A stretch of 64,000 nt of DNA from Helicobacteraceae bacterium (GTDB lineage Bacteria > Campylobacterota > Campylobacteria > Campylobacterales > Sulfurimonadaceae), in the NCBI GenBank assembly GCA_013138865.1, contig WTBY01000024.1, forward strand, positions 1 to 64,000, read 5' to 3'. The position numbers and the translations under genes were made by a program. Positions within the stretch are counted from its first letter, which is position 1. Each line of letters begins with the position of its first letter. Under the pieces are notes generated by a model. The model saw nothing but the letters and a program-made list of their open reading frames with translations, was not told where the DNA came from and searched no databases. Positions 1-64,000 of the stretch are shown piece after piece.

Positions 1-37
1 ACACTTAACTCCCTCTTTTTATCTAAAAAGAGAGTTT

Positions 38-58
38 AACAAACTAATTTGTTTTTTT
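38..58 (+). terminator. Rho-independent terminator-like hairpin
   Basis: Stem AACAAA (38-43), loop CTAA, stem TTTGTT (48-53), running into a T tract to 58. A second inverted repeat, CTCTTTTT-ATCT-AAAAAGAG, lies just before it at 13-32. Together they look like the end of a transcription unit entering from the left edge, placed directly before the truncated modB. Confidence 0.5.
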
Positions 59-114
59 AAGGTCTAAGATTTTTTTATGAAGTTTTTTTTACTTCCTACC
101 TGCTTATTTTAACT

Positions 115-408
115 GATCGCTTGACAACGATCATAAAAGTAGCCCTACCAAACATTAAACCAGCACTATTAACTGCGTTCGTAGTAACTTTTGCACACAC
201 AGTTGGAGAGTTTGGAGTTGTACTAATGGTAGGTGGAAGCATACCAGGTGAGACAAAAGTAGCTTCAGTAGCTATTTATGAAATGGTAGAAGTTATGGAC
301 TATAAATCAGCACATATATATAGTGGTATTATGATCTTAATTAGCTTTGTTGTACTTTTAAGTGTCTATATTTTTAATGGTAAACAGAATAAAAAGTTTG
401 GGGTTTAG
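115..408 (+). pseudogene. modB: 5'-truncated molybdate ABC transporter permease (ModB remnant)
   Basis: About 98 residues remain of a protein that is normally about 220-230 residues long. The segment GEFGVVLMVGGSIPG followed by KVASVAIYEMVE is the ModB C-terminal region with the cytoplasmic coupling (EAA-type) loop and last membrane helices, ending in a charged tail. The only usable start is the TTG at 121. The frame is open back to a stop at 58-60, but codons 61-114 do not resemble ModB. The N-terminal helices are therefore gone and molybdate transport from this copy is not expected. It sits 3 nt before an interrupted ATPase gene and close to an IS, suggesting a rearranged mod operon. Confidence 0.75.
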
Positions 409-411
409 GCT

Positions 412-804
412 ATGGAACTAGTTTACTTATGGGTTGAAGATTATAAAAATATTAAGGAACAAGGGTTTAACTTTTCACCTCGTTTTGAGTGTAAGTATGA
501 TGAACATACAAATGAATTAACTATTAATGAGAACAAAGAATATGTAAATATTTTTCCTGAAAATATAAATATCACTGCTATTGTTGGTGAGAATGGGAGT
601 GGAAAGAGTACAATCATTGAATTTTTACTGAAACTATTTTCAATAGACACTGTAAAACTTCCAGCAGATAAATGTATTTTATTATATAAATATCAAAATA
701 AACCAAGATATATTGCATTCAATATTAATATATCAAATATTGTAGACTTGAAAATTGACGGTTTTAATTTTGAAAAACAGTCAGAATTTTTATTAAGAAC
801 TTAG
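412..804 (+). pseudogene. AAA-family ATPase, 3'-truncated by insertion sequence
   Basis: The 130 codons begin with a YLWVEDYKNIK-type opening and contain a Walker A motif, GENGSGKST (about residues 59-67), as in SMC/RecF-like AAA ATPases often found as single accessory or defence proteins. Signature and Walker B motifs are absent because the gene stops at 802-804, where the last base of the TAG is the first base of the inserted element. It starts 3 nt after modB ends. The fragment can be translated but cannot hydrolyse ATP as a complete domain. Its original role cannot be told from what is left. Confidence 0.75.
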
Positions 805-880
805 AGTTAATGAAACAAACGGGGGTCTAAAAAGTGCTTGAAAGTACGCTATGATAGTGCCTAAAAAGGATAAAGTTACA

Positions 881-1021
881 ATGAATTGTAAAAAAACACT
901 AAAATATGTGCAAGGTGTCAAAAAAACAATACAAAAAAGATAGGTAAAAGACGAGATATTCAGAGATACCAATGTAATGATTGCAATAAGAAATTTCAGT
1001 CTCAAAGATGGGATGCCCCCT
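881..1021 (+). pseudogene. Transposase N-terminal zinc ribbon, out of frame with the core
   Basis: Translating from about 892 gives KICARCQKNN...YQCNDCNKKF, a CxxC...CxxC zinc ribbon typical of the N-terminus of this transposase type, ending at TGA 1019-1021. The natural ATG at 881 (MNCKK...) is in another frame, separated by a run of seven A at 890-896. The catalytic core is in the -1 frame, reachable at a run of five C just before the TGA. Either two frameshift mutations have inactivated the gene, or one or both slippery runs allow recoding. Confidence 0.6.
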
Positions 1022-1856
1022 GAGGGTACGACCCGAAAACCTACATAAAGTAATCTTCAGAAAGTACATTTACAGACGACAAATTTTAAAAGATTTAGCA
1101 GCGGATTACAAGCGAAGTATTCCATGGGTTAGAAAGCAAATTTTAGAATATGAACCAGAAGAAAAAATACATAATCCAAGAGAAGTAGTTTTAGTATGCG
1201 ATACTACATTTTATGGTAAAAAAAGTGCTAAATTAGGTACGATGGTTTTTAAGGATACACTAACAGGTGAAGTACTTATATGGAAGCATGTTGAGAGTGA
1301 ACTGGTGAAAGACTATAAACAACTGATTCAAAGACTTTTAGATTATGGTTACATAATCAAAGCAGTTACTATAGATGGCAAGAGAGGCTTATTTAAGGCT
1401 CTAAATGATTATCCAATACAAATGTGCCATTTCCATCAAAAGAAAGTTATACAGCGTTACATAACTATGCATCCAAGATTAGAAGCTGGAAAAGAGTTGC
1501 AAAAAATAATGAGAACACTCACAACTACAACTGAAACAAGATTTACAAATAAGCTAAATATTTGGTATGAAATATATAAAGATTTTTTAGCAGAGAAAAC
1601 ATTAAATATTGAAACAAATAAAGAGTCATATAAACATCAAAAACTTGTATCTGCTTATAGAAGTTTGAGAAGAAATTCACCATACCTTTTTACCTATAAG
1701 AAATACCCAAAACTAAAAATAAATAATACAACAAATGCATTAGATGGAGGAGTATTTTCTCCTATGAAAAAACTCATGAAAGTACATGCTGGTTTTAATA
1801 AAAGTTTGAAGCTTAAAATTGCTGATGAGTACTTAGTAAACTATAAGAAAAAGTGA
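1008..1856 (+). CDS. Transposase catalytic core (IS256 family, variant Zn-binding type)
   Basis: 282 codons carry the DDE-type core. The first Asp lies in VLVCDTTFYGKK, the second in AVTIDGKRGLF, followed by the MCHFHQKK segment. The C-terminus has the NTTNALDGGVFSPMKK...H-GF block characteristic of these transposases. The ATG at 1008 is only the first in-frame start. The true protein should begin upstream with the zinc ribbon encoded in the neighbouring frame. Activity is doubtful unless frameshifting at the C run near 1015-1019 occurs. Confidence 0.8.
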   Translation: MGCPLRVRPENLHKVIFRKYIYRRQILKDLAADYKRSIPWVRKQILEYEPEEKIHNPREVVLVCDTTFYGKKSAKLGTMVFKDTLTGEVLIWKHVESELVKDYKQLIQRLLDYGYIIKAVTIDGKRGLFKALNDYPIQMCHFHQKKVIQRYITMHPRLEAGKELQKIMRTLTTTTETRFTNKLNIWYEIYKDFLAEKTLNIETNKESYKHQKLVSAYRSLRRNSPYLFTYKKYPKLKINNTTNALDGGVFSPMKKLMKVHAGFNKSLKLKIADEYLVNYKKK

Positions 1857-1887
1857 TTATTCAGACCCCCGTATTTTGCATTAACTC

Positions 1888-1950
1888 GCAATAGGTCAAA
1901 GTGTAAGCGTAAGTACCAAAGCTTTCTCTCCAACAATTAAAAATGTATAA
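1888..1950 (+). pseudogene. Possible C-terminal remnant of a TOBE/Mop-domain protein (ModC-like)
   Basis: Immediately right of the IS, 20 codons read AIGQSVSVSTKAFSPTIKNV and stop at 1948-1950, with an in-frame stop just inside the element. The pattern G-x-x-V-x-x-x-x-K-A-x-x-P-T-I resembles the last strands of the TOBE/Mop fold that ends molybdate transporter ATPases. With modB at the left of the IS, this would fit a deleted mod operon. The stretch is too short to be sure. Confidence 0.3.
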
Positions 1951-1964
1951 GCTATAATACATTT

Positions 1965-2858
1965 ATGAAACTAATAGCAATAGTCGGTGCAACTGCATCA
2001 GGAAAAAGTGACTTAGCATTACGATTAGCGTTAGAACATAATGCTTACATACTCTCAATAGACTCGTTGAGCATTTACAAAGAGATAGATATTGCTTCAG
2101 CAAAGCCTAGTATAGATGAGCTATCTAGTGTCAAACATTTTGGTGTAAATACTATTTTTCCAAATGAAAGTTTTGATGTTACTGATATTGTTAATTACTA
2201 TTACAGCGCAAAAAAAGAAGCCCTAGAAAATTCCAAAAATTTAATTATTGTTGGTGGTAGTAGTTTCTTTTTAAAAACACTTTTAAGTGGACTATCTACC
2301 ATACCTAGTTTTTCTGCAGATACTATTGAAAAAACTAAAGAGCTTCTTAGAGATCCTGAAGCTACACACGCTATGCTATCTAAAATAGATCCTAAAAAAA
2401 TGGAAAAAATAGAACCACAAGATAAGTATAGAATAGAAAAAGTAGCCCTACTTTATGTTGAGTCGGGAAGGGGTGCGACAGAGTGGTTTGAGTTACATCC
2501 CCCTACCCCTATAATAGATTCATTAGAAGTTTATAACATTGACATAGAGAGATCGCTTCTTCGCGATCGCATAAAGCTTAGATCACAAAAGATGATCGAA
2601 CTTGGTTTAGTTAATGAAGTTAAAGAGTTAGAAGCAAAATATGGACGAGATCACAACTCAATGAGAGCAATCGGAATTAAAGAGGTTTTAAACTTTTTTG
2701 ATGGTATTTATAGTGAAAAAGAGATGCTAGAGAGAATCATAATTCATACTTCGCAATTGGCAAAACGTCAAACAACTTTTAATAGGCATCAGTTTGAAAA
2801 CTCAAAAACCCTAAGTGTAGAAAATATTTTTATAAATGCTAGTAGTTATTTAACTTAA
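1965..2858 (+). CDS. miaA: tRNA dimethylallyltransferase MiaA
   Basis: It transfers a dimethylallyl group to N6 of A37 in tRNAs that read UNN codons, the first step of ms2i6A synthesis in the cytoplasm. The 297-residue protein opens with the P-loop GATASGKS (8-15), has the DSLSIYK segment that replaces the usual DSxQxY, GGSSFFLKTLLSG, and the C-terminal RQ-TTFNRHQFE segment. Length is normal for the family. It ends one base before the convergent pflA stop, with no room for a terminator. No clear Shine-Dalgarno is seen; a TATAAT lies only 6 nt before the ATG. Confidence 0.95.
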   Translation: MKLIAIVGATASGKSDLALRLALEHNAYILSIDSLSIYKEIDIASAKPSIDELSSVKHFGVNTIFPNESFDVTDIVNYYYSAKKEALENSKNLIIVGGSSFFLKTLLSGLSTIPSFSADTIEKTKELLRDPEATHAMLSKIDPKKMEKIEPQDKYRIEKVALLYVESGRGATEWFELHPPTPIIDSLEVYNIDIERSLLRDRIKLRSQKMIELGLVNEVKELEAKYGRDHNSMRAIGIKEVLNFFDGIYSEKEMLERIIIHTSQLAKRQTTFNRHQFENSKTLSVENIFINASSYLT

Positions 2859-5225
2859 CTACTTCATCATCTTTAAAGCATCACTTGAGAGTCCTGCCCA
2901 AGGACTATTTTTATCTGCTTGTACACTTTTTTCATAAGCTACTTTAGCTTTAGTATCATTTAACTCTATCTGCTCAATAGCACCTATCTGATAATATGTA
3001 CGTGAAGTTGCTAATGGCTGTAATTCTCGCTCTAATAGAGCAATATAAATTTTCTTAGCCTGATTAAATTTTTTCAATTCCATAAGTGCAGTTGCAAGTG
3101 AAAACTCAATGTATGGTGTTTGAGTATATGTTTTGGTTTTAGCTTGTAGTTCCATAACTTTAGTTGCATAAGTTACAACCATAGCAGCATCATTCTTCTT
3201 AACAGCTAGTGTTGCTACTTGAGTAAGACGATCTATATCTTGAAGTTTTAGTCCATCATAGCTCTGTATTGCTTGAATAGTTGTGATCATGCCATCAGAG
3301 TTTAGAGTTGCATAGTAAGAGTCAAATAGTTCTCTTAAAACAGAGTTGTACTCTTCATTCTTATCACTTTGACTAAGTATTTTAAGATCATTTGCTACTT
3401 TTATAACCTCTTTATAGTTACCCATTTTATAATCTAAAACTATTTTACGTTTTAACCACTGTGAGCGTTCTTTAATATCTTTATCTGCATTATGTTTATC
3501 TAACTCTCTTTGAGCTAAGGCGTAGTCTCCACCACTCATGCCACACTCATAAAGACCAACATCCCACTCACCAGAAAGTTCTATTTTGTACTCTTTTGAG
3601 AGCCTAATAACTTCGTTACAATCTTTCTTACTTAATACTTGTTTCATAACTTCTATAGCTGATGTCGTTACAAATTCTGCAGCTTTTGGATACTCTTCAA
3701 CATTTAAAGCGCGAAGCCTATCTTGCATAGCTAAGACATCACTATATTTTTTATTTTCTAAATAATATTCGCCTTTTTTATATATAGCTTTAGTACCTAT
3801 TGAGTCACCTGCATACTCATTTATTAACTTATTATAATCATCTATTGTTGCTGTGTAGTTTCGATCACTTGGCTCAAAAAATAGTGCATCTTTTGCTTTT
3901 GCAACTTCATCAGTATACATACCATATGGGTACATTTCTAAATACTTATTAGTTACCTCTACTGCTTTTAGCTTATCGTCTGTTTTAGACCACCACATTG
4001 CTTCATTTCTAAGCATCTCTTGGTAATCTTCTAATTTTTTCGAAGAATATTTGAGAAGTGCGCTCATTACTTTTGCCGCACCTTTTGGATCCTCTAAAGT
4101 AGATAACTCTTCAGTCATTTTTACAGATTCATTAAAGTTTTCATAAAAATAATCATCTTTACTTTTAACAATTTTATCTATATAAATATCAGCTTCATTA
4201 GGTTTTGAGAGCTCTATATAGTACTGCACTATAAGATACGCAGCTCTCGCAGCTAATGGTATATCCTTAGTCTCATAAAGTGCTTTTTTGTAGTACTCTA
4301 AGGTAAGTGGGTATTGACCCATGTCATAAGCTTGTTCTGCTTTATAAATCATTCCAAGACATGTAAAATAACTTCCAGCATGCTCGTCAAAAAGACGATC
4401 GTAAAAATAGTCTGCATCACTATATTGACCAACTTTAGAATACGCCTGCCCCATATAAGCCAATACTTCAGCTACACCATCATCAGATGAGAAGTTACGT
4501 AAAAACTCTTTTGCATCGGTAGCAACTTCTGGCCACATTTTAAGTTTATGTTCTGATTTAATTTTATATAAAAGAAGCTCACTAAAGAAAATTGTATTTG
4601 GAAAATAACCCATAAGCTCTTTTGTAAGCGATAAAGATTTTTCATAGTCTTTATCATCAAAATATGCTTTAACATCCATATAACCACTGACGTCATCTGA
4701 CTTTTGCATATCTATAGGGTTACCTTTTAAATCAAGTCCACCTATAGTTGGATGGTTATATTCTGCTAGTTCTATTGGTAGGTTTAACCCAAGAGCTGGA
4801 GTTTTTTCATCATTTAAAAATGGCATTTTATCAACATAACCAAGTATTACCCAATGTTTCGACATTTTAATATCTGCTTCATAAATATCACTTGACTTAG
4901 TTAAATCAAAAATAATTGACTTAAGTCTCATTTTTTTGTATGCTCTTATTTTAATAAAAAAAGTAAGATCTTTTACTATTGAGCTAACTGCAAAAAAATT
5001 ATTGTTAAGTGTTTTAAAGCGTTCACGTGGAGCTCGCTCAAATGCACATATAATAGTTTTTACTGTGTCAAAAGTATCACGCTCTTCTTGACATAAAAAA
5101 GGTTTATCATCTCTAATATTTATAATAGAAATAGGAAGCTCAGCTTCTACTCCACTGCTAACATCTAGTTCTAGTGAATAAGATAAGTTGTAAGTTATAA
5201 ATAGTAGAAATATAATACGACGCAT
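2859..5225 (-). CDS. pflA: Paralysed-flagellum TPR protein PflA
   Basis: The 788-residue exported protein has a signal peptide (residues 1-17, ending LSYS), an N-terminal beta-rich region, then a long array of TPR-like helical repeats from about residue 170 to the end (for example KVGQYSDADYFYDRL and KKFNQAKKIYIALLER). Campylobacter jejuni PflA has essentially the same length and is encoded directly downstream of nuoN, exactly as here. In that species PflA is a periplasmic scaffold of the flagellar motor needed for stator recruitment and rotation. Identification rests on length, architecture and synteny. It is 44 nt behind nuoN on the same strand, with an imperfect hairpin between them. Confidence 0.85.
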   Translation of the reverse strand: MRRIIFLLFITYNLSYSLELDVSSGVEAELPISIINIRDDKPFLCQEERDTFDTVKTIICAFERAPRERFKTLNNNFFAVSSIVKDLTFFIKIRAYKKMRLKSIIFDLTKSSDIYEADIKMSKHWVILGYVDKMPFLNDEKTPALGLNLPIELAEYNHPTIGGLDLKGNPIDMQKSDDVSGYMDVKAYFDDKDYEKSLSLTKELMGYFPNTIFFSELLLYKIKSEHKLKMWPEVATDAKEFLRNFSSDDGVAEVLAYMGQAYSKVGQYSDADYFYDRLFDEHAGSYFTCLGMIYKAEQAYDMGQYPLTLEYYKKALYETKDIPLAARAAYLIVQYYIELSKPNEADIYIDKIVKSKDDYFYENFNESVKMTEELSTLEDPKGAAKVMSALLKYSSKKLEDYQEMLRNEAMWWSKTDDKLKAVEVTNKYLEMYPYGMYTDEVAKAKDALFFEPSDRNYTATIDDYNKLINEYAGDSIGTKAIYKKGEYYLENKKYSDVLAMQDRLRALNVEEYPKAAEFVTTSAIEVMKQVLSKKDCNEVIRLSKEYKIELSGEWDVGLYECGMSGGDYALAQRELDKHNADKDIKERSQWLKRKIVLDYKMGNYKEVIKVANDLKILSQSDKNEEYNSVLRELFDSYYATLNSDGMITTIQAIQSYDGLKLQDIDRLTQVATLAVKKNDAAMVVTYATKVMELQAKTKTYTQTPYIEFSLATALMELKKFNQAKKIYIALLERELQPLATSRTYYQIGAIEQIELNDTKAKVAYEKSVQADKNSPWAGLSSDALKMMK

Positions 5226-5240
5226 AAAGTGCCTTGAAGA

Positions 5241-5262
5241 TATAAGGGCAAGAGCCCCTATA
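5241..5262 (-). terminator. Intergenic hairpin between nuoN and pflA
   Basis: TATAAGGGC (5241-5249), loop AAGA, then GCCCCTATA (5254-5262) form a stem of about 9 bp with one mismatch. On the coding strand no T run follows, so it is more likely an attenuator or mRNA-processing structure than a strong terminator. It could lower pflA expression relative to the nuo operon. Confidence 0.4.
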
Positions 5263-5269
5263 ATGTTAA

Positions 5270-6772
5270 TTAAAAACCGCTGTTATAAACAAGTGGTGTA
5301 ATAAATTCCAGTAAAGGATTAACTAAAATAACTGCAAATACAGTTAATACTGCTGAGAAACCTATAACTGTTTTAAGAGGTAATGATGCGTTAGACATGT
5401 AAACACTACCACAATTTTCAGGCTCTTTCATAAACATATAAACTATAATTTTTAAGTAGTAGTAAGCAGCAATAGCCGAGTTAAGTGCCATAATAAGAGC
5501 TAAAACTGTATACTCAGCACTAACTGCTGCACTTAACATATATACTTTACCCCAAAATACTCCAAATGGTGGAAGACCTGCAAGACTTAACATAAACAGA
5601 GCCATCATAGTCGCAGCAAGTGGCATAGTTTTTACCATACCAGAAAACTTTGAGAATGGGTGGTCTGAGTTTTGTCCGTGAGGTAGATCTTTTTGACGAG
5701 ATACCCATAACATTGTGAATGCACCAAGGTTAGTAAAGCTAAATAGTATCCAGTAAAGGAACAGTGCACTATTCGCTTGAGTGGTACCTATAAGAATAGC
5801 TGCCATAACAAAACCAGCATGTGATATAGAACTATATGCAAGCATACGTTTAACATCACTTTGAACTAGTGCCCAAACATTTGCTAAAGTCATAGTAAGA
5901 ACTACGATCACATAAAGCATAACTTCTAACCAAACTACACCACTATGAACTAAGAACTCAAATAGACGCATAGCAACAACAAAAGCAGCTATTTTTGGAA
6001 CAATTGCCATGTAACTTGCTAGTGCAGATGAACTACCCTCATAAACATCCGGCGTCCATGTATGAAAAGGAACAAGTGAAAGTTTAAAGCTAAATGCAGC
6101 TAATAAGAATGTAGTACCTACAAGAACATAACCAATATTTGCATAATCATCAGCTTTCAATATAACAGCTATTTGATTAATCTCAATACTTCCTGTTAGA
6201 GCATAAAATACCATTGAACCAAAAGCAAAGAAACCAGCTGCTAATGCACCCATAGTAAAGTACTTAACTGCCGCTTCAAATGAGTGTGAACGATTATGCA
6301 TTGCTATTAAAGTATAAAGCGCAAGTGACGCTGTTTCAAGTCCAACAAAGATCATAATTAAGTTATCAGATGAAACCATAAACTGGAAACCTGCTACCAT
6401 AAATAAGAATAATGCAAAAAATTCAGGATTTGAATATTCATGAAAACGCTTAGATGTAAGTGCTAAAGGCAAGAACATCATAGATGCTACAACAATTATT
6501 AACTGCCCTAAAATAGCGATACCATCAATTAAAATAACATTAAAGAAACCAAGCATTGTGCCATTCTCTTTAAACATACCTGCAAAATCAACTAATGTAC
6601 CTAAATCTAGTAATAAAAATAGTAAAGATATCATTACATAAATAGTCTTATCAAGACCGCCTTTAATAAGGTCAATTATTAAAATACTAAGTGCCCCAAC
6701 TACCGCAATAAGCATTGGTGCTAATGTAATAAAATTTAACGACTCAAATGAGATATCAACTGGTTGTAACAT
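5270..6772 (-). CDS. nuoN: NADH-quinone oxidoreductase subunit N
   Basis: Antiporter-like proton-pumping subunit of complex I. It has 500 residues and about 14 hydrophobic helices. The conserved acidic helix reads [15 protein letters not shown], and the broken-helix lysine region reads [19 protein letters not shown]. It overlaps nuoM by one base and is the last nuo gene of the operon, followed by pflA. It is homologous to nuoL and nuoM in the same cluster. Confidence 0.95.
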
Positions 6773-8325
6773 TATCTTACCTCCTCTATAATAGTCTCAC
6801 TAATAACAACTTTTTTAGTTAAATCAGGGATAACTGATTTAGCTTCTTGTGTTACTGCTTTGTCATGCATAAGTTGAACTATTGATTCAACTGAGTTATT
6901 AATAGGTCCAAGAACAGGTTTAGGATAAACACCTAACCAAACTACGATCATAACCAAAGGGATAAGACCAAATAGCTCTTTTTTATTCACATCTGGTAAA
7001 TTTTTGTTCTCTTCATGAACAACATTACCAAAGAAAACTTTTTTAAATGCTGCTAACATGTAGATAGCACCTACGATAATTGCAGTTCCTGCAAGAAGCG
7101 TGAATATATGTGACTGTTGGTAGAAACCAAGCAGACATAAGAACTCACCAACAAAGTTAATAGTAAGAGGAAGACCAACTGAAGCCATCATCATAATACC
7201 AAATATTGTTGCGTAGTGAGGCATAATGTGTGCTAAACCACCCATGTCACTCATAAGTTTAGTATGACGGCGATCGTAAAATACACCCACTAACATAAAT
7301 AGAGCACCTGAAACAACACCGTGAGCAATCATTAAGAAAACCGCACCAGATATACCTTCAACATTAAGTGCAAATGTACCAAGAACAATAATACCCATAT
7401 GTGAAACAGAAGAGTAGGCTACAACTTGTTTAATGTCTTTTTGAGCGTAAGCCACCATAGCAGTATAAACTACCATTATAATAGCTAATATCGCGATCGG
7501 AAACATAAAGTAAACAGAAGCATCAGGAAATAGTGGAAGTGAAAAACGTACAAATGCGTATGTTCCCATTTTCAGTAAAATTGCTGCTAGTATAACCGAA
7601 CCAATTGTAGGTGCTTGACCATGTGCATATGGTAACCATGTATGAAATGGAAACATTGGTACTTTGATCGCAAAACCAAAGAAAAATGCAACAAATAACC
7701 AAAGTTGAATATTCTCAGGAAGAACAAGTCTATACCACTCAAGAATAGAGAAACTCCATACACCAGTTGCTTGAAAGTAAAAGAATGCCATAAATAGCAT
7801 ACCTATTAACATTACAAGTGAACCAGCAAATGTATATAAGAAGAATTTAACAGAAGCGTAAATACGTTTCTCTCCACCCCATGCACCAATAATATACAAC
7901 ATAGGTACAAGAGATAATTCCCAAAATACATAAAATATCATTGCATCAAGAGCAGCAAAAACACCAACCATTGTCATCTGTAAAAATAGTAGTGTAATAA
8001 TAAGATTTTTAATGTTTTTAAGATTTGGCAGTGTTGCAATACCTATAAAAGTAAAGAACGCAGCTAAAATAATAATAAACAGTGAAATACCATCAATTCC
8101 TAAAAGGTAGCTAATACCAAAAGCTGGAATAAGGTCCATTCTTTCCATAAACTGCATACCTGCAATCGAAGGATCATAAGCACCCCATAAAACTAGAGCT
8201 AATACAAACTCCATACCTGCAACAGCAATACCGTAAACACGGATACTGTCTTTATTTACAACAAAACCAAGCAGTGCTGCTAATGCTGGAAAGAAAATTA
8301 AAATAGATAAAATATGTTCTAACAT
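6772..8325 (-). CDS. nuoM: NADH-quinone oxidoreductase subunit M
   Basis: 517-residue antiporter-like membrane subunit of complex I. Conserved features seen are [17 protein letters not shown] with the essential helix-5 Glu, [20 protein letters not shown], and [12 protein letters not shown]. The C-terminus carries a charged tail after the last helix. It lies 10 nt behind nuoL and overlaps nuoN by one base, consistent with translational coupling. Confidence 0.97.
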
Positions 8326-8335
8326 AAATGCACCC

Positions 8336-10204
8336 CTAACCTATTATCGCGATATAACCAACACTAAACGCAACCGCTAATGTTAGTAAAATTACAAGAC
8401 CTGCAACCATCCATTTAAGCATAGTAGATAAATTACCACTCTGCATTCCTCTAGTCGCTTCACCTGTGTTGTAGAATGTAGTAGCAATAGCATCAACTGA
8501 TGCATCAACTATTTTCATATCAATCTGTTTCCAAAAAATATCAGATAGTTCTCTATACGGCTGTACTAAGAATTTTTCATATATTTGAGGTATATAGTAC
8601 TGATTAATTAGTACCTTATAAGCAAATTGTGACTCCCATTTAGTACTAAGTGGACCATTTCTGTACATAACAATTGCAGTTATGATACCACCAAGTGCGA
8701 TCGCAGAAGTAACAAGTATCAAAATCATCTCTACATGATGAGTATGGAACTCAAACGTTGGCAACATTTGTGTAACAAAATCAACAAACTGATGTTCAAA
8801 CCAACCAGCAATCACTGCAAGAACTGCAAGTGGACTCATTGCATATAACATATATTTGTATGCTTCATGTGGGTGAAAACCGAAGTTTTTGTATCTCTCT
8901 TCACCAAAAAATGTAAGCATTATTAGACGGAATGAGTAGAAAGCTGTAAGACCAGCAGTTACCCATAATGTTCCCCATAAAATGTAGTGTTCACCACTAA
9001 AAGCAACTTCTAAAATCTTATCTTTAGAGAAGAAACCTGCTAGTGGCCAGATACCAGCAAGAGCAACTGAAGCTATAATCATTAAAATAGCTGTAACTTT
9101 CATAACTTTGAAAAGTCCACCCATCTTAACAGGGTCTAGTTCACTATCCATAGCATGCATAACATTACCAGCACCTAAGAAAAGAAGTGCTTTAAAGAAA
9201 GCGTGAGCCATTAGGTGAAATAGTGCAACCCAATAAGCTCCAAGACCAGCAGCAACAAACATATACCCTAACTGTGAAAGTGTAGAGTATGCGATGATTC
9301 TTTTTAGGTCTCTATTTACTAAAGCCATAGTAGCTGCGAACATTGCAACAAATGCACCAAGACTTGCTATAAAGTAACCTACTTCTGGCATAAGATCGTA
9401 CATAGGAGCACATCTAATAACTAAATAAACCCCAGCTGTTACCATTGTTGCAGCGTGAATTAGTGCAGAAACCGGTGTTGGTCCCTCCATCGCATCTGCA
9501 AGCCATGTATGAAGTGGAAACTGAGCTGATTTACCCATAGCACCTATGAAAAGAAAAATTCCAATAGTTACTAAAGTTGAGTGATCAATATACTGAGCTT
9601 CTGCAAAAATTACATCATATTGAACTGAACCCATGCTCCAGTAAGTTAAGAAAATACCAATTAGCATAGCAAGATCCGCAATACGGTTCATAATAAATGC
9701 TTCATTAGCCGCCCATGTTGCACTCTCTTTATGGTACCAAAACCCAATAAGCAACCATGAACAAACACCAACGCCTTCCCAACCGATAAATAGCCCAAGA
9801 AGATTATCACTCATAACTAAAACCATCATTGAGAAAACGAAAGCTGATAGGTACGAGAAGAAACGGTTGTAACCTTTATCATGATCCATATAACCAATAG
9901 AGTAAACATGTACAATTGTTGAAACTAAAGTTACAACCATCATCATAATTACAGTTACTTGATCTACTTGAAAACCAAAAGGAACGTAAAAATCTCCTGC
10001 TGCTATCCATGTCATTAACTCAACATGAACTATCTCTCCATCCATTACTGCACCAAGTAGAACTGTACTTGCTACTAAAGATGTAAAAATTAGTGCTGAA
10101 GTTACATAACCAACAATTGGTGTTTTAGGCTGTGCCCCAAAAAGAGCTGCAAAAAGTGATCCTACAATAGGAGCAAATAGTGCAATATATAAATACATTT
10201 CCAT
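8336..10204 (-). CDS. nuoL: NADH-quinone oxidoreductase subunit L
   Basis: 622-residue distal proton-pumping subunit of complex I. Typical motifs are FIGWEGVGVCSWLLIGFWY, QFPLHTWLADAMEGPTPVSALIHAATMVTAGVYL (split around residues 235-265), and a C-terminal segment long enough for the lateral amphipathic helix that clamps NuoM and NuoN. It follows nuoK by 4 nt. Confidence 0.97.
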   Translation of the reverse strand: MEMYLYIALFAPIVGSLFAALFGAQPKTPIVGYVTSALIFTSLVASTVLLGAVMDGEIVHVELMTWIAAGDFYVPFGFQVDQVTVIMMMVVTLVSTIVHVYSIGYMDHDKGYNRFFSYLSAFVFSMMVLVMSDNLLGLFIGWEGVGVCSWLLIGFWYHKESATWAANEAFIMNRIADLAMLIGIFLTYWSMGSVQYDVIFAEAQYIDHSTLVTIGIFLFIGAMGKSAQFPLHTWLADAMEGPTPVSALIHAATMVTAGVYLVIRCAPMYDLMPEVGYFIASLGAFVAMFAATMALVNRDLKRIIAYSTLSQLGYMFVAAGLGAYWVALFHLMAHAFFKALLFLGAGNVMHAMDSELDPVKMGGLFKVMKVTAILMIIASVALAGIWPLAGFFSKDKILEVAFSGEHYILWGTLWVTAGLTAFYSFRLIMLTFFGEERYKNFGFHPHEAYKYMLYAMSPLAVLAVIAGWFEHQFVDFVTQMLPTFEFHTHHVEMILILVTSAIALGGIITAIVMYRNGPLSTKWESQFAYKVLINQYYIPQIYEKFLVQPYRELSDIFWKQIDMKIVDASVDAIATTFYNTGEATRGMQSGNLSTMLKWMVAGLVILLTLAVAFSVGYIAIIG

Positions 10205-10208
10205 CTAT

Positions 10209-10517
10209 CTATCCTTTCATCGTTGACATCATATCAAGATCAATTGAACCGTTACGTTTGTACCATAACACTAAAAGACCAAGACCAACTGCAACTTCAC
10301 TAGCTGCGATCGCGATTATAAAAAATGCAAACATTTGACCTGTTAAATCACCATAGTAATGTGAAATAGCAGCAAAACCAATATTTACTGAGTTAAGTAA
10401 AATCTCTGTAGCAAAGAAAAGCATAAGAAGATTTTTACGACGCATAACACCTATTAGTCCAATAGCAAAAAGTATTGTTGATAGAACTAAATAGTGGTTT
10501 AAAGTTATCTCCATCAT
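10209..10517 (-). CDS. nuoK: NADH-quinone oxidoreductase subunit K
   Basis: 102-residue, three-helix membrane subunit of complex I, homologous to MrpC. The two buried glutamates of the proton path are visible in FFATEILLNSVN and IAASEVAVGLGLL. It begins directly after the nuoJ stop with no spacer, and two Met codons open the frame; either could be the start. Confidence 0.96.
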   Translation of the reverse strand: MMEITLNHYLVLSTILFAIGLIGVMRRKNLLMLFFATEILLNSVNIGFAAISHYYGDLTGQMFAFFIIAIAASEVAVGLGLLVLWYKRNGSIDLDMMSTMKG

Positions 10518-11084
10518 CTATGACTCCTTATTTTCTTGCAAGATTGTCTCAGCATCATCACAATCCATTAATGTAAGTGAGCGATCCATTTTCTTACCAG
10601 CTAGTACAATACCTGCAACCATAGCTACAAGTAACATAATAGCTGCTACTTCAAATGGTACAAGGTATTTAGTAAATAGTACTAAACCAATTTGTTGTGA
10701 ATTTCCAACACCTTCTACAACTGGATAGAAAGCTGTAATGTTATCCGAAACAATAGGAGCAACAAAAATAGCTACTACTAAAATAGCAGCTAAAGTACTC
10801 ATTCCAAATATCATTTGTGGTGAAGTACGTTTTTCTACAACATCACGAGTTGTATCAAAGAACATCATACCAAAAGCATAAAGAGCCATAACAGCACCTG
10901 TATAAACTATAATTTGAACTACTCCTAAAAAGTCAGCACCCAAAATAAAGAAAAATGCAGATATGAAAATCATACCCGCTGCTAATGCTGTTAGTGCATA
11001 TAGCGCCTGTTGTGTTGTTACTGTTATGTAAAACATTGTTATTGTTAAAAACGCAAACAGATAAAAAGCAACTGCTTCAAACAT
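10518..11084 (-). CDS. nuoJ: NADH-quinone oxidoreductase subunit J
   Basis: 188-residue membrane subunit of complex I with five hydrophobic helices. The third-helix signature FLGVVQIIVYTGAVMALYAF, with the conserved pi-bulge region, is present. The C-terminal acidic tail is hydrophilic. It sits 11 nt after nuoI and abuts nuoK. Confidence 0.96.
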   Translation of the reverse strand: MFEAVAFYLFAFLTITMFYITVTTQQALYALTALAAGMIFISAFFFILGADFLGVVQIIVYTGAVMALYAFGMMFFDTTRDVVEKRTSPQMIFGMSTLAAILVVAIFVAPIVSDNITAFYPVVEGVGNSQQIGLVLFTKYLVPFEVAAIMLLVAMVAGIVLAGKKMDRSLTLMDCDDAETILQENKES

Positions 11085-11095
11085 ATCGGAACTCC

Positions 11096-11707
11096 TTAAT
11101 ACGCGAGAGGTGTTTTTTTAACACTCTCATCGCTTCCTGGGATAATAGCTCCAAAACCTGGGAACTCTTTTTGTTGACCTGCTTTAAATGTATCCATTGG
11201 TGTTAGAAGATCGTCAAACATACTATAGTGAGCACGTTGCTCTGATACATTTTCATATCTTCCACCATGAACAATAGCTAGTTCTGGACAAACTTCTGCA
11301 CAATAACCACAGAAAATACAGCGACCAAAATTGATACTATATTCACTTACCTCTTTACGAGAGTTTTCATCAATTTTTGTCTCCATACGTATACAATCAG
11401 AAATACATATTTTTTCACAAAGACCACAACCGATACATCTTTCAGTTCCAGATTCCATAAGACGTAACATCTCATGAATAGCACGGTAACGTGGTCCTAG
11501 AGGCAATTTTTCTTCTGGATATTTTACTGTGTGAATATTAAACTTTAACATTTCACGTAAAACTACCCATAGTCCAACAAATAGCTCAGTACTGAATGTA
11601 CGTTTTACTACTTGTTTGAATTGATCCCAATTTGACTCAGGATAATCTTCAATATCAACCATGTAGTAATCTTGTTGTCCTACATTTCTATTATTTTCAA
11701 CTGACAT
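11096..11707 (-). CDS. nuoI: NADH-quinone oxidoreductase subunit I, 2x[4Fe-4S]
   Basis: 203-residue ferredoxin-like subunit that carries clusters N6a and N6b to N2 at the membrane arm. Two complete motifs are visible: CIGCGLCEKICISDC and CIFCGYCAEVCPE. An N-terminal stretch of about 50 residues precedes the amphipathic part. It lies 11 nt behind nuoH. Confidence 0.96.
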   Translation of the reverse strand: MSVENNRNVGQQDYYMVDIEDYPESNWDQFKQVVKRTFSTELFVGLWVVLREMLKFNIHTVKYPEEKLPLGPRYRAIHEMLRLMESGTERCIGCGLCEKICISDCIRMETKIDENSRKEVSEYSINFGRCIFCGYCAEVCPELAIVHGGRYENVSEQRAHYSMFDDLLTPMDTFKAGQQKEFPGFGAIIPGSDESVKKTPLAY

Positions 11708-11718
11708 TCCCAGCCTCC

Positions 11719-12702
11719 TTAAAACATCATCACAAAACCAGTGATAACTATGTTAATCACTGCTAATGGCATTAGAACTTTCCAACACAACCACATAAGT
11801 TGATCTGGTCTTATATCTGGCCAAGCTGCTCTTACCCACAAAAATACGAAGAAGAAAAATGCAACTTTACCAAGCAGTGCTAAAGCACCTGCAACACTTC
11901 CATCACCAAAGCCACCACAAAATAGTAGAGCCATAACAAATGATATAAAGAACATGTTAGCGTACTCACCGATGAAGAATAGACCCCATCTCATACCAGA
12001 GTACTCAGTACCAAAACCATCAATTAGTTCATGATCATTTGCAACAAGGTGAAAAGGTGTACGTCCTGTCTCTGCAAAAGCTGCTATCCAAAATAAGATA
12101 AATGCTAAAGGTTGAGAAAATAGTAACCATCCATTGTCAACTTGGTAGTTATTGAAATCAATTAATGAAAAACTTCCAACCATCATTAATGGTGCTAAAA
12201 GTGAAAGACCAGTAATTACCTCATAAGAGATAAATACAGAAGCCGCACGAGCAGTAGAAATAAGAGCAAACTTATTAGCTGATGCTAAACCACCTAAAAG
12301 TGGTCCATAAAGCCCAATAGCCATAACACCTAATACATAAAGAACACCAACGTTAATATCTGCAACAATAGGGTGGACTGTGTAACCAAACACCGTAAAA
12401 GTTGGTAAAAATGGTATAGCTGCAGCTGCCATAAATGCTGTTGCAGCAGTAATTACTGGAGCAATTTTAAATATTTTAGCTACAACACCTGTTGGTATAA
12501 TGTCCTCTTTTGTAAAAAGTTTTACACCATCCGCCGCTACTTGAAGAAGACCAAAAGGTCCAACATACATTGGCCCTAAACGTCTTTGCATAAATGCAAG
12601 TATTTTTCTCTCAAAGTACGTACCTATTCCAGCTAGAGCTGAAAATATTAATAGAATAACAACGATCTTAACAATCGTCTCAATAATAAAAGCCGTATCC
12701 AT
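11719..12702 (-). CDS. nuoH: NADH-quinone oxidoreductase subunit H
   Basis: 327-residue membrane subunit forming the quinone chamber of complex I with NuoB and NuoD. Signatures are ERKILAFMQRRLGPMYVGP, GVKLFTKEDIIP and FAETGRTPFHL followed by a Glu-rich loop ending GFGTEYSGM. It starts directly after the nuoG stop, so the G, H and I subunits are probably translated in close coupling. Confidence 0.97.
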   Translation of the reverse strand: MDTAFIIETIVKIVVILLIFSALAGIGTYFERKILAFMQRRLGPMYVGPFGLLQVAADGVKLFTKEDIIPTGVVAKIFKIAPVITAATAFMAAAAIPFLPTFTVFGYTVHPIVADINVGVLYVLGVMAIGLYGPLLGGLASANKFALISTARAASVFISYEVITGLSLLAPLMMVGSFSLIDFNNYQVDNGWLLFSQPLAFILFWIAAFAETGRTPFHLVANDHELIDGFGTEYSGMRWGLFFIGEYANMFFISFVMALLFCGGFGDGSVAGALALLGKVAFFFFVFLWVRAAWPDIRPDQLMWLCWKVLMPLAVINIVITGFVMMF

Positions 12703-15165
12703 TTATATCACCTTTGCAATCAAAGCATTGTTAAAACGGTAACCGTTAAACAATACCTCTGAGTTTAATTTTGTATCAAAATTTGGTAGATAAGCTATAT
12801 CACCATCAATTTGGTTGTCAACATAAAGAGAAGTTGTTAACTTAGAAGTTGAAGTCTCAACAGTCACACGGTCACCCTCTTTAAGTCCTAAGCTCTCTAA
12901 TCTAGCCACACTTACAAAAACTCCACCTTTAGCGTTAAGCTGATGAGCTTTTTGGCTAAATTTACTAAAGTTTTTAACAGGATTAGCGTAGTAGATAAGT
13001 TCTCCAGCTAGTGCTTCATCTTCATTGAAGGGTTCTACACTCTCGTTTGAAGTTTTATTTTTCTTCACATTAAGTGCATAGCCACGCACCTCTTCACCTG
13101 CATTTGTAAAATGATCAGATAAGTCATCAAATGCTGTAGATTTAAACCCACCTGCAGTTGGTAATTGTGAAGTATAATCAATAGTTAAATCACTCTCAAC
13201 ACCAAGTGCACTTGCTAAGTCATTAAGTGTGTAACCACCATAACTAAGTGCCGCATTTGTAGGATTAACACGCTTGTTAATTGAAGTAAGTGTACCCTCT
13301 TGTTGATTAAATGCTGGCATATCTAAATCACCCTCACCTAAAGCACAAAGAGTAAAATCTGCTACTTCGTTATAACCAACAGCGTATGCACCTGCTTCAG
13401 AGTCAAGATCACAAATTAAGCTTACACCTAATGAGTTTGATCTAGGCGGAATAATAGTAACACTAAAGTCACTATATTTCTCTATTAAAGCAACTAAACG
13501 TGCCAAGTTTCTAGAGTTTGGATGTGTATAGAAATCTTCACCAACTATAAGTGAAAAAGTATCTTTTTTCTTAAGTTGTTTCTCCATGAATTCATCAAAA
13601 GCATCAATTTTCAAGATCTCAACTAGACGATTATCATCTACTTCAACCTCTTTTGAAACTTTTTTAGGAACCATTTTCTTAACTTCTTTCTCTTCTCCAC
13701 TCTCAGCATCTACTACCATCTCAATAACTTGCTCTTTTATAGTTTCACTTACTGTTATAGTTTTAGTTGAGTGAAAAGTTGCTAAGTAATCAACGATCTC
13801 TTTTGGAAGCTCTTCTTTATTAGCAAATAGATCAAGAATAAGGTATAAAACTACCTCTTCTTGAAGTGGTGCATGAGTTATAGCTTTCATGTTTTTACTC
13901 ATAGCACTAACAACTGGATCAGCTACAGGGTGAAAGTAAAGTCCTGCACCTTTGTTCATAGTCATAGAGTTATTAAATGCAAAACGTGCATTTGGATTAT
14001 CACTCTTAATGATAGTTCCAACACTTACAACAAAGTTTGAGTCTCTAATAGTGTTAAGATCACCACTGTAAAGTGAAGTTCCACTAATTTTTTTATACTC
14101 ATTTAAAAAATTTCCATAACTTCTTGCTTCTTCATTAATTAGTTTGTAACCAAACTTCTTTTTAAGACGTTGAAGTATTAGAGCCTCTTCATTAGTAATA
14201 ATTGAGTTAAATTTAATAGTATCTGCTTTTTTAAATGCTTCGATCGCAGAGTTAAATGCACTCTCGTCTTTAGAAACTCCAGCATTTTCAAAGTCGTAAC
14301 CATAACGACCAGCTCCACAAAGTGAAACATAGTTCCACTCATTTTTAACACCATAAATTTTATCATCACTGTTTTCAATATCAGTATGTTTAACATCATA
14401 CTGAATTTGACAACCAGCACTACAGTGAGAACAGGTAGCAGGAATCTGCTTCTGTTCCCATGCATTTGTTTTGTACATAAAGTCAGTAGAAGTAAGTGCA
14501 CCAACTGGACAAACAGCAGAACACTCTCCACAAGCAGTACAATCAAGCATCTGTTCGCCACTTGTTAAACCTATAATAGATTTATTAAGCTTATTCCACA
14601 TTGCATAAGCATCTTTAGGCATACTCTCTTTGTAATCAGTATTAAAACCTTCTGATCCACGAGGTACTGTTTTTAAAGAGTTGTCACCGATCATATCTTT
14701 ACAAACGGTACTACATCTCTCACACACAATACAAAGAGCAGGATCATAATGAATATGGCCCCAGTCAAGTACTTTACGTTCAACATCAGGTACAGCATAG
14801 TTTTGTGAATCTACTTCAACTTCTAAAGTATAGTTTTGCAGTTCACACTCACCAGACTGATCACAAACACCACACTGCAATGGATGGTTTACGTTGTAAA
14901 CTTCCATGATAGAGCGTTTTTCACTCTCTATATTTTGTGTTGATGTTGTAACTTGCATTCCCTCTTTACTTTTAGCATTACAAGCATAAACTTGTTTACC
15001 ATCAGCTTCTACTAAACAGAGACGACAAGCAAGTGTTGGACTACATCTAGTTAAGTAACAGATAGCAGGTATAAAAATTCCATTTGCGCGAGCAGCATTT
15101 AAAATGTACTCGCCCTCTTTAGTTTTTATCTCCTGGTTATCAATAGTAATTGTTATTTCACTCAT
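12703..15165 (-). CDS. nuoG: NADH-quinone oxidoreductase subunit G, first paralogue (820 aa)
   Basis: Large iron-sulfur subunit of the complex I peripheral arm. The N-terminus holds a [2Fe-2S] motif (ACRLCLVE region), the HPLQCGVCDQSGEC N4-type motif, then CIVCERCSTVC and CTACGECSAVCP, and a CSHCSAGC motif opening the molybdopterin-oxidoreductase-like domain. A Lys/Glu-rich insert lies around residues 465-500. It overlaps the second NuoG-like gene by one base and shares near-identical segments with it, so the two arose by duplication. Confidence 0.93.
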   Translation of the reverse strand: MSEITITIDNQEIKTKEGEYILNAARANGIFIPAICYLTRCSPTLACRLCLVEADGKQVYACNAKSKEGMQVTTSTQNIESEKRSIMEVYNVNHPLQCGVCDQSGECELQNYTLEVEVDSQNYAVPDVERKVLDWGHIHYDPALCIVCERCSTVCKDMIGDNSLKTVPRGSEGFNTDYKESMPKDAYAMWNKLNKSIIGLTSGEQMLDCTACGECSAVCPVGALTSTDFMYKTNAWEQKQIPATCSHCSAGCQIQYDVKHTDIENSDDKIYGVKNEWNYVSLCGAGRYGYDFENAGVSKDESAFNSAIEAFKKADTIKFNSIITNEEALILQRLKKKFGYKLINEEARSYGNFLNEYKKISGTSLYSGDLNTIRDSNFVVSVGTIIKSDNPNARFAFNNSMTMNKGAGLYFHPVADPVVSAMSKNMKAITHAPLQEEVVLYLILDLFANKEELPKEIVDYLATFHSTKTITVSETIKEQVIEMVVDAESGEEKEVKKMVPKKVSKEVEVDDNRLVEILKIDAFDEFMEKQLKKKDTFSLIVGEDFYTHPNSRNLARLVALIEKYSDFSVTIIPPRSNSLGVSLICDLDSEAGAYAVGYNEVADFTLCALGEGDLDMPAFNQQEGTLTSINKRVNPTNAALSYGGYTLNDLASALGVESDLTIDYTSQLPTAGGFKSTAFDDLSDHFTNAGEEVRGYALNVKKNKTSNESVEPFNEDEALAGELIYYANPVKNFSKFSQKAHQLNAKGGVFVSVARLESLGLKEGDRVTVETSTSKLTTSLYVDNQIDGDIAYLPNFDTKLNSEVLFNGYRFNNALIAKVI

Positions 15166-17423
15166 TAATTACCCTCTTCTTGGATTTGTACTTTAGTGTA
15201 ACGATACTTACCACTTGACGTACTATCATGCAGATCAAATGTAGAGTGTCTTGCTACTGTACCTTTTAGGTGAGAATCAAGATTAAATACTCTAGTTATC
15301 TCTTTTCCGTTAAACATAAATTTAACTTTTTGGCCACCTTTAATTTTTGCAGCCATAGCAAACTGTTCAGAACCTATTAGGTTAGCTTTATCAATAATTT
15401 GATGGGTTTTATTAGTAAAAGTGTTGAACTGTGAAATATGATCAACAGAGTAGATTACACTTCCGTTATAGTCCTCTAGTTCAGTAATATTACTAATTGC
15501 CTCATCAGCTTTTTTAGTTTTGATTTTTTTATTATCTAATAAATAACCACGGATTGCTTCACCACCATTTGTATAGTAGTTCTCTAAAGAGTCAAATTCA
15601 ACTGATTTAAAACCTTTTGAAGTTGGTAACTCTGAAGTGTAGTTAATAGTCTCTTCACTCTCAACACCAAGTGCGATCGCAATATCATTTAACTCATAGC
15701 CTGCATGTGGAAGAGCAGCATTTAATGGAACAACTCTTTTGTCAATTGAAGTAAATGTTCCTTCTTGTTGATTAAGTGCAGGCATATCTAAATCACCATC
15801 ACCTAATGCACAAAGAGTCGTTGCTGCGTGTACGTTATAACCTACAACACTACTTCCCTCTTCGCTATCAAGATCACAAATCATACTAACACCTAAAGTA
15901 TTTGTATTAGTTGGAATAATTACAACTTTAAACTCACTACTTTTTTCTAAGAGTGCTACCATTTTTGCTATATTAGAAGAAGATGGATGAGCCATAACAT
16001 CAGCACCAATAACAATTACTGGTGATTTTTTACGTAACATTTTTGATTTAAGATTTTTTATCTCATCTTCATTAACATTGCTCTCACCACTGATATAACC
16101 CATATCTAGTTCACTAAAGAAAGCTTTTTGTTCCTCTTTAGCTTCATCACTTGCAAATGCTTCAAGTAGCATTGCCATAACACCCTCTTCGCTTCCTACT
16201 TCATATCTTATAAATTGAGTAACTAAATTCTCTAATTTATAATCTTCGATAGGGTGAAGATAAGCTACATTTGCTCTATTAATATTAACAGCTGTTGCTA
16301 GTGCAAAGCGTATCATTGGGTTGTCACGTGAAACAGAACTTCCTAATGTAATGACATAGTCACTATCTTTAATAGCTTGTAAGTCACCACTATAAAGAGA
16401 TGTTCCACTAACACTTGAGTAAGAGTTCATAAAGTTTTGGTAGTTACGCGCCTCTTCATTTACAAGACGATAACCATTTTTGTCTTTTAAACGTTGAAGA
16501 ATCAGAGCCTCCTCGTTTGTTATCATTGAATTAAACTTAATAGTATCAGCATTTTTAAAAGCTTCTACTGCACTATTAAATGCTTTTTCATCTTTTATAG
16601 CTACTCTATTCTCATAGTCATAACCAAATCTACCTGCACCACAAAGAGAGTCAAAATCATCTTCATTAGTCACACGATAGATTTCACTACTACCAGATGA
16701 GTCAATGCCACTATGTTTTACTTCATATTCTAAGTTACATGCTGAACTACAGTGAGCACAAGCAGATGGGACTTTTTGAAGTTCCCAAGCATTTGAGTTA
16801 TACTTAAAGTCACTACTAGCCATTGCGCCAACAGGACAAACAGAGATACACTCACCACACTGAATACAATCACCAAAATGGTTATCTATAACTGACTTAT
16901 ACCCACCTGGCTTAATATATAGTGCTTCACTACCAACTACCTCATTACATACACTTGTACACTTTTCACACATAATACAAAGATATGGATCGTAACTTAA
17001 AACGCCCCATTTCTTTTTCTTACGTTTTTGTTCTTGTGTTGCAAATGTCTGCTCTGCTAAGTCAAATTCAGTAGTCTTATTTTGAAGGTCACACTCACCA
17101 GACTTGTCACACACACCACACTGTAATGGGTGGTTAACATTGTAAAGTTTCATAATGTTTTGACGCTCTTTGTATAAAATATCTGACTCAGTAGTTATAC
17201 TAGCACCTTCAATTGCCGGTGTATTACAACTTAAAACTAAACCATCAACACCTTCAACTTCAACAACACACATACGACAACTAGCATTTGGTGTAGCCTT
17301 CGCAAGATAACACATTGTAGGAATATAAAAACCCTCACGACGTGCTACGTCTAAAATTGACTCACCACTTTGGCATTCAACTGAACGACCATCAATTGTA
17401 AAATTTATTTGTTTACTCATCAT
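15165..17423 (-). CDS. nuoG: NADH-quinone oxidoreductase subunit G, second paralogue (752 aa)
   Basis: Same layout as its neighbour: [2Fe-2S] domain with CRMCVVEV, HPLQCGVCDKSGEC, CIMCEKCTSVC, CIQCGECISVCP and CAHCSSAC, then a degenerate molybdopterin-oxidoreductase domain. Segments such as ITNEEALILQRLK and QQEGTFTSIDKRV match the other NuoG nearly residue for residue. Tandem NuoG genes are known in Sulfurimonas-type Campylobacterota. Whether both enter one complex, or the two form alternative peripheral arms, cannot be read from sequence. It starts 6 nt behind the NuoF-like gene. Confidence 0.9.
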   Translation of the reverse strand: MMSKQINFTIDGRSVECQSGESILDVARREGFYIPTMCYLAKATPNASCRMCVVEVEGVDGLVLSCNTPAIEGASITTESDILYKERQNIMKLYNVNHPLQCGVCDKSGECDLQNKTTEFDLAEQTFATQEQKRKKKKWGVLSYDPYLCIMCEKCTSVCNEVVGSEALYIKPGGYKSVIDNHFGDCIQCGECISVCPVGAMASSDFKYNSNAWELQKVPSACAHCSSACNLEYEVKHSGIDSSGSSEIYRVTNEDDFDSLCGAGRFGYDYENRVAIKDEKAFNSAVEAFKNADTIKFNSMITNEEALILQRLKDKNGYRLVNEEARNYQNFMNSYSSVSGTSLYSGDLQAIKDSDYVITLGSSVSRDNPMIRFALATAVNINRANVAYLHPIEDYKLENLVTQFIRYEVGSEEGVMAMLLEAFASDEAKEEQKAFFSELDMGYISGESNVNEDEIKNLKSKMLRKKSPVIVIGADVMAHPSSSNIAKMVALLEKSSEFKVVIIPTNTNTLGVSMICDLDSEEGSSVVGYNVHAATTLCALGDGDLDMPALNQQEGTFTSIDKRVVPLNAALPHAGYELNDIAIALGVESEETINYTSELPTSKGFKSVEFDSLENYYTNGGEAIRGYLLDNKKIKTKKADEAISNITELEDYNGSVIYSVDHISQFNTFTNKTHQIIDKANLIGSEQFAMAAKIKGGQKVKFMFNGKEITRVFNLDSHLKGTVARHSTFDLHDSTSSGKYRYTKVQIQEEGN

Positions 17424-17429
17424 GACCTC

Positions 17430-19427
17430 CTAGTGTGCTACCATAGCAATATAATAACAACGCATACAACGCTCTGACTCTGCGATTGCTTGCTCTTGTG
17501 TAAACCCAAAGTTTACCTCTTTGTTATTTGTTTTTCTCTCTTCAACGCCTAAAACTTCACTTTTTTGACGCTCAACACCTTTCATCCAACCAGTAACAGT
17601 CTCTTTCTTATCATAAACACGCATTTTGCGTAAGTGATCTTCCATGATTTCATCATCAGTTAGCGAAAGTTTTCCATCTTGTACATAACGCGATATAACA
17701 GAAGCACCACGTTTTGCTTGACCAACTGCGTTAACAATTGTCATAGGACCATATTCACAATCTCCTGATGCAAAAATACCATCACGAGAAGTTACATAGT
17801 GTTTACCATCAGTTTTGATAGTTCCCCATGAAGTCATATCCAACTCCCACTCTTCTGGTAAGTGTGAAAGTTCAGCTGATTGAGAAACTGCTGGAATTAA
17901 GAAGTCAACATCTATTTCAAATGAAGCACCCTCAATTTTAACCAATTGCGCACGTCCACCATCTGGGTCTGGAACTAATTCAAACTTATCAATGATAAGT
18001 GATTTAAGAACATCCTTCTCATCTTTCATCTCATTTACAGCAGAGTGAAAAATAAATTCAACACCCTCTTCTACTGCTTCGTGATACTCTTCATAAGTAG
18101 TATTTCTAATGATTGTTTTTTCATCACGACGATAGATCATAATAACTTTTTTTGCATTTGCTCTAATTGAACAACGAACAACATCCATAGAAGTAAATCC
18201 ACCACCAACGCAAACTATAGTTTTACCTGTAAGATCAACTGATTCGCCTATTCCATACTTGTCAAAAAGGTTAACTTGGTCAAGCATCTCAATAGCTCCC
18301 CAGTAACCCTCTATTTCAGGACGCTCATTGGCACAACGTACTTTTTTAGAAAGTCTTGTTCCAGATGCGATCATAGTTGCATCATAATCAGTTTCAAATT
18401 GGCGCATCATGTCTGCACTAACTTTTGTGTTCATTATGAAATTAACACCCAAGTCTCTTACTGATTCTATATCTTGGTTATATTTATCAATAGGCATACG
18501 ATATTCAGGTACACCAACTGCTACTTCACCACCAAGAACTGGTAACTCTTCATAAACATCACACTCAATACCATCTAGTGCTAAGTAATAAGCAGTAGTA
18601 AGTCCAGCAGGACCCCCGCCAATAATAGCTACTTTTTTACCAGTTGGTTTTTTCTGCTTATGTGGATGAAAGAAACCTAAGCCATGGTCAGTCTCATAAT
18701 CAGCACCTACACGTTTTAGCTCCATAATAGATATAGGAGAGTCTAAGTTAGTTCTTCTACACTCATCTTCACATGGATGTGGACAAACACGACCACAAAC
18801 GTGAGCAAGTGGCATAGTCTGACGAGTTGCAGCAAGAGACTCATCAAGCTTAAGATCTCTTACGCCTTCTATATATGCTGGAATATCAACATGAGCAGGA
18901 CAAGCATCTGTACAAGGTGCTGTTATCTTCGCTGTATATGTTGTATCTTCTGAAGTGTAGTGTTTTGATTGTTGTTGTTTGTTAATACACTCTAAAAAAT
19001 CTGCTTCAAAATGTTCTATTAAGTCTATTATAGGAGTAGGAACAGTTTTTCCTATCTCACATTTAGAAGTTAGAGACATACTTTTTGCGATCTCTTTAAT
19101 ATGATCCAAATCAGACATAGCACCTTCACCACGTGCAATTTTATCTAGCATGTCGTAAAGTATTCTACCACCCCATCTACCAGGAGCACAACGCCCACAA
19201 GCTTCTGAGTAAATTTGGTACTGCGCTGCATATTCTGAAGCAAGACGTATAACATCTACATCTGCATCAAATAGTGCAACACCATCCCAACCTATAAATG
19301 CTTTAGAGTCACTCTGTGCATTATAAGTCTCTGGTAGTTTATATGCTGATTCTTCCCACTGATCGCTTGCTTTATCGATATTGTTTATCGATTCACCGCG
19401 CCATGTTGAGAAATAAACCTTTGCCAT
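17430..19427 (-). CDS. NuoF-position flavoprotein: N3-like domain fused to GltD-like FAD/NAD(P) oxidoreductase
   Basis: This 665-residue protein stands where nuoF should be. Residues 70-145 resemble the C-terminal N3-cluster domain of NuoF: C77GRC80 and C123EIG are kept, but the usual third cysteine is Gly83. Next come cysteine motifs of the glutamate-synthase small-subunit ferredoxin domain (CTDACP, CGRVCPHPCEDEC), an FAD Rossmann motif (GGGPAGL), a second nucleotide-binding motif (GGGFTSMD), and a C-terminal RCMRCYY. It probably feeds electrons into complex I from a donor other than NADH; in Campylobacter, flavodoxin serves the equivalent subunits. The exact donor here is unknown. Confidence 0.85.
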   Translation of the reverse strand: MAKVYFSTWRGESINNIDKASDQWEESAYKLPETYNAQSDSKAFIGWDGVALFDADVDVIRLASEYAAQYQIYSEACGRCAPGRWGGRILYDMLDKIARGEGAMSDLDHIKEIAKSMSLTSKCEIGKTVPTPIIDLIEHFEADFLECINKQQQSKHYTSEDTTYTAKITAPCTDACPAHVDIPAYIEGVRDLKLDESLAATRQTMPLAHVCGRVCPHPCEDECRRTNLDSPISIMELKRVGADYETDHGLGFFHPHKQKKPTGKKVAIIGGGPAGLTTAYYLALDGIECDVYEELPVLGGEVAVGVPEYRMPIDKYNQDIESVRDLGVNFIMNTKVSADMMRQFETDYDATMIASGTRLSKKVRCANERPEIEGYWGAIEMLDQVNLFDKYGIGESVDLTGKTIVCVGGGFTSMDVVRCSIRANAKKVIMIYRRDEKTIIRNTTYEEYHEAVEEGVEFIFHSAVNEMKDEKDVLKSLIIDKFELVPDPDGGRAQLVKIEGASFEIDVDFLIPAVSQSAELSHLPEEWELDMTSWGTIKTDGKHYVTSRDGIFASGDCEYGPMTIVNAVGQAKRGASVISRYVQDGKLSLTDDEIMEDHLRKMRVYDKKETVTGWMKGVERQKSEVLGVEERKTNNKEVNFGFTQEQAIAESERCMRCYYIAMVAH

Positions 19428-19436
19428 CTCTAACCT

Positions 19437-19661
19437 CTATTTTTTAACAACGATAGTCCAGTCAACTTCGTTGAATTTCACTGAGTTCATTAACTCACAA
19501 CCACTCTCTTTTACAAGATCAGCACTTTTTTGTATAGCTGTAAAATCACCTACTTCAAATAAAAAAATAGAGATTTCCCCAGCCTTAACTTCATCATTTA
19601 AAATTTCAATCATGCGATCGTAAAATTCATCTTTTAAATGTCTTAAATCATATCTAGTCAT
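19437..19661 (-). CDS. Small NuoE-position subunit of Campylobacterota complex I (74 aa)
   Basis: A 74-residue soluble protein between nuoD and the NuoF-like flavoprotein. It has none of the four cysteines that bind the [2Fe-2S] cluster of true NuoE. It matches in size and position the short Cj1575c-type protein that replaces NuoE in this phylum. Likely an adaptor or docking subunit for the unusual electron-input module. Confidence 0.75.
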   Translation of the reverse strand: MTRYDLRHLKDEFYDRMIEILNDEVKAGEISIFLFEVGDFTAIQKSADLVKESGCELMNSVKFNEVDWTIVVKK

Positions 19662-19669
19662 GCTATCCC

Positions 19670-20896
19670 CTATCTATCTATTTCGCCGAATACGATATTT
19701 GTTGTACCAATAATAGAAACAACATCTGGAATATAGTGACCAGGTAATAGGTCAGTTAAAATTCCTGTATGCCAAAAAGATGGCGCACGCATTTTCAGTT
19801 TGTAAGGGTAAGGTCCACCTTGAGAGTTAATGTAAAAACCTAGTTCACCTTTTGGTGATTCCGTTGGAACATAAACTTCACCAACTGGTGGTCTCATACC
19901 TTGAGTTACAAGAACAAAGTGTTGTTGTAGTGAGTAGTTTTGAGTCATCATCTCTATTTTAGATGGTGAAATAAACTTAGGTGCATGAGCCATTAACTCA
20001 GGTGATGTACCTGCATACATATCTATTACTTGGTAAAGAATACGAGCACTCTGTCTCATCTCTTCCATGTAAAGTTTATATCTAGCGTAGTTGTCACCTT
20101 TATCAGAAAAAGGAACATCAAAATCAACTTCATCATAAAGCTCATATGGTTCCTCTTTACGAATATCCCAGTTAACACCACTAGCTCTAAGCATTGGCCC
20201 TGAACAACCCCAGTCAAGTGCCATCTCTTTAGAGATAGTACCAACATTTTCCATTCTCATTTTCCAGATACGATTTTGATCAAGAAGATCTTCGTAATCT
20301 TTAATATTTTCAGGAAGTTTGTCTAGAAATTTTCTTAGATCAGTTAAAAAGTTATCTGGAAGATCAAGTGGAACACCACCTATTCTAACAGCTGAGTGAG
20401 TAAGTCTAGCACCACAATAGTCTTCAACTAAGTCCATTAAGTACTCACGTTCTCTAAAAGCGTAAAGGAAAACTGTCATAGCACCAATATCAAGTGCTGT
20501 TGTAGCTAACCAGAAAAGGTGAGACATAAGACGATTAGTCTCAAGTAGTAACATTCTAATTACTTTAGCACGACGAGGCACTTCTACATTTATAAGTTTC
20601 TCAACAGCAAGTGCAAAACCATAGTTGTTTGAGCTAGCTGCAATGTAGTCCATACGATCTGTAGTTGGTAAAAACTCATTATAGATCATATTTTCAGCCA
20701 TCTTCTCCATACCACGGTGAAGATAACCAATATCTGGATGAGATTTTACAATCTGCTCTTGTTGTAAATGTAGCATAAGGCGTAACTGACCATGTGCTGA
20801 TGGATGTTGAGGACCAAAGTTAAGAACTAACTCATTATCATCACGATCAAAAGTTATATTTTCAAAAAATGGTCTAAGTCTATTTGGTTGTTGCAT
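19670..20896 (-). CDS. nuoD: NADH-quinone oxidoreductase subunit D
   Basis: 408-residue 49-kDa-type subunit, homologous to NiFe hydrogenase large subunits, that lines the quinone site. [17 protein letters not shown] at the N-terminus includes the His and loop next to quinone. [10 protein letters not shown], and the C-terminal [12 protein letters not shown] ending, are typical. NuoC and NuoD are separate proteins here. It follows nuoC by 8 nt. Confidence 0.97.
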
Positions 20897-20904
20897 AAAT
20901 ATCC

Positions 20905-21711
20905 TTATCTATCTCTGTCAGTAATAGTTACTGACTCAGAGCTATCTAATTTTTTAATCATAAAGACGCCTTCGTCTTCTTGGTACTTAATAGGTGTTTC
21001 AGCTTGATTCTCATCAAATTTAGCTCCAAAATCAACTTCATGTCCTAAACGTGCAAAACGTTCAGTATCATAACGATCAACTCTAGCTGCATCACGAATT
21101 TCTGGTCCGATCACACTTCTAGCTTCTTTACCATAAATTTTATCTACTTCATACCACTGTGCAAACTCATCACCATGTAGAGGGTAAGTTTTTAAAAGTG
21201 GATGACCTTCCCAATCATCTGGCATTAAAATACGTTTCATAAATGGATGACCTTTAACGATCACACCGTACATGTCATACATTTCACGCTCAGCCCAATC
21301 AGCTGATCTGTAAACATCACTTACACTCTGTATAGCTTCATCTTGTTTAATGAAAAACTTAATACGAAGACGTTTACGTTTATTCATAGAAAGCATTTGA
21401 TAAAAAACTTCAAAACCACCACGAGCAGCTATAAAGTCTATCGCTGAACACTCTGAAAGTTGGTTATACTCTAACTCATCTTTTAAAAGTGTCATAACTG
21501 CGTGAATATTTTTAGGGTTAATATAAACAACCATCTGCTCTACTTGAATATAAGCTTCGCTTACTTTGAACTTAGCTTTTATAGCTTTAAGATCAGCTGC
21601 AAAAACATCATCTGTTTCTACATCAAATTTAGGAACTTGAGGCGCTACATAATAACGATCTGTATAGTACGATTTTTTCTGTACATCATCTTTAGGTGTA
21701 TAGGCTCTCAT
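20905..21711 (-). CDS. nuoC: NADH-quinone oxidoreductase subunit C
   Basis: 268-residue 30-kDa-type subunit. The family signature is present as [15 protein letters not shown] followed by [19 protein letters not shown]. It has an extra N-terminal segment of about 50 residues and a C-terminal extension, typical of Campylobacterota NuoC. It overlaps nuoB by one base. Confidence 0.96.
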
Positions 21712-22220
21712 TACATTAACCTTTTTGGTTTAAGAGAACGGTTAGCTTTCTCTTTACGAATACGTTGTTGTAACATCATTACACCATACTGAAGTGTTTC
21801 AGGACGAGGAGCACAACCAGGTAAATAAAGATCAACAGGAATAACACGATCAACACCTTGAACAGTTGCATAAGTGTTAAACATACCACCAGTATTTGCA
21901 CACGATCCCATACTGATAACCCATCTAGGTTCAGCCATTTGATCGTAAAGACGCTTAATAAACTCAGCATGTTTCTTAGTAAGAGTTCCAGCTACGATCA
22001 TAAGTTCAGACTGACGAGGAGAAGCGCGAAAAATCGTACCAAATCTGTCAAAGTCATAACGAGAAGCACCTGATGCCATCATCTCAATTCCACAACAAGC
22101 AAGACCATAAGTCAGTGCCCATAGTGAGTTAGAACGTCCCCAGTTTACTACATTATCAATAGTAGTAAGAGCTACTGGTAATCCACCATCTTTAGTGAAA
22201 TCTATTTTATGTTGTGCCAT
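21711..22220 (-). CDS. nuoB: NADH-quinone oxidoreductase subunit B
   Basis: 169-residue subunit carrying the terminal cluster N2. The tandem cysteines are in [10 protein letters not shown], with the third and fourth ligands in [10 protein letters not shown] and [10 protein letters not shown]. It overlaps the end of nuoA by 19 bases and nuoC by one base. Confidence 0.97.
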
Positions 22221-22591
22221 TCAAGCGCTCCTTTTTTCCATGCGTAAACGAAACCGATCGCAAGAAGTAAAATAAACATTAACATCTCTACAAAACCAAA
22301 CCAACCAAGTAGTTTAAAGTTTATAGCCCATGGAAACATAAATACAATTTCTACATCAAATAGTAAAAAAAGCAATGCAAACAGATAAAACTGCGTAGAG
22401 ATACGGTTAGGTTGTTTAGTAACCTCTGGTCCACACTCATAGATAGAGAGTTTAATTTTCTCAGTATCTTTAGCTGCTAGCGCGCGAGACGCTAAACGTG
22501 CAAGTATTGTTGTTGCATAAAATGCACCAAACGTGATCACAAATAGTAAAAAGACCCCAAAATAAGGGTTTGCTACATCATAATGTTCCAT
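22202..22591 (-). CDS. nuoA: NADH-quinone oxidoreductase subunit A
   Basis: About 129 residues with three membrane helices; the conserved loop YECGPE between helices 1 and 2 is visible. An ATG exists at 22612, but an AAAAGG ribosome-binding site lies just inside that extension and points to the ATG at 22591 ([12 protein letters not shown]), which also matches the usual NuoA N-terminus. It is the first gene of the nuo-pflA operon. Confidence 0.95.
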
Positions 22592-22645
22592 TATCAACCT
22601 TTTTAAAAGCATACCTATAGCTTTTATATAAGAATAGTTACTAGC

Positions 22646-22651
22646 ACTATA
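22646..22651 (-). promoter_or_regulatory. Candidate -10 box for the nuo operon
   Basis: On the minus strand TATAGT lies about 55 nt before the nuoA ATG, with T-rich sequence upstream and no recognisable -35, as usual for vegetative promoters in this phylum. It is the best -10 match in the gap before nuoA. Confidence 0.3.
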
Positions 22652-22772
22652 ACAAAAATTGGATTAAATTAAATTATAATCATACGGGGTATACGGAGGG
22701 GGTGTAACTTTATGAAACAGAAGAGTTAATGAGGCTTCTAGAGTGTAACTTTTAGGAACATGTAAAAGAAAT

Positions 22773-23183
22773 TTATTCTCTGCTCCAATGGAGTTTTTTA
22801 CCAAAACCTAATGTATTATCAGTAAATTTAAAACTATCTACTCTAATTTTCCATAGAGTTGGACTTAAAGCGATCGCATAGGGGAACGCTTTATAGTATG
22901 CTTTTTGTTCTTCGTTTTGGCATGAAGCTAGTACTACACCTTTAAACTGAACACCTTGAATTTTACCTACTATGTTAGTCTCTAATACAACTGTTCCTGA
23001 AACATTAAAGTTACGTAAAATATTTTTTATATGTTCAGTTTTGTAATCACTTGCAACTATAAAACTTTGTAACTCTTCTATGTAGACAAAAAATAGGTTA
23101 CAACAGGCACTTGTTTTGTCTTCACACTGTGTACTAAGAGTTAGTACATGGTGCTTTTTTAAGAAGTTACAGATCTGCTTCAT
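22773..23183 (-). CDS. YhbP/UPF0306-like flavin-binding-fold protein
   Basis: A protein of about 136 residues similar to E. coli YhbP, a member of the pyridoxamine-phosphate-oxidase-like split-barrel superfamily. The match covers the whole length, including KIQGVQFKGVV and the C-terminal FTDNTLGFGKKLHW. Biochemical role is not established for the family. The ATG at 23183 is preferred because it aligns with the E. coli start; an upstream in-frame ATG at 23207 would add 8 residues. Its start overlaps the end of the 95-aa gene, so it is probably the last gene of the ovoA-like operon. Confidence 0.75.
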   Translation of the reverse strand: MKQICNFLKKHHVLTLSTQCEDKTSACCNLFFVYIEELQSFIVASDYKTEHIKNILRNFNVSGTVVLETNIVGKIQGVQFKGVVLASCQNEEQKAYYKAFPYAIALSPTLWKIRVDSFKFTDNTLGFGKKLHWSRE

Positions 23184-23454
23184 ATGAGCTAAAGAGGTGT
23201 TTTTCATTTATGTCTATCATGTATTTTTCTAAATTATCGCTACTATGCAAGTCACGTTTGTTCAACATTAGGACGCCTGTTTCATCACTCTCTATCATGT
23301 CATAATAGTCATCTATTGTATTAGGTTTATAAAATACCTCTAAAAAGTGTAGTAAAAACTGAAAGTTATCTAAGCCAGTTGGTGCTTTTTTACTGTGTTT
23401 ATACTCTTTAAAAAGATCCCAACTTATCTTTTCTAATAACGCTATTTCTCTCAT
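23167..23454 (-). CDS. Conserved-looking small protein of unknown function (95 aa)
   Basis: I do not recognise this family. The product is a mixed, mostly helical soluble protein with an aromatic-rich centre (FQFLLHFLEVFYKPN). It begins inside the last 47 nt of the aminotransferase gene and ends inside the start of the YhbP-like gene. This nested arrangement implies translational coupling. Amino-acid composition looks like a real protein rather than a shadow frame. Confidence 0.55.
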   Translation of the reverse strand: MREIALLEKISWDLFKEYKHSKKAPTGLDNFQFLLHFLEVFYKPNTIDDYYDMIESDETGVLMLNKRDLHSSDNLEKYMIDINEKHLFSSYEADL

Positions 23455-24607
23455 TTAGTGCCTTTACGAGCTGTTCTATTACTTGATCTAAAAGTTTAGA
23501 ACTTACTGCGAAATTTAAACGCATGTAACCACTACCTTCTCTTCCAAAAGAGATACCAGCAGAGAGTCCTAATTTAGCCTCTTTTACAAAGAATGAACGC
23601 AACTCTTTATCTTTTAAATTCATCTTCTTGCAATTTAATAGAGCAAGATACGTACCTTCTGGAGAATTAAATGAAATTTGATCTTTAAAAGGCTCTAAGG
23701 CTTTTTGTAATTTTTCAATTTTTTTACCTAAATGAGTCATTAACTCCTCTAAATAAGGTTGTCCATTACTGTAAGCCTCTTCAAAAGCAATGTGTGCAAA
23801 AGTATTCCCTTGTGCAAAATGGATCGATTCATAAACTCTCTCAAAATCTTCTCTCATTTTCTCATTTGCGATCGCAATAGTTGAGATCGCCATTCCTGCT
23901 AAGTTAAATGTTTTGCCAACACCATAGGTTGTGATAGTTATATTTTCTACCTCTTTTGAGAGTGATGCAAAAGGTATATGTTTATTAGGTTTATAAATAA
24001 GATCAGAGTGAATTTCATCTGCTAAAACTTTTATGTTGTTTTCTAAACATATTTGAGCTAACTCCTCTAACTCCTCTCTTTTCCAAACACGTCCAACAGG
24101 ATTGTGAGGTGAGCATAGAAGTAAAAGTTTAGTCTTGCTTGTTATTTTAGATCGTAAATCATCAAAGTCAAAAGTAAAATTGCCATCAACGATCTTTAGA
24201 GGGTTCTTTAAAACTTTGCGATCGTTATTAGTAACACTGTGAAAAAAAGGCGGATAGACAGGTGTTTGAACTATAACTTCATCGCCAACGTTGCTAAAAG
24301 CTTTTATAGCTAAGTTTATAGAAGCAACAACAGAGTGGGAGTAGTACAACCACTCTTTTTTCATAGCAAAACCATGACGTGATCGTACCCACTCGATCTG
24401 AGCTTCATAAGCGGAGTTAGGGATCTCTTCATAACCTAAAATTTTATGTTCACATCTTTTTTTTATAGCTTCAAAAATAAACTCAGGAGTTCGAAGATCC
24501 ATATCTGCAACCCAAAGTGGGATCACATCAGATGTTCCAAAAAGTTCTTCTCTTAAAGTATATTTTTCTGCATTTGTTTGACTACGGTCTATGAAATTAT
24601 CTATCAT
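23408..24607 (-). CDS. MalY/PatB-type PLP-dependent C-S lyase/aminotransferase (candidate OvoB function)
   Basis: 399-residue fold-type I PLP enzyme. SPHNPVGRVW, ADEIHSDL and the PLP-lysine region TYGVGKTFNLAGM define the MalY/PatB cystathionine beta-lyase-like family. Directly upstream and abutting is an OvoA-like 5-histidylcysteine sulfoxide synthase, whose product needs a PLP-dependent C-S lyase to release 5-thiohistidine. Assigning it as that lyase (OvoB) is inference from context; beta-cystathionase or general cysteine-S-conjugate lyase activity is the alternative. Confidence 0.85.
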   Translation of the reverse strand: MIDNFIDRSQTNAEKYTLREELFGTSDVIPLWVADMDLRTPEFIFEAIKKRCEHKILGYEEIPNSAYEAQIEWVRSRHGFAMKKEWLYYSHSVVASINLAIKAFSNVGDEVIVQTPVYPPFFHSVTNNDRKVLKNPLKIVDGNFTFDFDDLRSKITSKTKLLLLCSPHNPVGRVWKREELEELAQICLENNIKVLADEIHSDLIYKPNKHIPFASLSKEVENITITTYGVGKTFNLAGMAISTIAIANEKMREDFERVYESIHFAQGNTFAHIAFEEAYSNGQPYLEELMTHLGKKIEKLQKALEPFKDQISFNSPEGTYLALLNCKKMNLKDKELRSFFVKEAKLGLSAGISFGREGSGYMRLNFAVSSKLLDQVIEQLVKALNERNSVIRKDKLGSF

Positions 24608-25957
24608 CTATTTTTCAACTTCAACATATCTAAAACCTGCATGTTGCACGAAGTGTCGTCTAAAAGCATAACGAGAGTATCGTAGCATCTCATTTCCAGT
24701 GCTAATAAAAGAACCCCCAAAAATAATAGCATGCTTATCATCAAAAGTTGGTGTTGAGAAATCATCATAAATTTTATGAGTTTTAAAACCCTCAAAGGAG
24801 TAAAAAGAGGTTGAACTATGTTGCCATACATTTCCTATAACGTCTGCAATATCATCAAACATAAACTCATCTACACTAGAGCTTGAGTAGTAGTGCGCTA
24901 TATTTATATTTGCTTTTGTATCATCTGGAAGATCACTTAAACCTGCGCGATCATATAATCGCATATATTGAGCTTCACTTGGAAGAGCAAAGTTTTTACG
25001 ATCTTTTTTACTCTTATAAACTAAAAATGCTTGTGCTTCTAGGTTACTAAGCTCTACTGGAAACGAGAGAGGTAACTCAACTTCTTGATCTAATACTCTA
25101 AGTTTAAACTCTCCACTGCTCTGCTTAATCCAAAAAGGTGGATGAGTTGCTTTTGTTATAGATAAAAACTTCTTTCCTTCTTCACACCAATACTCCTCTT
25201 TTTTATAACCATCTTCTTTTACAAACTCCATATATTCAGCATTACTTACTAAATATTTTGAGACTTTAAAACTATCAACATTAACTTCAACTTCTGCGTA
25301 CTCATTATCCCAACCATAAAAGTCAAGATCATCTGACTTACCTAAAACTGTAGTCGCACTACTAACAGTAACTAAAGAGTTTTGCACAACTTTGTTCACT
25401 TTTATACATACATTAAACTCTTCGATCTTATTTACAAATTCAAGAGGTAGCTCTCTATGCAAAACACTCGAAGTCTCTATATGAATTCGCTCATGCTCAA
25501 TTGCCATCAAAATAGCCCACATAGGTTGTTCCCATGTAATCGGCAAGCTCATAGGCATGGTTTCTATAAGTTCAAGAACGATCTCTTTCACTTTAGCTCT
25601 GTATTCTTTTACTTCATTAACACTTATGTGAGAGTAGCGACTGCGGTTAAGATCATCCCAGTTCATCTCATCTACACCAACTCCAAATGACTCCTCAAAA
25701 GAATAATTTACTCTCTCTTTAATAGCGCCTACTAAAATAAGTTTATTAATAAAAAAGACCGCACTATGTGCAAAATAAAATAGTGCACTATGACGAGTGG
25801 GTTCTATAACTCTATAAAAAACTGAGTCATCTTTAAGCATATCAAAAAGTCTTTCATAAAGTGAGCATGAGTTATTAAAGTATTCCTTTATTTCAAGTCG
25901 CTTTTCTTCTAAAGTGTTTGCATTTAGTCTAAGTGGTTGAGAGTGAAAGTTATTCAT
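24608..25957 (-). CDS. ovoA: 5-histidylcysteine sulfoxide synthase (OvoA N-terminal type, no methyltransferase domain)
   Basis: A non-haem iron enzyme that joins cysteine to histidine with oxygen. The N-terminal DinB-like domain supplies the three-His iron site: His64 in the HSALFYFAH segment, then H155-x3-H159-x-E161 in MAIEHERIHIE. The C-terminal half is an FGE/sulfatase-modifying-factor domain (FGGSFISTGNEMLRYSRYAFRR...HAGFRYVE). Classical OvoA is about 700 residues with a C-terminal SAM methyltransferase; this one ends at 449, so it would make the sulfoxide but not methylate it. AAGG lies 6-7 nt before the ATG. EgtB is the main alternative, but similarity and the adjacent lyase favour OvoA. 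Confidence 0.85.
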   Translation of the reverse strand: MNNFHSQPLRLNANTLEEKRLEIKEYFNNSCSLYERLFDMLKDDSVFYRVIEPTRHSALFYFAHSAVFFINKLILVGAIKERVNYSFEESFGVGVDEMNWDDLNRSRYSHISVNEVKEYRAKVKEIVLELIETMPMSLPITWEQPMWAILMAIEHERIHIETSSVLHRELPLEFVNKIEEFNVCIKVNKVVQNSLVTVSSATTVLGKSDDLDFYGWDNEYAEVEVNVDSFKVSKYLVSNAEYMEFVKEDGYKKEEYWCEEGKKFLSITKATHPPFWIKQSSGEFKLRVLDQEVELPLSFPVELSNLEAQAFLVYKSKKDRKNFALPSEAQYMRLYDRAGLSDLPDDTKANINIAHYYSSSSVDEFMFDDIADVIGNVWQHSSTSFYSFEGFKTHKIYDDFSTPTFDDKHAIIFGGSFISTGNEMLRYSRYAFRRHFVQHAGFRYVEVEK

Positions 25958-25986
25958 ATTTAACCTTTTTTTGCTACTATGGTTTT

Positions 25987-26661
25987 ATGAAAAATATAAT
26001 ATCGTTTTTTAGCTCAAAAGAAGATGGCAACTTAGCTTTTCATGTTAATGATGATAAAAATAGTGTTATATGTAACCATAAAATGTTAGCTTTAAAACTA
26101 GGTTATGATCATGCTAAACTTGTTCATATGAAACAAGTTCACTCAAACAGAGTTGTTGTAGTAGATAATAGTTTTAACTTTAACACACCGCCTATTTGTG
26201 ATGCACTTATAACTAATAAAAAAAATTTACCACTTATGGTCATGGTTGCTGATTGTACTCCTATTTTACTATACGATCGTAAAAAGTCAGCGATAGCGGT
26301 TGTTCATGCAGGACGAGAAGGTGCTTTTAAAAATATTTTAAAAGAAACTATTTTTAAAATGAAAAATGAGTTTAACACAGACTCTAATGATCTAGAAGTA
26401 GTGTTAGGTCCTTCTATTAAAAAGTGCTGTTATGAGATAGGCTCTAAAATGGCAAAAGAGAATTCAGAGTTTGAGTATGCGATCGATGAGATGTACTATT
26501 TACATATTGATAAAATACTCTTAAAACAGCTAAATGAGTTGGGTGTTGAAAATATTAAAATCTCAAACAGCTGCAGCTGTTGTGAGAGTAAAACTCTCTA
26601 CTCGTACAGAGCAGAGGGAGTTAAAGCTGGACGTATGGCAGGGGTTATAATGTTGAAGTAA
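25987..26661 (+). CDS. pgeF: Peptidoglycan editing factor PgeF / YfiH family (laccase domain)
   Basis: About 224 residues. Members of this family remove wrongly incorporated residues from muropeptide precursors and were earlier called polyphenol oxidases. The conserved metal-site pattern is visible: KQVHSN, VADCTPILLYD, VVHAGREG and the C-terminal SCSCCESKTLYSYRAEG. The frame opens earlier, but the ATG at 25987 gives the normal N-terminus and leaves a 29-nt divergent gap to ovoA. It converges on dxs with a 17-nt overlap of the ends. Confidence 0.9.
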   Translation: MKNIISFFSSKEDGNLAFHVNDDKNSVICNHKMLALKLGYDHAKLVHMKQVHSNRVVVVDNSFNFNTPPICDALITNKKNLPLMVMVADCTPILLYDRKKSAIAVVHAGREGAFKNILKETIFKMKNEFNTDSNDLEVVLGPSIKKCCYEIGSKMAKENSEFEYAIDEMYYLHIDKILLKQLNELGVENIKISNSCSCCESKTLYSYRAEGVKAGRMAGVIMLK

Positions 26662-28465
26662 CTCTAGTAGCTAACTGTTCAGGCAATAGCTGTAAAGACT
26701 CTTCAACTAAAGCTGTTTTTCCATGAGTTATAAACTCATCTTCATACTCAAAAGAGACTACTTTTATATCTTGAATGCCTTCATTTGCTAAGAACTCTAA
26801 AATAGCACTTGCTACTCCTCCCATTTTTGAACTATCTGAAAATATAAACCACTTTTTATGCTTTGTTGCTAAGTTTTTTAACATATCTGCATCTAATGGT
26901 TTAACAAAGCGTAGATCAAGAAGAGAAGTTTTTTCATCTAGCAGATCCATTGTAGCTTTTGCACGTCCAACACCATTTCCATAACCTATGAAAAGAGTGT
27001 CACTACTATTTGAAATGAGTAACTGTGATCTTCCATAAACAAATGGTGCTGATTCTGGAAGCTCAACATCAAAGAAACTTCCTCTTGGGTAACGAATAGC
27101 TAAAGGGTGATCAAAACAATGTGCAAAACCCATTAGTTGATGAAATGATTTTTCACACTTAGGAGCTGCTAGGTTCATATTTGGTATAAGTCTTAGGTAA
27201 CTTATGTCAAAAACACCTTGATGTGTTTCTCCGTCTTCTCCGACTATTCCACCACGATCTAGTGCAAAAACAACTCCTAAGTCCATTAAACAGACATCAT
27301 GTACAACTTGATCAAAAGCACGTTGTAAAAATGTTGAGTAAATTGTACAAAAAGGTTTAAAACCCTCTTTTGCTAAAGCAGCCATTGATGTAACTGCATG
27401 TTGTTCTGCAATCGCAACATCCCAAAAACGTTCAGGATATTTTTCTAGTAGTGGAGTTAGTCCTGTTCCAGTAGGCATGGCAGCAGTTACTCCAACTATT
27501 TTTTCATCTTTATCAGCTAGGTGAAGTAATGCTTCTGAATAGATCTGTGTTGCACTTTTTGAGCCACTTGAGCTATTTCCTTTTCCACTTTTAAGATCAA
27601 AAGGTCCAACACCATGCCACTTTTCATGTTTGCCCTCAGCGATCTGATAACCTTTACCTTTAGTAGTTTGTGTGTGAATAATTACAGGTTTATTCATACT
27701 TTTTGCTAACTCTAACGTGTCTACTAAAGACTTGATATTATGACCATCAATAGGACCAATATACTCAACACCCATCTCTTCAAAAAGAATTCCTGGAGTT
27801 ATAAGTTTAAAAGCCTCTTCAAAACGTTTTGCTAAGTAGTTTGCACTATCACCAAAGTTATTTACAACACTCTCAGTTTTCTTTTTAAATTTTTGATAAA
27901 AAGGAGAAGCCATAGCTGAACTTAATATTCGACTTATAGCTCCGATCGGAGCCGCAATACTCATCTCATTATCATTTAAAATAATAATCATAGGGTATTT
28001 ACGATCACCTAATTCATTTAGCGCTTCATAAACCATTCCAGAAGTCATACTACCATCGCCTATTAAGACAACAGGAACACGTGTCTCATTTTCACCTTTA
28101 AGTGCAATTGCTTTTGCAGCACCTACACCTAAAGAGATCGAAGTTGAGCTATGACCTGCTACAAAATAATCACTCTGGCTATCATTAGGTTTTGTATAAC
28201 CTGACGTTCCATTAAACTGGCGAAGAGTATCAAAATCATCCCATCTATCAGTAAGTAATTTATGTGCATACGCTTGATGTGAAACATCAAAAATAAAAGG
28301 ATTCTCACTTGAATCAAATACTTTGTGCATAGCAACTATGACTTCTGTAGCACCCAAAGAAGAGCTTAAATGCCCTCCATTAGCGCTTACAACTTCAAGT
28401 ATACGATCACGTATATCTTTAGTAATTATCTCTAACTCTTCTATATTTTTATTTTGTATATTCAT
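26645..28465 (-). CDS. dxs: 1-deoxy-D-xylulose-5-phosphate synthase
   Basis: First enzyme of the MEP isoprenoid pathway and source of DXP for thiamine and pyridoxal. The thiamine-diphosphate motif GDGSMTSGM...NDN, the HQAYAHKLLTDR region and GPIDGHN are present. Two starts are possible: GTG at 28474, inside the fliH stop region, or ATG at 28465, one base after the fliH stop. The ATG is preferred. The gene is the last of the fliF-fliG-fliH-dxs run, the same order as in Campylobacter. Confidence 0.96.
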   Translation of the reverse strand: MNIQNKNIEELEIITKDIRDRILEVVSANGGHLSSSLGATEVIVAMHKVFDSSENPFIFDVSHQAYAHKLLTDRWDDFDTLRQFNGTSGYTKPNDSQSDYFVAGHSSTSISLGVGAAKAIALKGENETRVPVVLIGDGSMTSGMVYEALNELGDRKYPMIIILNDNEMSIAAPIGAISRILSSAMASPFYQKFKKKTESVVNNFGDSANYLAKRFEEAFKLITPGILFEEMGVEYIGPIDGHNIKSLVDTLELAKSMNKPVIIHTQTTKGKGYQIAEGKHEKWHGVGPFDLKSGKGNSSSGSKSATQIYSEALLHLADKDEKIVGVTAAMPTGTGLTPLLEKYPERFWDVAIAEQHAVTSMAALAKEGFKPFCTIYSTFLQRAFDQVVHDVCLMDLGVVFALDRGGIVGEDGETHQGVFDISYLRLIPNMNLAAPKCEKSFHQLMGFAHCFDHPLAIRYPRGSFFDVELPESAPFVYGRSQLLISNSSDTLFIGYGNGVGRAKATMDLLDEKTSLLDLRFVKPLDADMLKNLATKHKKWFIFSDSSKMGGVASAILEFLANEGIQDIKVVSFEYEDEFITHGKTALVEESLQLLPEQLATRVTSTL

Positions 28466-28466
28466 A

Positions 28467-29366
28467 TTATTCACTCAAAGCAGCTTGCTTTACTCTTTCA
28501 AATCTTTTATGTAATTCGTCATCAATATTTCCTGCGTCACTCAGAGCTACAACCCCACCGGCGGTAATTCCAGAGTCTTCACTTACAGATACATTTTTAT
28601 ATTCACTCATATTTTCACTCAGTTTTGCAAAATCATTTGGATTCACTTTTAGTGTTATTTTTGAAGCACCTTGCAACTCTTTTATAAGAGCTTCACTTAG
28701 TTTTGTAGCAACTGCCGATGAATTTTCACTTACCTCACTATTTACAACTTCATTAGCAATATCGAGCGCAGCGTGAAGTAGTTCAGCTTTAATATTCTCT
28801 AGTGATTTTTCAAAACCTTGTGCTTTTTGATCAAGTGAGACTATACTACGACCAAGTTGATCTAATCCATCACAAACAGCAGCTTCTCTCTCTTGAGCAG
28901 CTTGGTTTTTTCCATTTTTTATTCCCTTTTCAAAAGCATCACTTTTAATATCATCAAGGGCTTTTGTCTGATCACGTTGTGCATCTTCAAGTTGCATTTC
29001 AAGTTTAATCATTTTCGATGACAAATCATCATTTTGTTTTAAAAGAGACTCTACTAAATCATCACGATTGTTAGCAACAGGTAGTGGAGCTGGTTCATCA
29101 AGAGAGAGATCATCCATACTTATAGCACCGACATCTGGCTCTATAGTATTAATAACTAATGGCTGAAAACCATCACTTTCAGATGGAGTAAATGCTTGTG
29201 TAGGTTCAGCACCAATAGTTGTACCCTGATTTAATACGCCCTCAGTTAACTTTATCTCATGTTTTACATTTTTAGATGTATTCACGTCAATTGTAGCTAT
29301 AGGTTTAAACTGAAATAGTGTTATACCAGCACTCTCTTGATCATCACGACTTATAACATTTGACAT
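28467..29366 (-). CDS. fliH: Flagellar assembly protein FliH
   Basis: 299-residue regulator of the flagellar export ATPase FliI. It has a long low-complexity N-terminus (about residues 1-100), a central coiled coil (DDLSSKMIKLEMQLEDAQRDQ region with KGIKNGKNQA), and a FliH/SctL C-terminal domain (AALDIANEVV... KVNPND...). Called from this architecture and its place directly after fliG, 2 nt away. Confidence 0.9.
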   Translation of the reverse strand: MSNVISRDDQESAGITLFQFKPIATIDVNTSKNVKHEIKLTEGVLNQGTTIGAEPTQAFTPSESDGFQPLVINTIEPDVGAISMDDLSLDEPAPLPVANNRDDLVESLLKQNDDLSSKMIKLEMQLEDAQRDQTKALDDIKSDAFEKGIKNGKNQAAQEREAAVCDGLDQLGRSIVSLDQKAQGFEKSLENIKAELLHAALDIANEVVNSEVSENSSAVATKLSEALIKELQGASKITLKVNPNDFAKLSENMSEYKNVSVSEDSGITAGGVVALSDAGNIDDELHKRFERVKQAALSE

Positions 29367-29368
29367 AT

Positions 29369-30400
29369 TTAGCCGATCATCTCATCTGCTTCACCTAGTT
29401 GAACAACACCTTGTTCAGCTAGTTGTTGTACAGCATCAACCATTTTACGTTGAGCACCTTCAACATCTTTAACACGAACCGCACCCATAAATTCCATCTC
29501 TTCAGCGAAAGCGTCACGAGCACGCTCTGACATATTTCCAAAGAATTTCTCTTTAAGATCATCAGGAGAGTTTTTAAGAGCCAACATAAGATCTTTTTTA
29601 TCTGCTGTTTTTAGAATCTCTCTAATTGCATTATTATCAAGTGTTACAATATCTTCAAAAGTAAACATCATCTCTTTAATAGAGACAGCAAGCTCTTGAT
29701 CGATCTGTTCTATATGACCTAATGTAGCTTTAGCACTACCGGCACCAAGCCTATTAAAGACATCAGCAACCGCACGCGGTCCACCAACTTCAACTTTGTA
29801 AGTAGCAAGTGACTCTAGTTTAGACTCAAGAACTGCAGATACACGTTTAATAATTGCAGGTGAAATATCTCCAAGTTTTGCCATTCTCATAGCAATCTCA
29901 GCTCTCATGTCATCATTAAAGAAACTTAGTGTCTCTGCGGCTGATGTTGCATCCATATGCGCTAAAATAAGAGCAATTGTTTGTGGATGCTCGTTAACAA
30001 TAAAGTCTGCAAGTTGTTGAGGCTTGATCTTAGAAAGGTAAGCAAAATTTTGAGTATTTTGCATACTTTTTGCAAGTCTGTCCATAACCTTTTTAGCTTC
30101 TTCAGGTCCAAGTGCACGATGAAGAAGATCACGTGCATAGTCCATACCACCACTATTAATGTATTGAGATGATTGTAAGATAGCATGAAACTCTTCTAAA
30201 ATATGAAGGGCAACAGGTTTCTCAACAGCACCTGCACCAGCTATGTGTTTTGATATTTCAGTAATAGCAGACACTTCCATCATTGAAAAAAGTTCTGTAG
30301 TTTGGTCTTCACCAATTTGAAGCATTAAAAGAGCTACTTTTTGAGCCATTGACATCTCATCAACTATAATCTGCTGCATTGATGTTAACTTAACTGACAT
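29369..30400 (-). CDS. fliG: Flagellar motor switch protein FliG
   Basis: 343-residue rotor protein linking the MS ring to the C ring and facing the stator. The middle-domain EHPQT motif (NEHPQTIALILAHM) and C-terminal torque helix region MFTFEDIVTLDNNAIREIL are intact. Start is coupled to fliF by a one-base overlap. As expected in this group, three ARM-like domains fill the whole length. Confidence 0.97.
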   Translation of the reverse strand: MSVKLTSMQQIIVDEMSMAQKVALLMLQIGEDQTTELFSMMEVSAITEISKHIAGAGAVEKPVALHILEEFHAILQSSQYINSGGMDYARDLLHRALGPEEAKKVMDRLAKSMQNTQNFAYLSKIKPQQLADFIVNEHPQTIALILAHMDATSAAETLSFFNDDMRAEIAMRMAKLGDISPAIIKRVSAVLESKLESLATYKVEVGGPRAVADVFNRLGAGSAKATLGHIEQIDQELAVSIKEMMFTFEDIVTLDNNAIREILKTADKKDLMLALKNSPDDLKEKFFGNMSERARDAFAEEMEFMGAVRVKDVEGAQRKMVDAVQQLAEQGVVQLGEADEMIG

Positions 30401-32139
30401 TATATCTCCTTATTGGAACGTGCATATTCACCTGCAGCATCTTCTTCTATAATTAGTTGTTGAAGAAGTGTAGCAGTCTCTTCAGGTGTCTCTTCTATCA
30501 TAGTTTTAATTTTATCAAGAATAACATCATACTTCATATTTTCTTCTTGGAAGCCACCACTACCTATTCCTAACTGCTCTTCAACTTTACGTTTCATCTC
30601 ATTTACTTTATCTGCAATATCATCATCTTGCTCATCTTCTAAATCAAGAGTAGGTGCTTCTAAAGAGTCATCTTCTGCTGTAACTTCGAGCATTCTCTCC
30701 GCAAATGGAGATAAAATACTTTTATAAGCAATCCAAAGGATTATAAATACTACCATATATCTAAACATAGGAATCAAAGGTTCAAAGTATTCTGTGTAAC
30801 CTGCAAATACTTTTGAGAAAAAAGTTTCAGGTTTCATAACCTCTTTTGAGAGTTGTTCAAACTTCATATTTTGAACACTTACAACATCACCACGAGCTTT
30901 ATCGTAACCGATAGCTTGTTCTGCTAGCGCGGTAAGTGCTAAAAGTTGAGTTTCATCAAGTTTAAAATACTCTAACATTCCAAGAGGGTTTCCCTCTTCA
31001 TCCATCTTATTTTTATACTTACCATCAACAACTACAGCTGCTGTTATACGTTTAACAACACCAAAAGCACCTTTTGTAGTAGATACTTTTTTAGAGACTT
31101 CATAATTAGTGGTACCTGTAGTTTTTTCGTATTTATCTGATCCACCACCTGAGTCAAGACCTTCTACTGGGCCTATATTACTTACCGCGCCAGGAACGCC
31201 ACCAATTTTATCAGGTGTTACACCCTCACGTTTCTCTTCTAAGGACTGTTCACTTCTAACAACATTTTCAGGGTCAAAAATCTCTGAAGTAGAGTTTGTC
31301 TGGTCAAAGTCAAACTCAACACTAACTTTTGCTACAACTCTCTCTTCACCACCTAAAAATGGCGATAATACTTTTACAATTTTTCTCTCTCTATTTAGCT
31401 CAGCTTTAGCTTTATATCTAGCTTGCATAGATGAAGCTTCGCCTAATTGTGCCATCTCATCATCAGCACCTAAAACTTCACCATCAGCATTAATAACTAT
31501 AACATTTGCAACTTTCAACTTAGGTACTGCCGCTGCTACTATATTTTTTATACCACGTGATTGTTTATTTGTAAGAGCTCTTCCCTCTTTTAAAGAGACA
31601 ACAACTGACGCCGTTGGTTCAGTCTGTTTTGATACAAAAAGTGACTCTTTTGGAAGTGCAATATTTACAGTACAACCTACTACAGGGTTTAAACCCTCGA
31701 TAGTACGTGAAAGTTCACCCTCTAAAGCACGCATATATTTTACATTTTGATCAAACTGTGTTGCACCGAATTCTTGCTTATCAAAAAGTTCAAAACCAAC
31801 ACCTCTATTTTTAGGAATACCTAAAGATGCAATCGCTATTCGCTCTTTATATACAACTGCTTCAGGAACTTCAATAACATTGTCTCTTGGTATGCGAAAT
31901 TCAATCTTTTTCTTTTCAAGTTGCTCTATTACTAAAGCTGACTCTTCTGGAGTAAGTGATTCAAAAAGAACTTTATAACCGTCATTTTTTGACTTAGGTG
32001 TAGATGTATAAACAACTAAAAAAATTAAAAATGCCACTAAAACAGCAATTGACCCACCAATAACTATTTGTTGGGCACGCTCAAGTCTATTGTAAGCAAC
32101 AACTAACTGAGCGAAAAGTCCTTTAAAGTCTAAATGCAT
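30400..32139 (-). CDS. fliF: Flagellar MS-ring protein FliF
   Basis: 579 residues with an N-terminal membrane helix (about 25-45), ring-building motifs in the periplasmic part (FEIFDKQEFGATQFDQNVKY-like region, residues about 118-138), a second membrane helix near residue 455, and a C-terminal acidic cytoplasmic tail that binds FliG. It starts 4 nt after hisC ends. The flagellar genes thus share a transcript with amino-acid genes. Confidence 0.96.
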   Translation of the reverse strand: MHLDFKGLFAQLVVAYNRLERAQQIVIGGSIAVLVAFLIFLVVYTSTPKSKNDGYKVLFESLTPEESALVIEQLEKKKIEFRIPRDNVIEVPEAVVYKERIAIASLGIPKNRGVGFELFDKQEFGATQFDQNVKYMRALEGELSRTIEGLNPVVGCTVNIALPKESLFVSKQTEPTASVVVSLKEGRALTNKQSRGIKNIVAAAVPKLKVANVIVINADGEVLGADDEMAQLGEASSMQARYKAKAELNRERKIVKVLSPFLGGEERVVAKVSVEFDFDQTNSTSEIFDPENVVRSEQSLEEKREGVTPDKIGGVPGAVSNIGPVEGLDSGGGSDKYEKTTGTTNYEVSKKVSTTKGAFGVVKRITAAVVVDGKYKNKMDEEGNPLGMLEYFKLDETQLLALTALAEQAIGYDKARGDVVSVQNMKFEQLSKEVMKPETFFSKVFAGYTEYFEPLIPMFRYMVVFIILWIAYKSILSPFAERMLEVTAEDDSLEAPTLDLEDEQDDDIADKVNEMKRKVEEQLGIGSGGFQEENMKYDVILDKIKTMIEETPEETATLLQQLIIEEDAAGEYARSNKEI

Positions 32140-32143
32140 ATGT

Positions 32144-33238
32144 TTAAATTAATCCTCTTAATAGATCAAAAAAACGGATATTTTGATCTTTTTTACCAAC
32201 AGTTACTCGAATAGCATTCATTTTGTAACCACTTAAATCTCTTACTATCAAACCTTTTTGTAGTAACATTTTAGCTATATTTGTTGAATTTTGAGTATCA
32301 TTAAAAAGAAATGTAACAAAGTTTGTATAACTTTCAATTATCTCTAAAGAGTTTTCTTTAGCAAATTCTTCATATTTTTTCATCTCTTCAAAATTTTTCT
32401 CAATTGAATCAACAACAAACTTTTCATCTTCAAGTGCAACAGCCGCCGCTTCAAGTGAAAGTGTAGTAACGTTAAATGGAGGACGTAGTTTATATAACTC
32501 TTTAATAATAATTTTATTAGCTATACCATAACCAACACGCATACCACCAAGTCCATAAGCTTTTGAGAATGTTCCCAAATAAACAACATTAGTAAACTTT
32601 TTAATTAGTTCACTTGGCTCAACTCTTTTACTTTCATCTTTAAATGAAGCATACTCCATGTAAGCACCATCAACAACAACCAAAGTATCACTATCAATTT
32701 TTTCAATAAATTCAACTAGTTTTTGAGTATTAATAGCATCACCAGTTGGATTATTTGGTGTACAAAGAAAAATTATTGATGGCTTATGCTCTTTATAAAG
32801 TTCATAAAATTCTTCTAGATTATGCTCTCTATCGGCTGTTCTTACTATTTCAGCACCAACATGAGCAGCGTAAATTTCATACATAGCGAATGTTACAGAG
32901 TTTATAAGAATTTTAGAGTTTGAGTTAGCCTTAGCATGAACTAGAAACTCTATAACTTGATCACTACCAGATCCAATAATCAACTCATCACTTGAGATAT
33001 TAAATTTTTTAGAGAGTCCATCTTTTAACTTAGTCATAGAGTCATCAGGGTACATTGCCATTTTAGAAACTATTTGAGAGACAGCGTCTTGAACTTTATT
33101 AGAGCATCCATAAGGGTTCTCATTTGAAGCAAGTTTAATAATATCTTTAGGATCAATACCAAACTCACGTACTACAAGTTCAATAGGTTTTCCAGCTTCA
33201 TAAATATTTATATTTTCTAAATGTTTGTTAAAGTTCAT
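32144..33238 (-). CDS. hisC: Histidinol-phosphate aminotransferase
   Basis: 364-residue fold-type I PLP transaminase of histidine synthesis. [24 protein letters not shown] and the PLP-lysine region [16 protein letters not shown] are all present. It overlaps pheA by one base. In this phylum HisC homologues may also act on aromatic keto acids, which would fit its pairing with PheA. Confidence 0.94.
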
Positions 33239-34320
33239 TAGTGTTCACCCTTTACATAGCTTCCAAGCCAAGTAAGCTCATTTGCATGTTGCTCTGTTAC
33301 TTTTTTAATATGTTCTTCATCTATATGACCATAAAAGTCTATAAAAAAGATGTAACCAAACTCATCTTTATCACGTGAGGGTCGAGACTCGATTTTACTA
33401 AGGTTAATTTTCTTTTTTTCAAAATCAGCTAAAAAATTTACCAATGCTCCAGAACTTGTAGCATTTTTAAGTCTTACAACAATTGAGGTTTTGTCATTTT
33501 TACTTATTGCATTTTTAAAGTCACTTAAAATAAAGAAGCGAGTAGTGTTGTCTAGTGTATCTTGAATATTTTCAAACATAACTGGAACTTCATAAAGTTT
33601 TGCAGCTATATGTGAGCAGATAGCAGCTGCATTTTTATCTGTTGCTGCTAGTATTGCCGCTTTTGCAGTTGATTCAACTGGAATTTGCTCAATTTCATCT
33701 AAACCATGCTCTTGCAAAAATTCTCTACACTGCCCAAAACCCTTATCTTTTGAGTATATTTTTGTAATAGCGTTCATAGACTCTGCTTTTGTAGCAAAAG
33801 TTACATGAATAGGCATATACAGTTCAGCAACAATTTTAACAGTTGTGTTTGCTAAGAAGTCTAGTGTTTCACCAACAACACCGTCACGTGAGTTCTCGAT
33901 CGGAACTACACCAAACTTAGCACGTCCTGCTTCAACACTCTTAAAAACACTATAAATTGAGTTTAGTGAGAGGTAGTCACTCATAGCGCCAAAACGGCTC
34001 TCTGCAGCTTGATGAGTAAAGCTTCCCTCCGGTCCTAAGTATGCTATTTTCTCAGGTAGCTCCAAATTTCTTGATATTGCAAAAACCTCTAAAAATAGCG
34101 CTTCGATCGCAGCTTTATTAATTAAACCACCATCTTCTAGACTTTTATTTGCTAGTCTGTCAATAATAGCTTTTTCACGTTCTGGTCTGTATATTGCACC
34201 ACCATCTTGATGTTTGATCTCACCAACTCTCTCAACAACTTTCATTCTTTTGTTAAGAAGTTCTAATAGCTCGTTATCGATCGTATCTATTGCTACTCTG
34301 CAATCATCTAAAGTTTTCAA
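33238..34320 (-). CDS. pheA: Bifunctional chorismate mutase/prephenate dehydratase
   Basis: 360 residues in three parts: an AroQ chorismate mutase helix bundle (1-85, with [13 protein letters not shown] and [10 protein letters not shown]), a prephenate dehydratase domain ([14 protein letters not shown] from about 96, with [12 protein letters not shown] and NTTRFF), and a C-terminal ACT domain with the phenylalanine-binding ESRPSRDK motif. It leads from chorismate to phenylpyruvate with feedback control by Phe. It overlaps the HAD gene by 4 nt. Confidence 0.95.
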
Positions 34321-35102
34321 GAAGCTCTCCTTGTTTTGGCATATTCACCAATATTTTTATAGATCTTTTTAGGTTTTTCACTATCTTTTAAAAATGGGAT
34401 AATCTCATTTTCATTTTTGTACTTTCCACTTAAAACGAAAACTGTTTTAACACCAAACTTTGAGGCACCAACTAAGTCACCTTTTACATCATCACTAATC
34501 ATAGTAATATTTTCAAAAGTTGCATTTTCATTTTGAAGTGCTAAAAGTTCTAAAGCTTTTTTATAAAATTTATCACTAGGTTTTCCAACAACATCATAAC
34601 TCACAGATGTAGCAAACTCTAACATCTTTAAAATTGCTCCAACGCCAGGGTATCGTTTAGAGTTTTTAGCATAAATTGTTGTTTCATGCATACCTGTAAG
34701 TTTTGCACCTTGAAGTAAAAAGTCGATCATTTGTGCATACTCTTCAGAATTAAAGTTATCTTTAATAGCAACAACAACTTCACTTGGATTTTCATAATTC
34801 AACTTATAGCCCATAGAAGTTAAAACACCTAAGAACTCTTGCGCTCCATATGCTGCAACACTTTTTTTTGTAACACAACTCTCAATTAACATCAAAGGAT
34901 CAAGGTAGTGACTTTTTTGAATATTTAGACCAATTTTATTTAAATACTCTAAAAAATCACTACTCGCTTTTTTTGTGTTATTTGTAACTACCATGTATGG
35001 AGTGCGATCAAGGTTTAAGCGATCTATAAACTCTACAGCACCCTCAATAGGTTGCTTGTTTATATCGTCGATTAAAGTTCCTTGGACGTCTATAAAATAC
35101 AC
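34317..35102 (-). CDS. HAD-IIA (NagD-like) family protein with altered motif I
   Basis: 261-residue NagD-type haloacid-dehalogenase-fold protein. Motif I reads FIDVQGTLID, so the nucleophile Asp is present but the usual second Asp (DxD) is Gln. Motif II is VVTNNTKK, the motif III Lys is in VGKPSDKFY, and the motif IV acids are in MISDDVKGD. It sits between lysA and pheA, as in Campylobacter, 2 nt after lysA. The Asp-to-Gln change may reduce phosphatase activity or shift substrate; the substrate is unknown. Confidence 0.85.
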   Translation of the reverse strand: MYFIDVQGTLIDDINKQPIEGAVEFIDRLNLDRTPYMVVTNNTKKASSDFLEYLNKIGLNIQKSHYLDPLMLIESCVTKKSVAAYGAQEFLGVLTSMGYKLNYENPSEVVVAIKDNFNSEEYAQMIDFLLQGAKLTGMHETTIYAKNSKRYPGVGAILKMLEFATSVSYDVVGKPSDKFYKKALELLALQNENATFENITMISDDVKGDLVGASKFGVKTVFVLSGKYKNENEIIPFLKDSEKPKKIYKNIGEYAKTRRAS

Positions 35103-35104
35103 TA

Positions 35105-36316
35105 TTATTTCTCCATTAAATCAAGTTCATTTGCGATCAAGTCTTCAAAACTTTCACGTCTACGAATAAGACGATCTTCGCCGCCAACAAGAGCAACTTC
35201 GGCACTACGTCCACGAGTGTTATAGTTACTAGCCATTGTAAAACCATATGCACCAGCACTCTCAACAACTAGCAAGTCATTATGCTCCATTTTTGGAAGT
35301 AAGTAATCTTTTGCAAAAAAGTCACCACTCTCACAAACAGGTCCAACTATGTCCGCTTTAGTTACATCACTACTCTCTTTATCTACTACACTTATTTTGT
35401 GATAAGCATCATAAAGACTAGGACGTAAAAGATCGTTCATTGCACCATCTACGATCACAAAACGTTTCTCATTATTTTCTTTTTCATAAAGAACTTTAGT
35501 TATAAAATAACCAGCATTAGCAGTTAAAAAGCGTCCAGGCTCACAAATAACTGTTATATCAAGAGCTGTCAAAGTTGAAAGAATTGCTTGTGCGTACTCA
35601 TAAGGTTCGATCGTAACTTCATCATTATAAGTGATCCCAAGTCCACCACCAATGTCAAAAAACTTGATCTCAATCTCTAATGTTTGAAGTGAACGTACTA
35701 AGTCAGCAACGATCTCACTAGCTTCAACAATAGGGTCTAACTCTGTTAGTTGAGAACCGATGTGAAAGTGAATACCTATAGGGTCTAAGTTTTCAGAGTT
35801 TTTAGCTTTTATGTACATGCGTTTTGCTGTATTTATATCAACACCAAACTTATTTCCATGAAGTCCTGTTGAAATATAAGGGTGTGTTTTAGGGTCTATA
35901 TTTGGGTTTACTCTAACAGAAATACGTGCAGCTATATTTAACTCTTTTGCTATAGCTTCTACACGTTCTAGTTCTGCGTAACTCTCTAAGTTAATATATA
36001 AAATATCTTTTTCAATAGCTTCACGTAACTCATCATCACTCTTTCCAACACCACTAAAAATAATTTTGTATTTTGGAATTCCTGCTAAAAATGCACGTCT
36101 AACTTCACCAATTGAGACACAATCAGCTCCACTACCAAGATCTGCAAAGTGTTTAACAACACTTAAGTTTGAGTTAGACTTAACTGCGAATGCCATAATT
36201 GACTTTCTAGCTCTAAAAGCCTCTTTTAGCTTCTCGTACTGTGCGCTCATATAATCAAAATCATAAACATAAAGCGGAGTAGAATATTTTTGTGCCAACT
36301 CTTTATAATTAATCAC
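35105..36316 (-). CDS. lysA: Diaminopimelate decarboxylase
   Basis: 403-residue alanine-racemase-fold PLP enzyme converting meso-diaminopimelate to lysine. The PLP lysine is in MAFAVKSNSN; HFHIGSQ, GGGLGI and CEPGRFL are also seen, and the substrate-binding Cys is in GPVCESGDFF. It is the first gene of the lysA-HAD-pheA-hisC-fliFGH-dxs series; 74 nt of AT-rich sequence precede it. Confidence 0.96.
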   Translation of the reverse strand: MINYKELAQKYSTPLYVYDFDYMSAQYEKLKEAFRARKSIMAFAVKSNSNLSVVKHFADLGSGADCVSIGEVRRAFLAGIPKYKIIFSGVGKSDDELREAIEKDILYINLESYAELERVEAIAKELNIAARISVRVNPNIDPKTHPYISTGLHGNKFGVDINTAKRMYIKAKNSENLDPIGIHFHIGSQLTELDPIVEASEIVADLVRSLQTLEIEIKFFDIGGGLGITYNDEVTIEPYEYAQAILSTLTALDITVICEPGRFLTANAGYFITKVLYEKENNEKRFVIVDGAMNDLLRPSLYDAYHKISVVDKESSDVTKADIVGPVCESGDFFAKDYLLPKMEHNDLLVVESAGAYGFTMASNYNTRGRSAEVALVGGEDRLIRRRESFEDLIANELDLMEK

Positions 36317-36390
36317 ACTAAAACCCTTAAATAAAATGCAATTATTTTATCTAAAAAGTGCTTAAGATCAGCTCTGTTTTTAAATAAAAA

Positions 36391-37458
36391 TTATACTCGT
36401 CTAACTTGTCGCCTCCACTGAAGTATGGAAAGTGTAATTAAAAATAGAACTGGTGTTAGGATACCTATATTTGCACTTATAGTCTTTGTACTAGCTAACT
36501 CTATTAGAGTAAAAAGAACTCCCCAAATAAGTAAAGTTGCTACGATTGCACCAAAACTAAAGAGTGAAACATTTAAAAATCTTACTGATATAGGAACAAA
36601 GAAAAATATAATTACAACAAGAGCTGGAACAAAAAATGGATAAACAAATATTTTATATATAGCACTCACAACTCGATCACTATTTATATTTTGCTTACTT
36701 AAAAGCTCTTTTGCATCAAATGCATCAGCAATAGTGTAGTTAACTTTTCCCTCATAAACTTGATCAAGAATTTTAGGTTTAAAGCCCTCTAAAATTTTCA
36801 AATCACTCTCTTTCGTTACAGTAATACCTCTATTTTCAAATGAAATTTCATCTGGCTTTGTAATTAAATCAGCTCGTTTTATGTGCCAAAACTTATCTTT
36901 AAAAAAGGCATTTTTTGCAGTTAATACTGATTTTAAAGAGTTATTTTTAACAATAAAAATTCTAATTCCACTTGCACTTTGAGCGATAGGATCTAGTACT
37001 TCAAAGTATATATATCTGTCCTCATGTATAAAAAAAAGATTTTTACTAGGCTTAATATGTTGTGAGTTCTCACGTATATTTTTAGCGTACTCATCAGCTC
37101 TTGCGAAAGATGTGGCATGTAGTGAAATAAATATGAGCACTACTGCTAAACTAACATAAATAAAAGGTCTTAATATATCTGTTTTTGAGTAACCTAGTGA
37201 GTAAAATGCAACCAAGGCGTTAGATCTGATCAAAAATATCTTAGTGCTGATCATAGCAAAAATAAGAGCGATCGGAAGAAGCATATCAATAGCAAAAAAT
37301 GAGACATACATAATGTAAAGAAGTACTAAGTTAGCGGAGTCTGGAAGACGTGAAGCGTTCTCCATATAGTCAAAACCAGTCATAAAAAGAACTAGCGCTA
37401 AAAGTATAAGTGAAAAGTACTTTAAGTAATGAAAAGCTATATATTTAGTTGATAACAC
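36391..37458 (-). CDS. LptF/LptG-family lipopolysaccharide export permease
   Basis: 355 residues with membrane helices at the N-terminus (three within about 1-120) and C-terminus (three within about 260-350) flanking a periplasmic beta-jellyroll region, the YjgP/YjgQ layout. It pairs with LptB to extract LPS or LOS from the inner membrane. Whether it is LptF or LptG cannot be fixed here. The same gene lies between lysA and pth in Campylobacter. Confidence 0.88.
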   Translation of the reverse strand: MLSTKYIAFHYLKYFSLILLALVLFMTGFDYMENASRLPDSANLVLLYIMYVSFFAIDMLLPIALIFAMISTKIFLIRSNALVAFYSLGYSKTDILRPFIYVSLAVVLIFISLHATSFARADEYAKNIRENSQHIKPSKNLFFIHEDRYIYFEVLDPIAQSASGIRIFIVKNNSLKSVLTAKNAFFKDKFWHIKRADLITKPDEISFENRGITVTKESDLKILEGFKPKILDQVYEGKVNYTIADAFDAKELLSKQNINSDRVVSAIYKIFVYPFFVPALVVIIFFFVPISVRFLNVSLFSFGAIVATLLIWGVLFTLIELASTKTISANIGILTPVLFLITLSILQWRRQVRRV

Positions 37459-37488
37459 GAAGCGCCTATTTTTTGTTTATTTGAATAA

Positions 37489-38043
37489 TTATAACTGAAA
37501 TTTTTTAATAGAGTGTAATGAAGCTACCTTTTCCCAATCATTTTCTAACAACAGCTCAACTGCGTCAGCACATTTTTTGATCCACTCGTCTAAATGTTTT
37601 CTCTGTTCTTCACTAAAGTTACCTAAAACATAACTACTAACTTCACCTTTATGTTCAGGTTTACCGATCCCCATTCTAACTCTTAAGTACTCTTTTGTGA
37701 TCGTAGAGTCAGCTGATCGAAGACCATTGTGTCCACCATGTCCACCTGCATGTTTAAAGCGAAGTGTTCCAAATGGAAGGTCTAGATCATCATGTATAAC
37801 GATCACATCTTCTATTTTGTAAAAATTTTTAACTGTTACTATTGAGTTGCCACTAAGGTTCATGTAGGTTGTAGGTTTTAGTAGATAGTGCGTATTGAAT
37901 TTAAAAAGCTCACCTTCAAATGATGCTTTTGAAATTGAAGAGTTACTATGACGAGAGCGAAGCTCATCAATTACCATAAAACCAATGTTATGGCGAGTTT
38001 GTTCATACTCGGAGCCTGGGTTACCAAGTCCGACTATGAGCAT
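37489..38043 (-). CDS. pth: Peptidyl-tRNA hydrolase
   Basis: 184-residue enzyme that recycles stalled peptidyl-tRNA. LIVGLGNPGSEYEQTRHNIG contains the catalytic His, PTTYMNLSG the conserved Asn, and HDDLDLPFG followed by GGHGGHNGLRS the remaining active-site loop. It lies 2 nt after rplY, the usual arrangement in many bacteria. Confidence 0.97.
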   Translation of the reverse strand: MLIVGLGNPGSEYEQTRHNIGFMVIDELRSRHSNSSISKASFEGELFKFNTHYLLKPTTYMNLSGNSIVTVKNFYKIEDVIVIHDDLDLPFGTLRFKHAGGHGGHNGLRSADSTITKEYLRVRMGIGKPEHKGEVSSYVLGNFSEEQRKHLDEWIKKCADAVELLLENDWEKVASLHSIKKFQL

Positions 38044-38045
38044 GA

Positions 38046-38582
38046 TTATTTAGCTTTAATAATACTTAAAACACCAACACGATCTGCGTCAGTAAATTTA
38101 ACATTAGGAATTGCTGTCATATCACGAATAAGTTTAGTATCGCCAACTTCCATATCTGTAATATCAATAACGATACTATTTGGAATATTTTCAATAGCGC
38201 CTTTAACTTTTAGACGTTCTTTAGCAAGGTAAAGCATACCTTTATTTTTATAACCTACAGCGTCACCTACACTCGAAACTGGGATCGAGTATTTAGCTAC
38301 AACACCTGGTTGTGCTACCATTAAGTCAACATGTAAAAGATTACCTGTTACTGGGTGAGACTCATAAGATTGTACAACAACCTTTAACTCTTTACCACCA
38401 ACATTTACATCAAATGCAATTGCATCTTTCTTTCTAACAGTACGGATATATTCATTCGATTTGAATGCAGCAGAAATATTTTCTAGCCCTTTTCCGTAGA
38501 TATTAGCAATTAGATATCCATCATTACGTAAAGCGTTTGTTCCGCTTTTACCAATACTCTCTCTAACTATACCTTCTAACAT
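38046..38582 (-). CDS. rplY: Ribosomal protein bL25 (Ctc/TL5 type)
   Basis: 178-residue two-domain bL25: an N-terminal 5S rRNA-binding beta barrel (SIGKSGTNALRNDGYLIANIYG, and SHPVTGNLLHVDL) and a C-terminal Ctc beta domain (KLIRDMTAIPNVKFTDADR). First of the pair with pth; upstream is a gap of about 175 nt shared with the end of the HTH gene. Confidence 0.95.
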   Translation of the reverse strand: MLEGIVRESIGKSGTNALRNDGYLIANIYGKGLENISAAFKSNEYIRTVRKKDAIAFDVNVGGKELKVVVQSYESHPVTGNLLHVDLMVAQPGVVAKYSIPVSSVGDAVGYKNKGMLYLAKERLKVKGAIENIPNSIVIDITDMEVGDTKLIRDMTAIPNVKFTDADRVGVLSIIKAK

Positions 38583-38734
38583 ATTATGTCCTTAAAAAAA
38601 ATTGTTCGCCATTATAGCTAGTTTATTTGAATATTATTTGAAGTTATCTATTTTGTAGCAAAAGTACCGCTGGAGTGGTAACCTAAATTCATACAAAGAA
38701 TTAAACAATTATGAGTTAAAATAAAATGGATAAA

Positions 38735-38748
38735 GGTAGTATACTACC
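38735..38748 (-). terminator. Perfect 14-bp palindrome after the HTH gene, probable terminator
   Basis: GGTAGTATACTACC is perfectly self-complementary and begins 9 nt after the stop of the HTH-partner gene. Read on the minus strand it is followed by TTTATCCATTTTATTTT, so it can act as a simple terminator. A protein-binding palindrome is the alternative. Confidence 0.45.
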
Positions 38749-38757
38749 CCAAGAAAA

Positions 38758-39282
38758 TCAAATAACAAACTCACTGATTGGTTCATCAATGCCTGCCATG
38801 GCTATTGAAAGATTCACTTTTTTTGTTACATTAGCAATCTCAATCATTGTGTTATCAACATGATAATTAATGATTTTATCATCTTTAATCAACCATTCAA
38901 ATACTTCACTTAAATGCCAGAAGTTTGGAGAACCCATATGTGCAGGAGGGGGACTATCTTTTTTAATCATTAACATTCTTGCATTTTGTCTTGAATGGTC
39001 AAGTATTCTAGAAAGTTCAGTAGTTGTTACAAAATCTGGAGATGCTTCTACAAGTGTTGCATCTGGGATAGCTTTCTTAACATCCTTTAACGCACTGATA
39101 ATTGCTAAATTTGCTTCTATCCCATCTCTAATAAAATCAAGTGATATCATTCCTTTCTTGCCTAATGAAACAATGGCATCATCACAGCCTACTTCAAATA
39201 ATGCATCTAAGTATTTTGATGGGTCTTCTTCATTATTATTTAATTTATAGATTAGAGTAAATTCAAATTCATTCATTTTCAT
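38758..39282 (-). CDS. HTH-type partner protein of a HicA-like module (candidate antitoxin)
   Basis: About 174 residues (MKMNEFEFTLIYKL...). The N-terminal half looks like a small alpha/beta domain. The centre, TTTELSRILDHSRQNARML, followed by a W-containing wing (NFWHLSEVFEWL), resembles an excisionase/MerR-like helix-turn-helix. Longer starts exist up to 39321, but ATG 39282 or 39276 at the end of the upstream gene is more likely because the coding ends just overlap. Proteins of this type are found beside the HicA-like family, so an antitoxin or autoregulator role is inferred. Confidence 0.6.
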   Translation of the reverse strand: MKMNEFEFTLIYKLNNNEEDPSKYLDALFEVGCDDAIVSLGKKGMISLDFIRDGIEANLAIISALKDVKKAIPDATLVEASPDFVTTTELSRILDHSRQNARMLMIKKDSPPPAHMGSPNFWHLSEVFEWLIKDDKIINYHVDNTMIEIANVTKKVNLSIAMAGIDEPISEFVI

Positions 39283-39538
39283 TTTCCTTCTTTTCATTTT
39301 TTTCTTCAGCTTCACATCCATCTACTATTTTTTTTAGATGTTGTGCATGTTTGGTAGGGTTTTTTGGTGTACTCCAAATACCTACTTGACAATATTTACC
39401 ATTACGACATGTTCCATCATTGTATGGACACTTAAGCCTTGCCCATGCATGTCCTTTAGTTAGTTCTATAGTCCATCCATTTGCAATGGCATATTTAACT
39501 ACATTGTCAATTTCTTTATTTGGGTGTTTGTTTGCCAT
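39269..39538 (-). CDS. HicA-like small protein (candidate mRNA-interferase toxin)
   Basis: 89 residues beginning KHPNKEIDNVVKYAIANGWTIELTKGHAWARLKCPY, which has the HicA-type helix-strand order with a central conserved His in the GHAWARL segment. Cysteines follow (CPYNDGTCRNGKYC), then a YSTP-like WSTPKNP element and a charged tail. Fold and pairing with an HTH protein suggest a toxin-antitoxin module, but this Cys-containing subfamily is not characterised to my knowledge. Confidence 0.55.
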   Translation of the reverse strand: MANKHPNKEIDNVVKYAIANGWTIELTKGHAWARLKCPYNDGTCRNGKYCQVGIWSTPKNPTKHAQHLKKIVDGCEAEEKNEKKENENE

Positions 39539-39615
39539 GTAAACCTTGCTATATTTTTATATTGTATCTCTTTAAAATTTAATTGTCAAATGACAACCTG
39601 CTTCCTGTTATATAT

Positions 39616-39729
39616 TTAACTTTCATGTTTTGCTAATCTTGATTGTATAGAAGCTTCTGTTCTTTCTAAAATTTCAGACAACTCTTTTACAGAATTACCA
39701 TTATCAAATTTACCAATTCTTTTTAGCAT
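39616..39729 (-). CDS. Very small HTH-like ORF (37 aa), possible gene fragment
   Basis: MLKRIGKFDNGNSVKELSEILERTEASIQSRLAKHES. The pattern GNSVKEL-x5-ERTEASIQSRL matches the small helix-turn-helix found at the ends of some helicases and nucleases (family pattern RT-x-x-A-I-x-x-RL). An in-frame stop lies two codons before the ATG. It may be a remnant of a larger lost gene in this accessory patch, or a stand-alone microprotein. Confidence 0.4.
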   Translation of the reverse strand: MLKRIGKFDNGNSVKELSEILERTEASIQSRLAKHES

Positions 39730-39773
39730 GTGTTACTGCCCGCCCAATAAAATCAAACAACTATTTCTAAAGT

Positions 39774-40571
39774 TTAATTCTCAAAACTGTAGCCTTTTAA
39801 CTCATCTAAAAGTATTTTAGAGTTGTTGTATTCTAAAATAAAAAACTCATATAATTTCTCAAAATGAATAGACTCTTCTATCAGTTCAGTTGAGTTAATA
39901 TTCAGCTCTTTTACATTTAAATTATATTGCGACAGAAGTTCAATATATTTTTCTCTTTTTTTGTTACTTACAAGAAGTGGTAAATAACCATTTTTTAACA
40001 TATAAATATTTGAGAGTAATCTAGCCAACCTACCATTACCATCAAAAAATGGGTGAATTGCAGTAAAAGATAAATGAGCTCTTGTATATTTTTTAATGCT
40101 CTTTTCTAAGGTAAGTTCTTCTTTTGTTGTATCTGAAAACTCACTAAACCATAACTTCATTAAGTGTTTCGTATCAGTTGGTGACGGATAGTAATGATGT
40201 ACCTTTTTTGAACCTATTTTAATATATCTGCCATTTGGCTCAACTTTGTACTCTGCGATCGGACAAAAGATGTCTATCACTAAACTTGTTTGAACTGCTT
40301 TATGAAGTTTAAATAGATCCTCTTCAGTAAATTCATCTTTATTTAATAAGTCATAAATAATATCAACAGCACGAGCATGACCCACAACCTCTTCATGTTC
40401 TCTTAGCGTTACGCCTGAAACTGTTAAGCCCTCTTCAACTATGAAAGCAGTGTCTCCCAAAGAAACACTATTGCCCTCGATCGCATTTGAGGTATAGATC
40501 CACTCTATTTTAAGACGATCTTTTATAGCTTTTTTCTGGTAAGTTGTTAGGCCATCATAAGCTTGTTTCAT
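39774..40571 (-). CDS. Fic-domain protein with N-terminal inhibitory motif
   Basis: 265 residues. The core motif HPFFDGNGRLARLL matches the AMP-transferase consensus fully, so it should be catalytically competent. Near the N-terminus TSNAIEGN fits the (S/T)xxxE(G/N) inhibitory helix, which would hold the enzyme off until released (class II Fic). Targets cannot be predicted. It overlaps pilT by one base on the same strand but is part of an accessory patch with the HicA-like pair. Confidence 0.9.
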   Translation of the reverse strand: MKQAYDGLTTYQKKAIKDRLKIEWIYTSNAIEGNSVSLGDTAFIVEEGLTVSGVTLREHEEVVGHARAVDIIYDLLNKDEFTEEDLFKLHKAVQTSLVIDIFCPIAEYKVEPNGRYIKIGSKKVHHYYPSPTDTKHLMKLWFSEFSDTTKEELTLEKSIKKYTRAHLSFTAIHPFFDGNGRLARLLSNIYMLKNGYLPLLVSNKKREKYIELLSQYNLNVKELNINSTELIEESIHFEKLYEFFILEYNNSKILLDELKGYSFEN

Positions 40572-41722
40572 TAGTCCTCTTTAAGCGCAAAAATCTCTTC
40601 TTCTTTAAACTCTTCTTGAATAGTTACTTTTTCATCTGAAGAATTCATATTTGCTTGCATACCTTCCATTCTTAACTTTAGGTCACTCGCTGATGTCGCA
40701 TTTGCAAAAGCGTCTTCTTTGCTGATTTTTCCACTTTTCCACAGGTCTAAAAGTGCTTGATCAAAACTTTGCGATCCGTAGATCTCTTTTCCCTCTTCCA
40801 TAGTGTCTTTTAACTCATTATCACGATTTTCTAAAATAAGTTGCTCTATTCTAGGTGTTGCAAAAAGAATTTCAAGTGCTGCAGCTCTTTTTTTATCTAT
40901 TGTTGGTATAAGCCTTTGAGAAATTACACCTTTTAGTACGCTCGCTAATGTTATACGAATACGGTTTTGCTCTTCTACTGGAAATGTTGAAATAATTCTA
41001 TTTACTGTCTCTTTTGCGTCAAGTGTATGAAGAGTTGAAAAAACTAAGTGACCAGTCTCTGCTGCGTGGAGTGCGATCTCTATCGTCTCCATATCACGCA
41101 TTTCTCCTACTAAAATAATGTCTGGGTCTTCACGAAGTGCCGCACGAAGTGCATTAGCAAAAGAGAGACTATCTTGTCCGATCGAGCGTTGGTTTATGAT
41201 CGAACTAGCACTTTTATGGACAAACTCAATAGGGTCTTCGATCGTTAAAATATGTTTATTTTTTTTGTGGTTAATTTCTGAAATAAGTGCTGCAAGTGTT
41301 GTTGACTTACCACTACCAGTTACACCAGTTACCAAAACTAAACCACGTTCACTCTCGGTAAACTTATTTACAACTTCTGGTAAGTTTAACTCTTTTATGG
41401 TTAATATTTTTACAGGAACAACACGAAATACCGCTGAGATTCCATCCATCTGATAAAAAATATTTACACGAAAACGTAACTCTTCACTATATACATAAAC
41501 AAGATCTAGCTCTTTAGCTTTTTCGAACTCATCATAACGATCACCTAGTAATTCATGTGCAAACTCTTCTATCTGATCTAGTGAAAATACCTCATCGGAA
41601 AAAGAAGTTATTTTACCACTAAGACGTGCATAAATTTTAGAAGTTGACTTTATATGTAAATCACTTCCGCCTTCATCTACCATTTTTTTTAGGTATTCTC
41701 TTATTTTTTGCATTGTACTCAT
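40571..41722 (-). CDS. pilT: Type IV pilus retraction ATPase PilT-like
   Basis: 383 residues. Walker A is GVTGSGKST, the Asp box and Walker B lie in REDPDIILVGEMRD, and the His box is in HLVFSTLHTLDAKE. The N-terminus begins with the PilT-type DLHIKSTSKIYARLSG domain. The C-terminal 50 residues are an acidic extension. PilT pulls pilus fibres back for twitching. PilU is a close relative and cannot be excluded. Confidence 0.9.
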   Translation of the reverse strand: MSTMQKIREYLKKMVDEGGSDLHIKSTSKIYARLSGKITSFSDEVFSLDQIEEFAHELLGDRYDEFEKAKELDLVYVYSEELRFRVNIFYQMDGISAVFRVVPVKILTIKELNLPEVVNKFTESERGLVLVTGVTGSGKSTTLAALISEINHKKNKHILTIEDPIEFVHKSASSIINQRSIGQDSLSFANALRAALREDPDIILVGEMRDMETIEIALHAAETGHLVFSTLHTLDAKETVNRIISTFPVEEQNRIRITLASVLKGVISQRLIPTIDKKRAAALEILFATPRIEQLILENRDNELKDTMEEGKEIYGSQSFDQALLDLWKSGKISKEDAFANATSASDLKLRMEGMQANMNSSDEKVTIQEEFKEEEIFALKED

Positions 41723-41731
41723 ATTAATCTC

Positions 41732-42925
41732 CTAAATATCTCCAAAATAAAAATCGAATAAAATATTTATAATATATTCAGCTTGAAAATTGTTATTTTC
41801 ATTCCATCCAATAGCAGGAGAGAGTTGGTAAAATAACCACTTTCTATAAAAGTTTTGACGTAATGATGTTGCAACTGTGTAGTTATATATGCTGTTATGT
41901 TCTTGTGAATTTAGGTTTAAAGTTGTGTCATTATAATTTTTTTTGAACTTTGTATTACCATTTAACTCTGCAGCCATTGAAAAACCAGAAAACTTATCAG
42001 GATTAAAGAAATAGCGTAGTGCAGCAGTATAACTCGTACCAGCAGTATCACGTACAGTAAATCTATTTAAATAGATTCTTGTAAGCGTTCTTTTGTTTAA
42101 TGCATGATCTACATAGAGTTCAGTTTTTTCTTCAAAACCACTATCTGTCTCATACCTAGCATCTTCTATTAAGTCTATTTTAAAAAGTGATGTATTAAAA
42201 GCTCTGTTAAGCCTAAGACCTGTAAATATGTTTGTACCGTGCAAACCTAGTTGCGTTTTAGTCTCTATGCCAAACTTGGTTGGTGAAAAGTACTGAATAC
42301 CTACACTCTGCTTAGTCTCTTTTTTACTTATTCCGCTCTCTACACCATCTCCAACCTTATTTACATTGTCATCGTTTAAATTATCTACAAATAGTTGAAA
42401 CTTTTTTTGAGACATCTCTTGAGATTGACTTAAATCTATTCGTGCGGTAAAGTTCATTTTTGGCTCAAATGCTTGCATTGTTGAGTATCTACCACTAAGT
42501 TCTATTTTTATATATGATTTGTTAGTAGAGTCAAGGTAACGTTTATCTAAGAAAAAGCTATCTATTTCATCTGTTACTAAGTCATTCTCTTTATCTTGAT
42601 ATTCTTGTTCTTCTTTTTTCTTAAAGGCTTCACATAGCGTAGCATTATAGTCCTCTTTTGTTGAGTTACACTCAGGTGCAGAGACGAACCAGTCAGTAAG
42701 TGTGTCATCAGCATAGGCACCAACTACTTTAACTTTTGTTGAGAGATAACCTTGTGCATCATCAACCATAGTTTTACTCTTCTCATGAGGTTCAACTACG
42801 GCTGGAACGAAAGAAGAGACATATCTTATACCTGTTTCTATGACAGCATTTACCTCTGTAAAAAATCTTTTATCTTCTGCAAAAGAGATATTAAATAATA
42901 AAACACTAAGGAGTATATATCTCAT
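41732..42925 (-). CDS. Exported outer-membrane-like protein, tandem paralogue 2
   Basis: About 397 residues from the ATG at 42925, one base after the preceding stop and behind a GGAG site; an in-frame ATG at 42952 would lie before the signal peptide (MRYILLSVLLFNISFA). The mature protein has alternating aromatic strands in its C-terminal two thirds and ends AEYIINILFDFYFGDI, suggesting a beta barrel. It contains one cysteine pair region (APECNST...ATLCEAF). I do not recognise the family. It is clearly homologous to its upstream neighbour. Confidence 0.75.
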   Translation of the reverse strand: MRYILLSVLLFNISFAEDKRFFTEVNAVIETGIRYVSSFVPAVVEPHEKSKTMVDDAQGYLSTKVKVVGAYADDTLTDWFVSAPECNSTKEDYNATLCEAFKKKEEQEYQDKENDLVTDEIDSFFLDKRYLDSTNKSYIKIELSGRYSTMQAFEPKMNFTARIDLSQSQEMSQKKFQLFVDNLNDDNVNKVGDGVESGISKKETKQSVGIQYFSPTKFGIETKTQLGLHGTNIFTGLRLNRAFNTSLFKIDLIEDARYETDSGFEEKTELYVDHALNKRTLTRIYLNRFTVRDTAGTSYTAALRYFFNPDKFSGFSMAAELNGNTKFKKNYNDTTLNLNSQEHNSIYNYTVATSLRQNFYRKWLFYQLSPAIGWNENNNFQAEYIINILFDFYFGDI

Positions 42926-42926
42926 T

Positions 42927-44117
42927 TTATACATCTCCAAAATAGAAATCAAACGATAATTGAACTATATATTCCGCTTGAAATGAGTTATTTTTATTCC
43001 ATGAAACAGCAGGGGTAAGTTGGTAATAGAGCCATTTTCTATAAAAATTTTGTCTTAAAGATGTTGTAACCGAGTAGTTATAAATCATATTTTGTGAATC
43101 CTCTGTTGTATTTGGACTTGTACCAGTATATGTTCTTTTAAATTTAGTATTACCATCAGCCTCTGCACTTGCACTAAAACCTGAAAATTTATTAGGGTTA
43201 AAGAAGTACTCCAAAGCTGCTGTATAACCCATGCCGTAGTCACCATGGTTTTCAAACCTGTTAAAGTATACTCTTGTTAAAGATTTTTTAGTTACTGCGT
43301 GATCTATAAAGAGTTCAGTTTTGTCTTGTAGGTTATCTCTTGTCGAATACTTTATGCTTTCCACAACATCCATTTTAAAGTCACCTACGTTAAAATCACG
43401 ATCAAACCTAACACTTGTAAAGGCATCAAAACCATTTACTCCAACCATAGTTTTAGTATTAATTTTCAAAAACTTAGGCATTAGCATTTGTAGACCTATA
43501 CTCTGCTTAGAATGTTTGCTCTCTTGTGGATCTAAATAGGTACCATGTTCACCATTACCAACATTGTCAAAGTTTTCATCATTTATGTTATTAATAAATA
43601 GTTGCAGTCTCTTTTGTGAAAGACCAAGGTCTACACTTGCATTGAAGTTTATTGATGGATCGTAGGCTGTCATAGTAGAGTATTTCATAGCAGTTGTTAT
43701 TTTAACGTACGTACTATTTGTTGAGTCCATATATTTATTTGTTAAAAAGAATCTGTCTATCTCTTCACTTACTGTTGTATTTTTACTTTGTTGCACTTTT
43801 AGTTTCTCACAAGGTGTACAATATGGTTCATTAAAATCTTTTTTAGTTGTGTTACAGTCTAAACAGAAGTTAGTAAACTTTAACACTTCACGGTCTGCAT
43901 AAGTCCCAGCTATTTTAACACTATTAGATAAATCTTGCTGAGCTACATCTACATATGTTTGCTTTTTTTTCTTAGGATCAACAACAGGTGGTACAAATTT
44001 AGACATAAAAGTAACCATTCTCTCTACCACACCATTTAGATCTTCTAGGTATGTATTCTCTTTCTCTTGTGAATAAGCTACATTTATAAAAAGTATAACT
44101 AACAATAGGTACTTCAC
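42927..44117 (-). CDS. Exported outer-membrane-like protein, tandem paralogue 1
   Basis: 396 residues with signal peptide MKYLLLVILFINVAYS. Shared blocks with the next gene include FVPPVVDP/FVPAVVEP, EEIDRFFLTNKYMDSTNSTYVKI, TAALEYFFNPNKFSGFS and LRQNFYRKWLYYQLTPAVSWN. Four cysteines cluster at about 90-105 (CLDC...YCTPC), resembling a small metal- or disulfide-bearing loop. Function unknown; probably surface or outer-membrane located. Proximity to pilT is suggestive only. Confidence 0.75.
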   Translation of the reverse strand: MKYLLLVILFINVAYSQEKENTYLEDLNGVVERMVTFMSKFVPPVVDPKKKKQTYVDVAQQDLSNSVKIAGTYADREVLKFTNFCLDCNTTKKDFNEPYCTPCEKLKVQQSKNTTVSEEIDRFFLTNKYMDSTNSTYVKITTAMKYSTMTAYDPSINFNASVDLGLSQKRLQLFINNINDENFDNVGNGEHGTYLDPQESKHSKQSIGLQMLMPKFLKINTKTMVGVNGFDAFTSVRFDRDFNVGDFKMDVVESIKYSTRDNLQDKTELFIDHAVTKKSLTRVYFNRFENHGDYGMGYTAALEYFFNPNKFSGFSASAEADGNTKFKRTYTGTSPNTTEDSQNMIYNYSVTTSLRQNFYRKWLYYQLTPAVSWNKNNSFQAEYIVQLSFDFYFGDV

Positions 44118-44166
44118 AAATATTCCTTATATTTTAAAAAAAATTTAAATTATTATAGCACTAATT

Positions 44167-44544
44167 TTAATCCCACTCATTAAACTTTGAAGAAGTATGT
44201 TTATCTTTTTTATAACGTTTAGCATTTAGACTTTTTTCTAACTGGTTAGCTGTGTATAAGATCTCTTTTTGAATCTCTTGCATATCTTCACTACTATCTT
44301 TATAAGAGATCATTGTTTGTACAAGTTTCTCTAACTCTGCAAACTCACCTTTGTATAGTTGAACACTCTCTACACGATCTAAATAACGTCTATTATTATC
44401 TATTTTTTTATTGTATGCTTCATGAGTTAGGTCTTCACTTTTGCTGAAATAACCTATTATACTTTTAGAAAAACGCTCTAAGACTCTTATGTAACGTAAC
44501 CTATTTGCACTATCTTGTTGTTTTTGTGAAACTGCTCTTGCCAA
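44167..44544 (-). CDS. Small coiled-coil protein of unknown function (125 aa)
   Basis: A highly charged, entirely helical protein (MARAVSQKQQDSANRLRYIRVLERFSKS...). No domain recognised. It is transcribed away from the rhodanese gene with a 57-nt divergent gap that must hold both promoters. No signal peptide or membrane segment. Confidence 0.6.
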   Translation of the reverse strand: MARAVSQKQQDSANRLRYIRVLERFSKSIIGYFSKSEDLTHEAYNKKIDNNRRYLDRVESVQLYKGEFAELEKLVQTMISYKDSSEDMQEIQKEILYTANQLEKSLNAKRYKKDKHTSSKFNEWD

Positions 44545-44601
44545 ATATAATTCCTATGATATTTATTAGGTACAATTGTACACTTAAAAAGAAAGAAGCT
44601 T

Positions 44602-45000
44602 ATGAAATCACTATTAATTTTACTAACTTTTACACTAACGACACTATTTGCACAAGTACAAAATGAATATATAACACAAAAACTAGTAGACTCAAAAACA
44701 AAAATCATCGATATCAGAACTGTTGGAGAGTGGAAAGAGACAGGTCTTGTTAAAGGCTCTATACCTATTGAGTTTTTCGATATTAGAGGAAACTATAATA
44801 TACCGCAGTTTTTAAAAGAGCTAGATACTAAAGTTAAAAAAGGTGAAAAATTTGCACTTATTTGTAGAACTGGAAGTAGAACTAAAATGGTTTCTAACTT
44901 TCTTAACTCACAAGGCTATAAAGTGACTAACCTTTTAGGTGGCATTATGTATGCCAAGGGTAAAAATATAAAATTAGAAAAGTATAAAGGAAAAAAATAG
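44602..45000 (+). CDS. Exported single-domain rhodanese
   Basis: 132 residues: signal peptide (about 1-18, ending TLFA) and one rhodanese domain. The active loop is CRTGSR, a complete six-residue loop with the sulfur-carrying Cys, preceded by IIDIRTVGEW and followed by the GGIMYAKG end motif. Likely periplasmic sulfur transfer or binding, in line with a sulfur-oxidising lifestyle. It ends next to the start of the 316-aa gene with no spacer. Confidence 0.88.
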   Translation: MKSLLILLTFTLTTLFAQVQNEYITQKLVDSKTKIIDIRTVGEWKETGLVKGSIPIEFFDIRGNYNIPQFLKELDTKVKKGEKFALICRTGSRTKMVSNFLNSQGYKVTNLLGGIMYAKGKNIKLEKYKGKK

Positions 45001-45951
45001 ATGCAAATGATAGATGATTATATAAACTTTTTTCAAGAAGAGGTTTACCATAAAGAGAATATTTCCCTTCCTGATGATGTAGCATTTTTTACATGTTTAC
45101 AACATATTTTTGGTATTAAAGATGATAAAATTAATGCTAGTATTCTTTACGGATCTGAAATTATACGTTTTATTATCTCACAAAATGTAGAGGTAAATAT
45201 ATCAGTTGAAGAGAATAAGAACAATCTCTTTATAATATTTAGACAAGTTCCTATGGAAAAATTTTTAGAGCTTTTACAACACGTGGAAGATCATAAAAAA
45301 GGTTTTTATATAACATATAAATATGATGGTTGCTATTGTGGTATTAGCATATCTAAAATATCTAGTGAAGTTGAAAGTGACCATATCTCTATGTTTCAAA
45401 ACTGTTCTAGTGAGAGTAAAATAGCATCAATCACAACTGCAAGTAAGAAAAAAGAGGTAAAAGAGAAAATAGAAGTAGTTAAGTCTCAAGAAGAGCCAAA
45501 GAGACTCAAAATAGACCCATCACATACTTCAGCACAACAATTTACTGCTCGTATCAATTATGCGAATGTAGAAGAGTTTAGTGAAATACTTGACTCACTT
45601 ATAAATGATCTCTCCAGTGCTGAAGATGAATCTGTTGAAGAGTTAAGCGAGACAATGGAAAGTGTTCATGATGATCTATTTAAGCTACAGAATACACTAA
45701 GAAAATTTAGACACTTTAACGATTTAGCAACAACATTAAATGAGTTAAATGATGCTTTGAGTTCTAAAAGTATGACAGATTTTAGTGATGAGATTCAACG
45801 TAATAACCTTGTAAAAGCTCTTAACACTCTTTTTGAAGAGATAGAGACATGGGTTGCAACTATTTTTTACGATAAAAAAACACCAAATATAAACTATGCA
45901 GATGAGTCACTAACAACTCAGTGTAACAGTATTAAAGCGTTGTGCTCTTAG
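45001..45951 (+). CDS. Unrecognised 316-aa cytoplasmic protein
   Basis: No family recognised. The N-terminal 130 residues look like an alpha/beta domain with CYCGISISK. A charged linker follows (about 140-170). The C-terminal 140 residues are helical and acidic (VEEFSEILDSLINDLSSAEDESVEEL...), a possible four-helix bundle. It abuts the rhodanese gene and overlaps the convergent SUI1 gene end by 4 nt. No signal peptide. Confidence 0.65.
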   Translation: MQMIDDYINFFQEEVYHKENISLPDDVAFFTCLQHIFGIKDDKINASILYGSEIIRFIISQNVEVNISVEENKNNLFIIFRQVPMEKFLELLQHVEDHKKGFYITYKYDGCYCGISISKISSEVESDHISMFQNCSSESKIASITTASKKKEVKEKIEVVKSQEEPKRLKIDPSHTSAQQFTARINYANVEEFSEILDSLINDLSSAEDESVEELSETMESVHDDLFKLQNTLRKFRHFNDLATTLNELNDALSSKSMTDFSDEIQRNNLVKALNTLFEEIETWVATIFYDKKTPNINYADESLTTQCNSIKALCS

Positions 45952-46283
45952 TTTTTAAACCTGTAGCCCTCTTTAACTAGAAGGGCTTTAAGCTTTTGGC
46001 TCGCTTCTCCTTGAAACTCCATGTAGTTATCTTTATATGCTCCACCACAACCAAGTGATTTTTTTAACTTCTTTAAAAGTGCGGTTGCCACATCTTTTTT
46101 TATGTTAAATTCACCAACTAAAGTTACAACTTTTCCTCGTCTTTTTTCACGTTTAAAATGTAAAAAATGTTTATTAGCTTCTGTTGGATCTTTTAAAATA
46201 TCAAGAACTTTTTCACTAACTTCACTCCAACCACTACCCATGTTAGAGCCAATGTTTAGATCTATTTTTTTACCCTTAGCCAC
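45948..46283 (-). CDS. SUI1/YciH-family translation initiation factor-like protein
   Basis: 111 residues with the eIF1/SUI1 fold. RRGKVVTLVGEFNIKK and LLKKLKKSLGCGGAYKDNYMEFQGE match the conserved core of YciH proteins. Bacterial members influence start-site fidelity on non-canonical initiation complexes. It overlaps the next gene upstream by one base. Confidence 0.88.
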   Translation of the reverse strand: MAKGKKIDLNIGSNMGSGWSEVSEKVLDILKDPTEANKHFLHFKREKRRGKVVTLVGEFNIKKDVATALLKKLKKSLGCGGAYKDNYMEFQGEASQKLKALLVKEGYRFKN

Positions 46284-47107
46284 TACTGAACTCTTTGTAT
46301 AAGTGCGCTTATTCCATTAACATCTAAAGAGTTTTCGAAAACTTTTTGCTCTATACGTTCGGGTCTATATAGTGCTCCATTGTAGAGTACGATCACAACA
46401 TCATCTCCAGCTTTTAAAAAGTTTTTCTCTCCAAACTCTGTGTAACGAGTAGCACCTATGCTTATTATAAACTCTTTAGGGCAATTGGCCTCTTTTAAAT
46501 ATTCGCTTATAGGCTCTAATGGTCCAACATCTACTTGAGTTTGAAACTGATTTATCATCCATGAAGTTAGTTTTTCATGAAAATAGCTGTATCCTACTAC
46601 TTCTGTATCTTCTCCATAAGGGATCACTTTGCCATCTCTGATCATAAAAGAAGCTATACGGTAAGTATCTAATACTCCGCCTTTACTAAAGCTATCTAGC
46701 TCTATTAGTTTAGATCCTAAACCTTTAGAGTTCTCTCCCCAATTCTTCTTGTGAGAGATCTTTTTTGCACCCTCTCGTCTGATCGAGCAGTCATTATATG
46801 GAGCTGCATATTTTGGTGTTATTTTAACTACTTTTTCATTCTCATACTCTACTTCACAAATAAGTCCAACTTCTGGTTCTGCTTGAACATTTGCTTCGTA
46901 TGATGGTAAGTTTATATACTTGTCTGAAAGAGGATAAACGCCTAGTTGTGTACTATTTGCCTCTAAATAAAAAGGAAACATTCCTTTAGGTCCATTCTCA
47001 TCTGCTACTTCTAGATCTTTAAAGTCTTCTAATTCACCTGCTTGTTCTAGGTGTAGCGCAAAGTTTCCCGCTATTCCAAAACCTGCGTAATTTTGATAAT
47101 TATTCAT
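46283..47107 (-). CDS. DUF5718-like protein, resembles fumarylacetoacetase fold
   Basis: 274 residues. The region AEPEVGLICEVEYENEKV and the tail KAGDDVVIVLYNG recall the FAH superfamily, and I recall such proteins as DUF5718 in Campylobacterota; this is from memory. No enzyme activity can be assigned. It overlaps the SUI1 gene by one base, so they form a small operon. Confidence 0.65.
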   Translation of the reverse strand: MNNYQNYAGFGIAGNFALHLEQAGELEDFKDLEVADENGPKGMFPFYLEANSTQLGVYPLSDKYINLPSYEANVQAEPEVGLICEVEYENEKVVKITPKYAAPYNDCSIRREGAKKISHKKNWGENSKGLGSKLIELDSFSKGGVLDTYRIASFMIRDGKVIPYGEDTEVVGYSYFHEKLTSWMINQFQTQVDVGPLEPISEYLKEANCPKEFIISIGATRYTEFGEKNFLKAGDDVVIVLYNGALYRPERIEQKVFENSLDVNGISALIQRVQ

Positions 47108-47198
47108 CTATTTACCTATCTGTTTAAATTAGTGTATTGTAACATATTCACGATTTTTCTTAATTCATATTGAGTATTTTCAACTCATCTGTCTAAAT

Positions 47199-47239
47199 AA
47201 AAAGCTTTTAAAAAGTTTTTAAAAAGTTTCTATTATAAT
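47199..47239 (+). promoter_or_regulatory. Promoter with three 11-bp AT repeats and TATAAT
   Basis: Three head-to-tail 11-mers, AAAAAGCTTTT, AAAAAGTTTTT and AAAAAGTTTCT (47199-47231), end 2 nt before TATAAT at 47234-47239. Periodic A/T tracts at about one helical turn are a known hallmark of vegetative promoters in Campylobacterota, replacing the -35 box. This promoter should drive the small lipoprotein, nadB and nhaD. Confidence 0.6.
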
Positions 47240-47245
47240 TGCTTT

Positions 47246-47356
47246 ATGAAAAAAATATTATTCAATTTACTCATAACCGCGGTAGTTACTTTAGGTTTCG
47301 CTGGTTGTGGACATAAAGCTCCTCCCAAATATGTAGAAAAGAGTGTTAATAAATAG
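47246..47356 (+). CDS. LptM-like micro-lipoprotein (36 aa)
   Basis: The short ORF encodes a basic start, a hydrophobic stretch and the lipobox GFAGC followed by GHKAPPKY. LptM/YifL proteins have the same plan (LAGCG-K-P...), and LptM assists assembly of the LPS translocon LptDE. Its TAG stop shares a G with the GTG start of nadB (TAGTG), implying coupled translation. Name is by similarity of pattern only. Confidence 0.65.
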   Translation: MKKILFNLLITAVVTLGFAGCGHKAPPKYVEKSVNK

Positions 47357-48798
47357 TGAGATATGATGTTCTAATTATTGGTGTTGGTGTTGCTGGACTA
47401 TATACTGCACTCAACATACCTAGAAATAAAAAAGTCCTTTTAATCAACAAGGGAAACCCTTGGGAGTGCAACACCTACTATGCACAAGGTGGCATAACAA
47501 CTACGGTTGATGAGAGTGACATAAAGCGTCATGTTAAAGATACTATTAGTGCTGGTGCTGGTCTTTGTGATATAGAAAATGTACAAATAATGAGTGATCA
47601 CTCACAAGAAGTTATTCAAGATCTAATAGATCGCGGTTTCGAGTTTGACAAAGGTAAAAATGGTGAACTCCTTTATACTAAAGAAGCAGCTCACTCAAAT
47701 GAACGTATTTTACATGCTGGCGGTGATGTAACGGGTCGTCATTTACATAAATTTTTATTTGAGCTGAATCCTCATCCACTGCTTTCAAACGCTACTGTAA
47801 TTGACTTAATAGTTGAAAATCGTGAGTGTAAAGGTGCAGTGATTGTACACAACAATGAACAAGAAACTATTCTTGCAGACTCAGTTGTGATCGCTAGTGG
47901 TGGACTAGGCTCACTCTATGAGTATCACACAAATGCAAGAAGCATAAGCGGTGAGCTTCATGGCATAGCAATCGAAAAAGGGATAAAGTTAGAGAGAATG
48001 GAGATGACTCAGTTTCATCCAACAGTTTATGTAGCTTCAAATAATGCACAAAAACTTCTTTTAACAGAAGCACTAAGAGGCGAAGGTGCGATCATAGAAG
48101 ATGAGAATAAGCATAGATTTCTTTTTGATTATGATGAACGTGGTGAGTTAGCTTCACGTGATATAGTCAGCCACGCTATTTATGACTACACTCAAAAGAC
48201 ATCTCTTAAAGTTTACCTCTCATTTGAAAAGTTTAGTGAACGTTATTTTAAAAAACGTTTTCCAAACATAGCGTTACAACTTGTTGACTTAGGTTTTGAT
48301 GTACCTTTCGATCGTGTTCCTATATCACCAGCTTTTCACTATAGTATAGGTGGTATTAAAACAGATAGTAGCGGTAAAATAGAAAATATATCTTCTTTAT
48401 ACGCAGTGGGAGAAGTAGCCTCAACAAGAGTACATGGTGCAAATAGATTAGCATCTAACTCTCTTTTAGAGGGTTTAGTATTTGCCGCTAGAGTTTCAAA
48501 AGAGCTAATGAGCAAAAAAAGTACAAAAAACTTTAAAATCTACGATATAAATAAGGAAATTTTAGTTTTAGATGATGATAAAGCTAAAAAAGACAAACTA
48601 CGTCGTATAATGTGGGACTTTGTCTCAATTGTTAGAACTAAAAATGGACTAACAAAAGCAAAAAATGAGATTGATCAAATGTTATCAAGTAAGTGTGGAA
48701 GACTTTTAAAGTTGCGACTTTTAACAGCTCAAACTGTTGTAGTCTCAGCACTTAATCGCTCAGAATCAGTTGGTGTGCATTTTATAAAAAAGGATTAA
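47356..48798 (+). CDS. nadB: L-aspartate oxidase
   Basis: 480-residue flavoprotein making iminoaspartate for NAD synthesis. FAD motif GVGVAGLYTAL near the N-terminus, AQGGITT, the catalytic region REGALRGEGA-like (TEALRGEGAIIEDE), and HGANRLASNSLLEGLVF near residue 365-380. The start is GTG at 47356, overlapping the upstream stop. C-terminal helical domain is somewhat shorter than in E. coli NadB. Confidence 0.95.
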   Translation: MRYDVLIIGVGVAGLYTALNIPRNKKVLLINKGNPWECNTYYAQGGITTTVDESDIKRHVKDTISAGAGLCDIENVQIMSDHSQEVIQDLIDRGFEFDKGKNGELLYTKEAAHSNERILHAGGDVTGRHLHKFLFELNPHPLLSNATVIDLIVENRECKGAVIVHNNEQETILADSVVIASGGLGSLYEYHTNARSISGELHGIAIEKGIKLERMEMTQFHPTVYVASNNAQKLLLTEALRGEGAIIEDENKHRFLFDYDERGELASRDIVSHAIYDYTQKTSLKVYLSFEKFSERYFKKRFPNIALQLVDLGFDVPFDRVPISPAFHYSIGGIKTDSSGKIENISSLYAVGEVASTRVHGANRLASNSLLEGLVFAARVSKELMSKKSTKNFKIYDINKEILVLDDDKAKKDKLRRIMWDFVSIVRTKNGLTKAKNEIDQMLSSKCGRLLKLRLLTAQTVVVSALNRSESVGVHFIKKD

Positions 48799-48799
48799 A

Positions 48800-50176
48800 A
48801 TGAGTAAATTACTTCTACTTTTAGTAGGTTTTACATTTGCATTTGCAAGTGGCGGTGGTAGTGCTGGATCAATTCCAGACATTACATTTACATGGGTCGG
48901 TTTTGCAGCACTTGTAATTTTTGCTATAGGGTACTATTTTGTAGCAGCTGAAGAAAAATATCATATAGACAAAGCCAAACCTGCCCTGTTCATGGGTACT
49001 TTCATGTTTATTCTGATCGCCGGTTACTACGCAATGCATGGTATGGATATGGATCTTGTTCACACTCAAGCACAACACCTTATTTTAGAGATTGCTGAAA
49101 TTTTCTTCTTCTTATTTGTTGCTATGACATATATTGAGACTATGATCCACATGAACATATTTGAAAAACTAAAATATAACTTAGTTTCAAAAGGTTATAC
49201 ATATAGACAACTATTTTGGTTAACAGGTTTTATAGCATTCTTTTTATCACCGATCGCAGATAACTTAACAACAGCACTGATTCTTTCAACTGTTTTAATT
49301 ACAATCGAGCGTAAAAATAAAGCGTTCTTGGTTCCAGGTGCAATCAACATCGTTGTTGCTGCAAATGCTGGTGGTGCATGGTCTCCTTTTGGTGATATTA
49401 CTACGCTTATGGCTTGGACTGCTGGTAAAGGTACATTTACTGACTTCTTGTTCTTATTCCCTGCTTCTGTGTTAGGTTATTTAGTAACTGCTTTCTTATT
49501 ATCTAAGTTTGTTCCTGACACTAAGCCTGACTTTGATATAGCTAGTGAAAAAGAACCTATTGTTTCGCATGGTGCTAATGTGGTTATTTTTCTTGGTGGT
49601 TTTACAATTTTTTCAGCTGTAATGAGTCACCAAGTTCTTCACCTACCAGCTATGTGGGGTATGATGTTTGGTCTATCTTTACTTAAACTTTACTCTTATT
49701 ACATCAAGAAAAAACACTCTGTTAAACTTGATATTTTTGAGTCAATGAGTAAAATTGAGAATAATACACTACTATTTTTCTTCGGTATTTTAGCAGCTGT
49801 TGGTGCACTATACTTTATAGGTTGGTTAGCTTTAGCTGCTGTTGTGTATGATCCATCAGTTCTTGGACCAACATGGTCAAATATAGGTGTTGGTTTCTTA
49901 AGTGCGATCGTAGATAACGTTCCTGTTATGTCAGCTGTACTTAAAGCTTCTCCAGAAATGGGACTTGATCAGTGGATGCTAGTTACTTTAACAGCTGGTG
50001 TTGGTGGTTCAATGATTAGTTTCGGATCAGCTGCTGGTGTTGGAGTTATGGGTAAATTACCTGGTATCTATACTTTTGGTGCTCATATGAAATATGCATG
50101 GACTATTGTTATAGGTTACTTTGTTTCATGTGTAGTTTGGTATGTTCAATACCAAATGCTAGGTATTGGTCACTAA
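48800..50176 (+). CDS. nhaD: NhaD-type Na+/H+ antiporter
   Basis: 458 residues with a signal-like first helix and about a dozen membrane helices. Conserved NhaD segments are FFLSPIADNLTTALILS, NAGGAWSPFGDITTLM and SAIVDNVPVMSAVLKA, the last with GVGGSMISFGSAAGVGVMG. It exports sodium in exchange for protons, fitting a marine or saline habitat. It starts one base after nadB. Confidence 0.94.
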   Translation: MSKLLLLLVGFTFAFASGGGSAGSIPDITFTWVGFAALVIFAIGYYFVAAEEKYHIDKAKPALFMGTFMFILIAGYYAMHGMDMDLVHTQAQHLILEIAEIFFFLFVAMTYIETMIHMNIFEKLKYNLVSKGYTYRQLFWLTGFIAFFLSPIADNLTTALILSTVLITIERKNKAFLVPGAINIVVAANAGGAWSPFGDITTLMAWTAGKGTFTDFLFLFPASVLGYLVTAFLLSKFVPDTKPDFDIASEKEPIVSHGANVVIFLGGFTIFSAVMSHQVLHLPAMWGMMFGLSLLKLYSYYIKKKHSVKLDIFESMSKIENNTLLFFFGILAAVGALYFIGWLALAAVVYDPSVLGPTWSNIGVGFLSAIVDNVPVMSAVLKASPEMGLDQWMLVTLTAGVGGSMISFGSAAGVGVMGKLPGIYTFGAHMKYAWTIVIGYFVSCVVWYVQYQMLGIGH

Positions 50177-50185
50177 CTCTCTAAC

Positions 50186-50206
50186 TAGTAGGGTCTTGCC
50201 CTACTA
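50186..50206 (+). terminator. Hairpin after nhaD
   Basis: TAGTAGGG, loop TCTTG, CCCTACTA: a perfect 8-bp stem 9 nt after the nhaD stop, followed by a T-rich stretch (ATTTATTCACTTTTATTTT). Probable Rho-independent terminator with an imperfect U tail. Confidence 0.65.
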
Positions 50207-50269
50207 ACATTTATTCACTTTTATTTTATAATTTCACCTTCTTATTTCAATCAAAAAGGCAAAATCTAA

Positions 50270-51424
50270 ATGATAGAAAAAATTTTACAATCAATAGATA
50301 ATATTACAGTAATCTACGAGACAACAGATACGCTAAAAAAAGATGATAAAAAATTATTTGATAGTTTTACTAAGTTTAACGATCCAGAACTTGTAGGATC
50401 TGAGAATATCTCTAACTTTGAAGAGATATTACAAGTGTTAGCTAGACCCCTTCATTTTGAAAACCTTTTTTGGTTTAAAGAAGTAATAATTTTTTTATGT
50501 AACCCACTAAAACTTAACAGCTTAGTCAATATGAACATAGAACATAAAAAGAGAGTACAGAGTAAACTTTTAGAACTCTGTGTAAAAATGAATGATGTTT
50601 ATGATGTAAAAATCAAGGAACCTAATGGTTGGTGGCATGATGAAGCAGGTTTAATTAGAAGTGGACTTAACAAAGCGAAACTCTCTGTAGAGAGTATGAT
50701 TAACAAGTATGTATTGCATATTCCACATGCTGGACTTAAAATACCTAAAGAGTATATCGATGATTATTTTTTAACTCCTAAAGAGCTACAACATAATGTA
50801 GAGCAATATGCAGACAACAAGTCTCACAAACTCTATGGAGAACTTGTTGAAAAATACGATAGTGTGATCAATCCTTACTCAAGACTATTTATGGATCCTG
50901 AAAGATTTTTTGATGATGAGAATGAGTCTATGCAACTCAAACATGCATTAGGGTGGTTTTATGAAAATGCCATCTTAGAGAAAAAACCACTTCGCTCAAC
51001 AAAGAATAAAGATAAAATAGCAAGGTACTACCACGAACACCACAAAAAGCTTTTAGACCTAGTTGAGGAAAAATTAGAGGAATTTGGAGAGTGTGTGATC
51101 ATAGATTGTCATACATTCTCAAATGAGCGATACTGGTTTCATGACAAAGAAGTTGAACTGCCTAATGTCTGCATAGGTTTTGATGAGTTTCACAAAGATA
51201 AAGAGCTAGTATCAGCTTTAATAAAAAAGTTTTCAGATGAGGCTCTTTCTATAAACACTCCTTATGCGGGTTCTATAGTACCAAATAAATTTTATTTAAA
51301 AGACAAAAGAGTAAAATCGGTAATGATAGAAATTAACAAAAAACTCTATTTAGAAGATGACAATGTAACAGTTAAAAATCAATTTATACCGTATAGATCT
51401 TATTTAGGACAATTAATTACTTAA
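50270..51424 (+). CDS. N-formylglutamate amidohydrolase-family protein with extra N-terminal domain
   Basis: 384 residues. From about residue 143 the sequence follows the FGase fold: VLHIPHAGLKIPKEY, VINPYSRLFMDPERF, and VIIDCHTFSNE with the likely metal ligands. The first 140 residues form a separate helical domain that I do not recognise. No histidine-degradation genes are nearby, so the substrate may be another N-formyl or amide compound. Confidence 0.8.
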   Translation: MIEKILQSIDNITVIYETTDTLKKDDKKLFDSFTKFNDPELVGSENISNFEEILQVLARPLHFENLFWFKEVIIFLCNPLKLNSLVNMNIEHKKRVQSKLLELCVKMNDVYDVKIKEPNGWWHDEAGLIRSGLNKAKLSVESMINKYVLHIPHAGLKIPKEYIDDYFLTPKELQHNVEQYADNKSHKLYGELVEKYDSVINPYSRLFMDPERFFDDENESMQLKHALGWFYENAILEKKPLRSTKNKDKIARYYHEHHKKLLDLVEEKLEEFGECVIIDCHTFSNERYWFHDKEVELPNVCIGFDEFHKDKELVSALIKKFSDEALSINTPYAGSIVPNKFYLKDKRVKSVMIEINKKLYLEDDNVTVKNQFIPYRSYLGQLIT

Positions 51425-51476
51425 AACTAAAGAGTTATTTTAGTATACTCCATATTATTTTTAAAAGGTTGCTCAG

Positions 51477-53015
51477 TTGAAAGAAGTAAATATTTTAGTA
51501 CTAGATTTTGGATCACAATATACACAGTTAATAGCTCGTCGTCTTAGAGAAGCAGGAGTTTATGCTGAGATCGTTCCTTTTCACGACTCGTTAGAAAATA
51601 TTAAAGCAAGAAACCCTAAGGGTATCATCTTAAGTGGCGGACCTGCTTCTGTATATGCTGATGATGCTTATAAAATTGACAAAGAGATCTTTGAGTTAGG
51701 TATTCCAATACTTGGTATCTGTTACGGTATGCAGACTATTGCTCACTATTTAGGAGGAAGTGTAATTCCTGCTGATCACCACGAGTATGGAAAAGCTAAA
51801 CTTCATGTTTTAGATAATGATACTCCCATTTTCAAAGATATTACAGATAATGAAATAGTATGGATGAGCCACGGCGATCGTGTTGAGAGCTTACCAACTG
51901 GTTTTAAAGTTATAGGCGATAGTGAAAACTCTCCATACGCTGCGATCGCAAATGAAGATAAACAAATTTACGCTTTTCAGTTTCATCCTGAAGTTGTTCA
52001 CTCAGTTGAGGGTGCAATTTTACTTAAAAACTTTGCTAAATATATCTGTAAATGTGAATCAACTTGGAATATGGGTAACTTTGCAAAAGAGCAGATCGAA
52101 AAAATAAAAAAACAAGTAGGGGACAAAAAAGTTCTTTGTGGTGTAAGTGGTGGAGTTGATAGCTCTGTTGTTGCAACACTTCTACATGAAGCAATAGGTG
52201 AAAATCTAGTTCCAGTTTTTGTAAACAATGGACTTTTACGTGGTAATGAAGTAGAAGATGTTCAAAATATGTTCAAACAGCACCATATAGACCTTATAAC
52301 AGTAGATGCATCTGAGCAGTTTTTAACTAGACTTAAAGGTGTTAGTGATCCTGAGACTAAACGTAAGATCATAGGTGAAGTATTTATAGAAGTCTTCGAT
52401 CAAGAAGCTAAGAAACATAATGGTATAGCATTTTTGGCACAAGGTACACTTTATACTGATGTGATCGAGTCTATCTCTGTTAATGGTCCATCTAAACTTA
52501 TTAAGTCACACCATAATGTTGGTGGACTTCCTGATTGGATGACATTTGAGTTAATTGAGCCACTTCGTGAAATTTTTAAAGACGAGGTTCGTAAACTTGG
52601 TCTTGAACTAGGTCTTCCTGCTAACATGATCGGACGTCACCCATTCCCTGGTCCAGGACTTGCGATCAGAATTATGGGCGATGTAAATCAAGATGACTTA
52701 GAGATCCTTCGTAAAGCTGACACTATCATGTTAGATGAGCTTAGAGCTACGGGTTGGTATGACAAAACATGGCAAGCATTTACAGTTTTACTAAATGTAA
52801 AAAGTGTTGGTGTTATGGGTGATAACCGTACTTATGACAACACTGCTTGTATTCGTATCGTCAATGCAGTTGATGGTATGACTGCAACATTTGCTCATAT
52901 TCCTCACGATATTTTAGAGGGAATGAGTAGAAGGATCATAAACGAAGTTGATGGAATAAATAGAGTAGTTTATGACATCAGTTCAAAACCACCAGCTACG
53001 ATCGAGTGGGAATAA
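51477..53015 (+). CDS. guaA: GMP synthase (glutamine-hydrolysing)
   Basis: 512 residues: a class I glutamine amidotransferase domain with the nucleophile in GICYGMQ and the triad His in FHPEVVHS, then an ATP-PPase domain with the P-loop-like [10 protein letters not shown], and the dimerisation domain with [13 protein letters not shown]. It converts XMP to GMP. Start is TTG at 51477; AAAAGG at 51463-51468 gives proper spacing and no ATG is better placed. Confidence 0.97.
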
Positions 53016-53036
53016 GGTCTTTTAGATCTTATTTAC

Positions 53037-53645
53037 ATGAGAAAAATATATCTCTTTTCTAAAACTCCTACTAAACATAGGGATGTAACTCATATACCTA
53101 TTATAAAAACTCTTTTTTTAAAACCGGAAATTGACTTTTCTAAATATAGCTATTTAGTAGTAACATCTAAACAGAGTGTTAACGCACTTTTAAAAACTTA
53201 CGATCACAAAAGCACTCCACTTATATGTATTTCTAAAGAGACAGCTTCTCACGCAATTAAGCATGACTTTAGTGTCGAGCGTATAGGTTTTGGGTATGGA
53301 GATAATTTACAAGAGATACTACAAGAGAACTACAGCGATCAAACCCTACTCTATTTACGACCTGAAGTAATAGCATCAAACTTTGCATCTGAATTAGGAA
53401 TAGATGAAGCTATAGTTTACCATACAGTTTGCAATACTCAAGAAAACTTAACTATAGAAGAGAACGCTATTTTAGCATTTTCTTCACCATCAAGTGTGGA
53501 GTGTTTTTTACAAACACATGAGTTTAAAAAAAGCCATACTATTGCTGTGATCGGAACTACAACTCAAAAAGCTGTTAAAGCCAAAGTGTTAGTAGCTAAC
53601 GAACCAACTGTTGAGTCCCTTATGACACTTTGTAAAAATATATAA
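53037..53645 (+). CDS. hemD: Uroporphyrinogen-III synthase
   Basis: 202 residues; catalyses ring closure of hydroxymethylbilane in haem and sirohaem synthesis. The family is weakly conserved; seen here are VTSKQSVNALL, YLRPEVIAS, AFSSPSSVECFL and the C-terminal IAVIGTTTQKAVK. It follows guaA by about 20 nt and converges with the exonuclease gene. Confidence 0.88.
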   Translation: MRKIYLFSKTPTKHRDVTHIPIIKTLFLKPEIDFSKYSYLVVTSKQSVNALLKTYDHKSTPLICISKETASHAIKHDFSVERIGFGYGDNLQEILQENYSDQTLLYLRPEVIASNFASELGIDEAIVYHTVCNTQENLTIEENAILAFSSPSSVECFLQTHEFKKSHTIAVIGTTTQKAVKAKVLVANEPTVESLMTLCKNI

Positions 53646-53649
53646 AATA

Positions 53650-54360
53650 CTATCTAGTTAAAAAATACTCTACACTATAACGTAAGTCCTCATCTAAGTC
53701 ACTCATATTTTTAAGCAACCACTCTAAATAAGCTCGATCGCCTGTTGCTACTTCTTCTATATACTTTCCGTTATGTTTACCAAAGTTAAACTTTTGAATT
53801 AACACCTGTTTAAATGTTAAGTTCTCTAATTCTTCACTGGTTGAGTCCTCAAGCAGGTAGTCATAAAGAAGATTAACGTGCATCGCGTCACTAATCGCAC
53901 TATGAGCCTCTATTTTAATATTTAACTCTTTAGCTAGTGCTACCTCTTGTTTATAAAGCTTTAACTCATAACGCAAGTACTGCAAGGAGTATCGCTCACA
54001 CTCTTGTATAAGGTGTTTAGAACAGCGAAGAGTGTCAACAATGACTCCACTCCATTTAAATCCCTCACGTCTTAGCATCTCAAGATCAAAGTTGCTATTA
54101 TGTGCGATCAGAGTATTCTCTTTTTTATTGTACTTGTTCAAAAGTACAAGTGCATGAGAGTCGTTAAAAACTTTCTTCTCTTTTAACATCTCATTAGTTA
54201 TATGGTTAATAGAGGAAGCTTCAACAGTCACTTTTTTTTGTGGTTTTATTAGTTCACTAAAGCCAATGAACTCATTTTCATCGATCGCAATAATACCAAT
54301 AGAACAGAGCCTATCTTTCTCTTCTAAGCCAGTAGTTTCAAGATCTAAAAATATTAGCAC
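53650..54360 (-). CDS. DnaQ-type 3'-5' exonuclease
   Basis: 236 residues of the DEDDh family. ExoI motif is FLDLETTGLEE, ExoII HNSNFDLEML, ExoIII H-AISDAMH. The C-terminal 45 residues (FGKHNGKYIEEVATGDRAYLEWLLKN) form the short quorum of DUF3820-like sequence often fused to such nucleases. Acts in DNA repair or RNA trimming; the DNA polymerase epsilon subunit is a less likely reading. It overlaps the membrane-protein gene by 7 nt. Confidence 0.88.
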   Translation of the reverse strand: MLIFLDLETTGLEEKDRLCSIGIIAIDENEFIGFSELIKPQKKVTVEASSINHITNEMLKEKKVFNDSHALVLLNKYNKKENTLIAHNSNFDLEMLRREGFKWSGVIVDTLRCSKHLIQECERYSLQYLRYELKLYKQEVALAKELNIKIEAHSAISDAMHVNLLYDYLLEDSTSEELENLTFKQVLIQKFNFGKHNGKYIEEVATGDRAYLEWLLKNMSDLDEDLRYSVEYFLTR

Positions 54361-54890
54361 TCTATCAACTTCACTCTACGACAACGAAAAGGCATAACTG
54401 CGATCAAAACAAAAACTGCGATCATAATAAACACATATAAGTAATAAATGTTAAACCAAAAAAGTGGCGACTTAGGTGATAGCATGAATGACAATATCAT
54501 TCCTAATAAAACTTCTAAAGTAACTAACCAAATAATACCAAAAAGCATTTTACGCCATACTACTAGTGCATCATCAAGGGTAACATCAAGAATTTTTTCA
54601 CTTCGATCACAATTGTACAGTTCATACATATAGCCATTAGCTTTTCTATAAAAAAGAGTTCTAGTAGCCATAAACATTGAGACTAAAAAAGAGACTCCCC
54701 AGGTAAAAGGAAAATAAAATATAGCTAATTCTAAAAGTACTTTTTGAACATCTGCATCAAGTGCGATCGCACCTTTTAAAAAGTAAGTGATTGCTGTAAT
54801 TACAACAGCTAAAACTGCTCCCCATAGAAGAGAATAAACAGTAACATAAGCAACGAAATGAAACCAAAGTCTAAGAAAAAAAGTAAACAT
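54354..54890 (-). CDS. Four-helix membrane protein of unknown function
   Basis: 178 residues with four predicted membrane helices (about 10-38, 48-72, 112-135, 147-170) and a cytoplasmic loop between the second and third. No family recognised. It directly follows the 140-aa gene and runs into the exonuclease gene, forming a three-gene minus-strand operon. Confidence 0.65.
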   Translation of the reverse strand: MFTFFLRLWFHFVAYVTVYSLLWGAVLAVVITAITYFLKGAIALDADVQKVLLELAIFYFPFTWGVSFLVSMFMATRTLFYRKANGYMYELYNCDRSEKILDVTLDDALVVWRKMLFGIIWLVTLEVLLGMILSFMLSPKSPLFWFNIYYLYVFIMIAVFVLIAVMPFRCRRVKLIEC

Positions 54891-55313
54891 TTAAGTTTTT
54901 AACTTTCTCAAAACACCATTGTAGTGTTCAAGTGTCATAAAACTCTTCTCAAATCTCCACCTTATTACAAAGGCAAGTATTTGAGATTTTAACTCTTCTT
55001 CAACTTTTTCAGCTCTTCCAAAATAGCGAAGAGATATATTTTTACTCTTTACTTTTGCTTCTTTATCGTACTTAATAGCTATTAGTTGTGCGTACTTTCC
55101 CTCTTTAACTTCACCAAAATTTTCATTTGCCAAAGATATAGCAGAGAGGTTAATAGCTTTGAACTCAAATAGATCACTAAAGTCTGTTACTTTTTGATCA
55201 AGCTCTAACATATAAAAAAGTATTTCTAGATCTTCTAAGTTCTCTTTACGTGTACGTTCATAACTTGTAATATTTGTAGTAAGATTTTTTAGTCTATCAA
55301 GTGCTGAGGACAT
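54891..55313 (-). CDS. Soluble protein of unknown function (140 aa)
   Basis: A charged mixed alpha/beta protein (SERTRKENLEDLEILFYMLELDQKV...), no signal peptide, no recognised domain. First gene of the small operon with the membrane protein and exonuclease; divergent from murA with a 75-nt gap. Confidence 0.6.
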   Translation of the reverse strand: MSSALDRLKNLTTNITSYERTRKENLEDLEILFYMLELDQKVTDFSDLFEFKAINLSAISLANENFGEVKEGKYAQLIAIKYDKEAKVKSKNISLRYFGRAEKVEEELKSQILAFVIRWRFEKSFMTLEHYNGVLRKLKT

Positions 55314-55388
55314 AAATATTCACCTATTTTAATTATTAGTGCTATTATACCGATTTTATAAATAATAATTAACTATAAAGATAACATT

Positions 55389-56651
55389 ATGGACTTTCTA
55401 AAAATAACAGGACCAACCAAACTAAGTGGTGAAGTAAAAATTTCTGGTGCTAAAAATGCGGCACTTCCTCTTATAGCTATGACACTTTTAGCTAAAAATG
55501 AGGTAGAGATCTCTAATATGTGTGAAGTTGTTGATATAAAAACACTTCTAAAACTACTTGAAAATTTAGGTGCAACAACTCACCTAGAAAATAATAAAGT
55601 AACTATTAACACACTAGATCTTACTGAGACTAAAGCTACGTATGACATAGTTAAAACTATGCGTGCAAGCATATTAGTTCTAGGTCCTCTTTTGGCTCGT
55701 TTTGGACACTGTGAAGTTTCACTTCCTGGTGGTTGTGCAATCGGACAACGCCCTATTGATCTACACCTAAAAGCACTAGAGCAGATGGGTGCAAAGATCA
55801 CTATTAAAAGTGGTTATGTACTTGCTGAAGCACCTAATGGTCTTCAAGGTGCACATATTATTTTTGACAAAATAACGGTTACTGGAACTGCAAACATAGT
55901 TATGGCAGCAGCTTTAGCTCATGGAAAAACTACGATCATTAATGCCGCGCGTGAACCGGAAGTTGTTCAACTTTGTGAAGTATTACGAGCTAGCGGAATT
56001 CCTATCGAAGGTATAGGAACAAGTGAGATTACTGTTTATGGAAGCGATCAAAAGCTTATAGAGATCAAACCATTTAGTGTTATTCCTGATCGCATTGAAG
56101 CTGGAACCTACCTATGTGCTGCTGCGATTACACGCTCAGAGCTTACAATAACAAATGTTAGAGATGATCATCTAGAAGCTGTAATTGCTAAGCTAGAAGA
56201 GATGGGTCTTAAGATGAAAATAGAAGATACCCAAATTACGATCTACCCATGTGAAACAATTAAACCTGCCAATATTATAACTCAAGAGTACCCTGCTTTT
56301 CCTACAGATATGCAAGCCCAATTTTTAGCACTTGCGACTCAAGCAGATGGCGTAAGTACGATCGAAGAGAGACTATTTGAAAACCGTTTTATGCATGTAA
56401 GTGAACTTCAACGCCTTGGTGCTGACATACATTTAAATGGAAATGTAGCCATAGTTGCAGGAAACTCTAAACTGCATGGTGCGGATGTAATGGCTACAGA
56501 TCTTCGTGCCTCTTCTACTTTAGTTCTTGCAGGTATGATCGCAGAAGGCGAAACTCAAATTCACCGTATTTACCACCTAGATCGTGGTTATGAAAAACTT
56601 CAAGAGAAGCTAGTTAAACTAGGTGCAAATATTTTAAGAGAGAAAGAGTAG
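55389..56651 (+). CDS. murA: UDP-N-acetylglucosamine 1-carboxyvinyltransferase
   Basis: 420-residue enzyme of the first committed peptidoglycan step. The fosfomycin-target Cys is present in [15 protein letters not shown], with SGAKNAALP near the N-terminus and the [13 protein letters not shown]-equivalent [13 protein letters not shown]. Length is standard. Followed by a clear terminator. Confidence 0.97.
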
Positions 56652-56658
56652 CTTCCTC

Positions 56659-56690
56659 AAAGATCTTTACAGATCTTTTCTCTTCTTTTT
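56659..56690 (+). terminator. Rho-independent terminator of murA
   Basis: AAAGATC, loop TTTACA, GATCTTT followed by TCTCTTCTTTTT. The stem starts 8 nt after the murA stop. Confidence 0.75.
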
Positions 56691-56862
56691 GGTAATAATT
56701 TGTTAGCTTTTTTTAATATAATTTAAATTTGTAAGTTGTAATACCATAGTCTAAATGAAGATTAGTAAAACTTCATTTAATAAAATATTAATAATTTTAT
56801 GTCCTAAAAGTTGTTGATACACATTATAATGTAAATAAAATTTAAAATAGCTGCTATTCTGT

Positions 56863-56868
56863 TATAAT
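56863..56868 (+). promoter_or_regulatory. -10 box for hipB
   Basis: TATAAT at 56863-56868, 53 nt before the hipB ATG and 17 nt before the palindromic operator. A second TATAAT stands at 56825-56830. No -35 match is seen. The approximately 170 nt before it, after the murA terminator, hold no recognised feature. Confidence 0.45.
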
Positions 56869-56884
56869 ACTTTCATATTAATGC

Positions 56885-56906
56885 TTTAGTGTCAATACAC
56901 ACTAAA
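56885..56906 (+). promoter_or_regulatory. Palindromic operator upstream of hipB
   Basis: TTTAGTGT, six-base spacer CAATAC, ACACTAAA: a perfect 8-bp inverted repeat between the -10 box and the hipB start, 15 nt before the ATG. Size and place fit a HipB/XRE autoregulatory site. Confidence 0.6.
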
Positions 56907-56920
56907 CTAAAAGGCTGTTT

Positions 56921-57139
56921 ATGAATATCCGAGAGAAAATAGGTAAAATTATTAAAAATAGAAGAGCTGAGTTAAATATGGAACAATCAGATCTACAAGA
57001 CCACTCAGAAATGGGCTCTACTACTATATCTAGAGTAGAGCGAGGTAAAGCTAACGTAACTATAGAATCGTTAGAGAAAATATTAGATGCCTTGGGATTA
57101 GAAATAAGTATTAAAACAAAACCTATATTAGTAAAATAA
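56921..57139 (+). CDS. hipB: XRE-family HTH antitoxin/regulator (HipB-like)
   Basis: 72 residues with one Cro/CI helix-turn-helix (LNMEQSDLQDHSEMGSTTISRVERGK) followed by IESLEKILDALGLEI, the HipB layout. It directly precedes the remains of a hipA gene. It appears intact and probably still binds its upstream palindrome. Confidence 0.85.
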   Translation: MNIREKIGKIIKNRRAELNMEQSDLQDHSEMGSTTISRVERGKANVTIESLEKILDALGLEISIKTKPILVK

Positions 57140-57151
57140 AAGACTTGAATT

Positions 57152-58250
57152 ATGACAAAAGTAGAAGTTTTTAGAAATAGTGAGCTAGCTGGGTATCTTC
57201 AAAAAAATGATGATTCATCTTTTACTTTTCAATATCAGTAAATTTTCCTATACAAGAGGAGCTTCTTAGCTCAAAAACTCTGTTCTTTTTTTTTTACAAT
57301 ATGTTAGCAGAAGGAAATATAAAAAAAGCACAATACAGAAGCTTAAAAATTGATGAGAACGATAGTTTTACAAGGTTAATTAAGACAACAAAAGATGACT
57401 GACAAAATGTCTATCTCCGGTGTAGAAGATAAGATCTCTTTGGATTTTAATGACTCAAATATTCTTGTACCCACATCAATGAATGGCAAATATATATTAA
57501 ATCCCATTCCAAGAGCACATGATAGTGCTATAAATTTAAAAGATATAGTAGCTAATGAGCACCTATCTATGCAACTCTCTTCACAAATTTTCAAAATACC
57601 AACTGCTCTTAATGCACTTATAGAGTTTAGTGATGGAGAATTAGCTTATATTACTAGAAGATTTGACTATGCTTTAAATACAAAAGAAAAAATTGATCAA
57701 GAAGACTTTGCTTCTATTATTGGACGCACAAGTGATACACATGGAAAAAATTATAAATATGACTCTAGTTATGAAGACATAGCAATTCACATAAAAAGGC
57801 TTATTGCCGCAAGTATTCCTGCTATAGAAGATTACTATATTAGAGTTATTTTTAATTACCTCATCGGCAATGGCGATGCTCATTTAAAAAACTTCTCTAT
57901 TACACGAGGGTTCAGATATGGCTCTAGAGCTATTTAACGATGAAACTCCGCAGAGTTCCGCATTTGGTGCGATGGGATATTATACACTTGAAGACTTTGA
58001 AATATTTGCTAAAATTTTAGGTATAAAAGAAAAAAGACTTATTAAGATTTTTGATAGACTTTTGCAAAGTAGTGGCGATGTTCATAAAATGATAGGAACA
58101 TCTTTTTTATCAGAAGAAGCAAAAGAAGCTTATTCTAAAAACTATTTCAATAGATTAGAAAAATGTTTGTGTTACAGTATTGACTCTTACCCATTTAGAG
58201 GTATTGCTCAGTCTGTTATAGATAAATTTAATTTTAATCCCAAAGTCTAA
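57152..58250 (+). pseudogene. hipA: Decayed HipA-type kinase toxin
   Basis: HipA pieces lie in order but in changing frames. 57152-57241 encodes an N-terminal start (MTKVEVFRNSELAGYL) that stops early. An unframed stretch resembles PIQEELLSSKTLF and MLAEGN. 57395-57937 encodes KMSISGVEDKISLDF through GNGDAHLKNFSI. 57918-58250 encodes the C-terminus (MALELFND...). The segment with the second magnesium-binding Asp (SPAYD in HipA) is missing at the last junction near 57903-57920. At least three small deletions or shifts make it a dead toxin. Confidence 0.85.
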
Positions 58251-58512
58251 ATACAGAGAGAACGTGAATATTATTACCTCTTATTTTATAGACTATTGTA
58301 TAGCTTTTATATAAAAGATCTTTTACTAGCTCATCTTGTACTATTTTAGACTCTCTATTTACATTTGCCATAGCACTAAGTTGAACTATCTGAAACCTTA
58401 ACTGTTCTAAAAAGCTATCTGCTTTAGCCTTTGAAGAATTTTTTAGTATGAACTGGTATATATTTCTAAGATCAGAAATCGCTTGACGCTCTATTGCTAG
58501 TTTGTAAATCAT
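58234..58512 (-). CDS. ParE/RelE-family toxin
   Basis: 92 residues with the ParE-type opening LAIERQAISDLRNIYQFILKNS and closing KSYTIVYKIRGNNIHVLSVF. Its frame overlaps the upstream antitoxin by 4 nt and its 3' end overlaps the hipA remnant by 17 nt on the opposite strand. RelE-fold toxins of this group cleave mRNA or poison gyrase; the target here cannot be told. Confidence 0.82.
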   Translation of the reverse strand: MIYKLAIERQAISDLRNIYQFILKNSSKAKADSFLEQLRFQIVQLSAMANVNRESKIVQDELVKDLLYKSYTIVYKIRGNNIHVLSVFRLWD

Positions 58513-58742
58513 TTTGTAGCCATTATAATTTCAAATGCTTTATCTAGTGGAGCTGATGATGTTTTTGTAATACCCTCGATAGCTTTGCTAACATTCTCTT
58601 GTGCTTGTGTCATAGTAACAGATTTATATTTTAAAATAGTCTCATCTTTTTCTATCTCTATAAGTCTATGTGGCATAAGTTGTAGCATTCCCATAAATTG
58701 ACTGTAAACTTCTTCTTGTATATTAAGTGTTATAGAGTGCAT
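58509..58742 (-). CDS. Antitoxin partner of the ParE-like toxin
   Basis: 77-residue protein: SITLNIQEEVYSQFMGMLQLMP looks like the start of a ribbon-helix-helix or Phd-like N-terminus, followed by an acidic, probably unfolded, C-terminus. Position directly before and overlapping the toxin defines its role. It overlaps hspR by one base, so the pair is expressed as the tail of the cbpA-hspR operon. Confidence 0.7.
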   Translation of the reverse strand: MHSITLNIQEEVYSQFMGMLQLMPHRLIEIEKDETILKYKSVTMTQAQENVSKAIEGITKTSSAPLDKAFEIIMATK

Positions 58743-59119
58743 TATTTATCCTCAAATATGATCATCTCGTAGATACTTTTTGTTATTACCAATGACTTCT
58801 CAGGTGGAACTGAAGATGAATTTTTTGCAACTGCTAATTCATGTTTAAGCTCATTCATTTCACACTCCATATCTTCCATCTTCTTTTTTAGTCTAAGTAC
58901 TATGTCAACACCTGAAAGATTGACGCCAAGATCACGTGTAAGACGTAAAATCATCTTAATACGGTCAATATCTTTTTGTGAGTATAGACGTATACGTCCA
59001 CCCGATCGTGATGGTGTAACAAGATTTTCACGCTCATACTGACGTAGAGTTTGAGGATGGATCTCTAGTATTTTTGCAACAATACTAATTAAATATACTG
59101 GTTCTTCATAGTGGTGCAT
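58742..59119 (-). CDS. hspR: MerR-type heat-shock repressor HspR
   Basis: 125 residues: an N-terminal MerR winged helix (LISIVAKILEIHPQTLRQYERENLVTPSRS... RIRLYSQKDIDRI) and a C-terminal coiled coil. HspR represses chaperone operons through HAIR sites and is usually encoded with a DnaJ/CbpA gene, as here, 3 nt away. Confidence 0.9.
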   Translation of the reverse strand: MHHYEEPVYLISIVAKILEIHPQTLRQYERENLVTPSRSGGRIRLYSQKDIDRIKMILRLTRDLGVNLSGVDIVLRLKKKMEDMECEMNELKHELAVAKNSSSVPPEKSLVITKSIYEMIIFEDK

Positions 59120-59122
59120 AAC

Positions 59123-59980
59123 TTACTCCTGTGGAAGTTTTTCTTTCATATGTTCAGCTAACTCTTCATCTAAATCGTCTACCTTGGGTAGAACTATATT
59201 TACTTGTAAATAAAGATCTCCTCTAGTTGAACCTTTTCGGTTCGTAACACCCATCTCTTTTACACGAAAACGTTGGTTATTTTTTGTATTTTCTGGTACT
59301 TTTAACTTAATCTCTTTCTCTAATGTTTCAATAGAGACTTTACCACCAAAAAGAGCTTTCATAAGAGGTACATCAAAAGTTTTAACTAAGTCATCACCCT
59401 CTCTCTCATAATCGGCACTAGGTGCTATCTCTATTTTAAGGTACAGATCACCTGCTCGTCCACCTTGTGAGTTTCCTTTACCTTTAACACGCATCTTTTC
59501 ACCTGTTTTTATGCCTGCAGGTATTTTAATATCGAAACTTTGATTATTAATGGAAACGCTGTGTTTCCCACCAAGCATTGCAACACTAAAAGGAATAATA
59601 ACACGTGACTCTATGTCTAAGTTTACTTCTTGTCTAGGGTGTCCACCGAAGCCTTGGTTAAAGCCTCCACCTCCGCCTTGTTGACCAAAGATATTACGTA
59701 AAATATCATCTAAGTCACCTTGACCTGATTGACCACGCGCGAAATCACCAAAATTTTGACCACCAAACATTGAGTCACCATGCATGTCATATTGTGATTT
59801 TTTTTGTTTATCGCTTAATACTTCATACGCTGCATTAATCTCTTTAAATTTGTCTTCTGCGCTCGGATCTTTATTAACATCTGGATGATACTGTCTTGCT
59901 AGTTTTCTATATGCTTTTTTAATTTCTGATTCTGTTGCACTCTTTGAAACACCTAGTGTTTCATATAAACTATCACTCAT
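59123..59980 (-). CDS. cbpA: DnaJ/CbpA-family co-chaperone
   Basis: 285 residues. J domain at 1-70 with the HPD motif in YHPDVNKDPS, a Gly-rich linker (about 75-115, GGQNFGDFARG...QGGGGGFNQGFGG), then the two-part C-terminal substrate-binding domain without a zinc finger, hence the CbpA/DnaJ-C type. It cooperates with DnaK. Transcribed first in the cbpA-hspR-TA operon. Confidence 0.93.
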   Translation of the reverse strand: MSDSLYETLGVSKSATESEIKKAYRKLARQYHPDVNKDPSAEDKFKEINAAYEVLSDKQKKSQYDMHGDSMFGGQNFGDFARGQSGQGDLDDILRNIFGQQGGGGGFNQGFGGHPRQEVNLDIESRVIIPFSVAMLGGKHSVSINNQSFDIKIPAGIKTGEKMRVKGKGNSQGGRAGDLYLKIEIAPSADYEREGDDLVKTFDVPLMKALFGGKVSIETLEKEIKLKVPENTKNNQRFRVKEMGVTNRKGSTRGDLYLQVNIVLPKVDDLDEELAEHMKEKLPQE

Positions 59981-60039
59981 TTTTAAAATTCCTAATTTGT
60001 TATTTATTAAATATTATTTGAGCAGTATTATATCAAAGA

Positions 60040-60060
60040 GTTGAGTGTAAGTCAATCAAC
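60040..60060 (-). promoter_or_regulatory. HAIR-like HspR operator before cbpA
   Basis: GTTGAGT, seven bases GTAAGTC, AATCAAC. HAIR consensus is CTTGAGT-N7-ACTCAAG; the half-site core TTGAGT is exact on one side and differs by one base on the other. It lies just upstream of a minus-strand TATAAT (60032-60027), 60 nt before the cbpA ATG, in the right place for repression. Confidence 0.6.
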
Positions 60061-60144
60061 TATTAGGATTTATTTATGTAAATTATTCTAAAAAAGAGTT
60101 CACGTAACTTAATATTTTAAAATAAATACCGATCTGTATTTATT

Positions 60145-61209
60145 ATGAATATACAAGCTCCTGTTCAAAAAGCATATTATTTATCTAATGACAACTCAAC
60201 ATTTAAATCGAATGTAAGAGTTCTTGATCAAAAAGAGATAGAAAGATATAATGACACACCTACTGCTTTACACATTAGTGGAAATATATATGATGCATCT
60301 TCTAAACCTAACTTTAAAACATTAAATAAAAATGAACTATTAAATGAAAACATTGTCTTAGATAGATCTAAGCAGATAGAAATAAATTCAACAAATGGTT
60401 CGAGTAGTTCAACATATAATGTTGCTCTTCGTGATCCATTAGATTCAGATAAAATTATTACTGTTGAGTTGACAAAAAAAACTATTGATAAATTAAAAGA
60501 AAAATTTAACGATCAAGATGAGAATAAAGATCCAAGCTTTTTTTTAAGAGATGATGGAATACTTAGATTAAATGGTAAAGCTGAAGAGTACGTTGCTAGT
60601 TGGTTAAACGATATTACAAATAAAAGAAACTATTCTGAAGCTGATGGTAATGGTGATGGAAAAATATCTAACACTGAATCTTTAGAACTTAATGCAGGTT
60701 TTGAAAATGTTATTGAGTATAACTACTTATCTAACAAAATAACTGATGCAAATAGAGGTGTAACAAATAGCTATGCAAGTTTAAAAGATACAGCAGGGTA
60801 TGAAGTAGTTAATGATGAAGTAAAAAAAGAAGCTCATATTAATGTCCTAACTAGTATAAATTTTGAAGACAGTATAGAAAAAGAGCTAAATAACACAATA
60901 AATATGGATGAGGATCTAGATGGTACTATAACCGCAAAAGAAGGTTTTGAAGATCAATTTGGTGAAAATTATTTAGATCTAATTCAAACTTCTATGCAAC
61001 GTGGTCATGATGCTTATTTATTAGATAATCCAGAAGAAAATATTAAAAACAAGTTACAATATAGAGGTAGAGATAAAGATGAGATAGATAAAATAGCAGC
61101 TCAAAGAGAAGAAGAAATTTTACCTATTTCAGATATATCTGAAGCAAATATTTCTAAAAAAAGAATATTAAATGTAGCATTTTCAAACCTGCTAGATCTA
61201 AAAGCTTAA
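60145..61209 (+). CDS. EF-hand-containing protein of unknown function (354 aa)
   Basis: No signal peptide. Two canonical EF-hand loops are visible: D167-x-N169-x-D171-G-x-I174-x3-E178 and D255-x-D257-x-D259-G-x-I262-x3-E266, with helical flanks. The rest is hydrophilic, N-rich and mostly helical. Probably binds calcium. Separated from cbpA by a 164-nt divergent gap and convergent with the next gene. I do not recognise the family. Confidence 0.8.
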   Translation: MNIQAPVQKAYYLSNDNSTFKSNVRVLDQKEIERYNDTPTALHISGNIYDASSKPNFKTLNKNELLNENIVLDRSKQIEINSTNGSSSSTYNVALRDPLDSDKIITVELTKKTIDKLKEKFNDQDENKDPSFFLRDDGILRLNGKAEEYVASWLNDITNKRNYSEADGNGDGKISNTESLELNAGFENVIEYNYLSNKITDANRGVTNSYASLKDTAGYEVVNDEVKKEAHINVLTSINFEDSIEKELNNTINMDEDLDGTITAKEGFEDQFGENYLDLIQTSMQRGHDAYLLDNPEENIKNKLQYRGRDKDEIDKIAAQREEEILPISDISEANISKKRILNVAFSNLLDLKA

Positions 61210-61219
61210 CCTTATTCTC

Positions 61220-61765
61220 TTACCAATAGATATATCTATTTTCTAACTTTTTATTTTTATAAACTTCTATAACCATTTTTTTAATATGTGATCGTGAAGA
61301 TATATATAGTTTATAAAAAGTATCTGCATCTTGAGTATCATCTAATCTGTAGACTCCATCAACTGGGTTATTTTTATTTTTTACATACAGATCGAATACT
61401 TTTGAGAGTATGTAAGTTGTAGTTGGAAGACGTAAAGATGATATATCAACATCATCTATAAGTGCATTATAAAGGATCTTTTTTTGCAGTAAAATAGTCG
61501 CAAAATATGAGGCATTATCTCTTGCATCTTTTGAATATTTAAGCATAGTAATAGGTACTGCAAGAGAGTCTATATAACCTGCTTCAAGACATGAAAAAGA
61601 GTACAATAGTACAAATTTTTCACTCTTACGATAGTTTTTTATATTTGAGCTGTAGTCAGTACAAATTTGCTTATACTCAGCATTTTCATACCTTTTTAAA
61701 AGCTCACTTGTTTGATTAGCAAAAATAGTACTTAAAGCCAATAGCAATAATAGAACTAGTCTCAT
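61220..61765 (-). CDS. Exported 181-aa protein in the pilus/MSHA-like cluster
   Basis: Signal peptide MRLVLLLLLALSTIFA, then a helical domain with several conserved-looking Tyr/Leu (LLKRYENAEYKQICTDYSSN; TPR-like). Overlaps the MshN-like gene by 4 nt, so it is in the same operon. Family not recognised. Confidence 0.65.
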   Translation of the reverse strand: MRLVLLLLLALSTIFANQTSELLKRYENAEYKQICTDYSSNIKNYRKSEKFVLLYSFSCLEAGYIDSLAVPITMLKYSKDARDNASYFATILLQKKILYNALIDDVDISSLRLPTTTYILSKVFDLYVKNKNNPVDGVYRLDDTQDADTFYKLYISSRSHIKKMVIEVYKNKKLENRYIYW

Positions 61766-62448
61766 TTAAATTTACCTTTTATAATATCTTTTAATAGAGT
61801 TGTAGCATTTGAACTATGTGTTTTATCTATGTATTTTTTTAGCACTTGAATAGCATCATCTTTTTTACCATTTTTGGCAAGTGATGAGGCAAAGATCATC
61901 CAACTCTCTTCAAGATTAGGGTTTAACTCATTCACTTTTAAAGCATACTCTGCTGAATTTTTATATTCTTTATTTTTATAATAATACTTAGCAATAAAAA
62001 GTCCTAATGTAGCTGAAGAACTTTTTGCAAATCTATTTTCTAAAGTTAATAACTCATATTCAGTTATTTTAGTGTGCTTGGTTACACTTTTTGCTTTTGT
62101 TATTTTAATTTTTTCTACTGGCTGAACTTTTTTAACTGGTACAGTTTTTTCTTGTTCTGAGCTTTTAATTTTTTCCATAAAGCTCATTGATGGTTGAAGA
62201 ACTAATGGTGCATATTCTTCTCTTTTCTCTTTTATAACTACGTTTTCAACAAAACTTACAGGAACAATGGGTTCATCTTTTTTTATAATATTGTCTTTTT
62301 TGACAGCCAACTCTTTTTTTACATCAGACTTAAATAATAACGTTACAATTAATGCTATCGTAACTAAAACAGTCAATAAAGCTATAGGTATATATTTTTT
62401 AGCTTTGTATATAAACCATCTCTTCTCTAATTGCTCTAAATTATGCAT
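61762..62448 (-). CDS. MshN-like inner-membrane TPR protein
   Basis: 228 residues: cytoplasmic N-terminus, one membrane helix (about 20-42), a proline/lysine-rich stretch, then TPR-like repeats (SATLGLFIAKYYYKNKEYKNSAEYALKVNELNPN...). The arrangement and the place after the ATPase match MshN, and CtsX holds this position in Campylobacter. Overlaps the ATPase gene by 8 nt. Confidence 0.7.
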   Translation of the reverse strand: MHNLEQLEKRWFIYKAKKYIPIALLTVLVTIALIVTLLFKSDVKKELAVKKDNIIKKDEPIVPVSFVENVVIKEKREEYAPLVLQPSMSFMEKIKSSEQEKTVPVKKVQPVEKIKITKAKSVTKHTKITEYELLTLENRFAKSSSATLGLFIAKYYYKNKEYKNSAEYALKVNELNPNLEESWMIFASSLAKNGKKDDAIQVLKKYIDKTHSSNATTLLKDIIKGKFK

Positions 62449-63238
62449 TTATAAACCCTACATCAATAGCAGCCATCTCTATATACTTATGCTTTATTGT
62501 TAATGAATTAACACTGCTTGGTTTGTGTTCTTCATAATACTCATATATTCCAAAAAGTGAATATAGAAGTTTATTTGTATCACGTAAGTTTCCATCTGTA
62601 AACTTATAAATTAATTTTATAGCTTTAAGATCAAACATATTTGAGACTTGAAACATATCAGCATTTAAAAGTTTTTTTTGAATGTAAACTTTCAGATCCT
62701 CTTTTGTACTATTTTTTAAAACTATACTTTTCCAGATCCTTGTTTGAAAATGCTCTTTTGCTACAAGATCCTCTTTTTCAGTTTTATGCAGAGCTATTAT
62801 AAATTTAATTTTTCGAGTGTCTGAGAGTAGTCTAATTTTTTCCATAATAGTTTGAGAATATAGTTGAGCCTCGTCTAAAATAATAATAGGCACTTGTTTA
62901 AATGTTGAATTTTGAAGAAGTATTGTTAGTTCAGAGAAATTAGTTATATTATTTGATTTATCATAAAAAATATCTTTTGCTATAGTGGAGAAAAAAATAT
63001 CTTCGTCAAGCATAGGTATTGGGTAAAAAAGAGAACCTTTTTGCTCTTCTAGGTCATTGTAAAGCCTATTAAGTAACATGCTTTTACCAGTACCTGGTTC
63101 ACCATATACTAAAACCATTTTTAACGGTTTTTGAACTGAAAGTTTAAGGTCTTCATATAGCTCAATACTTTTATCTAGCTTGATAAATAGTGTATCATCC
63201 ATTGTGTCGATAAAGGCATCTCTTGCTCTATTAAACAT
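62441..63238 (-). CDS. MshM/ExeA-like AAA ATPase
   Basis: 265 residues with Walker A GEPGTGKSM, Walker B IIILDEAQLY and the downstream DLVAKEHFQTRIW sensor region, typical of the ExeA/MshM/CtsP ATPases that help place the secretin. It starts 4 nt after the secretin stop. Confidence 0.85.
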   Translation of the reverse strand: MFNRARDAFIDTMDDTLFIKLDKSIELYEDLKLSVQKPLKMVLVYGEPGTGKSMLLNRLYNDLEEQKGSLFYPIPMLDEDIFFSTIAKDIFYDKSNNITNFSELTILLQNSTFKQVPIIILDEAQLYSQTIMEKIRLLSDTRKIKFIIALHKTEKEDLVAKEHFQTRIWKSIVLKNSTKEDLKVYIQKKLLNADMFQVSNMFDLKAIKLIYKFTDGNLRDTNKLLYSLFGIYEYYEEHKPSSVNSLTIKHKYIEMAAIDVGFINA

Positions 63239-63241
63239 TAG

Positions 63242-64000
63242 TTATCTTAGTTTAATCTCATCTAGTTTTTCACTCATATTACCTGTAGCATTTAGATCAT
63301 TTTCGCTTAACCTTGTGTAACCTAGCTCGCTTAAAGAGATAAATGGTTGGTCTTTTTTAATAATATGTGGTTCTATAATAATAATTAACTCTTCAAGTTG
63401 CACAACTTTTTTTTCACTTGAAAATGCATAACCTAAAATAGGAATATCACCTAAAATTGGCACCTTATTCTCTATTATTGAGTTCTTTCTACTTATAAGA
63501 CCACCTAAAACTATTTTATTTCCATCTTTTGTGATCACAACTGAACTTAACTGTTTTCTTGTCAAGTCAGGTGGCATATTCCTAGTAGTAGAAGATGTAA
63601 TAACATCTAATGTTTCTGATACTGATGGATTTATTTTAAGCGTAATTTCACCATCATTAGAAATTTCAGGTGTTATATGAAGGAGAATACCTGCAAATAC
63701 AGAGTTTACGATCTCATCTTTAAAAGTATCACTACCACCTGAACTTGATGTTGATACAGTATTTGTAATTTTATAAAAATACTCATTACCAACTGTAATA
63801 AGTGCTGGTTGGTTATTCAGTGTTAAAATTTTAGGATTTGAAATAGCTTTTACATCACCCTCTGTTTTTAAGAATTTAATAACTTCATTTAACGATGCAC
63901 CACCAGCAAGCTGAAAAACACTTGCTGTTCCAGCGACTGCAGTACCTAAAAGTGGTACAGGTGTAGTCCATTCAGCACCTTTAGGGTTATTTACTGAACC
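63242..64000 (-). CDS. Secretin (MshL/PilQ type), C-terminal part; runs off the right edge
   Basis: The frame is open to the end of the window (at least 252 residues). The secretin domain includes VKAISNPKILTLNNQPALITVG, FAGILLHITPEISNDGEITLKINPSVSE and VLGGLISRKNSIIENKVPILGDIPILGYAFSSE, the hallmark of PulD/MshL secretins. Forms the outer-membrane pore for a pilus or competence/transformation system. The start lies beyond 64000. Confidence 0.9.
   Translation of the reverse strand, partial: GSVNNPKGAEWTTPVPLLGTAVAGTASVFQLAGGASLNEVIKFLKTEGDVKAISNPKILTLNNQPALITVGNEYFYKITNTVSTSSSGGSDTFKDEIVNSVFAGILLHITPEISNDGEITLKINPSVSETLDVITSSTTRNMPPDLTRKQLSSVVITKDGNKIVLGGLISRKNSIIENKVPILGDIPILGYAFSSEKKVVQLEELIIIIEPHIIKKDQPFISLSELGYTRLSENDLNATGNMSEKLDEIKLR

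Follow-up and report, generated by a model that had tools for sequence, protein, structure and literature searches.

A putative reduced ovothiol operon lacking the OvoA methyltransferase domain in a Campylobacterota genome, with unmethylated L-5-thiohistidine as the probable end product

Gene layout of the locus

The window (the whole stretch of DNA that was analyzed, comprising 64,000 nucleotides of contig WTBY01000024.1 from a Helicobacteraceae bacterium) contains, at 22773-25957 on the minus strand, four co-directional genes that lie head to tail and abut or overlap one another. Four nested or abutting reading frames had been described here in an earlier note on this DNA, and all were present at that place and on that strand. 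The first gene, ovoA (24608-25957), encodes a 449-aa OvoA-type 5-histidylcysteine sulfoxide synthase without a C-terminal methyltransferase (MT) domain; the second, ovoB (23408-24607), encodes a 399-aa PatB/MalY-type PLP-dependent C-S lyase, a putative sulfoxide lyase. These are followed by P95 (23167-23454), encoding a 95-aa all-helical protein without cysteine, and by a yhbP-like gene (22773-23207), encoding a 144-aa protein resembling the PNPOx split barrels. The ovoB and P95 reading frames overlap by 47 nt and those of P95 and yhbP by 41 nt as annotated; comparison with homologues indicates that the true start of yhbP is probably M9, at 23183, in which case the latter overlap would be 17 nt.

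The ovoA stop and the ovoB start meet at 24607-24610 (minus strand), the site occupied in relatives by the MT domain (∼250 aa). In the sequence ...GAAAAATAG|ATGATAGAT... the ovoA stop codon, TAG, is followed at the very next base by the ATG of ovoB, while in relatives ∼250 further codons separate the synthase domain from the ovoB start. Direct reading of this junction found it to be clean, with no MT remnant. Truncation of OvoA by a frameshift or a contig edge was ruled out, since ovoB lies directly after the stop codon and the contig is 181,857 bases (182 kb) long. The same gene order is kept in many relatives, excluding a chance arrangement, and as the OvoA of these relatives is ∼700 aa in length, the window operon is the ordinary operon of the family minus the MT domain.

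A putative YfiH/PgeF-like gene (25933-26661), assigned by reading its sequence, is divergent from ovoA; a gene of this type also adjoins ovoA or the P95-yhbP pair in loci L103 and L112 and in genome G003. On the other side, yhbP is followed on the same strand by a putative nuo (NADH-quinone oxidoreductase) operon (17430-22612), in which a putative 665-aa flavin/Fe-S oxidoreductase-like protein is encoded after nuoD.

Family assignment of the encoded proteins

The window OvoA scored 577.3 bits against the OvoA N-terminal model (TIGR04344 ovoA_Nterm; cut-off, 400). Its best solved relative was the OvoA of structure 8khq (E 7.5e-136), of which only residues 12 to 455 of 728 were matched, and the window protein ends four residues past the AGFRYV-type end of the synthase domain. 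The EgtB and EgtB-IV synthases belong to the same superfamily and, like the window protein, are single-domain enzymes (303 bits against the EgtB/EgtB-IV-type structure 8vig), but the window synthase is much closer to OvoA, falling below the equivalog cut-offs of both EgtB (131 bits versus 360) and SenA (130.7 bits versus 420). EgtD was sought in the genome of the window organism and none was found, which argues against ergothioneine as the product; together with the EgtB and SenA scores, this absence ruled out a reading of the protein as an ergothioneine or selenoneine synthase.

Residues H64, H155, H159 and E161 (an HX3HXE motif and an upstream histidine), which we take from the known biochemistry of EgtB and OvoA to be the iron motif, were invariant in 99 of 99 OvoA homologues. 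Also kept are the YDDFS tyrosine and the segment SRYAFRRHF..HAGFRY. Of 82 near-invariant columns, 8 are altered in the window protein, and one of these changes is W380H in the GNVWQW motif; this motif was found in 97 of 99 OvoA domains, the other two, those of the window and G009 (L035/L096), having GNVWQH. Identity between OvoA proteins was 50.4% for pairs involving the window as opposed to 64.9% (standard deviation, 4.4) for other pairs, at OvoB identities of 58 to 66%, and hence the window OvoA evolved faster than its OvoB. Due to these residue departures and to a conservation lower than that predicted by OvoB, the enzyme may be active under altered constraints or may be altered in specificity.

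OvoB matched the PatB C-S lyase model TIGR04350 at 519 bits (cut-off, 340), contains the invariant PLP lysine (K232, in GVGKTFNLAG) and is well conserved, departing from the consensus in no more than 3 of 56 near-invariant columns. It thus has the family, the catalytic lysine and the linkage to ovoA of a PLP-dependent C-S lyase of this pathway, as ovoB follows ovoA in almost every Campylobacterota locus that extends far enough to reveal the order. PatB enzymes have a broad specificity, and the genetic tie to ovoA is what distinguishes the window protein from other PatB/MalY lyases and marks it as a putative sulfoxide lyase that would yield 5-thiohistidine. The proposal of the earlier note, that an MT-less OvoA-type synthase and an OvoB-type lyase supply the two steps to 5-thiohistidine, is supported by these family scores.

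P95 belongs to a protein family detected in 78 of the 151 genomes sampled from the taxonomic family, in most cases with its gene between ovoB and yhbP. It was located on the same strand and within 8 kb downstream of ovoA in 63 of these 78 genomes (within 2.6 kb in 50); yhbP was no more than 30 nt away in 64 of the 73 cases on the same contig and strand. In a sample of the phylum, the P95 profile gave 16 clear matches, all within the same taxonomic family, and 15 of these genomes had OvoA. Co-occurrence of P95 with ovoA, which the earlier note had put forward as a check, says little inside the family, where about 92% of genomes have OvoA; the linkage is the real evidence. The invariant residues of P95 are W12, K16, F37, Y42, D57, M63 and K66, and an AlphaFold model (pLDDT 84.3) consists of six helices. 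No credible match to P95 was found in Pfam or the PDB, and a Foldseek search with the model returned nothing better than E 2.5. A DsrC/TusE-like sulfur carrier was considered on account of a weak profile match (E 0.48) and rejected, there being no fold match and no cysteine in the window P95.

The yhbP-like gene was found in 145 of 151 genomes of the taxonomic family. Its product is related to the YhbP family (NF002900), yet scores 115.9 bits, under the NCBIfam cut-off of 176; as PF01243 (PNPOx split barrel) was matched by 31 of 34 of its homologues, a weak membership of this superfamily is suggested. A strict tie of P95 to OvoA was ruled out by G003, a 100%-complete genome with the P95-yhbP pair and no ovoA, and by G119, G085 and G086, where P95 is on a different contig. 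Two genomes that are each 99% complete (G018 and G030) keep yhbP with ovoA, ovoB and P95 missing beside it, indicating that at least YhbP has a role outside the thiohistidine pathway. In two 99%-complete genomes of a Sulfurimonas-like genus, g2 (loci L134 and L135), where ovoA, ovoB and P95 are absent, a dUTPase-like gene comes after yhbP, which in L134 directly follows dxs, the position that ovoA has in L144.

The idea that P95 and YhbP are parts of the pathway was thus borne out only as far as the proximity of P95 to ovoA in 63 of 78 genomes, and is at odds with the G003 pair and the solitary yhbP genes of G018 and G030. A function in redox recycling of the thiol, also suggested in that note, was not upheld: P95 has no cysteine, YhbP is weakly PNPOx-like and both also occur without OvoA. 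P95 and YhbP form a separate and probably co-transcribed pair that usually travels with the operon in this family.

Absence of the methyltransferase and its distribution among relatives

The genome of the window organism is 100% complete at 3.03 Mb, and a search of all of it with the OvoA-type MT model TIGR04345 gave a best score of 24.7 bits, far short of the cut-off (170); in 113 of the 151 genomes of the family, this search did detect the domain above the cut-off. The stand-alone OvoA-type MT that the earlier note had proposed seeking elsewhere in the genome was, therefore, not found. Five weak generic SAM-methyltransferase matches (19 to 25 bits) were detected, and all of the control genomes gave comparable matches below the cut-off. 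Absence of the MT family is, like the gene content, gene order and residues described above, a direct observation. As no OvoA-type MT is present in a 100%-complete genome, the domain has been lost from the window genome and not split off to another locus. This genome is the sole representative of its genus in the sample, and the loss there is seen in one genome.

In the taxonomic family, which comprises Sulfurimonas and its relatives, most members have an OvoA of ∼700 aa with a fused MT. In the phylum sample, 67 of 298 genomes had an OvoA over the cut-off and, as judged by frame length, MT-less forms were present only in G000, G013 and G028. In the 151-genome family sample, the other MT-less OvoAs were found mainly in genus g14, to which Sulfuricurvum belongs. 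The 40 classified genomes of this genus comprised 19 with a stand-alone MT elsewhere, 17 with no MT (9 of them ≥97% complete) and 4 with a shortened fused MT. Among the 17 genomes with no MT, fused or stand-alone, is that of the cultured S. kujiense DSM 16994 (G061), its plasmid being 100% identical to NC_014754.1 of that strain over the 4,000 bases compared.

A tree of synthase domains (99 rows, a quick method and a single run) did not group the window OvoA with Sulfuricurvum. The window row has a long branch (0.8) and pairs with G009 of genus g10 (support, 81), a possible companion whose OvoA runs into a contig end; the exact position of the window OvoA is uncertain. On this tree, in which the window lies apart from Sulfuricurvum, MT-less OvoAs must have arisen at least twice, once in each lineage. 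A single loss shared with Sulfuricurvum was ruled out on this basis, subject to the uncertainty that the long branch of the window brings.

The stand-alone MTs of Sulfuricurvum belong to the OvoA family (∼300 to 320 bits), and the eight examined formed a single clade (98/97) that lies within the fused MTs, next to the sequences of genus g7. This nesting suggests that, in Sulfuricurvum, loss of the MT was followed by its regain through transfer. The stand-alone gene usually adjoins an ADP-ribosylglycohydrolase (PF03747) gene (L136-L142; e.g., L138:6299-8147 and L139:5377-7218); the two are fused into one 613-aa protein in G028, and no such neighbor is present in L143 (G093). Shortened and highly divergent fused MTs of 173 to 200 aa, as opposed to ∼253 aa, were observed in L013, L021, L027, L029, L042 and L103-L108; these keep the SAM-binding core, lack the C-terminal FVIRE..RKYQ segment and may methylate another substrate. 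Several loci of the Sulfuricurvum genus (L097-L106, L109-L112, L114 and L115) have an ovoA-ovoB-yhbP order without P95 and, a few genes away, a gene resembling hisH; this proximity is possibly a link to histidine supply and may be mere synteny.

Proposed pathway, alternatives and significance

In the described pathway, OvoA forms 5-histidylcysteine sulfoxide from histidine, cysteine and O2, OvoB releases 5-thiohistidine and the C-terminal domain of OvoA performs the methylation (PMC12631010). By analogy, the window OvoA, with Fe(II) and O2, would join C5 of histidine to the sulfur of cysteine, and OvoB, with PLP, would split the resulting sulfoxide into L-5-thiohistidine, pyruvate and ammonia. 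The domain that would methylate an imidazole nitrogen to give ovothiol A appears to have been precisely lost in the window lineage, such that 5-thiohistidine would be either the end product or passed to an unlinked tailoring enzyme. Catalysis by the window operon is assigned from family membership, and its end product is inferred. Since no relative of the MT family remains in the genome, we consider it probable that this is a reduced ovothiol operon with unmethylated L-5-thiohistidine as its end product.

Ovothiol A could still be made if an unlinked methyltransferase of a different family acted on 5-thiohistidine, and the five weak matches of 19 to 25 bits, as well as the 19 Sulfuricurvum genomes in which an unlinked MT exists and function seems to have been regained at least once, are in keeping with this explanation. 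The regained enzymes are, however, OvoA-family proteins of ∼300 to 320 bits, with nothing alike in the window genome, and the weak matches are no higher than in every control genome, so that this explanation is unlikely. A change in the OvoA itself, to another acceptor or ring position or mostly to cysteine oxidation, such that 5-thiohistidine is not the product, is suggested by the long branch (0.8), by the 8 of 82 altered near-invariant residues, by GNVWQH being common only to the window and its tree partner G009 and by the faster evolution relative to OvoB; but a protein that scores 577 bits as OvoA versus 131 as EgtB, that retains the metal motif, the YDDFS tyrosine and the SRYAFRRHF..HAGFRY segment and that is accompanied by a well-conserved OvoB is quite unlikely to have changed in this manner.

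Conjugation of 5-thiohistidine by an unlinked enzyme, whether by N-acetylation as in Proteiniphilum saccharofermentans or otherwise, has a precedent in 5THNAT, an acetyltransferase of 5-thiohistidine whose gene accompanies those of some truncated OvoAs (PMC12631010). This enzyme was found by linkage, whereas no acetyltransferase was recognized beside the operon (open reading frames of ≥80 aa, window positions 17430-30400) or seen among the conserved neighbors of the Sulfuricurvum ovoA loci, and conjugation is accordingly rated as very unlikely. An assembly error, or an operon that is a decaying relic, would fit with a single genome for the genus and with an accelerated OvoA, but four intact overlapping reading frames with a perfect junction, the conserved residues of ovoB and the independent evolution of the same architecture in complete Sulfuricurvum genomes make this highly improbable.

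The reduced ovothiol operon shares a synthase domain and a PLP-dependent C-S lyase with the OvoA/OvoB pathway to ovothiol A (Erwinia tasmaniensis and Trypanosoma cruzi; 8khq) and has the gene order of its full-length Campylobacterota relatives, with synthase and lyase adjacent, but lacks the C-terminal N-methyltransferase domain and any such gene elsewhere. Truncated OvoAs whose 5-thiohistidine is N-acetylated by 5THNAT and not methylated have been described in Bacteroidota (PMC12631010); these are also MT-less, with 5-thiohistidine expected to be unmethylated, but the window belongs to another phylum and has P95 and YhbP instead of an acetyltransferase in the cluster. A passage of a review (PMC9103826), which also cites the survey of Brancaccio et al. 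2021, reports in general terms the same domain loss in some bacterial OvoA-like proteins; whole-genome absence of an OvoA-type MT, repeated loss and the split gene of Sulfuricurvum go beyond that passage. Loss of the MT domain from OvoA is, therefore, already known in kind and is not a new system. A limited literature search did not find descriptions of repeated MT loss, shortening, splitting and regain within one bacterial family, of a stand-alone MT that adjoins an ADP-ribosylglycohydrolase or is fused with it, or of the P95 family.

The window organism, a sulfur-oxidizer-like bacterium, probably makes plain 5-thiohistidine, as its cultured relative S. kujiense probably also does. A wider proposal, that unmethylated 5-thiohistidine is a working small thiol in two Campylobacterota lineages (the window genus and part of Sulfuricurvum), with methylation repeatedly lost, split and regained, and that P95 represents a new family of helical proteins devoted to thiohistidine metabolism, is conceivable but doubtful. 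A family in which the MT is fused, shortened, relocated or absent in close relatives constitutes a natural experiment on the role of ovothiol in bacteria, which also bears on why the ring nitrogen of ovothiol is methylated. Among its members is S. kujiense DSM 16994, a cultured type strain for which the prediction of 5-thiohistidine without ovothiol A is testable.
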